Notes under the pieces: model-generated
What the model was told of the DNA's origin: nothing
Databases searched by the model: none
The model's input: the letters and a program-made list of their open reading frames with translations, nothing else
Position numbers and translations under genes: made by a program
Shown here: one piece after another, positions 1 to 36,379 of the stretch
How positions within the stretch are numbered: the stretch's first letter is position 1
Layout: every line of letters begins with the position of its first letter
NCBI GenBank assembly: GCA_017622825.1
Contig: JAGAQK010000030.1
Location: 1-36,379 of the forward strand
DNA length: 36,379 nucleotides
Reading direction: 5' to 3'
From: Clostridia bacterium
GTDB lineage: Bacteria; Bacillota; Clostridia; UBA1212; UBA1255

Positions 1-345
1 AACAGGTCCTACTATTACAGCATATGTTAATGTGTTTGTGAAAGCCTTTAAGAACAAAGAGTCATCAACAAACAAGTAAACGTAGTTGTGAAGTCCGTTA
101 AATACCGGATCCTCAAAAATGTTCCAATATGTAAAACTCAATGCTAAAGATGCAATCAAAGGAAGCAACGAGAAAGTGATAAACAAAATAAAGAACGGTG
201 CCACCATGGCATATGACATTTTGTGAACCCACATCTCGTGCAACGTATAACCAAATCTTTTTTCTACATTAAAGAAACGTTTCTTTGGTACAGCGGGTGT
301 ATTTGCTACAGCTTTTTTAGCTGCTCTCTCTTCTTTTTTACTCAC
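1..345 (-). CDS. Carbohydrate ABC transporter permease, N-terminal part (cut by window edge)
   Basis: This is the first 115 codons of an inner-membrane permease of the MalF/UgpA type, which forms the channel of a sugar importer. The start is a GTG at 345, preceded by AAGGAGGGATGATTT, so the Shine-Dalgarno lies across the stop codon of the upstream binding-protein gene and the start lies 3 bases after it. The N-terminus is basic and Lys/Ala-rich (SKKEERAAKKA). It is followed by a segment ending HEMWVHKMSYAM and the first membrane helix (VAPFFILFITFSLLPLIASL), then FTYWNIF and a periplasmic-type loop with NYVYLF, as in CUT1-family permeases. The reading frame is still open at base 1, so the EAA loop and later helices lie outside the window. 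It is very probably translationally coupled to the binding protein. The substrate cannot be told from this fragment. Confidence 0.85.
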   Translation of the reverse strand, partial: MSKKEERAAKKAVANTPAVPKKRFFNVEKRFGYTLHEMWVHKMSYAMVAPFFILFITFSLLPLIASLALSFTYWNIFEDPVFNGLHNYVYLFVDDSLFLKAFTNTLTYAVIVGPV

Positions 346-348
346 AAA

Positions 349-3300
349 TCATCCCTCCTTGTTTGCTATTGCAGTCTCATACAATACAGAGCCGTCCTCA
401 GGGATACGAAACTCTTCTTGCTTACGACGCATCTCTTTATTTATTTCTTTTACTGCATCCTCGAGGGCAATTCTACCACTAAGACCTTGGATAACCGTCT
501 GGTTCAATGCAGTAAGCAGATATCTTGACGTATAATATCCACCCATTGTGTTAGGTGACTCTTTAAGGTGAACCCACTGAGCATTAATAACGTCAAGTTC
601 TTCTTGTGAGTACGGAAGTGACTGCGTTGCAACCATGTTTGCGGGATTCCAACGTGAAGCAACACCAAAAGTAGCTTCAACTTCTCTACCGTATTCGGCC
701 TGAACGTCATCAGAAAGCCACCATTGTAAGAATGTCCATGACTCCTCATACTGTTGCTTCTTAACGTCATCCTGTCTTACTATGATACAGCACGTGCCAA
801 GACCACTTGTAGATCTGTCAATAATTTCTTCTCCTGTTTTCTCATCTACGCCTACAACGTGTCCGGGAACAACAGTCATTGCCCACTTACCGTTAAGCTC
901 AGGAGCAGAATAATTGAGCTGCTGATAGAAGGTCATATCGGCAATACCTATCGGCATTTCACCTGACTTAAATCTCATATAGAAGTTAGCAGCATATACA
1001 AAGTTATACTGAAGATACAAATCAGCAAACTCCATAAATGACTCGTATGCTACCTCTGTATTAAGAGCTGACTGCATAGCATCGGCATCATAGAAGTCTC
1101 CGCCATATTGATAAAGGAACGGAGTATAACCGCCAACACTATAGTTGTAACAGAAATCGTATCCCGAGTTAGAAAGTGTAGGAAGAATATTATATACATC
1201 TTCCCATGTATCAGGAGGCTCGATACCTAACGTATCAAAAATATCTGTTCTATAGAACAAAGCACTCCAACCCTGTGTCTCCGGGAAAGCATAATAATCA
1301 CCTTTGTAAAGATAAGGAACAAACGCTTGATCATGGTATGACTGCAATCCGTACGGATTATCATTTTTCTTCCAAAGCTCTTCAAAGCTCAATACGTCTG
1401 CATCATTATACGTGTCTACATTTATTTCATTCAAAGGAACAAGCGCGCCTCTGATAGCAAATTCAAATACGTTACCTGCTGCAATTGAGATTGCAAGGTC
1501 AGGAGCTGTACCTGCAACGTAACGAGGCATTATAAGACCCTCAGAAGAACCGGCAACCATGTTGATGTTAACTTTAATACCATACTCCGGCGTGAACTGC
1601 TCACTTACCATATTTCTCATAATGTCAACGTGCTCACGACCTCTTGCAACGTATACCTCAATCTCAGGCATACCGTCTGTATCAAGACCTTCACGAGCAC
1701 CGGCGTTAGCGTATCTGTCACTGTCAAAAGAATTAAAGAATCTAACGGCGCCTACGTACAAGCTCTGCCATGAGTTACTTCTCGTATCGGGATATGAATA
1801 ACCCTTCGGAGCTACAACCATATAGTCTACTGCAATAGGTTGCTCTTTAATTGATACCATTGTGTTACTCAAACCTGTCTGAGCATTTGTAATATCGTTA
1901 AGTGAAATAGCAACTTTCTCCAAATCTTCATCAAAGTCTTCAAACAAGTCTCTTGCAACTTTAACAGCGGACGCATAAGACGTTACTTTACCGCCATTTA
2001 AGAGGATTATGTTGTTATAACAATCCTCGAATGTTTTAACATATGTTTTAATATCATCTTGAATTGTAGGAATGTACAATTGTAAATCGTAGTCTCTGTT
2101 TTTATCTACTGTATATCCGCCTGATGATGTTCTGGCAGAAGCAGTGATTTTTACTATCTTGTTAACCAACGTGGATATTGAATCCATTGATTCTTCGATT
2201 CTCTGAAGTGAATGACGAAGAGGACCAACCTTGTTAACAAATGAAATGGTGTGTGTGCCTTCCTCAAGATAGAACATATACGGATTTTGATTAGCATCTA
2301 ACAACGAAATAGCTGTCCAACCGTCAGCATATGGGAAGCAGTACTCCTCCATCTCGGCAAACGGTATAACACCATCAATCTTTATCTCCTTAAAAGAAGA
2401 TACGTATGTATATTGTGATTTATATCTAAATCCTAACTCATACCATCCTGTCTGCGGCACATCGAACGACCATTCAACCTTATCTCCACCTACAGACCAT
2501 TGATCTCCGCCGAATATATTGAAAAGTGTTGCTTTGTATCCGGGAAGACTTGCCTTTGAAGAAGTATAGTAATCGTTGTCTGTTTCCATTCTTACGCTAA
2601 GGCTTGTTGTGAAATTAGGTACTTCAAATTCCTTCTTAACGGCTTCTCCTGTGTAAACAGCAGAATCAGAGAAACCATTTTGTGCTTTGTAATCCTCGTA
2701 AGAAGGATTTACAATAGGCGCAACAAATTCTACAGCTCTTATGGCACCCGGTTCTCTTGAGAAAGTAAGAGTAATCTTGTGGGTACCTTTTTGCATGTAG
2801 AATCTATAAGGATTTCTATATAAACCATCAGGATTTGTCATTACAGCTTTTTGCCATCCAAAAATTTCCTGTGACTTAGGACGAATCTGATTACCTACAA
2901 CGTCTTTGTTTGCCTCGTAGTCATGACCATAGAATCCATACATTCTCTTAAGAGCCATGTTGGAAGCCTCAAGGAAAGGATACTTGCCGTCGATAGTGAA
3001 ATTGACAAGCATATTGGTATTACGTCCTTCGAGCATTAAATACTCAAGATAAATCGAATACAAACCTGCTGTATCAACAGTAATTTCAAATTCCAGAGTA
3101 GCTTCATCACCTGAAACATAAAGTGCACCGTCGTTTTCCTCCGTAGATATCACTTTCTCAGAATTATCATTCTTATCTGTCCACTTGTATCCGTTCTTAA
3201 ACTCTTCTATCTCATTAATGTAGAAAAGCTCAGCTCTTTTGATTTCCTTATACTGCGAAAGCAAATCTCTAAGCTGTGTTCCTGAAAGGCCTTTATCTTT

Positions 3301-3681
3301 AAGACCTTCTTCAGTAAGATCGGCATCAGCAACATCTGTAACTCCGTATTTAGCTTTTAAAGCAGCAATTCCATCTACAGTATCTTTGTGGGACTTCTCA
3401 ATGAGAGCCTTTACATCGACCTTTATAGGATCACCGGTGTAATACGGATAATTCTTGGACGCATATTTTGAGAGAACTTTACCGTACTCCAAAAAGCTAT
3501 TGTCCAAACGCTCTTCATTCGTAACGAACGGATTAAAATCCATCTCGTCATAGTTGTCAAAATTGTATTGGACCGCCTCAGCATCCCTGTTTCCATAAAC
3601 AACGATACCTATCGCAGCCACCAATACAAGAGCCACTATGATGATTGTCATACGAATCAATTTCTTTTTTTTCTTAGTCAT
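349..3681 (-). CDS. Giant membrane-anchored extracellular solute-binding protein of a carbohydrate ABC importer
   Basis: This 1110-residue protein captures the ligand for the permease encoded immediately downstream. A Lys-rich N-terminus and one hydrophobic helix (about residues 10-30) look like an uncleaved signal anchor; there is no lipobox Cys, unlike ordinary Gram-positive binding proteins. Two related beta-sandwich, carbohydrate-binding-like regions follow (about 180-330 and 390-500). Each has the pattern of a Gly-Tyr-Tyr/Tyr-Ser turn, an IDG strand, and NPY(R/M)FY.(Q/E).GTH. A linker rich in helical heptads lies at about 510-640. The last 430 residues are a family-1 solute-binding domain, with landmarks YVAGTAPDLAI, YALPE-like YYAFPETQGW, LFYRTDIF and PDTWEDVYNIL. 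Usual family-1 binding proteins are about 400-450 residues, so this is more than twice normal length. Transcription probably starts from the consensus promoter at 3767-3795. The extra domains suggest binding of a polymeric glycan near the cell wall (inference). Confidence 0.85.
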   Translation of the reverse strand: MTKKKKKLIRMTIIIVALVLVAAIGIVVYGNRDAEAVQYNFDNYDEMDFNPFVTNEERLDNSFLEYGKVLSKYASKNYPYYTGDPIKVDVKALIEKSHKDTVDGIAALKAKYGVTDVADADLTEEGLKDKGLSGTQLRDLLSQYKEIKRAELFYINEIEEFKNGYKWTDKNDNSEKVISTEENDGALYVSGDEATLEFEITVDTAGLYSIYLEYLMLEGRNTNMLVNFTIDGKYPFLEASNMALKRMYGFYGHDYEANKDVVGNQIRPKSQEIFGWQKAVMTNPDGLYRNPYRFYMQKGTHKITLTFSREPGAIRAVEFVAPIVNPSYEDYKAQNGFSDSAVYTGEAVKKEFEVPNFTTSLSVRMETDNDYYTSSKASLPGYKATLFNIFGGDQWSVGGDKVEWSFDVPQTGWYELGFRYKSQYTYVSSFKEIKIDGVIPFAEMEEYCFPYADGWTAISLLDANQNPYMFYLEEGTHTISFVNKVGPLRHSLQRIEESMDSISTLVNKIVKITASARTSSGGYTVDKNRDYDLQLYIPTIQDDIKTYVKTFEDCYNNIILLNGGKVTSYASAVKVARDLFEDFDEDLEKVAISLNDITNAQTGLSNTMVSIKEQPIAVDYMVVAPKGYSYPDTRSNSWQSLYVGAVRFFNSFDSDRYANAGAREGLDTDGMPEIEVYVARGREHVDIMRNMVSEQFTPEYGIKVNINMVAGSSEGLIMPRYVAGTAPDLAISIAAGNVFEFAIRGALVPLNEINVDTYNDADVLSFEELWKKNDNPYGLQSYHDQAFVPYLYKGDYYAFPETQGWSALFYRTDIFDTLGIEPPDTWEDVYNILPTLSNSGYDFCYNYSVGGYTPFLYQYGGDFYDADAMQSALNTEVAYESFMEFADLYLQYNFVYAANFYMRFKSGEMPIGIADMTFYQQLNYSAPELNGKWAMTVVPGHVVGVDEKTGEEIIDRSTSGLGTCCIIVRQDDVKKQQYEESWTFLQWWLSDDVQAEYGREVEATFGVASRWNPANMVATQSLPYSQEELDVINAQWVHLKESPNTMGGYYTSRYLLTALNQTVIQGLSGRIALEDAVKEINKEMRRKQEEFRIPEDGSVLYETAIANKEG

Positions 3682-3720
3682 ACGATCAACCTTCCATAAG
3701 ATGATATAATGGTTGTAAAA

Positions 3721-3735
3721 CGATAATGATTATCA
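3721..3735. promoter_or_regulatory. Fur-like operator (7-1-7 inverted repeat)
   Basis: CGATAATGATTATCA matches the Bacillus-type Fur box TGATAATNATTATCA at all positions except the first; the core GATAAT-G-ATTATC is a perfect inverted repeat. It lies about 25-40 bases downstream of the predicted transcription start of the ABC importer operon and about 40 bases upstream of its start codon. It would therefore work as a downstream operator. PerR and Zur boxes share the architecture but fit the half-site less well. Binding by Fur itself is inference. Confidence 0.55.
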
Positions 3736-3766
3736 ATATGCCTTTTTGGGCAATCTAAACAAAAGA

Positions 3767-3795
3767 ATTATATATATTTCGTGCAACTGTGTCAA
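3767..3795 (-). promoter_or_regulatory. Consensus sigma-A promoter of the ABC importer operon
   Basis: On the minus strand there is a perfect -35 TTGACA (3790-3795), a 17-base spacer and a perfect -10 TATAAT (3767-3772). Transcription would start near 3760 and read through the Fur-like palindrome into the binding-protein gene at 3681. Confidence 0.8.
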
Positions 3796-3846
3796 TAAGA
3801 AAATGCCAAATTTACATAGTTAAATTTATGTGCAAATTGTAAATAA

Positions 3847-5292
3847 TTATAAACTCAACACGTAATTCTTAAAAGTATTGCCTCTCTCTTCAAAGTTCCT
3901 GAAAAGGTCAAAGCTAGTACTTGCCGGCGACAGTAATACACAATCTCCCTTTAATGCATTATCATATGCACATTTTACACCATCTTCATAATTATTCAAA
4001 TGAAAAATTTTCATTTTTTTCTCATCAAAACTCTCGCACGCCCTCACAGCCGCCTCGATTTTTTCAGAAGTAGGCCCAATAAGAATGAGAACCTTCACTT
4101 TAGCGCAAATAGCCGGTCCCACGTCATCATACGGTATATTCTTATCCTTACCTCCGGCAATCATTACAACATTCCCGTCAAAAACAGAAAGCGTCTGTAT
4201 CGTCCTGTTCGGACTACTGTCAATTGAGCTGTTATAGTACTTCACGCCATTTAACTCCCTCACAAGCTCGCACCTGTGTGGAACGCCCGAAAATTCCGTT
4301 GCCACCTTCTCAACGTCACGCTGCGTAATAACATCCGCACACGCCGCAACAGCCGTCAAAAGGTTCTCACCGTTAAATTCTCCGGGAACTTTAAGCGCCG
4401 CACGCTCTATATTATAATTATTTAAGGAAGAAACATATTTTAGCACGCCATTTTCCATGAACGCGCAGCCGTCAGCAGATGCTGTAAACTCCGATGCACT
4501 TTTTTTGTGTACGGAAAAAAGTCGCACTTTTCTGCCTTGTGCGATACATTTCGCGGCAATGCCTGACGTTATTTCGTTTGCAGCGTTCAAAACAACAACG
4601 CCGTCGTCTTTTTGGAAATTTAAAATATTTGTCTTTGCCTCAATGTATTCGTTGTAATCTTTATGTACATCGAGATGATTGGGCGTTACGTTTGTAATAA
4701 CGGCAACATCCGGACTTTTCTTCATTGTCATGAGCTGAAAGCTTGAAAGCTCCAAAACAGCAGCATCTTGCGCTTTAATCTCCGGCAGAATATCAATAAG
4801 CGGTCTGCCTATGTTGCCGCCGAGCCAAACTTTCGTATCTGTGCCCTCGTAGTGAGCTTGCAAAAGTTTGTAAGTGAGCGTTGTTGTGGTGGTCTTGCCG
4901 TCACTGCCTGTAATCGCATATATTTTGCATGGGCAAAGCTCAAAAAACAGCTCCATCTCAGAAGTAAGGCACGCGCCTTGCTCCACTGCTTTTACAAGCG
5001 GAATTACATCCGGCCTTATAATGGGCGATTTGAAAATATAATCAAATTTTTCTGAAGGAATTTCTTTAAGATAATCCTCTCCCGTAACTGCTTTTTTTAT
5101 CATGTTGTCTTTTTTGAGCATTTCTATGTTCGAAATAACCTGCGGACTTGCAAACTTGTCGTACGCCGTTATATCCTTGACGCCACATTCACATAAAAAA
5201 CGAATAAGCGGAATATTGCTTATTCCCAAACCAAGTACTGCAACTTTTGCCGAGTTTATTTTTTCTTTGAATTTCAATATATTGTTTGTCAT
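3847..5292 (-). CDS. murD: UDP-N-acetylmuramoyl-L-alanine--D-glutamate ligase
   Basis: MurD is the cytoplasmic ATP-dependent ligase that adds D-glutamate to UDP-MurNAc-L-Ala in peptidoglycan precursor synthesis. The 481 residues carry an N-terminal Rossmann-like UDP-binding domain (VAVLGLGISNIPLI, about 17-30), the Mur ligase P-loop GSDGKTTTTTL (about 129-139) and the central-domain motifs ELSSFQL and ITNVTPNHLDVH. The C-terminal domain has NSSIDSSPNRT and the MIAGGKDKNIPY motif typical of MurD. Length is slightly above the usual 440-460. The start ATG at 5292 has a GGAGGCG ribosome binding site. The gene stands alone, separated by about 165 bases from the ABC operon and divergent from thrC, rather than in the usual mra/dcw cluster. 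Confidence in the family is high. Confidence 0.95.
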   Translation of the reverse strand: MTNNILKFKEKINSAKVAVLGLGISNIPLIRFLCECGVKDITAYDKFASPQVISNIEMLKKDNMIKKAVTGEDYLKEIPSEKFDYIFKSPIIRPDVIPLVKAVEQGACLTSEMELFFELCPCKIYAITGSDGKTTTTTLTYKLLQAHYEGTDTKVWLGGNIGRPLIDILPEIKAQDAAVLELSSFQLMTMKKSPDVAVITNVTPNHLDVHKDYNEYIEAKTNILNFQKDDGVVVLNAANEITSGIAAKCIAQGRKVRLFSVHKKSASEFTASADGCAFMENGVLKYVSSLNNYNIERAALKVPGEFNGENLLTAVAACADVITQRDVEKVATEFSGVPHRCELVRELNGVKYYNSSIDSSPNRTIQTLSVFDGNVVMIAGGKDKNIPYDDVGPAICAKVKVLILIGPTSEKIEAAVRACESFDEKKMKIFHLNNYEDGVKCAYDNALKGDCVLLSPASTSFDLFRNFEERGNTFKNYVLSL

Positions 5293-5349
5293 AATTAACG
5301 CCTCCGCATTGAATTATACTATTATAGGTATGAAAAGTATACAAAATTC

Positions 5350-5378
5350 TTGACTTTTCTTATGTAGCTGTTTATTAT
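5350..5378 (+). promoter_or_regulatory. Promoter of the thrC-hom-aspartate kinase operon
   Basis: TTGACT (5350-5355), a 17-base spacer and TATTAT (5373-5378). The predicted start near 5385 leaves a leader of about 50 bases before thrC, too short for a T-box, so no threonine attenuator is visible. Confidence 0.65.
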
Positions 5379-5436
5379 AAGCTTTGTGTCTTTATGCACA
5401 CCTGAAAGATTTTTAATAGCTTTGGAGTGATAATAA

Positions 5437-6930
5437 ATGTTGTATAAAAGTACAAGAGGTTACTCAGAAAAATTCAGCTTTTCTGATGCTGTTTTAACGG
5501 GAATAGCGCCCGACGGCGGACTTTTCGTGCCCGAAGAATTTCCGACTTTGAATGAGGCAGCACTTGAGAAACTTTGCGAATTGGATTATTGCAGTCTTGC
5601 AAGAGAAATTTTCTCTTTATTTGCTGACGATTTCACAAAAGAAGAACTTGATACGTGCGTAAAAAATGCGTATGCAGACGGCAGCTTCCCCGAAGAGCCG
5701 ACTCCCCTTTCTGTACTCAGCAATAATTTAAGCGTTCTTGAGCTTTGGCACGGTCCAACTTCTGCTTTCAAAGATATGGCGCTTCAGATTTTACCCGAGT
5801 TTATGTCGGTTGCAATCAAAAAAAGCAAAAAGCACAATAAAATCGCCATTTTGACAGCTACGTCAGGTGACACCGGCAAAGCAGCTCTTGCAGGCTTTAA
5901 AGATGCAGAAAACGTTAATATTATGGTGTTCTACCCTGTCAGCGGTGTAAGCGAGATGCAAAAAACACAAATGATCACACAAGAAGGCAGCAATCTTTCG
6001 GTAGTCGCAGTTCGCGGTAATTTCGACGATGCTCAAACGGGAGTAAAAAATATTTTTGGCGATAAGGAATTCGCAGAAGTTTTAAAAGAGCGAGGATATA
6101 CGCTTTCTTCTGCAAATTCAATCAATATAGGCAGATTGCTTCCCCAGGTAGTGTATTATTTCTATGCTTACCTTGCTCTTGTACGTAACGGACGCCTTAC
6201 TTTAGGCGATAAAATCAACTTTGCAGTTCCTACAGGCAACTTCGGTAACATTCTTGCTTGTTATTATGCTACAAAAATCGGTCTTCCCGTTAACAAAATA
6301 ATTTGTGCGACAAACGACAATAACGTTGTATCTGATTTTATTACAACAGGCATATATAACAGCAAACGTCCGTTTATTCTTACAGTATCTCCTGCAATGG
6401 ATATATTGATTTCATCAAACCTTGAGCGTCTCTTATTTGACGTTTCAGGTGAAAATACTGAGATTGTCTCCGGATTGCAGCAAGACCTTAAGGCGAACGG
6501 CGTGTATTCCGTAGAAAAAGAAATGACAGACGCTATAAACGAATATTTCTGGTCATCATATTCGACTCAGCCTGAGTGCTGCAAGACAATCAACAGCATA
6601 CATAGTGAATTTAACTACCTTGTTGACCCTCATACTGCTGTTGGAATCGATGTTTACGATAAATACGTTATCTCAACCGGTGATACCACTCCCACGGTTG
6701 CTGTTTCTACCGCCAGTCCTTTTAAATTCAACAAGACTGTTGCGGAGGCGCTCTACGGCGAAGCTTCTACTGAGGGCAAGAGTGAATTTGAGATATTGGA
6801 TGAGCTTTCTGAGAAGACAGGTTGGGAAATTCCGGTCCCGCTTCGCGATTTGGATAAGAAGTCAATATTGCACAAAGGCGTTTGCGATGTTTCTGACATG
6901 AAGGCCGAAGTTGATGCATTTTTAAAGTGA
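5437..6930 (+). CDS. thrC: Threonine synthase
   Basis: ThrC converts O-phosphohomoserine to L-threonine using pyridoxal phosphate, the last step of threonine synthesis. The 497 residues begin MLYKSTRGYSEKFSFSDAVLTGIAPDGGLF, the N-terminal signature of the long (fungal/E. coli-like) threonine synthases. The PLP lysine lies in WHGPTSAFKDMALQ (Lys112), followed by ATSGDTGKAAL, FYPVSGVSEMQK and the phosphate-binding PTGNFGN. A GGAG ribosome binding site lies 11 bases before the ATG. It is the first gene of a plus-strand operon with homoserine dehydrogenase (32-base gap) and aspartate kinase. Together these supply most of the aspartate-to-threonine branch; homoserine kinase is not in the window. 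Confidence 0.96.
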   Translation: MLYKSTRGYSEKFSFSDAVLTGIAPDGGLFVPEEFPTLNEAALEKLCELDYCSLAREIFSLFADDFTKEELDTCVKNAYADGSFPEEPTPLSVLSNNLSVLELWHGPTSAFKDMALQILPEFMSVAIKKSKKHNKIAILTATSGDTGKAALAGFKDAENVNIMVFYPVSGVSEMQKTQMITQEGSNLSVVAVRGNFDDAQTGVKNIFGDKEFAEVLKERGYTLSSANSINIGRLLPQVVYYFYAYLALVRNGRLTLGDKINFAVPTGNFGNILACYYATKIGLPVNKIICATNDNNVVSDFITTGIYNSKRPFILTVSPAMDILISSNLERLLFDVSGENTEIVSGLQQDLKANGVYSVEKEMTDAINEYFWSSYSTQPECCKTINSIHSEFNYLVDPHTAVGIDVYDKYVISTGDTTPTVAVSTASPFKFNKTVAEALYGEASTEGKSEFEILDELSEKTGWEIPVPLRDLDKKSILHKGVCDVSDMKAEVDAFLK

Positions 6931-6962
6931 TTTAATTTTTTGTGATATATTAGGAGGATATT

Positions 6963-8219
6963 ATGTTTAACATAGCTATTTTAGGTTGTGGTGTTGTTGG
7001 TTCCGGCGTTGCTGACATACTTTTTGACAAGCAGGAAGAACTCAGCAAACGTTTTAATCAGGAAGTTAAGCTTTCAAAGATTCTTGATATTAAAAATATG
7101 GACGGTACTCCGTATGCTCCATATCTTGTAACAGAGCCGGCAGACGTTTTTGAAGACGATTCAATTAAACTCGTTGTCGTAACTATCGGCGGACTCGACT
7201 TGGCTGCCGACAGATGTTTCGCAGCGTTAAAAGCAGGCAAACACGTGGTAACGTCAAACAAGGCTGTTGTTGCCGCATACGGCAGAGAATTAACGAAGCT
7301 TGCGTACGAAAACAACGTTCGCTTCCTCTACGAAGCAAGCGTTGGCGGTGGTATACCGATAATACGACCTATGAACATATGCCTTTCTGCAAATGATATA
7401 TATGAGATTCAAGGTATTCTCAACGGTACAACAAACTACATGCTTACAGGTATGTACAAAGATAAAATGTCATTTGATGATATTTTGAAGGATGCTCAGG
7501 CAAAAGGTTATGCCGAAGCTGACCCTACTGCAGACGTTGACGGTTTTGATGCTGCAAGAAAAATAGCAATTCTCTCATCAATAGCATACAATGGTTTTGT
7601 AGACTTTGAGGATGTTAAGTGCATTGGCATAAGAGACGTTATTTACGCTGACCACGAGCTTGCGGCAACCGGCGGATACGCTATTAAACTTATTGCCGGC
7701 AGCAAAAACACAGAAAAAGGAGTTCGGATAAGCGTTGAGCCTAAGCTCGTTGATAAAAGCAGAATGTTAGCTGCAGTTAACTCCGTTTACAATGCTATTC
7801 TTGTTCGCGGCTCATACACAGGTGATTCTTTGTTCTACGGTCAGGGTGCCGGAAAGCTTGCTACTGCAAGTGCTATTTTAGGTGACATAATAGAAATTCT
7901 TGAGGCTCCCGACAGACAAAACCTCCCTGCTTTTGTTGACAACACAGCAGTAATTATTAAAGACTCTGATGACAAAGAACGCTTCTACGTTCGTCTGAAA
8001 TCGACATTTAACGACACAGAGAGTGAAGAACTTAAATCAGATATTACTAATATTTTTGGTAACAAGGCAGTTTATTTGGGATATGCTTTATCAGACAATA
8101 CAACGGCTGCGTTTATTTCTGATTATTGCTCTGAAGCTGAGCTCAAAGTGCTTTGCGATAAACTTGCGCAATGTGACGGTGTAGAATCTATTGCTTACAC
8201 AATGCGCGTGGCAGAATAA
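6963..8219 (+). CDS. hom: Homoserine dehydrogenase
   Basis: Hom reduces aspartate semialdehyde to homoserine with NAD(P)H in the cytoplasm, at the branch point to threonine and methionine. Residues 5-20 hold the nucleotide-binding AILGCGVVGSGVADIL. KHVVTSNKAVVA and EASVGGGIPIIRP are catalytic-domain motifs, and GILNGTTNYMLTGM is the family signature. A Tyr/Ala-rich dimer segment with AYGRELTK and a C-terminal regulatory ACT-like domain (about 335-418, beginning near RFYVRLKSTF) make up 418 residues, a normal length for the Firmicute form. The ACT domain suggests feedback inhibition by threonine. AGGAGG sits just before the ATG. It is co-transcribed with thrC upstream and aspartate kinase 18 bases downstream. 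Confidence 0.96.
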   Translation: MFNIAILGCGVVGSGVADILFDKQEELSKRFNQEVKLSKILDIKNMDGTPYAPYLVTEPADVFEDDSIKLVVVTIGGLDLAADRCFAALKAGKHVVTSNKAVVAAYGRELTKLAYENNVRFLYEASVGGGIPIIRPMNICLSANDIYEIQGILNGTTNYMLTGMYKDKMSFDDILKDAQAKGYAEADPTADVDGFDAARKIAILSSIAYNGFVDFEDVKCIGIRDVIYADHELAATGGYAIKLIAGSKNTEKGVRISVEPKLVDKSRMLAAVNSVYNAILVRGSYTGDSLFYGQGAGKLATASAILGDIIEILEAPDRQNLPAFVDNTAVIIKDSDDKERFYVRLKSTFNDTESEELKSDITNIFGNKAVYLGYALSDNTTAAFISDYCSEAELKVLCDKLAQCDGVESIAYTMRVAE

Positions 8220-8237
8220 TCATTTCGAGGTGTTAAT

Positions 8238-9593
8238 ATGAAAGTTATAAAATTTGGTGGCAGCTCACTTGCTGATGCTAAACAAATAAAAAAAGTTTGC
8301 AGTATTGTACTGTCAGACAGACAAAGAAGAATAGTAGTTGTTTCCGCGCCGGGCAAACGCGACGGCAATGACACAAAGGTTACAGATTTGCTTATAAGCC
8401 TTGCTCAGACTTGCAGGGACAATGGTGACGTAGATGCTGCTCTTGATGCAGTTGTTGAGCGTTACTCAAGCATTGCCAAAGATTTACATTTGGGCAAAGA
8501 AATCGTAAATACTATAAAAAATGATTTAAAAGGTCGTATTTCCAAGCAAACAGACAACTACAATATGTTTGAAGACTTACTTAAAGCTTCCGGAGAAGAT
8601 AACTCGGCAAAATTGGTTGCATGTTATCTTCAAAGTATCGGTGAGAATGCAGAATACGTTGACCCTAAAGAAGCCGGTATGATTTTAAGCAATGAGTTCG
8701 GTAATGCGCAGGTGCTTCCCCATTCTTATGAGCTTCTTGCTAAGCTTGCTGAGCGCGATACAATTATGATTTTCCCCGGATTTTTCGGTTACTCCGAAGA
8801 CGGCGACGTTGTAACGTTTTCACGCGGCGGCTCAGACGTTACGGGCGGAATTCTCGCTGCTGCCGTTAATGCGGACGTTTATGAGAACTTCACTGACGTT
8901 GACTTTGTTTATGCTGCTAATCCGAAACTAATTGAGAATCCGTTCCCTATTCCTCTTTTTACATACGAGGAAATGAGAGAGCTTTCGTATGCAGGTTTCA
9001 GTGTGCTTCACGAAGAAGCTTTAGCTCCTGTTTATAAAAAGGGTATTCCCGTTAATATACGCAATACCAACAATCCCGATGCTCCCGGCACGTTTATCGT
9101 TCCGGACAAAACTGCTCCCAAACCGACACTTCCTGTTGCCGGCATTGCCGCAGATACGGGCTTTATGACGATACACGTATACAAATATATGATGAACCGT
9201 TTAATAGGATACGGACGCAAGCTCTTGTCTGTTTTGGAGGAGGAAGGTATTTCTTTTGAACATATGCCTTCGGGAATTGACAGTATTTCTTTAATTATTC
9301 GCGAAAAAAACTGTCCTCCGGAGAAACTTGATAGAATTGTGAAGAAGTATAAAGAAGAATTGGCTGCCGACAGCGTTTCCGTAGATAAGGACCAGGCAAT
9401 AGTAATGCTCGTGGGCCGCGGTATGACAAAAAACGTAGGTGTTTCTACACGTGCGACTGCTGCTTTTGCGAAAGCCAACATTAATATTCGTATGATTAAC
9501 CAGGGTTCTTCTGAGGTTAGCATTATGTTTGGTGTTGAAGCCAAAGATGCAAAACCATCGGTAATTGCTCTTTACAATGAATTCTTTAACTAA
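8238..9593 (+). CDS. lysC: Aspartate kinase
   Basis: Aspartate kinase phosphorylates aspartate to aspartyl phosphate, the committed step for lysine, threonine and methionine. The 451-residue monofunctional enzyme starts MKVIKFGGSSLADAKQ, the KFGG nucleotide-binding motif (with SS where many homologues have TS). It continues with FPGFFGYSEDGDVVTFSRGGSDVTGG (the RGGSD active-site region split across loops) and DVDFVYAANP. The C-terminal third contains paired ACT domains, the second recognisable in VGRGMTKNVGVSTRATAAFA and ANINIRMINQGSSEVSI. The length and motif spelling resemble the type III/clostridial class. As third gene in the thr operon it is probably threonine-responsive (inference). The symbol is by convention; it could also be called ask or thrA. 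Confidence 0.95.
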   Translation: MKVIKFGGSSLADAKQIKKVCSIVLSDRQRRIVVVSAPGKRDGNDTKVTDLLISLAQTCRDNGDVDAALDAVVERYSSIAKDLHLGKEIVNTIKNDLKGRISKQTDNYNMFEDLLKASGEDNSAKLVACYLQSIGENAEYVDPKEAGMILSNEFGNAQVLPHSYELLAKLAERDTIMIFPGFFGYSEDGDVVTFSRGGSDVTGGILAAAVNADVYENFTDVDFVYAANPKLIENPFPIPLFTYEEMRELSYAGFSVLHEEALAPVYKKGIPVNIRNTNNPDAPGTFIVPDKTAPKPTLPVAGIAADTGFMTIHVYKYMMNRLIGYGRKLLSVLEEEGISFEHMPSGIDSISLIIREKNCPPEKLDRIVKKYKEELAADSVSVDKDQAIVMLVGRGMTKNVGVSTRATAAFAKANINIRMINQGSSEVSIMFGVEAKDAKPSVIALYNEFFN

Positions 9594-9618
9594 ATTAATT
9601 TTATATTGATATTTGATT

Positions 9619-11091
9619 TTATTTCAGCACGGTTTGGTTGGATTTTTCGGTTCTTTCAATTTTTGAAAGTTTGTACATATAGCCGCAGTACAGCCAAAAT
9701 ACCGTGCTGAAAATTCCTATTTTATACAGTATTCTGGATTCTACGAACTCTGTGGCAAACATCATTATACAAAGTACAAATGCTGCCAAGAACCATATAT
9801 TTATATTTTTATACGTTTTAAAGACTGTCTTAGTCGACCTTGATACTGTACCGAGCGCAAATGCACCGATAAGCAAGAATCCTATAATACCGGACGAAAC
9901 AAGCACGCATAGATATATATTGTGTGTATTTCTGAATTTAAGGCAATACGCCCACCCTTTATCCTTAAGGTTATCTACTGATTTTTCTACAACGTTTTCT
10001 CTTCCTACTCCAAACACGGGTGCTTCCAAAAATTCTTGGAAACATGCCTGCCATATATCTATCCTGTTTGCAAAAGGATTTGCTTCAAGGAAATTGGGAT
10101 CTCCGGGTCTGTTTAAATCAACTTTATTGATTTTAGCTGATACTTGTTGCTCTGTGTTATGTGTTTCTGCTTGTGCTGTTTCATTATTTTGTGGTTTTTC
10201 ATCACTTATAGAAAAAACGTATTGTGTAAGTCCGGGCAGATACGCAAGTCCTTCTTTTAGCGTAAAGCCGACTGATAAAAAGATACCTAAAGACAGTGCT
10301 GCAGATGTTATTGAAATCACCATTGTTTTTATTTTAAAGTTCTTTGCATGATTTACAATCGCAAAAAATACTGCAAATACAGTAGTGCCTGCAAGTACAT
10401 AGTAACCTGCTCTTGAACCGGTCAGTATTAATACCGAAAATTGCAAAGCTATATTAATAATCAGTGGTATCCTTATTCTTTTTTTCTTACATGTTATCAC
10501 GAATGCCAATGACAATATCACAGAAATAATCGTCAGTGTGGCACCTGTATTCGGATTGTAAACGCCCCAGAGGCGTCCCTCGAACAATCCGTAGCTTGCC
10601 TGGTATGTGCCTTCTCCCGTAAAATATATGCCTGAAATAGAAAACACGTACATTATGAACGATATCAGGCTCAATATAAAGGTGCTTGCTACTATCGTTC
10701 CTGAGACAGCTTTCATTTCTTTTATTATTTTGTCTTTTGTGGTGTCTTCGGGGAATAAAAAACATAGCACAAACAGTAAAAACATAAATGCTACTGTTTT
10801 GAGCCCGCCTATTATGTGTGTTTTATTTATCAGAATCGTAATTATATACGATAACAAGAAGCCGCCTAACAAGAATGATGTTTTGGTGGTACGCAATGTC
10901 TTTAATAATGTGCCTTTAATAAGCTCGTACCCCACTATAATAAAGCCGTATACCATCATTATGTTGATAATAAAACCAATTTTTTCTCTTATGTACGGAA
11001 TAGCAATCAGCACCGTGGACAGTACCAGCAATATCTTGTAAGCAGTCCTGCTCAGCACGTATGCTTCAGCTATTTTTATAATTTTCTTCAT
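9619..11091 (-). CDS. O-antigen ligase/polymerase-like polytopic membrane protein
   Basis: A 490-residue protein with about ten to twelve hydrophobic helices and one large extracytoplasmic loop (about residues 285-385, rich in Gln, Asn and Glu). The loop and its end carry NRIDIWQACFQEFLEAPVFG.G and a following histidine (RNTHNIYL). This R...W...F..(A/N)P..G.G...H layout is the hallmark of the Wzy_C/WaaL O-antigen ligase superfamily, whose members transfer or polymerise undecaprenyl-linked glycans on the outer face of the membrane. The start ATG at 11091 has AGGAAG eight bases upstream. Its own promoter lies at 11129-11157, so it is a single-gene unit convergent with the threonine operon. In a Gram-positive it may join teichoic acid, capsule or cell-wall polysaccharide; the exact acceptor cannot be seen. 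Confidence 0.82.
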   Translation of the reverse strand: MKKIIKIAEAYVLSRTAYKILLVLSTVLIAIPYIREKIGFIINIMMVYGFIIVGYELIKGTLLKTLRTTKTSFLLGGFLLSYIITILINKTHIIGGLKTVAFMFLLFVLCFLFPEDTTKDKIIKEMKAVSGTIVASTFILSLISFIMYVFSISGIYFTGEGTYQASYGLFEGRLWGVYNPNTGATLTIISVILSLAFVITCKKKRIRIPLIINIALQFSVLILTGSRAGYYVLAGTTVFAVFFAIVNHAKNFKIKTMVISITSAALSLGIFLSVGFTLKEGLAYLPGLTQYVFSISDEKPQNNETAQAETHNTEQQVSAKINKVDLNRPGDPNFLEANPFANRIDIWQACFQEFLEAPVFGVGRENVVEKSVDNLKDKGWAYCLKFRNTHNIYLCVLVSSGIIGFLLIGAFALGTVSRSTKTVFKTYKNINIWFLAAFVLCIMMFATEFVESRILYKIGIFSTVFWLYCGYMYKLSKIERTEKSNQTVLK

Positions 11092-11128
11092 TTGTTACTT
11101 CCTTAGTCAGTATTACTACAACAGTGAC

Positions 11129-11157
11129 AGTATAACAATAATATCTCATAAAGTCAA
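11129..11157 (-). promoter_or_regulatory. Promoter of the O-antigen ligase-like gene
   Basis: Minus strand TTGACT (11152-11157), 17-base spacer, TATACT (11129-11134). It is divergent from the ribU promoter 27 bases away. Confidence 0.65.
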
Positions 11158-11183
11158 AGTTTTGGTGAAATAATCGTTTAGTG

Positions 11184-11213
11184 TTGACATATTATGTATT
11201 AGAATGGTAGAAT
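11184..11213 (+). promoter_or_regulatory. Promoter of the FMN riboswitch-ribU unit
   Basis: TTGACA (11184-11189), 18-base spacer, TAGAAT (11208-11213). The expected start near 11220 coincides with the first bases of the FMN aptamer. Confidence 0.7.
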
Positions 11214-11220
11214 ACAAACC

Positions 11221-11376
11221 ATACTTCGGGGTAGGGTGAAATTCCCGACCGGCAGTAAAGCCTGCGAGTCCGACCAAATTTTTATGGCAATGATCGGATT
11301 GATGCGGTGAGATTCCGCAGCCGACGGTAAGACGATGGCCGCATATGCGGCAAGGTTCAAGTCCGGATGAGAGGAG
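11221..11376 (+). ncRNA. FMN riboswitch (RFN element)
   Basis: The conserved FMN aptamer is plain: TTCGGGGTAGGGTGAAATTC followed by CCGACCGGCAGTAAAGCCTGCGAG, a variable arm, GCGGTGAGATTCCGCAGCCGAC, and GTCCGGATGAGAGGAG. It precedes ribU. The last conserved bases GGATGAGAGGAG (11365-11376) contain the Shine-Dalgarno GAGGAG, only 7 bases before the ribU ATG, and there is no room for a separate terminator hairpin. FMN binding should therefore shut down translation initiation rather than transcription (inference). Confidence 0.96.
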
Positions 11377-11383
11377 TTTTTTT

Positions 11384-12001
11384 ATGTCTCATAATTCTTT
11401 AAGGTCATCAAGGATGACTTTCTACGTTACTCGAATTGCGATGCTTGTTGCTGTCGCGACACCGCTTATGATGTTTGATTTTCCAATGCCGATTTTTCCG
11501 GGATTTTATAAGTTTGATTTAAGCTATTTTCCTGTTGTAATTTCAACGTTTTCGATGGGCCCGGTAGCAGGATTTATAACTGCGGTCCTTAAAAATCTTA
11601 TTTCTTTCTTAATTGCGGGCACGTTTACCGACAGCGCCGGTATAGGTGCGCTTGCTGACACACTCATAGGTTTATCATTTATTTTGCCGGCAGGACTCAT
11701 ATACAGAAAAATGCATACAAAAAAAGGTGCTATTGCATCTCTTAGCATAGCACTCGCTGTTGTATCTGTTTTCTCTTGCGCATTTAACTATTGGTTCCTG
11801 ATACCAACGTATTCCAAATTTTTTGGTCTTGATGCAGTTCTTGGTATGGCTCAGTCAGCATGCAAATACGTGACTGATGTTAAAGGCATAATAGTTTTGG
11901 GCACACTGCCTTTCAACCTATTAAAATGTCTCGTAATATCAATACTTACAATATTGACATACAAGCCACTTTCCAAGACTATATTAAAGAAACCAAAATA
12001 A
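11384..12001 (+). CDS. ribU: Riboflavin ECF transporter S component
   Basis: RibU is the substrate-binding membrane subunit that takes up riboflavin together with a shared ECF module (EcfA/EcfT, not in this window). The start chosen is the ATG at 11384, 7 bases after GAGGAG; a longer in-frame start at 11345 lies inside the riboswitch and is rejected. The 205 residues carry five or six hydrophobic helices, a short basic N-terminus (MSHNSLRSSRMTF) and motifs typical of ECF S components: LSYFPVVISTFSMGPVAGF, VLKNLISFLIAGT and the short helix-loop with GIGALADTLIGLSF. The FMN riboswitch immediately upstream strongly supports riboflavin as substrate. The gene ends with a basic tail and converges on the lipoprotein gene 22 bases away. 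Confidence 0.93.
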   Translation: MSHNSLRSSRMTFYVTRIAMLVAVATPLMMFDFPMPIFPGFYKFDLSYFPVVISTFSMGPVAGFITAVLKNLISFLIAGTFTDSAGIGALADTLIGLSFILPAGLIYRKMHTKKGAIASLSIALAVVSVFSCAFNYWFLIPTYSKFFGLDAVLGMAQSACKYVTDVKGIIVLGTLPFNLLKCLVISILTILTYKPLSKTILKKPK

Positions 12002-12023
12002 ACCTAAAATTTTATGGAGATGA

Positions 12024-12611
12024 TCATAGGTATTCGATGGACTCTACTACGTTGTCTGTTAAATAAAACGTAATCCACCTGTCTTCTTCTACTTTATAAG
12101 AAACGAAAGCAACCGTTTCTTCTTCAGGTGTGCCGTAAACGTTCTTAACTTCGTCATAAGTATTGCCGACACGTATGCCATCTGCTGTTGCAACGCTATC
12201 AGTATTTATTACAATTGAGTAAAGAACCTCTTTATCCTCGCTTTTAAACGTTTGTAAATCTAAATCCTGATAAGAATAAATGATATCTTGGCCATCTCCT
12301 ATACAGCTATCTGCATTTTGAATATCTGTAGGCTCACCTATTTTTGAAATCACGTCTTCATTAATAACCATTCCGATTTTCAAAACAAAGTTTTTGTAAG
12401 AAACGGCATCTTTGGTGAGCTTTTCCGTTTCTCCCTCGTCTTTTGTCGGTGTGCTTTCACTGTCCTCGCTACCCGTGTTATCGGCAGGACTTCCGCCTGT
12501 AGCTTTTGAAGTAGCATTATTTTCTGAAGAATTGTCCGAACCAGCCGAACAAGCGACAAGCGACAAGACCATAGCAATACATAGAATATACATACTGATT
12601 TTTTTGAACAT
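12024..12611 (-). CDS. Small lipoprotein with SmpA/BLIP-like repeats, last gene of the envelope operon
   Basis: A 195-residue secreted lipoprotein. The signal peptide ends in the lipobox LVAC (Cys at about 21), followed by a Ser/Asn/Glu/Thr-rich linker to about residue 65. The remaining 130 residues contain two similar units, each with a Gly-(x)-x-...-V-..-..-G-(E/T)P turn: INEDVISKIGEPTD and VGNTYDEVKNVYGTPEEE. This pattern is reminiscent of the SmpA/OmlA-BLIP fold, which usually mediates protein-protein contacts on the cell surface (tentative). It follows the AlgX-like gene by 12 bases and is almost certainly co-transcribed with the acyltransferase genes. I do not recognise a specific family or function. 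Confidence 0.75.
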   Translation of the reverse strand: MFKKISMYILCIAMVLSLVACSAGSDNSSENNATSKATGGSPADNTGSEDSESTPTKDEGETEKLTKDAVSYKNFVLKIGMVINEDVISKIGEPTDIQNADSCIGDGQDIIYSYQDLDLQTFKSEDKEVLYSIVINTDSVATADGIRVGNTYDEVKNVYGTPEEETVAFVSYKVEEDRWITFYLTDNVVESIEYL

Positions 12612-12623
12612 AAATAATCTCCT

Positions 12624-13976
12624 CTACTTTAATTTGCAAATATTTATTTCAAGACCCTCCGTACTCTCGTACGGAATGTACGCTGAAAAACCATTTATCG
12701 GAAAAGCCTCATAAACTGTTTCTGTATTTCCATCTTTTACAGTAACAAATATCGGCTTATTTTTAGGGGCAGAATCATCTTTCTCGCCACCAATTAATTT
12801 ACCGCTTATTTCAATCATGCCACCTGATTTTTTTGTTGCAACTTCGGCATCAAGAACTTCCAACTGATCTTTTGTAATCTCGTCGCGAACCGGAGCAGGC
12901 ATTACAGGCGCAGATTCAATTAATTTTTTAATATTTCGTTCAACAAGCTCAATTACTACATATTCGCTTTCATTCTTCTCTACAAGATTTAACCTGTACG
13001 GAAAAACTCGTGAAAACTCTGCTTTACCGAAACTTTCGGCAATCATAGGAAGAAGTGCGTTGCAAAAAGAATCTCTGTAAATAACAGCACTTCCCTCTTT
13101 GTTTGCACATATCGTTTTAATCGTGACATCTTCTTCTGTCTTAAAGCGCGTCGCATACTCGTAAGTATTCTTATAATCAAAGTGTACTTGTGCATCAAGA
13201 TTTTTTGACGTAGGATAAAGCATTTTCTCCAAGTCACCTTCGTGAGTGTTGCTCACGTTATAACTAAGAGCCGTATAGTCCGTGTGATTCACGTTAAGCT
13301 TGTCCATCATTGCATTAAAACCAATGGCAGCACCCATATTATTCCAATGAGAATCTAACGAGTGATATATCTGAGTCGTCTTTTTCCCTTCTTCAAGAAT
13401 AGGAACTATATTCAAATAATATGCTCTGTCAGCTAAGGCATTGCTTAAAAGCTCCAAATTCGACGAACCACTGCCTTTTCTGTAATAATAAGGCATTTTT
13501 TCAGGATAAATGGTATTTTTATTAGGCGCTATGAAAAACACCAATTTGCCGCCTTTGCTTTCAACGTATTCATTAATTAAATCAAGTGTCTTGCCAATAC
13601 TGTAAATATCATCTTTGCTTAAAACACCATTTCTTGTGTAATCATCAAGCGTTTCAGAGTAAAACAGCCAGTCATCTTTACCGATTATAACGTCATCTTC
13701 AGAAGAAGTTTTGAAAACTGATGCTTTCACCGTGGAAAATGCATTTACCAGGAATGATCTGAATCCAAAATTGTCTGACATATAATCATCAAATTCGGCA
13801 AAGAAATCACTATTGATGCTCCCGTCCTCTTTTTTAAAAGCCGGCATTGCAGCAAGCTCACGCTTTTCTGCGTTGTCCGCACCAACTTTTCCGTCGCCAA
13901 ACATCATTGACAACGTAGGAAGTGTAATCATAAGCATAAAAACAATGCAAAACAATATTTTTAATAACTTTTTCAT
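12624..13976 (-). CDS. AlgX/AlgJ-like (DHHW family) SGNH hydrolase-like protein
   Basis: A 450-residue exported protein with an N-terminal hydrophobic anchor (residues 4-24) and an SGNH-like domain of the AlgX/AlgJ type. These proteins act outside the membrane, moving acetyl groups supplied by an MBOAT partner onto polysaccharide. Visible landmarks are NFGFRSFLVNAF, the IIGKDDWLFY strand, VFFIAPNKNTIYPEKMP, the catalytic Asp-His motif SLDSHWNNMGA and the nucleophile serine in VIYRDSFCNALLP. The gene lies 12 bases after the MBOAT gene, which is the classic pairing. The C-terminal 90 residues (from about PVRDEITKDQ) form an extra beta-rich module not needed for catalysis. Because of the operon it probably O-acetylates a wall polysaccharide (inference). 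Confidence 0.88.
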   Translation of the reverse strand: MKKLLKILFCIVFMLMITLPTLSMMFGDGKVGADNAEKRELAAMPAFKKEDGSINSDFFAEFDDYMSDNFGFRSFLVNAFSTVKASVFKTSSEDDVIIGKDDWLFYSETLDDYTRNGVLSKDDIYSIGKTLDLINEYVESKGGKLVFFIAPNKNTIYPEKMPYYYRKGSGSSNLELLSNALADRAYYLNIVPILEEGKKTTQIYHSLDSHWNNMGAAIGFNAMMDKLNVNHTDYTALSYNVSNTHEGDLEKMLYPTSKNLDAQVHFDYKNTYEYATRFKTEEDVTIKTICANKEGSAVIYRDSFCNALLPMIAESFGKAEFSRVFPYRLNLVEKNESEYVVIELVERNIKKLIESAPVMPAPVRDEITKDQLEVLDAEVATKKSGGMIEISGKLIGGEKDDSAPKNKPIFVTVKDGNTETVYEAFPINGFSAYIPYESTEGLEINICKLK

Positions 13977-13988
13977 GCGTATTACCTC

Positions 13989-15392
13989 CTAAAATCTAAA
14001 ATAAATAAACGGGCTGTATGTGTTGGCAGCAAGTACCATTATGCAAACAAACAGCATAAGAAGTACGAGTACGTACGTTGCTCCTTCTAATACGGAAACT
14101 TTTCGCAACGACAACGTCTGCATTTTACCTTTAATGTACGGAAGTACAGGCAGACAACAAACAATTGCAAATATTGCCGTGCATATGAGATACGGTGTAC
14201 AGAATGACAACGCGTCCGAAAAGCCGCCTGTGTATGCCGAAGGTGTAAACATCCTTCCTATGTACGAAAACGCCACAGAAAGCGAATCAGCCCTGAAAAT
14301 AACAAATCCTATTATTACAGCAAATGTTGTGTAAATATGGCATAAAACTTTGTTCTTAATTTTGATGATTTCTGCCCTTTCGAGTACAATCAATATGCCA
14401 TTGTATATGCCCCATACCAAAAAAGTGAAATTCGCCCCGTGCCAAAGACCCGTTGCAAGAAATACTATAAACAAATTGACGTACGTGCGCACATTGCCTT
14501 TTCTGTTGCCGCCAAGTGATATGTAAAGATATTCTCTGAACCACGTGGACAACGATATATGCCATCTGCGCCAGAAATCTCTTATTCCCAATGATACATA
14601 AGGGTAATTAAAGTTTTCTTTAAACGTAAAGCCAAACATTTGGCCTAATCCTATTGCCATATCGCTGTAACCGCTGAAATCGAAATAAATCTGGAAAATA
14701 TATAAAATCGCTCCCAGCCAAGCACATGCTCCCGACATACTGCCTGTCTCCAACGCAAAAATCGAATCAACCACAAGCGCCGTCACATCAGCTATAAGAA
14801 GTTTCTTGGAAAGACCGATTATAAATCTGCGTATACCTTCTGCAGCGCCCTCTGCAGTAACCTTTCTGCTTTCAATTTGTAAATTGATATCGTGATATTT
14901 TACGATAGGACCTGCAATGAGCTGCGGGAAAAATGATATATAAAGAAGCGTAGAAAAATAGCTTTTATTGACTATACTTCTGTCTCTGTAAACGTCTATT
15001 ACATATGACAGTATTTGGAAAGTGAAAAAAGATATTCCGAGCGGCAACCTCACGGTAACGGCAGGAATTTCAATTCCCGGTATGTAATTGATTATTTCAA
15101 CAAAGAAGCCTGCATATTTGTATACGAAAAGCATTCCGATATTTAAAATAACAGAAATTGCCGTTATAGCTTTCGCATATTTATCGTACTTTGCAATGAG
15201 TATACCGGCAAGCCAGCCCAGAAATACCGAAATTATCATTAAAAGTACGTAAATTCCCTCTCCCCACGCATAGAATAGCAAGCTTGCCACCACAAGAAGA
15301 ATATTCTTTGTTTTTGTTCCGGGCAATACTAAATGTAGCAGAAAAAACACCGGAAGGAAAAGAAATAAAAATGTTGCAGAACTAAAAATCAT
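13989..15392 (-). CDS. MBOAT family O-acyltransferase (AlgI/DltB-like)
   Basis: A polytopic membrane protein of 467 residues that transfers acyl (usually acetyl) groups across the membrane for polysaccharide modification. It begins MIFSSATFLFLFLPVFFLLH, the typical AlgI start. The family signatures are LPLGISFFTFQILSYVIDVYR, FFPQLIAGPI and FDFSGYSDMAIGLGQMFGF, then NFNYPY, FWRRWHISLSTWFREYLYI with GGNRKG, and the catalytic histidine in LATGLWHGANFTFLVWG. Length and motifs are standard. It sits between the transglutaminase-like gene (10-base gap upstream) and the AlgX-like gene (12-base gap downstream). DltB is excluded as a first choice because no dltA/C/D genes are nearby. Confidence 0.95.
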   Translation of the reverse strand: MIFSSATFLFLFLPVFFLLHLVLPGTKTKNILLVVASLLFYAWGEGIYVLLMIISVFLGWLAGILIAKYDKYAKAITAISVILNIGMLFVYKYAGFFVEIINYIPGIEIPAVTVRLPLGISFFTFQILSYVIDVYRDRSIVNKSYFSTLLYISFFPQLIAGPIVKYHDINLQIESRKVTAEGAAEGIRRFIIGLSKKLLIADVTALVVDSIFALETGSMSGACAWLGAILYIFQIYFDFSGYSDMAIGLGQMFGFTFKENFNYPYVSLGIRDFWRRWHISLSTWFREYLYISLGGNRKGNVRTYVNLFIVFLATGLWHGANFTFLVWGIYNGILIVLERAEIIKIKNKVLCHIYTTFAVIIGFVIFRADSLSVAFSYIGRMFTPSAYTGGFSDALSFCTPYLICTAIFAIVCCLPVLPYIKGKMQTLSLRKVSVLEGATYVLVLLMLFVCIMVLAANTYSPFIYFRF

Positions 15393-15402
15393 AGTTTCTC
15401 CT

Positions 15403-17046
15403 TTACTTCGGCAAAGATGCCTCGTCCCATGTACAACCGTATGCTTTAATATAATCAGCTGTCATCTTATAACCGTCTGTGTATATTGGATCTATATAAA
15501 ACCAACCGTCATCAAACTTCACATATATCCATCTATGAGGATTTCCTGTTCGCCCTGTACCTGAAATGTATCGCACTTCATAACCGGCTTTTGTATACAA
15601 CATATATCCCAATGAAGCAAAATGCCAGCATGCTCCTTTACGGTTATTTATTGCATAGCACGCCATTTCTTCTATACTGTTGCCTTCTGCCGTATATTTG
15701 TATCTCACTCCATACTGTACGGCAAAAAAAATATCTTTAGGGCCGGAACCATTCTCTCTTAACATATCTTCTATGAAATAATCAAGATTATCCGGCGTAC
15801 ATACCGCCTTTTTGGCAACGCCGTCTGCCCCAAGATGGTACATGCCTATATCAGTATTTGTCAGCATTTTTCCATCGCTTCCAAAATAATACTTAGCACC
15901 GTTTACTGTTTTCCAGCCTGTCTGGATTTTACCGCTTTGAAAATAATACGTACTGTCTCCAACTTTTGTCTTGCCGTTTGCCAAACAACCCTTGGAAGTA
16001 AAATAATACTGTGTTCCGCTAATATTGTGCCAACCTGTTATGGCCTTTCCATCTTTACCAAAGAAATAGGTTTCATTATCTTTATCTTTCCAACCTTTTT
16101 GGTACTTGCCGTCTTCAAAAAAATACACGTTTCCATCAATTGTCACTATTCCTTCTGACAGCACACCCGTTTCAGAAAAATGATATTCTTTTTCTTGCAC
16201 TGTCTGCCAGCCCTTTAATAACTCGTATTCTTCTGAAATATAGTACTTTTTATCATCTGCTTCTATCCAGCCGCGCATTGCCTTGCCGTCTTCACCGAAA
16301 TAGTATTTTTTATCATCTGCTTCTCGCCAGCCTTTTACAAAAAGACCATCTTCAAAGAAATACAATTCTTTCTCTATTTCAGCCAAACCCTGGGCAGGAT
16401 TACCATTTTCGTCGATATAGTACTGCTTGTCTTCCAATTCCTGCCATCCTTTGAGGAGATAACAATCTTCGCCAAATGCATACGTCTTGTCATTTACTTC
16501 TTTAAGTCCTTGTGAAAGCACGCCGGAAGCATCAGCATACATTTTACCTTTTTCATCTTCTATCCATCCAAAGTCCAGGCAATAATCTTCGCCGTAATGA
16601 TACTTTTTATTTTCTATTTCTATAATGCCTTTTTGAAGTTTTCCTTCTTTGTCAGAGTAATACTTTTTTCCTTCAAAGTCTATATTTCCGGTCACAAGTT
16701 TGCCATCTTGTCCCATGCAGTACTTGTTGCCGTTGTCCTCTATAATTCCTGTCTGTATTACGCCTTCCTCATTGGAAAAATACTTCCCATTTTCACTGTC
16801 AATCCATCCTGTGCACAAATTGCCGTTTTTATCAAAATAGTATTTTTTTCCCTTAATGGTATGTATTTCAGTTGCCTTTTGACCATTATCAAGATTAAAA
16901 TAGGCAATTTCATCTTTTTCGTGCCAACCCGGAGCATTTTTCTTCTGAAAATACATATACGTTGCTATACTGCCTGCTGCTATAACTACTGCTGCCGATA
17001 CGCACGATATAATTACAACTTTTGTCTTAGTCTTCAATTTTCCCAT
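15403..17046 (-). CDS. Transglutaminase-like protein with cell-wall-binding repeats
   Basis: The start chosen is the ATG at 17046, preceded by GAGAGAAAAGGG. A longer frame opening with TTG at 17106 has no good ribosome binding site and overlaps the upstream gene. The 547-residue product has a basic start, one membrane helix (about residues 10-32), then 16-17 repeats of about 20 residues of the choline/glucan-binding type (YYFGEDGKAMRGW and variants) to about residue 415. A C-terminal transglutaminase/protease-like domain follows, with a Cys-His-Asp triad: RKGACWHFASLGYML, NPHRWIYVKF and FYIDPIY. The repeats should hold the protein on wall polymers, and the enzyme domain could crosslink or cut peptides there (inference). 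It follows the M15 peptidase gene by 40 bases and precedes the MBOAT gene. Confidence 0.88.
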   Translation of the reverse strand: MGKLKTKTKVVIISCVSAAVVIAAGSIATYMYFQKKNAPGWHEKDEIAYFNLDNGQKATEIHTIKGKKYYFDKNGNLCTGWIDSENGKYFSNEEGVIQTGIIEDNGNKYCMGQDGKLVTGNIDFEGKKYYSDKEGKLQKGIIEIENKKYHYGEDYCLDFGWIEDEKGKMYADASGVLSQGLKEVNDKTYAFGEDCYLLKGWQELEDKQYYIDENGNPAQGLAEIEKELYFFEDGLFVKGWREADDKKYYFGEDGKAMRGWIEADDKKYYISEEYELLKGWQTVQEKEYHFSETGVLSEGIVTIDGNVYFFEDGKYQKGWKDKDNETYFFGKDGKAITGWHNISGTQYYFTSKGCLANGKTKVGDSTYYFQSGKIQTGWKTVNGAKYYFGSDGKMLTNTDIGMYHLGADGVAKKAVCTPDNLDYFIEDMLRENGSGPKDIFFAVQYGVRYKYTAEGNSIEEMACYAINNRKGACWHFASLGYMLYTKAGYEVRYISGTGRTGNPHRWIYVKFDDGWFYIDPIYTDGYKMTADYIKAYGCTWDEASLPK

Positions 17047-17086
17047 TTTTTCCCTTTTCTCTCTATATTTTTTTTGTTCCTCTCTT

Positions 17087-18394
17087 TTATACCACAGTTG
17101 ATTCAACCGGCTTCATAATATTTATGCCAAAGTTATAATCAAGTCTGTAATTACCGCCAATTTCTTCTCTCGCATCCAAATCATTAAAATGCCACCACTC
17201 TGAAGCAAGTGGGCTCATACCTACACCTGTACAATAGTCACGAAGCTTTATTGCAGACTCTGTCATACTTTCATGTACAGCAACGCTTTTCCATGCAGTT
17301 TTAGACTTACTAGACACAGGATATTTTAACGATACTGCCTTTGCGCTTAATTCATGCATTTGAGTTTGCATTATATGTTCTGTATAACTTGTCACTTCTA
17401 CGTATTTTGCAATTCCACAAGGTTTGACTTCTGCCTTGTTAACTGTTGCAAGACTAACGTCTATGGCACAACCTATCTGATGGTTTGATACGCTCGTTGA
17501 TATAAACCAACTCAGCGACCAAGGTGATTTTTCAATGCCTTTGCGCACTTCACTATCCTTTTCACAAAGCTCCAACAGTTTCTTTGATACAAGTTGCTGT
17601 GTTTCATACGGACGAAAAGCTTCGTAAATAACCAAAGTATTTCCCTCTGCCAAAGCTAACCTCTGTGCTTTGCAAATTTTATGCGCCATAGTATACAAAA
17701 CAGGCGCTATATATTGTTGTTTACCATAGCGTGCGCTATATAAATAATAATCAAACAATTGTTTTCCTGTAACACCATCAATTTGCTTATTGGATGAAAC
17801 AAACAAAGACGAGCTGCTGTTTGTGATATTGTAAATAATAGACGGTATAACATCCGGCAAATTAATAAAGCAATTCTTATTCGATATATATCCTCTTTTA
17901 ACTTTATCAGCCGGTCCTCCGGTTTCTATCTGCCAAACTGTATTCTTCTCACTTTTTATTACGAATGATTGCCCTGCTTCCAACGTGTGTATAGGGGTTC
18001 CCGATAAACTTGCATCTCCATAGATATTTACTCTGCATGACGTGAATCCCATAGCTCCGTTTATCGGCACTTCAAACGTTGATTGTTCTCCGTTTGAATA
18101 TTTAAAATTATGTTCTTCTGTTTCTTTAAGCATTTCTTTTAAAGAAGCAATAGTCGATACTTTATCTTCCTCTTCTTTGTTCTGATTTTCTTTATCGCCT
18201 TGTTGCCCCTGATCTTTTCCCGGTTCATCTTTTACCGAAGGGTCCGGTGCTTTCAATATATAATGAGTATTGTCATCACCTTTTGCCGAACTACTCCCTG
18301 TACTAATAGAAAAAAACGCAACTACTCCAAAAAAAACAACAACAATTGTGGCAACAGTCGCAAGAAATATTGTTACAATTTTATTTTCATTCAT
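17087..18394 (-). CDS. M15 family D-Ala-D-Ala dipeptidase/carboxypeptidase with SH3-like domain
   Basis: A 435-residue membrane-anchored peptidoglycan peptidase. The start chosen is the ATG at 18394, six bases after AGAAGGTG; an ATG nine codons upstream lacks a ribosome binding site. An N-terminal helix (residues 6-27) and a Gly/Asp/Lys/Glu-rich linker lead to an SH3-like module (about 100-190, with GDASLSGTPIHTLEAGQSF and VWQIETGG). The catalytic domain has YEAFRPYETQQ, the zinc ligands in SNHQIGCAIDVSL and ASEWWHFN. The S.H..G.A.D...EWWH pattern is that of VanX/VanY-type M15 enzymes. The EWWH spacing and YEAFRPY resemble dipeptidases (VanX) more, but the location suggests wall remodelling. 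It is the first gene of the five-gene envelope operon. Confidence 0.88.
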   Translation of the reverse strand: MNENKIVTIFLATVATIVVVFFGVVAFFSISTGSSSAKGDDNTHYILKAPDPSVKDEPGKDQGQQGDKENQNKEEEDKVSTIASLKEMLKETEEHNFKYSNGEQSTFEVPINGAMGFTSCRVNIYGDASLSGTPIHTLEAGQSFVIKSEKNTVWQIETGGPADKVKRGYISNKNCFINLPDVIPSIIYNITNSSSSLFVSSNKQIDGVTGKQLFDYYLYSARYGKQQYIAPVLYTMAHKICKAQRLALAEGNTLVIYEAFRPYETQQLVSKKLLELCEKDSEVRKGIEKSPWSLSWFISTSVSNHQIGCAIDVSLATVNKAEVKPCGIAKYVEVTSYTEHIMQTQMHELSAKAVSLKYPVSSKSKTAWKSVAVHESMTESAIKLRDYCTGVGMSPLASEWWHFNDLDAREEIGGNYRLDYNFGINIMKPVESTVV

Positions 18395-18479
18395 TTTTTT
18401 CACCTTCTTTTTTATGCTCATTTCACATAATCATCATAGCTTATTGTCGCCATAAAAACTGTGTGCAATCTTACGTAAC

Positions 18480-18508
18480 ATTATACTCTCCTCGGCAAAT
18501 TCTGTCAA
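18480..18508 (-). promoter_or_regulatory. Consensus sigma-A promoter of the envelope operon
   Basis: Minus strand TTGACA (18503-18508), 17-base spacer, TATAAT (18480-18485): a perfect match to consensus. Predicted start near 18473 gives a leader of about 80 bases before the M15 peptidase gene. Downstream gaps are 40, 10, 12 and 12 bases, so all five genes likely depend on it. Confidence 0.8.
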
Positions 18509-18538
18509 TTAAACCCAAACATATATACAAAAGCAAAA

Positions 18539-18568
18539 AGGCTGCCCTCTTTTAAAGAGCAGCAGCCT
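18539..18568 (-). terminator. Intrinsic terminator of rhaA
   Basis: Stem AGGCTGC/GCAGCCT extended by CTCTTT/AAAGAG. On the minus strand the 3' arm is followed by TTTTTGCTTTTG, as expected for the end of rhaA transcription. The plus side also has a T-rich tail (GATTTTTT), so it may work in both directions. Confidence 0.85.
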
Positions 18569-18592
18569 GATTTTTTAATATTTTTATCAAAA

Positions 18593-19846
18593 TTATCTCT
18601 TAAGGAGAACCTCTTCCTCGTATTTTCTAACTTCTTTAAGCCACTCGCCACCAACGGGAACGTTGTTGATCTCGCAGAAGTAATCCCAAACAGCACCAAA
18701 TGGCAAAGTTTTGATTTCTTCAAGAGTAGCAAGACGTGTTGTGAAGTCAAATTTCTGCTCAGCAGCAACAAGGTCAGCTGTAGGTTCGAGAAGAGCAATG
18801 AGCAATGCTTTTTGCATATTGCGCATACCGATAACCCAAGCTGCAATACGGTTGATGCTTGCATCAAAGAAGTCAAGACCGATGTGTGTTCTGTTTACAA
18901 AGCCATTGCGAACAAGCTCAGCAGCAATGTTTTTAAGTTCATCATCAAGAACGATAACGTGGTCACTATCCCATCTGATAGGACGGCTAACGTGGAGAAG
19001 TACTTCATCAGCATAGCAGAATACAGCAGAAAGCTTGTCAGAAATAACTTCTGTAGGATGATAGTGTCCTGCATCAAGACAAACCAATTTACCTCTTGAA
19101 ACAGCATAACCAACGCAGAACTCATTAGAGCCAACTGTATAAGCCTCAGCACCGATACCGAAAACTTTGCTCTCAAAAGCATCAAGAGTGTACTCCTTCG
19201 GATACTCAACGCTGAAAATCTCATCGAGACCTTCCATCATACGTTTTCTGGGTCCGTATTTATCAACAGTGATATCCTTCATACCGTCCGGGAACCAGAA
19301 GTTAGTAACAGCAGGTGTTCCCAACTCTTTACCGAAGTAAGCAGCAATCTCACGGCTTGCTTTGCAGTGACGGATCCAAAAATCACGAACCTCCTTATCA
19401 GGATGGCTGATTGTCATACCGTCTGCTGACATAGGATGTGAGAAACATGTGGGGTTAAAATCAAGACCAACGTTGTTCTTCTTAGCCCACTCTACCCATT
19501 TAGCAAAATGCTTAGGCTCAATTTTATCTCTCTCAACATTTCCCTCAAAGTCACCGTAAATGGCATGAAGGTTGATTCTGTGCTTACCGGGGATCAACGA
19601 AAGAGCCTTCTCGATGTCAGCTCTAAGTTGCTCGGGAGTTGTTGCTTTGCCGGGGTAATTACCTGTTGTCTGGATACCGCCTGTAAGCTCTCCGTCGGGA
19701 TTCTCAAAACCGATAACATCGTCGCCCTGCCAGCAGTGCATTGAAATCGGGATGTTCTTAAGCGTTTCAAGAACTTTATCTGTGTCTATGCCATACTCAG
19801 CATAACGCTTCTTAGCCAATTCATAACTTTCTTTAACGTAACTCAT
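18593..19846 (-). CDS. rhaA: L-rhamnose isomerase
   Basis: RhaA interconverts L-rhamnose and L-rhamnulose, the first cytoplasmic step of rhamnose breakdown, using Mn/Co ions. The 417-residue protein starts [20 protein letters not shown] and shows the family motifs [58 protein letters not shown] and [12 protein letters not shown], and the metal-binding [13 protein letters not shown]. Length matches the usual 415-425. A ribosome binding site AAGGAGTG lies nine bases before the ATG, and a promoter at 19911-19939 is likely. Kinase (rhaB) and aldolase (rhaD) are not in the window. The gene upstream encodes an ASRT-family protein, a family proposed to bind sugars. Confidence 0.96.
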
Positions 19847-19910
19847 TATGTATTACACTCCTTATATAAATATTATAAATACCATTTAAAAAACTATATT
19901 CATTGTGCCA

Positions 19911-19939
19911 AGTTTACAATAAAATATAGCGTATGTCAA
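19911..19939 (-). promoter_or_regulatory. Probable rhaA promoter
   Basis: Minus strand TTGACA (19934-19939), 17-base spacer, TAAACT (19911-19916). The -35 overlaps the last codons of the ASRT-family gene. No catabolite-repression site was recognised around it. Confidence 0.55.
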
Positions 19940-20295
19940 TAAGCCATTACTCCCATAAAAGCAAGCTCCGGCTGCGTTGTATCACATCTGCTGTATTGCA
20001 CAACAACAGGCACGTTGCTCTTCACATACACAGCATACGGAACGCCCCTCGGCACCGTTTCGTTGCTTTTTGACTTGATCCTGTCCATTCTCACATGATG
20101 AGTTCTTCTTGCTCCGCAAGTTGCAAAAAAGCCCTCCATTGGCTCTCTGTCCTCAAAATACAAAGTAAAATCAACAACAGCATCGCAGTCTGTTGTATTT
20201 AATATACAAATTGCCTCGTGACTTACATAATCGCCATTATCCTTCACAGGATAAAAGGCATCCGGTATAAACCATTCACACTTACCTGCACTCAT
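19936..20295 (-). CDS. Sensory rhodopsin transducer (ASRT) family small protein
   Basis: A 119-residue cytoplasmic beta-rich protein. It resembles Anabaena sensory rhodopsin transducer along its whole length: ISHE/VSHEAICILNTTD, a YFEDREP strand, ARRTHHVRMDRI, VPRGVPYAVYVKSNVPVVVQYSR and a C-terminal FMGVMAY. No rhodopsin gene is present and none is expected in this organism. In Firmicutes and other heterotrophs this family has been proposed to bind carbohydrates or other small molecules and often sits with sugar genes. Here its downstream neighbour is rhamnose isomerase. Its ATG overlaps the stop of the DUF4364 gene (20292-20295), so the two are translationally coupled. Confidence in family is high, in function low. 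Confidence 0.87.
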   Translation of the reverse strand: MSAGKCEWFIPDAFYPVKDNGDYVSHEAICILNTTDCDAVVDFTLYFEDREPMEGFFATCGARRTHHVRMDRIKSKSNETVPRGVPYAVYVKSNVPVVVQYSRCDTTQPELAFMGVMAY

Positions 20296-20846
20296 ACTTT
20301 TTCCTCCTTATGTTTAATACTGTCATAAAAAATCTTCATTAATTGTATATACAAAGCAGACGTTTTTTTCTTCCACTCCTCACAAATAGCAGCGCCATCT
20401 TTACGGTCAGCCACAGGCAGCTTCACGTCCACTATGCAGTTCGTTCCTTCCCGTACGAAACATCTCACGTACACGTTGCCGTTAGAGTCTTCAAAGCAAT
20501 CTGCATCTACAGACATTGAGCGCTCCAGAGCATCGCGATTTTCGTCTATATAAGCCTCGTATCTTGCACCGAGACCGCCGGAAAACATGTACTTCATCTG
20601 AGCCAAACGTTCCTTGCCTTTTTTTGTAATCGAGAAAAGAACGCATCCGCTGCTGTCTAACTCTCTTGCAATGCATTCTTTTGCTATTAAATCTTCGCGG
20701 CACTCCTGTATTGTAAAGTAATTCACAAGACCGGGGCCGAGAAGTACAGCGCTAAGGGCATTATCAGTCATTCTGATGCCCAATTTATCAAGTACAAACA
20801 ATATCAATATTTTATTTGCAGTATACTGCTCACTATTCTCAAACAT
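20292..20846 (-). CDS. DUF4364 family winged-helix protein
   Basis: A protein of 184 residues of the clostridial DUF4364 family, predicted to fold as a winged-helix DNA-binding domain followed by an alpha/beta region. The start chosen is the ATG at 20846 (MFENSEQYTANKILILFVLD), which overlaps the obg stop codon by a few bases; a TTG three codons earlier is possible. The first 85 residues hold helices NKILILFVLDKLGIRM and the LVNYFTIQECREDL segment. The wing region reads CVLFSITKKGKERLAQM. Many clostridial genomes keep this gene next to ribosomal or obg genes. The substrate and target operator are unknown; it may control the following ASRT-family gene (inference). Confidence 0.85.
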   Translation of the reverse strand: MFENSEQYTANKILILFVLDKLGIRMTDNALSAVLLGPGLVNYFTIQECREDLIAKECIARELDSSGCVLFSITKKGKERLAQMKYMFSGGLGARYEAYIDENRDALERSMSVDADCFEDSNGNVYVRCFVREGTNCIVDVKLPVADRKDGAAICEEWKKKTSALYIQLMKIFYDSIKHKEEKV

Positions 20847-22161
20847 AATAATCAAACTCTATTTCGTATATTCTCACTGTATCGTTTTCCTGTATTCCCA
20901 TTTCTTCAAGTTTTTTGATGAGACCTTTTTTCTTGATTACTCTCTGGAAATACTGTGAAGACTCATAGTCGTTAAGGTTAACAGAATCCACAATATTTTT
21001 TATCCAAGGACCTTCAACCACATAAACTCCTTCTTCAACGTGTACTGTAAACGGCTCTTCTTCGCTGTCAAGACTGTAAAGAACGTCTTCATCCTCTGTT
21101 ACAAATACGCTGCCTGCCGGCATTTTATCAAGAATACTGCCGCAATAAGCAGCAAGCTCTCTTGTGCCTTGTGCCGTTACGGCAGAAAGCTCAAAAACTC
21201 TCCATGCTCCGTTTTCTTTCTCGGCAAGTATCTCATCGCCTTTTTCTTCAAGCCATTTTTGATATTTTTCTTTAAATATCGCGGCATTTTCGGCAGCATT
21301 TTCTCCGTCCATTTTATTTAATGCAATAATCTGCGGACGCGCTGCCAATTCTTTATTGTATTGTTCAAGTTCTTTATTTATCAGAAGAAAATCCTCAAAA
21401 GGATCTCTTCCTTCGCGACCAGAAATATCAATGACATGAATCAAAAGCCTCGTTCTCTCAATATGTCTCAAGAATTCGTGTCCGAGTCCTTGTCCCTCAG
21501 AAGCCCCTTCAATAAGTCCCGGAATGTCTGCCATAACATAGCTTCTTTCTCCGTTATTGAAAACCACACCAAGATTAGGCTTGATTGTGGTGAAATGATA
21601 ATCTGCAATCTCCGGTTTTGCGCCTGTTGTAACTGACAGTATTGTAGATTTACCTACGTTCGGAAAGCCCGCCAGTCCCACGTCTGCCAGCAATTTAAGT
21701 TCAAGCTGCACTTCCATTTCTTTGCCGTCTTCTCCGGCTCTGGCGAAATTCGGTATTTGCCTTGTACTCGTTGCAAAGTGCATATTGCCCTGACCGCCTT
21801 TACCGCCCTTTAATACAATCTTTTTTTCTCCCGGAGTAACCATATCCGCCAATATACGACCTGTTGCGGCATCTTTAACAAGCGTTCCCTGCGGCACTTT
21901 TACTATCTCGTCGGCGCCACTTTTTCCTGTCATTTTATTTTTGGCTCCGTTTGCTCCACCCTCTGACTTAAATTTTCTCTTATATTTAAAATCAGCAAGA
22001 GTTGACGCGCCTTCATCGACAACAAAAACGATATCTCCGCCTTTGCCGCCGTCACCACCGTCAGGACCGCCTGCATTTATATATTTTTCTCTGTGAAAAG
22101 ACACAGCTCCGTTGCCACCTTTGCCGGAGGCAATAAAAATTTTGGTTCTATCAATAAACAT
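20839..22161 (-). CDS. obg: Obg GTPase, ribosome assembly
   Basis: Obg is an essential GTPase that binds the 50S subunit and links ribosome maturation to growth and stress. The 440 residues have the glycine-rich Obg domain (about 1-158, with GGDGGKGGDIVFV and GKGGQGN). The G domain has G1 GFPNVGKST, switch motif YHFTTIKPNLG, G3 DIPGLIEGA, G4 NKMD and G5-like ELSAVTAQG. The C-terminal OCT domain (from about residue 355, FTVHVEEGVYVVEGPW) ends in a 25-residue acidic tail. Length is usual. It follows rpmA after a terminator, and overlaps DUF4364 downstream. A weak promoter may lie within the terminator region. Confidence 0.97.
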   Translation of the reverse strand: MFIDRTKIFIASGKGGNGAVSFHREKYINAGGPDGGDGGKGGDIVFVVDEGASTLADFKYKRKFKSEGGANGAKNKMTGKSGADEIVKVPQGTLVKDAATGRILADMVTPGEKKIVLKGGKGGQGNMHFATSTRQIPNFARAGEDGKEMEVQLELKLLADVGLAGFPNVGKSTILSVTTGAKPEIADYHFTTIKPNLGVVFNNGERSYVMADIPGLIEGASEGQGLGHEFLRHIERTRLLIHVIDISGREGRDPFEDFLLINKELEQYNKELAARPQIIALNKMDGENAAENAAIFKEKYQKWLEEKGDEILAEKENGAWRVFELSAVTAQGTRELAAYCGSILDKMPAGSVFVTEDEDVLYSLDSEEEPFTVHVEEGVYVVEGPWIKNIVDSVNLNDYESSQYFQRVIKKKGLIKKLEEMGIQENDTVRIYEIEFDYYV

Positions 22162-22195
22162 CGTTTTCTCCGTTTTAATATTCTATATAATAATG

Positions 22196-22245
22196 AAAAA
22201 AGACTGCTATACACAATATATTTTATATAAGTGCATTGCAGTCTT
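22196..22245 (-). terminator. Intrinsic terminator between rpmA and obg
   Basis: Reading on the minus strand, AAGACTGC (complement of 22238-22245) pairs with GCAGTCTT, and is followed by TTTTTT. The loop of about 30 bases is itself partly self-complementary (CAC...TATA...GTG). It probably ends or reduces transcription of the L21-Prp-L27 operon before obg. Confidence 0.75.
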
Positions 22246-22268
22246 ATTATATCGCTTGTTGAAAATTA

Positions 22269-22550
22269 TTAGTCTTCAGCAATGATAACGGCTTGCTTCT
22301 TATCTCTTCCAAGTCTGCGGAAAGATACTTTACCGTCCTTCAAAGCGTAAAGCGTATAATCTGTACCCATACCAACGTTCTCACCGGGGTAAATCTTAGT
22401 ACCTCTTTGTCTTACAAGGATATTTCCTGCAAGTACGAACTGTCCGTCTGCTCTCTTAACACCGAGACGCTTTGACTCTGAATCTCTACCGTTCTTTGAG
22501 CTTCCCAGTCCTTTCTTATGAGCGAACAACTGTAAGTTAATTTTTAACAT
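22269..22550 (-). CDS. rpmA: 50S ribosomal protein L27 with cleavable N-terminus
   Basis: L27 reaches the peptidyl-transferase centre with its N-terminus. The 93 residues begin [21 protein letters not shown]. In Firmicutes the first nine residues are removed by the cysteine protease Prp after the phenylalanine, exposing AHKKG. Those residues are present here and the prp gene lies immediately upstream in the same operon, so processing is expected. The remaining sequence ([38 protein letters not shown]) is standard. A strong GGAGGTG ribosome binding site precedes the ATG. A terminator follows. Confidence 0.97.
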
Positions 22551-22583
22551 GACTTCACACCTCCTATGTTAGTCAATAAAAGT

Positions 22584-22919
22584 CTAATCAATAACCTTAA
22601 TGTATTCCCTGCCGTACGAATACTCAACCTGTTTAAATCCTATATATGCCGCCTCCATAACTGCGTATGCTGCCGTCATATCATCTGTCTTAAATAAGTC
22701 AGGTTCAAGTTTAAACTTCATATATCCGTCTTTTTCGGAATACTGCGGCTCTTTGCCGCCTATTTTCTTTTCACTGAAATAACCAATCGTCGTATACGCT
22801 ATAGCAGATACAGCCGCACAAATTATATCGCTGCCTTCTTCTGCGTAACCGGCATGTCCCGAAATTTCAAATCCGGTAACTTTCTTTTGACTATTCCTGA
22901 AAATTCTTGCTGTTATCAT
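22584..22919 (-). CDS. prp: Ribosomal-processing cysteine protease Prp
   Basis: Prp cleaves the N-terminal extension of L27 (and some phage capsid proteins). The 111 residues hold the catalytic histidine in ISGHAGYAEEGSDI (His22) and the catalytic cysteine in DIICAAVSAI (Cys34). These are the same positions as in the Staphylococcus aureus enzyme. The rest is a small alpha/beta fold. It lies 33 bases upstream of rpmA and 9 bases downstream of rplU, the conserved Firmicute order L21-Prp-L27. Confidence 0.95.
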   Translation of the reverse strand: MITARIFRNSQKKVTGFEISGHAGYAEEGSDIICAAVSAIAYTTIGYFSEKKIGGKEPQYSEKDGYMKFKLEPDLFKTDDMTAAYAVMEAAYIGFKQVEYSYGREYIKVID

Positions 22920-22928
22920 GTTATAACA

Positions 22929-23243
22929 TTAAGCGTTAATTTTCTCAATTGTGAGCTTTGTATAGGGCTGTCTGTGACCTTGTCTTTTTCTGTAACCCTT
23001 TTTAGCTTTGTGCTTAATGATGCGGATTTTCTCGCCTTTGCCTTGCTTAACAACAGTTGCAACAACTGTAGCGCCGTCAACGTAAGGAGCTCCGAATTTA
23101 ACATCATCTTCGCTTACAGATACTGCAAGTACTTTATCAAATGTAACTGAAGTCTCTACCTCTGCGTCGAGTTTCTCAACGAAAAGAGTGCCGCCTTCTT
23201 CTACTTTGTACTGCTTTCCTCCTGTAACTATAATAGCATACAT
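22929..23243 (-). CDS. rplU: 50S ribosomal protein L21
   Basis: L21 binds 23S rRNA in the large subunit. The start used is the ATG at 23243, preceded by GGAGGTGCAGAAGT. An upstream in-frame extension to 23342 reads through the structured leader and is not a protein. The 104 residues begin [18 protein letters not shown] and end GQRQPYT-like [31 protein letters not shown] and [21 protein letters not shown] are family signatures. It is the first gene of the L21-Prp-L27 operon, expressed from the promoter at 23368-23396. Confidence 0.97.
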
Positions 23244-23361
23244 ACTTCTGCACCTCCATAACAATCTCGCCTGTATATGACATCCGTGCGAAGACGTCAC
23301 TTCCGTAAGGCACCGCACGAAACATCCCGTGCGAATTTGCAAGCCCCGTCAGAGCGGTAAC
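23244..23361 (-). ncRNA. Ribosomal L21 operon leader
   Basis: The untranslated leader of about 118 bases between the promoter and rplU can form a hairpin CGCACG...CGTGCG and further GC-rich stems. The motif TTCGCACGG occurs twice. Position and structure fit the Firmicute L21 leader, an RNA through which L21 is thought to regulate its operon. The assignment is by location and folding, not by a covariance search. Confidence 0.6.
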
Positions 23362-23367
23362 TGCTGT

Positions 23368-23396
23368 ATTTTATCACTAATAATTCAGTCCGTCAA
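23368..23396 (-). promoter_or_regulatory. Promoter of the L21-Prp-L27 operon
   Basis: Minus strand TTGACG (23391-23396), 17-base spacer, TAAAAT (23368-23373). It overlaps the end of hslO. Confidence 0.75.
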
Positions 23397-24290
23397 TCCC
23401 CTAATTTCTTCTTCACTGAATTTATATTTTTTATTGCAAAAATGACAACAAAGCTCTGCGCCGTGGTCTTCTTCAAGTATCTTTTTTATCTCGTCCTTGC
23501 CTATGCTCAAAAGTGCTTCCTCCATACGTTCCTTTGAACAGTCACATTGGTACACGCATTCAACTCTGTCTGCAATATCAAGACTATAGCCTCTCGTTAT
23601 GTCCTCCAATATGTTTTCAATCGTGGCACCTGCGTTAAGTAAAGTCGTGACTGACGGCATATACGATATGCTTCTTTCTATGTCATCTATAAGTTTATCG
23701 GGTGCTCCCGGCAAGAGTTGCACCATAAAGCCTCCTGCTTTCACAACGTTCAATTCTTGTCCTATCAGCACGCCCAAAGACACTGCCGCAGGCACTTGTT
23801 TTGACATTAAGTAATAGTACGAAAAGTCCTCTGCGATTTCCCCCGAGTGCAGCGGTACGCTTCCCGAATACGGTTCTTTGAGTCCCAAATCCATCATAAC
23901 ATTCATAAAGCCTTTTCCTACAAGACCGCCTACGTCAAGCTTGCCGTCAGATTCTCTTGTGGGAAGGTCAGCATGCGGATGGTCAGCGTAACCCTTCACA
24001 AAAACCTTATCAAGTGCGCCGGCAGCGCCGTTTTTCGTACGTATACGGCAGACTGTAGCCATACCGCCAATGGGACCTTTGCCCTTAAGCTGTATCGTGA
24101 GCTTGTCCGTCTCATTTTTCATTTCTTTCGCCATTAAAACTGTTCCCGTAAGCATACGGCCCAATGCCGCAGTTGCTGTAGCGGAAGTATTATGTGTCAA
24201 TCTGGCATCTTCTACGAGTTGGGTTGTTTCGGCGCCTATAACGCGCAAATATCCGTCGGCTGCAATGCCTGAAATCAATATATCTTTCAT
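23385..24290 (-). CDS. hslO: Hsp33 redox-regulated chaperone
   Basis: Hsp33 is a cytoplasmic holdase activated when oxidation releases its zinc. The 301 residues start MKDILISGIAADGYLRV, a canonical opening. ATAALGRMLTGTVLMAKEMK and LTIQLKGKGPIGGM are N-domain signatures, as is GSVPLHSGEIAEDFSYYYLMSKQ. The C-terminal zinc motif is complete: CDC (near residue 250) and CHFC (near 283). It is the last gene of the PucR-ftsE-ftsX-S41-methyltransferase run, 15 bases after the methyltransferase gene. Confidence 0.96.
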   Translation of the reverse strand: MKDILISGIAADGYLRVIGAETTQLVEDARLTHNTSATATAALGRMLTGTVLMAKEMKNETDKLTIQLKGKGPIGGMATVCRIRTKNGAAGALDKVFVKGYADHPHADLPTRESDGKLDVGGLVGKGFMNVMMDLGLKEPYSGSVPLHSGEIAEDFSYYYLMSKQVPAAVSLGVLIGQELNVVKAGGFMVQLLPGAPDKLIDDIERSISYMPSVTTLLNAGATIENILEDITRGYSLDIADRVECVYQCDCSKERMEEALLSIGKDEIKKILEEDHGAELCCHFCNKKYKFSEEEIRGLTD

Positions 24291-24305
24291 TTTTTCCTCC
24301 TATTT

Positions 24306-25115
24306 TTACGGCTTTTCGCAAATGAAATAAAGCCTTTCATAATCATCAAGTGTTTTTTCGGGATATAGATATGCAAATTCAAAAGGATGCCTCAGGTTGT
24401 CATAAACTGTAAAATTCATAAATCCCGCTTTTGTCAAGCCTTCACGCAGAACGTTTACCGACCATATCCTTTCAGAAATTTCTTCATCATACCTTCTGTA
24501 CAGTTCTTCTTTGCCTCCACCGGCTGTCTTGCCTTCTACTTTTTCAAAGGCTGTCAGCTGATATGATACCTTTCCGGTTTTCTTTGAGAAATCACATGTC
24601 CAAAAGAAGCTTCCCCATTCAAAATCCTCAAACGAGCACTCGCCTCGTGCATAATTCCTCTCAAAAAATTTAGGCATCACAACGTCAAAAAACAAAAATC
24701 CTCCGCTTTCAAGGGATTCATATGCCCTTTTAAAAAACGCAAATAATTTATTTTTATTCGTTATGTGGTTAAGCGTGTCTGTCGTTGCGAAAATCGCCGC
24801 TGCCTTGCGCCCGATTTCCATTTTTGCTATATCCTGGCAAACCCAAGTGATATTTTCGTCCGTATAAGTGTTTACGGCTTGCGCTAACATATCCGGCGAA
24901 ATATCTATTCCTATCACGTCATAATACGTTGCCAAAAGAGATGCCATAGCGCCGCTGCCACAGCCGGCATCAACTATGAGCGGTCTTTCCTTTCTCTCCT
25001 TAAACGGCTGTATGCCCCTGCTTTTTTGAATTACAGGCCGTGCGAAACATTTCCACTCTACATAAACGTCAAAAGGAAAAAGTGTGTCATAATAATTGGA
25101 AATAAAATTATACAT
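24306..25115 (-). CDS. Class I SAM-dependent methyltransferase
   Basis: A 269-residue cytoplasmic methyltransferase with a Rossmann-type SAM fold. Motif I is VDAGCGSGAMASLLA (about residues 50-64), followed by the acidic strand VIGIDISPDMLAQA, ITWVCQDIAKM and ATTDTLNHI. A C-terminal lid (LTAFEKVEG...YRRYDEEISERIW) completes the fold, as in the small-molecule or unknown-substrate Methyltransf_25 group. The substrate cannot be told. Its neighbours (S41 peptidase and Hsp33) give no clue. It starts four bases after the S41 peptidase gene, so it is co-translated. Confidence 0.87.
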   Translation of the reverse strand: MYNFISNYYDTLFPFDVYVEWKCFARPVIQKSRGIQPFKERKERPLIVDAGCGSGAMASLLATYYDVIGIDISPDMLAQAVNTYTDENITWVCQDIAKMEIGRKAAAIFATTDTLNHITNKNKLFAFFKRAYESLESGGFLFFDVVMPKFFERNYARGECSFEDFEWGSFFWTCDFSKKTGKVSYQLTAFEKVEGKTAGGGKEELYRRYDEEISERIWSVNVLREGLTKAGFMNFTVYDNLRHPFEFAYLYPEKTLDDYERLYFICEKP

Positions 25116-25119
25116 CAGC

Positions 25120-26340
25120 TCACCCTTTCAAAACTTCAAATGCCTTAAGAAGCTGTGCATCTTCTTCACTGCCCTCAACAAGAGCTATTTCTATATCAGG
25201 TTTAATTCCCACTCCGTGTATACACTCACCCGATGGTGTAAAATACCTTGCCACAGTAAGAATTATGCCGCTGCCATCGTCCGTATAATCTCTTCTCGTC
25301 TGTCCCAGCGCCTTACCGAAGGTTTTCGTACCTATGAGCGTGCCTGCCTTGTGGTCGCGTATTGCGCCTGCAACGAGCTCAGAGGCACTGGCGGTATTGC
25401 CATTAACAAGCACTGCCAGCGGCACGTTAATGCATTGCGCGTCCGATTTAATCTCGCTGAGCCTTCTGCCGTTTTTGTCTTCAGAATACGCTATCAAGCC
25501 CTCGGGTAGTATCCTGTTTGCTACTGCGGAAGCTTCCGCTTCGTATCCGCCTCCGTTATCTCTCAAGTCAAGTATAATGCCCGTGCACTCTAACTTATCG
25601 ATTTTCTCCATTGCCGCAGCAAATTCCGCGCCGGTATTTTCGTCGAATTGCGTGATTTTTATATGCATAATGCCGTCATAATCTGTTACGAATACAGACT
25701 GCTTGCTGACTTTTTTTATTTGTACCGTAACGGTTTTCACACTGCCGTCAGTGCTCTGCAGTTGCAAAGTCAGCTCATTGCCCTCTTTTGCAAAGATAGC
25801 GTCTAATTCAGCATCCGCATAATCAACTACCGCCTTGCCGTTAACGTGCGTTATTATTTCGCCTACCGCAATTCCTGCTTCTCCCGCGGAGGATTCTGCT
25901 TCTACGAAAACGACTTCCATGCCTTTCTCGTTATCCTGATACGTAAAGCCCGCTCCGATGTACGTGCCTGTTATAAAGTCTACGTACTCTCCAAGCGTTC
26001 CGGGCTTCAGATATCCGGAATACGGGTCGTTCAACGCTGCTACTGCGCCTGCAATGGCACCTTCAATAACTTCGTTTATATCATAGTCCAGGCAGAAACT
26101 GCTATCGATAAAATTGAGTATATCCTGGAACTTGGCAACCTTCGTTACGTCAAGCTCTTCACCCGCAAAACTTACGTTTTCGGATTTACGAAAGAGCCCA
26201 CCATTATAATAAATACTGTCTGCCACCAAAAAGGTCACGAAAACCGTCACAACAACGAGCAATATTGCTCCGATAAATAAAACGTTACCATTTATCCGAA
26301 GACTTTTGTTGTCACCGGTATTTTTATTTTCTTCTGTCAT
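25120..26340 (-). CDS. S41 family C-terminal processing peptidase
   Basis: A 406-residue membrane-anchored serine protease of the CtpA/CtpB group. There is a single N-terminal helix (about residues 18-40), a helical dimerisation region with AVAALNDPYSGYL, and a PDZ domain (about 115-200, GAGFTYQDN...AGIAVGEIITHVNG). The peptidase core has LDLRDNGGG, the catalytic serine in NTASASELVAGA and the lysine in GTKTFGKALGQT. Start ATG 26340, just after ftsX. FtsEX-linked S41 peptidases are common in Clostridia; the substrate may be an envelope protein or a murein hydrolase (inference). Confidence 0.94.
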   Translation of the reverse strand: MTEENKNTGDNKSLRINGNVLFIGAILLVVVTVFVTFLVADSIYYNGGLFRKSENVSFAGEELDVTKVAKFQDILNFIDSSFCLDYDINEVIEGAIAGAVAALNDPYSGYLKPGTLGEYVDFITGTYIGAGFTYQDNEKGMEVVFVEAESSAGEAGIAVGEIITHVNGKAVVDYADAELDAIFAKEGNELTLQLQSTDGSVKTVTVQIKKVSKQSVFVTDYDGIMHIKITQFDENTGAEFAAAMEKIDKLECTGIILDLRDNGGGYEAEASAVANRILPEGLIAYSEDKNGRRLSEIKSDAQCINVPLAVLVNGNTASASELVAGAIRDHKAGTLIGTKTFGKALGQTRRDYTDDGSGIILTVARYFTPSGECIHGVGIKPDIEIALVEGSEEDAQLLKAFEVLKG

Positions 26341-26352
26341 TTTTTCACCTGC

Positions 26353-27258
26353 TTAAATTTTCACGTAGCGGCGTACTGCGATTATACCGGAAACTACGCC
26401 AATGAGTATTCCGGCGCCCAGGAACATAAGCAGAACGCTTAAAGAGAATTCCGAAAACTCTGCAAGACCTAAAATTTCACGAAGGCTTGACGAAGTGCCG
26501 GCTACAGCCTTATACACATATGAATATGTTATACGCAATGCAAAATATGAAAGAATTGCACTTATTAAGCCTATAAATATACCTTCTATTACAAAAGGCC
26601 CTCTCATATACGCTCTCGAGGCGCCTATATTTTTCATTATTTTCAATTCTCTGTTCCTTGCAAAAACTGTCAGTCTTATTGTATTTGCCGACAGCAGCAC
26701 TGACAAGAAGCCAAAAACAATTACTGCCGCTAAGCTACCTATCCTGACACCGTTGTTAATTGTGGAAAAATAATTATACACTGACGTATTATCAGTTACT
26801 TCTTCCACTCCGGGCACTTTTTTCATATCAAGCGCGAACTGCTGTACATTTTTTACTGACTTTAGCTGCACTCTGAATGACACGTACATATAATCCGAGT
26901 CAAAATTTTCAAAAAGATCTTGTTCTTCTTCAAACATTTCTATGGCGTTTTGAAGATTTTCCTCTTTTGATATTCTCTCAACAGCATCTACACGTGAATC
27001 ACTGATAATAATATCAGCTATCGAATAGCTTGCCGCATCACTTATATCTGTGGAGCAGTCTATCATCAATTCTTTTTGCTGATTACTCAAGTCTGTCAAT
27101 ATTCTTTGCAAATTGACAGAAAGCATCATAAGGCATCCCATGATATAAAGAGAAACAAATAAAACAAACACAGACGAGAACATCATATGCCAGTTTTTGA
27201 AACAATTCGCCACGCCCTGACGCAATATATAATAAAACGTTCGTATTTTACGCATCAT
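26353..27258 (-). CDS. ftsX: Cell division ABC transporter permease FtsX
   Basis: FtsX is the membrane half of the FtsEX complex that couples ATP hydrolysis to murein hydrolase activation. The start chosen is the ATG at 27258, nine bases after AGGAGG and overlapping the end of ftsE; the longer open frame (to 27336) is ftsE-overlapping and has no ribosome binding site. About 301 residues: a basic N-terminus with IRTFYYILRQGVANCFKNWHM, one helix, and an extracellular domain (about 55-165). Three helices follow (GSLAAVIVFGFLSVLLSANTI, FVIEGIFIGLISAILSYFAL, VLLMFLGAGILIGVVSGIIA), with the conserved NRELKIMKNIGAS between them. The typical partner murein hydrolase (EnvC/PcsB/CwlO-type) is not next to it. 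Confidence 0.94.
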   Translation of the reverse strand: MMRKIRTFYYILRQGVANCFKNWHMMFSSVFVLFVSLYIMGCLMMLSVNLQRILTDLSNQQKELMIDCSTDISDAASYSIADIIISDSRVDAVERISKEENLQNAIEMFEEEQDLFENFDSDYMYVSFRVQLKSVKNVQQFALDMKKVPGVEEVTDNTSVYNYFSTINNGVRIGSLAAVIVFGFLSVLLSANTIRLTVFARNRELKIMKNIGASRAYMRGPFVIEGIFIGLISAILSYFALRITYSYVYKAVAGTSSSLREILGLAEFSEFSLSVLLMFLGAGILIGVVSGIIAVRRYVKI

Positions 27259-28198
27259 TTTCGCTTGCCTCCTGACTTTCCTGTTTCTCTTGTTCTGCCT
27301 GCTTTTCCTCGTCATTTTTCTGTTGCTGCGAAGCAATACTTATGGAGGCAACAGGTATTTCCACTTGAATCGGCTCCTCAGCCTTTTCGTTTTCTGCAGG
27401 CTTTTGTGTTTCTTCTTCGGACGGAACTTCCGCTGTCTGCTCTGCTTCGGGCTGAGCTTCCTGTTTTTCATCTACTGAAACATTATGCCCGTGATTAAGC
27501 ATTATCACTCTCATGCCCATTTCTTCGGCCATACTCTGTTCATGCGTCGCAACGAGCACCGTCGTTCCGTAAGAATTAATCATTTTAAGCAACGACATAA
27601 TTTCTGCGGAGTTTTGGGGATCAAGGTTTCCCGTAGGCTCGTCTGCTATGAGTATGCCGGGGCCGTTTACGATTGATCTTGCTAACGCAACTCTTTGCTG
27701 TTCGCCTCCCGAAAGATGGCTGGGATATTCATCCCTTTTACTGCTAAGTCCCATAAGAGAAAGCGTTATATCCACCTTTTCTTTGATTTCTTTTCTTGAA
27801 GCGCCTGTTATTTCCATTGCGAATGCTACGTTTTGAAATACTGTTTTCTTATCAAGCAATCTGAAGTCCTGGAAGAAAACGCCTATGCTGCGCCTGTATT
27901 TTTGTACGTTTGATCTTCTGATTTTTGCCACGTTATGTGAATTTACGAAAATTTTTCCTGCGGTCGGTGTTTCCTCAAGCAGAATCAATTTTATAAGAGT
28001 AGATTTGCCGGCGCCGCTTGAGCCCATCAAGAATACGAATTCGCCTTCTTCAATCTTAAAGCTCAAATTTTTAACGGCTTCTACGCCATTTTGGTATTTC
28101 TTTTCAACATTATCAAAAACAATAATCGGGCGATTTCTCTGCTCGTTATTGAATAACCCTTTTTTCTTTGCCTGTTTTTCTTTTGTAGTTTCACTCAT
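27248..28198 (-). CDS. ftsE: Cell division ATP-binding protein FtsE with long acidic C-terminal tail
   Basis: FtsE is the ATPase of FtsEX. The ABC core (about residues 25-243) has Walker A GSSGAGKST (59-67), Q-loop FFQDFRLLDKKTV, signature LSGGEQQR (162-169), Walker B ILIADEPTG and the H-loop VATHE. NVAFAMEITG is typical of FtsE. The core is preceded by a Lys-rich 20-residue extension. It is followed by about 73 extra residues rich in Glu, Gln, Ala and Lys, predicted to be disordered or coiled; normal FtsE is about 225-235 residues. The gene overlaps ftsX by 11 bases and follows the PucR gene by 32 bases. Confidence 0.95.
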   Translation of the reverse strand: MSETTKEKQAKKKGLFNNEQRNRPIIVFDNVEKKYQNGVEAVKNLSFKIEEGEFVFLMGSSGAGKSTLIKLILLEETPTAGKIFVNSHNVAKIRRSNVQKYRRSIGVFFQDFRLLDKKTVFQNVAFAMEITGASRKEIKEKVDITLSLMGLSSKRDEYPSHLSGGEQQRVALARSIVNGPGILIADEPTGNLDPQNSAEIMSLLKMINSYGTTVLVATHEQSMAEEMGMRVIMLNHGHNVSVDEKQEAQPEAEQTAEVPSEEETQKPAENEKAEEPIQVEIPVASISIASQQQKNDEEKQAEQEKQESQEASENDA

Positions 28199-28230
28199 AG
28201 CGGTTTAATCTTCCTTTAATAAATGTCTCG

Positions 28231-29409
28231 TTATATTTTGTTTAGAAGTGCGGGTTCTTTGTTTTCTATGAATTGCAATATCAACAGTGCAATTCCTATT
28301 CTCATACCCACGTCAAATTTAGAGCATTCAAGCCCTGTCATTTTGTTAAACTTTTCAAGCCTGTACATCAACGTATTTCTGTGAATATACAATACTCTTG
28401 AAGCTTCGCTTACATTAAGATTGTTTTCAAGATAAACTTTTACGGTATTTAGAAGTTCTTTTGCCGATTTGTCACTTATAAATCCCTCTCCGAACGTTTC
28501 TTTGACATACTTCACACACGCATCCATCGGTATGGAATATATCAATTTTTCAAGTCCAAGCTTAGAATATTCAAGGCATTTATCAGGCATTTCAAATATT
28601 ACTCCTATATTTTTTGCCTTGTCTGCTTCTACGTAAGCATCATTCAGGTTCATAAGCGATGGTATTGCAGAGCTTATTGACACGTACGTTTCAACCATTG
28701 CTTCAAGAAGTAACGTGTCTCTTATCATATTTGCATAATCCACAACGTATGAATACGTTATTTCTTCTTTAAGAGGGCATACAATCGCGGTTCTTGCATA
28801 ATCTATGGGAATGATCAAAAACCCGCGTTCCGTACCAAAAAGTTCCTGCAAAATGCGGCATATGAGCTCACTGTCGCCTGCCGGCGTGCCTGAAACAATA
28901 TTAAGTGCCACCAAAACCACAGCAAAGCCATTGGCGTTTGCCATATAATCACCGTAAACTGCCTCAATCTGTTCCTCTGTGACGTTTCTTCTGCCTTCTA
29001 TGAGCAACTTTTTGAATATATTTATCAAATCTTTACTGCTTTGTGACTCTCTGTATCTGAAGCCGTGCGCTGCGAGTGCAAGTACGTTTTTGCAGTTATC
29101 TTTTGCCGTCTCGCATCCGCCTTCCTGCGGCGTCTTTAATTTAATAAACATAAAAATTGTCTCGTCACCGTCAACCGTTACGTTCTCGAAAATATATCCG
29201 CTACGTGTGAATTGTGACGCGTCATAAAAGTTGACCGAGTCGTCATTTTGAAGCTCTGTAAAAATCGCCGTAAGCTCTATACAAACAGATTCTTCATTGC
29301 CTGCCCCGCTGTAAAACAACACATGGCCTGTATCGTCTACAATACCGAAATCGCCATCGATATAAGCTGATATTTCTGTTAATTGTTGTTTGTTCGCACT
29401 GCTCAGCAA
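28231..29409 (-). CDS. PucR/CdaR-type transcriptional regulator
   Basis: A DNA-binding regulator of 392 residues. The start chosen is the TTG at 29409, eight bases after AGGAGG; a GTG three codons upstream overlaps that ribosome binding site. The C-terminal helix-turn-helix of the PucR family is clear: LLNTVKVYLENNLNVSEASR followed by LYIHRNTLMYRLEKF near residues 330-365. The middle part has a GGDEF-like alpha/beta region (RGFLIIPIDYARTAIVCP). The N-terminal 120 residues are a GAF/PAS-like sensor without recognisable ligand motifs (GDFGIVDDTGHVLFYSG). Its position as first gene before ftsEX suggests autoregulation and possibly control of the following genes (inference). Confidence 0.85.
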   Translation of the reverse strand: MLSSANKQQLTEISAYIDGDFGIVDDTGHVLFYSGAGNEESVCIELTAIFTELQNDDSVNFYDASQFTRSGYIFENVTVDGDETIFMFIKLKTPQEGGCETAKDNCKNVLALAAHGFRYRESQSSKDLINIFKKLLIEGRRNVTEEQIEAVYGDYMANANGFAVVLVALNIVSGTPAGDSELICRILQELFGTERGFLIIPIDYARTAIVCPLKEEITYSYVVDYANMIRDTLLLEAMVETYVSISSAIPSLMNLNDAYVEADKAKNIGVIFEMPDKCLEYSKLGLEKLIYSIPMDACVKYVKETFGEGFISDKSAKELLNTVKVYLENNLNVSEASRVLYIHRNTLMYRLEKFNKMTGLECSKFDVGMRIGIALLILQFIENKEPALLNKI

Positions 29410-29441
29410 AAAAGACACCTCCTAATATACACACAGATATA

Positions 29442-29469
29442 ATTATATACTAATTCTACACAAAAGCAA
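29442..29469 (-). promoter_or_regulatory. Possible promoter of the PucR-ftsEX operon
   Basis: Minus strand TTGCTT (29464-29469), 16-base spacer, TATAAT (29442-29447). The -10 is perfect but the -35 and spacing are weak. Confidence 0.4.
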
Positions 29470-29526
29470 ATACATTTCTTCGTGACGGACGGTGTCAAGT
29501 GGGGCTGAAATTTTTTGTTCACCCTT

Positions 29527-29818
29527 GAGTTTGAATCGACCTCGACAGGGGAAAATTTATGCGGAAATTTGAAAAACCCGCATAAATTCCGTTTGTCTCT
29601 GGAGTTCAAATCGACCTCGACCGGGAAAATTTATGCGGAAATTTGAAAAACCCGCATAAATTCTGTTTATCTCTGGAGTTCAAATCGACCTCGACCGAGA
29701 AAATTTATGCGGAAATTTTAAAAACCCGCATAAATTCCGTTTGTCTCTGGAGTTCAAATCGACCTCGACCGAGAAAATTTATGCAGAAATTTGAAAAACC
29801 CGCATAAATTCCGTTTGT
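29527..29818. repeat. Four tandem 74-75 bp repeats, each with a hairpin
   Basis: Units start at 29527, 29602, 29676 and 29750 (the last about five bases short). Each has GAGTTCAAATCGACCTCGAC (GAGTTTGAATC in the first), then the inverted repeat AATTTATGCGG/CCGCATAAATT with a loop of about 13 bases, then CCGTTTGTCTCTG. Units differ at only a few positions; the fourth has one stem mismatch (GCAG). The array fills most of the divergent intergenic region between the PucR gene and the tRNA promoter. The GTTCAAATC element resembles a tRNA T-loop. There is no CRISPR-type spacer diversity. Confidence 0.9.
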
Positions 29819-29873
29819 TATACACCAAGAAACTATTCTCTGTAAAAATCAGCAAAAAAGTTCAAAAAAGGGG

Positions 29874-29903
29874 TTGACAAGCAGATAACATTTTTAGTAT
29901 AAT
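29874..29903 (+). promoter_or_regulatory. tRNA promoter
   Basis: TTGACA (29874-29879), 18-base spacer, TATAAT (29898-29903), about 50 bases before tRNA-Met. Confidence 0.8.
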
Positions 29904-29954
29904 AGCCGAGCGTTCTCGCCGGACGTACAATTCGGTCGTTTGGTGAGTTCATAT

Positions 29955-30031
29955 GGCGGCGTAGCTCAGTTGGCCAGAGCATCCGGTTCATACCCGGCAG
30001 GTCATAGGTTCAAATCCCATCGCCGCTACCA
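29955..30031 (+). tRNA. tRNA-Met (anticodon CAT)
   Basis: A 77-base cloverleaf. The acceptor stem GGCGGCG/CGCCGCT is closed by a G-T pair. The D-arm has AGCTCAGTTGGCCAGAGC, the anticodon loop TTCATAC reads CAT, the T-loop is TTCAAAT, and discriminator A with CCA is encoded. The paired first base (G1-T72) favours elongator over initiator tRNA-Met. A lysidine-modified tRNA-Ile is less likely given the close resemblance to Firmicute elongator Met. Confidence 0.95.
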
Positions 30032-30033
30032 TC

Positions 30034-30108
30034 GGCCCCTTGGTCAAGTGGTTAAGACATCGCCCTTTCACGGCGGCGACACGAGTTCGAATCTCGTAGG
30101 GGTCACCA
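30034..30108 (+). tRNA. tRNA-Glu (anticodon TTC)
   Basis: A 75-base cloverleaf two bases after tRNA-Met. Acceptor GGCCCCT/AGGGGTC, anticodon loop CTTTCAC (TTC), T-arm with GAGTTCGAATCTC, and encoded ACCA end. The pair is co-transcribed and followed by a terminator. Confidence 0.96.
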
Positions 30109-30115
30109 CAATCAG

Positions 30116-30152
30116 AAAAAGCACCATCTCTTATCGGGTTGGTGCTTTTTTT
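30116..30152 (+). terminator. Terminator of the tRNA pair
   Basis: Stem AAAAAGCACCA/TGGTGCTTTTT with a 13-base loop, then a run of T up to 30152. Confidence 0.92.
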
Positions 30153-30419
30153 ATACTGTTTAGTTATCGTACTATCAGAATTATATGTATATTCCGACCG
30201 ATACAATAGTTAATGTTTTTTAAGTTGCAGGACCTGCAATAATAATTTCTTTTTTAAATTGGCAGTTTTAGCCCATATTGCTTAGAAATCGCAGCAAGGC
30301 AAAAACTTCATCAATAATTGTTAAGTCGCAAACAATAAAAAGGCGCAACAAAAACAAATATTTATAAATAATAATACTTCAACACAACTATTTTGTTATG
30401 CTAAAAAAGTAAAATTTGT
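30153..30419. other. Non-coding AT-rich stretch with one palindrome
   Basis: No convincing gene was seen on either strand. The only structure noted is the perfect inverted repeat TTGCAGG-A-CCTGCAA at 30225-30239, near a T-rich run. It could be an operator or a recombination site; nothing supports one over the other. Confidence 0.4.
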
Positions 30420-30548
30420 TTACATATTTGCCATCCACGATCCCAACATATATCCCAAATCATATAATGTATTTAAGCCCGCTGGAATCAAATAAAAAGC
30501 AATGGCTATAACAAGGCTTTTTGAAATCTTTTTTTCCTTTATATCCAT
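30420..30548 (-). CDS. 42-residue membrane peptide, possible immunity or partner peptide
   Basis: A small gene below usual length cut-offs. The ATG at 30548 is six bases after a good AAAGGAG ribosome binding site (30555-30561); an adjacent ATG at 30551 is an alternative. The product begins MDIKEKKISK and has one hydrophobic helix (LVIAIAFYLIPAG). It then has LNTLYDLGYMLG and ends SWMANM, with a TAA stop. The AG.N.LYDLGY..G segment closely matches the bacteriocin-like frame that it overlaps in another register (30460-30747), which suggests common origin or mimicry. Position directly downstream of a double-glycine peptide is typical for immunity genes. It could instead be a second bacteriocin peptide without leader. 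I do not recognise a named family. Confidence 0.6.
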   Translation of the reverse strand: MDIKEKKISKSLVIAIAFYLIPAGLNTLYDLGYMLGSWMANM

Positions 30549-30747
30549 CATAAACTCCTTTACCAAACATAGCAGCACCACCCGCAATAAGGGCACCTAC
30601 TCCAATTTTATACCCCAAATCATACAATTCATTGTATCCGGCAGCAACCGTAAAAACGCCAAGAGCAATTTGTTACCATCCGCCTTGTACCTTTTCCATC
30701 TCGCCTTGAGACATATTATAGAAAACATTAGCTTTAATCATTTCCAT
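30460..30747 (-). pseudogene. Double-glycine leader bacteriocin-like peptide gene with in-frame stop
   Basis: An excellent ribosome binding site (AAGGAGGT, 30756-30763) stands eight bases before the ATG at 30747. The first 23 codons form a typical class II double-glycine leader ending MSQGEMEKVQGG. One Trp codon later the frame meets TAA (30673-30675), then stays open for 70 more codons to 30460. That stretch looks like a mature bacteriocin: VFTVAAGYNELYDLGYKIG, then the Gly/Ala-rich VGALIAGGAAMFGKGV and YDGYKGKKDF. Without the stop it would be a normal prepeptide. The stop is most simply a nonsense mutation, or a sequencing error; as it stands only a 24-residue peptide is made. No bacteriocin exporter (peptidase-containing ABC transporter) is in the window. 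Confidence 0.6.
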
Positions 30748-30772
30748 AATTATGTACCTCCTTAAAAATTTT

Positions 30773-30816
30773 ATTATATTAAGGCAAATACATTTGAAGC
30801 CGTACGCACTTCAAAT
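30773..30816 (-). promoter_or_regulatory. -10 element and inverted repeat upstream of the bacteriocin-like gene
   Basis: A perfect TATAAT (30773-30778) lies 26 bases before the ATG at 30747, but the -35 position reads GGCTTC, so an activator may be needed. Overlapping the -35 region is a perfect 8-base inverted repeat ATTTGAAG/CTTCAAAT (30792-30799 and 30809-30816) with a 9-base spacer, suitable as a dimer binding site. Confidence 0.45.
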
Positions 30817-30865
30817 AAATATTACCATAACACCAATTACAAAACAATAACAATATTGCTTGTGG

Positions 30866-30982
30866 TTAAACCTTTTGTTTCTTCGCTTCTTTTACAGTAA
30901 CAACATACAAAAGTGTATTGGGCTTTAACTTTTCATTTTGTATGTGCTCTGCCAAAAGAGGATATAGCTGATTGGCTGACAG
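30866..30982 (-). pseudogene. Possible 38-codon gene remnant
   Basis: An open frame without a good start codon reads protein-like (NQLYPLLAEHIQNEKLKPNT, then LLYVVTVKEAKKQKV) and ends in TAA at 30866. It is preceded by an in-frame stop and has no ribosome binding site. It may be the C-terminal end of a decayed gene upstream of the bacteriocin-like unit. The family is not recognised, and chance is not excluded. Confidence 0.25.
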
Positions 30983-30996
30983 TTAACTAACCAAAC

Positions 30997-31025
30997 TTGA
31001 TAATTTTTATAATTTTAGCTAATAT
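30997..31025 (+). promoter_or_regulatory. Promoter of the macro-domain gene
   Basis: TTGATA (30997-31002), 17-base spacer, TAATAT (31020-31025). An inverted repeat AAAGATA/TATCTTT (31026-31032 and 31042-31048) sits at the expected transcription start and could be an operator. Confidence 0.55.
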
Positions 31026-31068
31026 AAAGATAACAAGTTGATATCTTTATGGATTTGAGGAGGTTTTT

Positions 31069-32040
31069 ATGCCGCTTGAAATAGTAAGAAACGATATAAC
31101 AAAAATGAAGGTGGATGCCGTCGTCAATGCCGCTAACGAATCACTGCTCGGTGGCGGAGGTGTTGACGGTGCAATTCATTATGCCGCAGGCGTGGAACTT
31201 CTCGAAGAGTGCAGAACGCTTGGCGGTTGCAAGACGGGTAAGGCGAAAATCACAGGTGGATATAAATTGCCGGCCAAGTATGTAATACATACCGTAGGCC
31301 CTATTTACGAGGACGGCAAGCACGGAGAAAAGGCATTGCTTGAATCCTGTTACCGCGAGTCTTTAGCTCTTGCAAAGGCACACGACTGTGAGACCGTTGC
31401 TTTCCCGCTTATATCTTCAGGTGTGTACGGATACCCCAAGGACCAGGCACTAAAGGTTGCCATCGACGTTATCAGTGAATTCCTTCTAAAAAACGAAATG
31501 ATGGTTTATATCGTCATCTTCGACAAAGCTGCATATAAGATAAGTGAAAAGCTGTTTTCTGATATTGCCGAATACATTGACGATAATTACGTGCACGAGC
31601 ATACCAAATACCTTTGTGGTAGTATTCGAATGAATGCACCGATGATTTCCTACACAAATTTCGAGAAAACAGATGATTTAGCGGCAAAGCTCCGGCAGAT
31701 TGACGAAAGCTTTTCACAGATGCTTCTGCGCAAGATAGACGAGAAAGGCATGACTGATGCCGAGTGCTATAAGAAAGCAAACATTGACCGCAAGCTATTC
31801 TCCAAAATCCGCAGTGATATTAATTACAAGCCAAGCAAACCTACCGCACTTGCCTTTGCAATTTCCTTGGAGCTTTCTCTTGCAGAAACCGAAGAAATGC
31901 TCCGCAAGGCAGGGTTTGCACTGTCACACAGTAACAAGTTCGATATTATCATCGAATATTTTATAAGCCGTGGCAACTACAATATTTTTGAAATCAATGA
32001 AGCTCTGTTTGCTTTTGATCAGAGCTTGTTAGGAGCGTGA
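31069..32040 (+). CDS. Macro-domain protein with C-terminal helical (HTH-like) domain
   Basis: A 323-residue cytoplasmic protein. Residues 1-165 are a complete macro domain, the fold that binds ADP-ribose and often removes it from proteins or nucleic acids. Landmarks are [20 protein letters not shown], the following [30 protein letters not shown] and [11 protein letters not shown]. The Asn-Ala-Ala-Asn and Gly-rich loop match ADP-ribosyl hydrolases of the YmdB/MacroD type. Residues 195-323 form a second all-helical domain ([19 protein letters not shown], a [15 protein letters not shown] helix pair, and [20 protein letters not shown]), similar to helix-turn-helix domains seen in Firmicute accessory regions. 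AGGAGG precedes the ATG. It is co-transcribed with the ArsC-like gene four bases downstream. Confidence 0.88.
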
Positions 32041-32044
32041 AACG

Positions 32045-32401
32045 ATGATTAAATTTATATGTTACCCAAAATGTACAACATGTCAAAAAGCTCAAAAATG
32101 GCTCGACGAGAACCATATCGAATATGCATTCAGAGATATTAAGCTCGATAAACCTACGCTTGAAGAACTGACCAATTGGCATAAAAAAAGCGGTTTGCTA
32201 CTCAAAAAGTTCTTTAATACAAGCGGTCTGCTATATAAATCTCTCGACTTAAAAAACAAGCTTCCCACTATGACCGAGGACGAGATGCTGAAGCTTCTTG
32301 CAAATGACGGTATGCTTGTAAAACGCCCGTTGCTCGTTGGAGACGACTTCGTGCTTGTTGGGTTTAAGGAAGCTGAGTGGAGTGCCTCTTTAAGCAAATA
32401 A
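32045..32401 (+). CDS. ArsC/Spx-family thioredoxin-fold protein
   Basis: A 118-residue protein of the arsenate reductase/Spx superfamily. It starts MIKFICYPKCTTCQKAQKWL with a CxxC active site (CTTC). It continues with FRDIKLDKPTLEEL, KKFFNTSGLLYKSLDL, the KLPTMTEDEMLKLLANDG helix and the RPLLV segment before a short tail (LVGFKEAEW). This is the YffB/YusI-like group, whose members may be reductases rather than true arsenate reductases. No ars operon is nearby. The gene starts four bases after the macro-domain gene, so it is probably a redox partner or stress gene of the same unit (inference). Confidence 0.9.
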   Translation: MIKFICYPKCTTCQKAQKWLDENHIEYAFRDIKLDKPTLEELTNWHKKSGLLLKKFFNTSGLLYKSLDLKNKLPTMTEDEMLKLLANDGMLVKRPLLVGDDFVLVGFKEAEWSASLSK

Positions 32402-32422
32402 TTTGTCGCTTGCCATGCGACC

Positions 32423-32474
32423 TAACCTTTCTTTTATTGATGTAGGATAATGACATCAAACGAAAGAGAGGTTA
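32423..32474 (+). promoter_or_regulatory. Hairpin covering the ribosome binding site of the vWA gene
   Basis: TAACCTTTCTTT (32423-32434) pairs with AAAGAGAGGTTA (32463-32474) except for one T-G pair, and an inner stem GATGT/ACATC (32439-32443/32453-32457) follows. The 3' arm contains the AGAGAGG Shine-Dalgarno of the vWA gene (start 32481), so folding would hide it. No T-run follows, so it is not a simple terminator. Confidence 0.55.
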
Positions 32475-32480
32475 TTAATT

Positions 32481-33131
32481 ATGAAAAACAACATTACCGA
32501 AATCATATTTATTTTGGACAGAAGTGGGTCTATGGCCGGTTTGGAAAGCGATACTATCGGAGGCTTCAACTCAATGATTGAAAAGCAGAAGAAGCAAAAT
32601 GGTGACTGCTATGTCTCCACAGTGCTTTTTGACAACGAAAGTGAAGTTCTCCATGACCGTGTAAAGCTTCACGATATTCCTCTAATGACTGACAGGGATT
32701 ATACCGCACGCGGTTGTACGGCTCTTATCGATGCTATTGGCGATGCCATTCAACACATTGGTATCATTCATAAGTATGCCCGTCCCGAAGACGTACCACA
32801 GCATACGATGTTTGTCATCACAACTGACGGGCAGGAAAATGCCAGCCGCCGTTACACAAGTGAGCAAGTCACGAAAATGATCGAGCGACAAAAAGAGAAA
32901 TATGGATGGGAATTCTTATTCATCGGAGCAAACATTGATGCCGTAGAAACCGCAGCCCGCTATGGCATTAGTAATGACAGAGCAGTTAACTACAGCGCGG
33001 ACGAGAAAGGCACACGTGTTTTATACGAAGCAGTCGCCGATGCAGTCTGTTGTGTAAGAAATGGCGAAGGTATTCAGACCGCTTGGAGCAAAGATATCAA
33101 AGCCGACTATCAAAAGCGCGGCAAAAAATAA
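32481..33131 (+). CDS. von Willebrand factor A domain protein
   Basis: A 216-residue cytoplasmic vWA protein. It has a full metal-ion-dependent adhesion site: FILDRSGSMAG (Asp13, Ser15, Ser17), the threonine in ARGCTALIDAIGDAI and the aspartate in FVITTDGQENASRR. The rest of the Rossmann-like fold is EKYGWEFLFIGANIDAVETA and NYSADEKGTRVLYEAVADAV. It has no signal peptide. Related vWA proteins in Firmicutes are found with TerD-like or macro-domain genes and are thought to take part in stress responses or to be metal-dependent scaffolds. The gene is 79 bases downstream of the ArsC-like gene with a hairpin over its ribosome binding site. Confidence 0.9.
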   Translation: MKNNITEIIFILDRSGSMAGLESDTIGGFNSMIEKQKKQNGDCYVSTVLFDNESEVLHDRVKLHDIPLMTDRDYTARGCTALIDAIGDAIQHIGIIHKYARPEDVPQHTMFVITTDGQENASRRYTSEQVTKMIERQKEKYGWEFLFIGANIDAVETAARYGISNDRAVNYSADEKGTRVLYEAVADAVCCVRNGEGIQTAWSKDIKADYQKRGKK

Positions 33132-33154
33132 ACTCTACGGTAAAAGCCAACTTC

Positions 33155-34756
33155 TTATGCTCCCTTGATTGAAATACCAGAAACGGTAGCCTTTGAAAGA
33201 TGCGCGAACGTTCCGAAGTATCCTGACTTCGCGAACTTAGTGGAGCTTATAATCAAATATTTATTGCTGCCATTCCAAACAATCGACTGACTGCTTCCCG
33301 TGTCAAGCGTTATGCTAAGAAGCAGCGTTTCGGCGCCTGTTGACGAAACGTGGTAGTATTTTATAACGTCACCGCTGTCAACTACTACGATTTTTTGCGC
33401 AGACGAAACGCTCGCGGGCAAATCAACGCCCACTTCTCTGACCGGCCATATTTTGGGATTGCCGAAATACACACTTGCTTTATTTTCGGTAAAGGCTACC
33501 CACACGCCGCCCAACGCGCCATTCGGGAAATTCTTGGCAGGATCAGGTATTCTCGCGCCTATGTAACAAGCGTTCCAATAGTTTGTATCAGATGAAGAAG
33601 GTACTGATTGTACTTTAACGTGCAATTCATATTGGTTGTATCCAACGCCGGGCTGATACTTGTAATCAAGATTATAGCTTTTAGCGCCGCCATTCCATGA
33701 ATAATTAGCTTTCTTGAAAACTTCCTTGGCAGTTGCTTTGGGTACAGCAACTGTTTCAGAAGGTTTTACGTAAATTGAAGCGTTATTTATAGGAATTTTG
33801 CTTGTATTAGGTCTGTATGCAAACATAAAATTGTTTATAGCCTCTCTGAAAGGCTGTTTGCCACGCGTAACCTCAGTGCCCGTTGTACCTGTAATACGAG
33901 CCTGGCTACCTGCATCATATCTTAAAAATTTGTTATCTGCACCTTTGCTGCTTGCGCAGAAGAATATGTGTCCCGGTACTCCACCTTCCTGTGGATTAAT
34001 AAACACTATATCCCCTGCTTTAAGTCTATTAACGCTGGTAATCTTTTCAAAACCTTGTTCCACGCACCATTCTTCAAGATTATCAACTGTCATACCATAA
34101 TTATATATCTGATTTGTAAATCCTACTCTGAAAAGCACCCAGCCTATAAGTCTGTCACAACTTATTAATCTCTCCGTAGGATTTATTGAACTGTTAACGT
34201 CAAGAGCGCCCCAATTGTACGCAGGGTTAATCGTCGGATTGCCATATTTAAATCTCTTTGCTCGCATAAAATCAGTAACATTTTGCGCTTCTTCAAGAAT
34301 TTTCTTTACGAGCGAATCATAATCCGTCGGAAAGATAGGAGACGGAGATGGTGTTGTCGTAGGTGTCGGGGTTTTCGTCGGCGTTTGTGTAGCCGTTGGT
34401 GTCGGTGTTTGTGTTGGCGTCGGCGAATATGTAGTCGACGTCGGCTTCAATGTAGGTGTAGGAGTGGGTTTCTGGGTAGGCTCGAGCGTTGGTTCAGATG
34501 TTAGCGTTGCCGTTGGCGTCTCGGTTGTTCCCTCTGTAGTAGCTGCAGAAGGCGCCGGCGTAAACTCGCCATCAGGTTTTCCCGTAGCTTGCTGCGTTAC
34601 CGACGTAGTCGGTACTGCGGTATTCGTCCCCGCACTAACTGCCGGATGCGTCTTATTGTTTTCGTCATTTGTTGATGTAGCACATCCAAATACAGGCACA
34701 ACAATGACTAAACATAACAACAAGCAAACAAAAGATTTGCTCAATTTACTCATCAT
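33155..34756 (-). CDS. Large NlpC/P60-like lipoprotein with Thr/Pro-rich linker
   Basis: A 533-residue surface lipoprotein. The signal peptide ends VFGC (Cys about 25). Residues 30-145 are a low-complexity Thr/Pro/Ser stretch (PTPTPTLKPTST, TPTPTATQTPTKTPTPTT) suited to span the wall. Residues 150-335 resemble an NlpC/P60 cysteine peptidase: a nucleophile in ERLISCDRLIGWVLF, then RLKAGDIVFINP and the histidine in GVPGHIFFCA. The motif around Cys is SCDR instead of the usual DCSG. The last 190 residues are beta-rich and carbohydrate-binding-like (YNLDYKYQPGVGYNQYELHV, ending near FGTFAHLSKATVSGISIKG). The ribosome binding site AAGGAG is adjacent. Its promoter is at 34795-34823. A smaller paralogue lies upstream. 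Confidence 0.85.
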   Translation of the reverse strand: MMSKLSKSFVCLLLCLVIVVPVFGCATSTNDENNKTHPAVSAGTNTAVPTTSVTQQATGKPDGEFTPAPSAATTEGTTETPTATLTSEPTLEPTQKPTPTPTLKPTSTTYSPTPTQTPTPTATQTPTKTPTPTTTPSPSPIFPTDYDSLVKKILEEAQNVTDFMRAKRFKYGNPTINPAYNWGALDVNSSINPTERLISCDRLIGWVLFRVGFTNQIYNYGMTVDNLEEWCVEQGFEKITSVNRLKAGDIVFINPQEGGVPGHIFFCASSKGADNKFLRYDAGSQARITGTTGTEVTRGKQPFREAINNFMFAYRPNTSKIPINNASIYVKPSETVAVPKATAKEVFKKANYSWNGGAKSYNLDYKYQPGVGYNQYELHVKVQSVPSSSDTNYWNACYIGARIPDPAKNFPNGALGGVWVAFTENKASVYFGNPKIWPVREVGVDLPASVSSAQKIVVVDSGDVIKYYHVSSTGAETLLLSITLDTGSSQSIVWNGSNKYLIISSTKFAKSGYFGTFAHLSKATVSGISIKGA

Positions 34757-34794
34757 ACCATCTCCTTGAGTATTTTACGTATTATATGGTATTC

Positions 34795-34823
34795 ATTATA
34801 CGCGTCTCGGCAGTACTTTTCAA
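34795..34823 (-). promoter_or_regulatory. Promoter of the large NlpC/P60-like gene
   Basis: Minus strand TTGAAA (34818-34823), 17-base spacer, TATAAT (34795-34800), about 39 bases before the start codon. Confidence 0.65.
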
Positions 34824-34916
34824 CAAAAAAGCCCACGCCATTTTTAACATTTTTGTAAATGCACTTTGTTTTTTTTGCGACTTTATACCTACCGGGAGAG
34901 AACAAACTCTTTCATT

Positions 34917-35627
34917 TCATTTTTTTACAGGTCTGTATGCAAACATAAAGTTATGTATCGGTTCACTTGATGGCTGAACAGATTGTATTCTTGTATCCGA
35001 CCCGCAATCATATCTAAAATGATTATTGCCCGAGTCATGTCCTGCATAAAGGAAAGTGTGTCCCGGATAAATAACCCCTGATTTAGACACTTTTGGAGTA
35101 ACAAATACAATATCACCGGCTTGCAATTCATCTACATTTTCAATTCTTGTAAAACCATGCTTTTCGCACCAAGTTTCAAAATCATGATCATTTCTTCTGG
35201 AATCAAAAACATATATACCGTTTTCTTCTGGCTGATCCGTAAAACCTACATCATAAAGAGCCCAACATACAAATCTATCACAGCTAACAAGCTTCGCTTC
35301 GCAATTCATAGCAGGATTCATTGGTGCATGGCCATATTTAAAACCTGCCTCACGCACAAAATCAGTAATTCTCTTTCCAGAACTTAAAATATCAGCAACA
35401 AGCTCCGAGTGAGTAGTATACACTACTTTATTTGAGGAATCATAAACCTGATATCCGTATTGAGCAAGCTTATCAGCCTTCTCTTTAGCCTCATCAATAT
35501 CAGTATAACTATACTCCTCCATCTCGGCTCTTGCAGTTTTAACGTAATACCTATTGCTACAACTAGTTCCCGTAAAAGCCATCATCAAAATCACTCCAAA
35601 AAGTACAATTCTCAATAGTTTTTTCAT
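34917..35627 (-). CDS. NlpC/P60-like lipoprotein, small paralogue
   Basis: A 236-residue lipoprotein with lipobox TGTSC (Cys about 23). A short alpha-helical stretch (DIDEAKEKADKLAQYGYQVY) precedes the catalytic domain, which matches the larger neighbour: KYGHAPMNPAMNCEAKLVSCD and DRFVCWALYDVGF, then ELQAGDIVFVTP and the histidine in YPGHTFLYAGHDSG. The C-terminal HNFMFAYRPVKK is nearly identical to the neighbour's NFMFAYRPNTSK. It has the same SCDR active-site variation. Compared with its paralogue it lacks the Thr/Pro linker and the C-terminal beta domain. Probably a peptidoglycan or peptide hydrolase on the outer face of the membrane; the substrate is unknown. A poor promoter (TTGACT-17-TAGTAT, 35661-35689) lies upstream. 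Confidence 0.85.
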   Translation of the reverse strand: MKKLLRIVLFGVILMMAFTGTSCSNRYYVKTARAEMEEYSYTDIDEAKEKADKLAQYGYQVYDSSNKVVYTTHSELVADILSSGKRITDFVREAGFKYGHAPMNPAMNCEAKLVSCDRFVCWALYDVGFTDQPEENGIYVFDSRRNDHDFETWCEKHGFTRIENVDELQAGDIVFVTPKVSKSGVIYPGHTFLYAGHDSGNNHFRYDCGSDTRIQSVQPSSEPIHNFMFAYRPVKK

Positions 35628-35756
35628 TATTACACCGCCCGTAACAATTATTATATCTTCATACTAAAACTTTTTTTCAAGCAAGTCAAGAAATATGATT
35701 GAAAATTGCCCAACTCAAGTTAATTATTGTCTCTGTCCGGCCACAAAAATCCCCTA

Positions 35757-35785
35757 TTGACATTCCAAGAAATATTGTGTATAAA
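35757..35785 (+). promoter_or_regulatory. Promoter of the repeat lipoprotein gene
   Basis: TTGACA (35757-35762), 17-base spacer, TATAAA (35780-35785). Transcription from about 35792 gives a leader of about 97 bases. Confidence 0.75.
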
Positions 35786-35800
35786 ATATATAGAGAATAT

Positions 35801-35866
35801 GACAAAATTATTAACGCGACATCAACAAAAATCAAGGGTGCCGTTTTACGGCATTTTTATTTTGTC
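35801..35866 (+). promoter_or_regulatory. Possible attenuator in the leader of the repeat lipoprotein gene
   Basis: Within the leader, TGCCG (35839-35843) and CGGCA (35849-35853) form a small hairpin followed by TTTTTATTTT, which looks like a weak intrinsic terminator. GACAAAAT (35801-35808) is a perfect complement of ATTTTGTC (35859-35866), which includes the end of that T-run. The two structures could compete or nest. Confidence 0.4.
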
Positions 35867-35888
35867 GTTTGTCTGTTTGGAGAGAATT

Positions 35889-36379
35889 ATGACTGTATTT
35901 GCCAAAAAAATTGCATCGTTATTTTTAATATGCTTAGTGGGCTTGATGCTTGTTGCGTGTGGAGAAGATGACACAACCGCGATGGGTTCAGGCTCCGTTT
36001 TTTCAAATACTGTTGATATTGCAGCAAATTCTACCACCAATACTACTACTTTAGAGGCTACAATTATTCCGTCTGCAGAGCCCACTACAGCTCCAACTTC
36101 GATGCCTACAGCGTTGCAATCAGCGACACCAACGGCTACGGAAATTCCCACGCCTACGCCAACGCAAACGGCGACACCAACAGCCACGGAAATGCCTACG
36201 CCTACACCAACGCAATCGGCGACACCGACAGCCACGCAGGCGCCCACGCCTACGCCAACGCAAACGGCTACACCAACAGCTACGCAGGCGCCCACGCCTA
36301 CACCAACGCAAACGGCGACACCAACAGCTACGCAAGCGCCCACGCCTACACCAACGCAAACGGCGACACCAACAGCTAC
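35889..36379 (+). CDS. Lipoprotein with Thr/Pro tandem repeats (3' end outside window)
   Basis: The start is ATG 35889 with GGAGAG upstream. The signal peptide [20 protein letters not shown] ends in the lipobox LVAC (Cys24). About 50 Ser/Thr/Asn-rich residues follow. From codon 79 a 16-residue unit A-T-P-T-A-T-(E/Q)-x-P-T-P-T-P-T-Q-(T/S) repeats at least five times and runs off the end at 36379. Such Thr/Pro repeats are wall-spanning stalks in Clostridia and may be glycosylated; a functional domain is expected after the window. The large NlpC/P60-like gene at 33155-34756 has a very similar stalk. The frame on the opposite strand (Gly/Val/Ala-rich) is a repeat shadow. Confidence 0.85.
36123..36379. 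repeat. 48-bp tandem repeat array inside the lipoprotein gene
   Basis: GCGACACC-type unit starts at 36123, 36171, 36219, 36267, 36315 and 36363, each exactly 48 bp apart, with few differences. The period is 16 codons and keeps the reading frame, so copy number can change without frameshift. Confidence 0.92.

Follow-up and report, generated by a model that had tools for sequence, protein, structure and literature searches.

A double-glycine (GG) prepeptide gene of bacteriocin-like character, interrupted by a stop codon one codon after its GG site, lies on the minus strand of the 36,379-nucleotide stretch of Clostridia bacterium DNA analyzed here (the window). We consider it probable that this is an acquired orphan locus, made up of an unmodified class II-type (lactobin A/cerein 7B-like) GG precursor and a related small membrane peptide, which has since been inactivated. 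The locus sits between a divergent macro-domain gene (31069-32040, plus strand) and a tRNA-Met/tRNA-Glu pair (29955-30108, plus strand), in AT-rich surroundings (GC about 0.30-0.37) with a strong G>C skew on the minus strand. Its features, in the order in which the minus strand is read, are the following.

30792-30816, minus strand: inverted repeat ATTTGAAG-9 nt-CTTCAAAT, 5' of the gene, read from the sequence
30773-30778, minus strand: TATAAT, candidate -10 box, read from the sequence
30757-30763, minus strand: Shine-Dalgarno sequence AAGGAGG, 9 nt 5' of the ATG, read from the sequence
30676-30747, minus strand: leader ORF, MEMIKANVFYNMSQGEMEKVQGG (double-glycine leader) plus W, from the translation; coding score 5.7 bits
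30673-30675, minus strand: in-frame TAA, one codon past the GG site, read from the sequence
30517-30672, minus strand: read-through mature part of 52 codons, QIALGVFTVAAGYNELYDLGYKIGVGALIAGGAAMFGKGVYDGYKGKKDFKK, rich in Gly, Ala and Tyr and containing GxxxG; coding score 19.6 bits, TIGR03949 match
30555-30561, minus strand: SD-like AAAGGAG ahead of ORF2, 3 nt before its first ATG and 6 nt before its second, from the sequence
30420-30548, minus strand: ORF2, MDIKEKKISKSLVIAIAFYLIPAGLNTLYDLGYMLGSWMANM and stop, with one hydrophobic stretch and no leader; coding score 6.5 bits, reached by 0.045% of shuffles
30529-30535, minus strand: A7 run where the coding signal leaves the prepeptide frame for that of ORF2, from the sequence and frame scores
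30460-30516, minus strand: final 18 open codons of the prepeptide frame and TGA; coding score -5.8 bits; sliding frame scores

The start of the gene is as an earlier note, made from the letters alone, had described it: a strong ribosome binding site, a 23-residue GG leader, one Trp codon, TAA and 70 further open codons all check out in coordinates and residues. Translation would begin at the ATG at 30747, the leader ends in MSQGEMEKVQGG, and the open codons run to a TGA at 30462-30460. The window has a single instance of the strict combination of Shine-Dalgarno sequence, ATG and double-glycine leader, and 300 Markov simulations of the window produced none. A looser leader pattern hits the genome at this locus and nowhere else, and its reversed control pattern has no hit. 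Further upstream, the inverted repeat may possibly serve as an operator or regulatory hairpin, to judge from its sequence; no convincing -35 element accompanies the TATAAT, and a consensus promoter scan listed no promoter there.

The coding signal continues beyond the stop. Scored with a codon table trained on the genes of the window, the 52 codons after the TAA (30672-30517) reach a value equaled by none of 20,000 dinucleotide shuffles, while all other frames of this stretch, on both strands, score negative. Coding selection has therefore acted on the stretch past the TAA until not long ago, or is still acting on it. From 30516 to 30463, the final 18 codons of the 70 are non-coding-like and are an out-of-frame reading of ORF2, so that the proposal of a bacteriocin sequence running through all 70 post-stop codons stands for the first 52 and falls for the rest, which ORF2 covers. 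That no gene ever existed here, and that the arrangement is due to chance, would agree with the zero homologues in all collections searched, but it is strongly rejected by the coding statistics and, separately, by the SD-ATG-leader combination, and we give it hardly any credence.

What kind of peptide would the uninterrupted frame encode? The sole informative profile match of the read-through product is to NCBIfam TIGR03949 (class IIb bacteriocin, lactobin A/cerein 7B family), at 19.9 bits and E 0.00045, below the curated cut-off of 21.5 bits; it spans all 45 model positions, from the leader across the stop into the mature part, and in a six-frame scan of the genome the same model gave 13.5 bits. 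Searches of Pfam, PHROGs and PDB sequences returned nothing significant. Like members of the lactobin A/cerein 7B family, the locus has a double-glycine leader of fitting length and, after it, an amphipathic mature part that is rich in Gly and Ala and contains GxxxG. It differs from them in the sub-cut-off score, in the internal stop and in having no exporter, no accessory protein and no partner peptide with a leader nearby. Judged by sequence, a lactobin A/cerein 7B-like way of working is therefore reasonable, with family membership not established. In an intact ancestor, a C39-type ABC exporter would cut after the GG and free a roughly 50-residue Gly/Ala-rich amphipathic peptide, the GxxxG segment of which would act on target membranes; ORF2 may have served as a partner or immunity peptide, or have formed a C-terminal repeat within that product.

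ORF2 was absent from the earlier note. It has 42 codons in a frame that differs from that of the prepeptide, overlaps the last 18 codons of the latter, and from about 30550 downward its frame is the one occupied by the coding signal. It is also related to the read-through mature part: IALGVFTVAAGYNELYDLGYKIG aligns to IAIAFYLIPAGLNTLYDLGYMLG, none of 5000 residue shuffles aligned as well, and the similarity was returned in genome searches at E 0.011 and 0.0027. Both contain GxxxG (GYKIG in the read-through mature part, GYMLG in ORF2), and both contain N-x-LYDLGY-x-x-G. As a DNA pattern picked after the sequence had been seen, the latter motif has exactly two matches in the window, and 100 shuffles gave none. 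In the genome contigs the same pattern met 14 contigs, none with a small GG peptide; the matches included polyprenyl-synthase-like proteins.

ORF2 has a plausible start of its own, so the shift in frame is not necessarily a sign of damage. A single gene with two repeats may have suffered two lesions (the stop and the frame change), or the first of a pair of related neighboring genes may have suffered one. It is also conceivable, though quite unlikely, that two separate small genes are at work here, one of them a leader-only or otherwise short ORF and the other ORF2, a still expressed, immunity-like or leaderless membrane peptide. ORF2 has the SD, the start and a coding score that few shuffles exceed, as such an arrangement would require, but the strongest coding signal, that of the 52 codons after the TAA, would be left unexplained, and ORF2 has no homologue in 391 class genomes apart from an LrgA-like membrane protein in G371 that we judge to be a chance match. 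Moreover, we know of no use for a 24-residue ORF ending in GGW. Among class IIb two-peptide bacteriocins the mature peptides carry GxxxG, as do both small ORFs here, but both adjacent precursors should have leaders, and the adjacent and related ORF2 is leaderless. Thermophilin 13 likewise has GxxxG in two small ORFs with adjacent genes, yet its two peptides both have a GG cleavage site, and ORF2 has none (PMC10059821). Sequence similarity to any named two-peptide system was not found.

What, then, is the nature of the stop? A functional class II bacteriocin gene is expected to have an uninterrupted precursor frame; under the standard code, the TAA at 30675-30673 halts translation one codon past the GG and leaves a leader product only. 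Recoding or read-through of the TAA, yielding the full precursor, would account for a frame that is open and coding-like on either side, and the stop lies within an RNA hairpin of modest strength (z = -2.1). We have set this hairpin aside as a recoding signal, since it is weak and there are no relatives in which covariation could be assessed. No known recoding element is present, Rfam gives just the two tRNAs here, and elsewhere in the window TAA is an ordinary stop, which makes a recoded stop highly improbable. Of the three causes that the earlier note had offered (recent inactivation, sequencing error or recoding), recoding thus has little but the open frame in its favor, and inactivation fits best because there is no exporter, a second frame change is present and the locus was not found in congeners. 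The disruption is probably recent, since the start and ribosome-binding signals look intact.

The observation that the window holds no exporter is upheld, and it extends to the genome assembly. The ABC genes in the window (26353-28198) we take to be FtsE/FtsX, as recognized from their sequence. A search for Peptidase_C39 (PF03412), the domain of the transporter that the earlier note had proposed to look for elsewhere in the genome, gave no match at E<=1 in the organism's own genome, a draft of 1.69 Mb in 182 contigs that is 90.7% complete. Among 31 members of the order the same search was positive in 5, and among 14 control genomes in 8. The assembly may lack about 9% of the genome, so the absence is not absolute and could be confined to the assembly. 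An intact precursor that lacks an exporter would have no known way out.

An error in consensus or assembly is the main rival to an inactivated gene. In that case the stop, and perhaps also the A7 frame change, would be artifacts, and the real gene would be an intact orphan bacteriocin precursor. The draft state of the genome and the otherwise undamaged-looking coding and translation signals would suit such an error, but a lone wrong base in a contig is uncommon, and the missing C39 exporter fits a non-functional or freshly acquired gene. On balance we find an assembly error doubtful, if well worth keeping in mind. Pneumococcal blp loci offer a parallel, in that double-glycine bacteriocin genes are retained without a working dedicated exporter (PMC4739728). 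In those loci the damage lies in the exporter and the peptides are intact, whereas in the present genome it has hit the peptide gene, and a C39 exporter was not found at all. In pneumococci with broken blpAB, BlpC is still processed through ComAB (PMC4739728); since another C39 exporter substitutes there, a missing dedicated local exporter is not fatal, although no substitute is seen here. In congener G003, a C39-peptidase ABC protein (733 aa) adjoins a second large ORF of 731 aa (L055, G003:C72:4000-23000). The stretches examined near the C39 exporters of G003, G005, G011 and G025 contained no small double-glycine ORF of the same pattern.

Comparison with congeners points to a variable site. 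The tRNA-Met/tRNA-Glu pair is kept at 91-95% identity in G001, G002 and G003, the three that could be compared, with different genes around it, and beside the pair neither the GG locus nor the macro gene has a DNA match in any of the three. In G003 the pair is adjoined by what is presumably a CDP-alcohol phosphatidyltransferase-like gene, recognized by its sequence. In G001, an IS30-like transposase gene and a beta-glucosidase-like gene, likewise recognized by their sequence, lie between the regulator gene and the pair (L075, G001:C32:35000-42600); the site has therefore been rearranged between species. With the tRNA pair conserved, its neighbors different and the locus unmatched, the site must be regarded as variable, and acquisition of the locus would be the simplest explanation.

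Protein searches recovered no homologue of any kind, and thus not the uninterrupted one that had been sought in related genomes: 196 relatives, 31 order members and 391 class members yielded the organism's own locus only, and genome contigs, viral contigs, phages and plasmids yielded none. Weak protein matches at E 0.01-0.1 fall within unrelated larger frames or non-coding stretches and were rejected, as were congener DNA matches to the upstream region (L018) and the mature part (L019), which lie at the start of or within unrelated genes. An undescribed bacteriocin group, as the earlier note had raised, is possible, with one broken copy to represent it. More specifically, the locus could be the founding member of an undescribed double-glycine family that carries N-x-LYDLGY-x-x-G twice in overlapping frames, in a secreted peptide and in a leaderless related membrane peptide that is possibly its immunity or partner peptide; we deem this unlikely.

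Taken together, the leader and Shine-Dalgarno sequence beyond chance expectation, the coding signal that runs on past the TAA and the sub-threshold TIGR03949 match across the join bear out the description of a stop-interrupted bacteriocin-like GG prepeptide and argue for an inactivated gene, and the second frame change at the A7 run beside a related ORF argues for an inactivated locus. The AT-rich composition of the region and its strong skew count on the same side. Against this reading stand the shortfall of the TIGR03949 score from its cut-off and the lack of a homologue that would prove an uninterrupted ancestor or decay. As found, the locus is a single broken copy, of use mainly as an example of how bacteriocin-like genes come and go at a variable site next to tRNA genes; its significance is slightly raised by the repetition of the LYDLGY segment and by the total absence of relatives. 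If intact versions exist, they would form a small new class II bacteriocin-like group from a bacterial family that has been little sampled, and the related ORF beside the precursor, which has no leader, would be an unusual feature.

Two other features of the window deserve mention. A tandem array (29527-29818) lies in the interval from the PucR-HTH regulator gene to the tRNA pair; it has a 74-bp unit in 3.9 copies with 94% matches, and every unit has an inverted repeat around TTTATGCGG...CCGCATAAA. On the other side of the locus, two adjoining genes on the minus strand (34917-35627 and 33155-34756) encode putative lipoproteins that share similar stretches, for example SCDRF/L...GDIVF...FMFAYRP; Pfam gave no match to either at E<=0.01, and in congener G003 the gene at 34917-35627 has a DNA match of 76% identity (L074 3728-4413).
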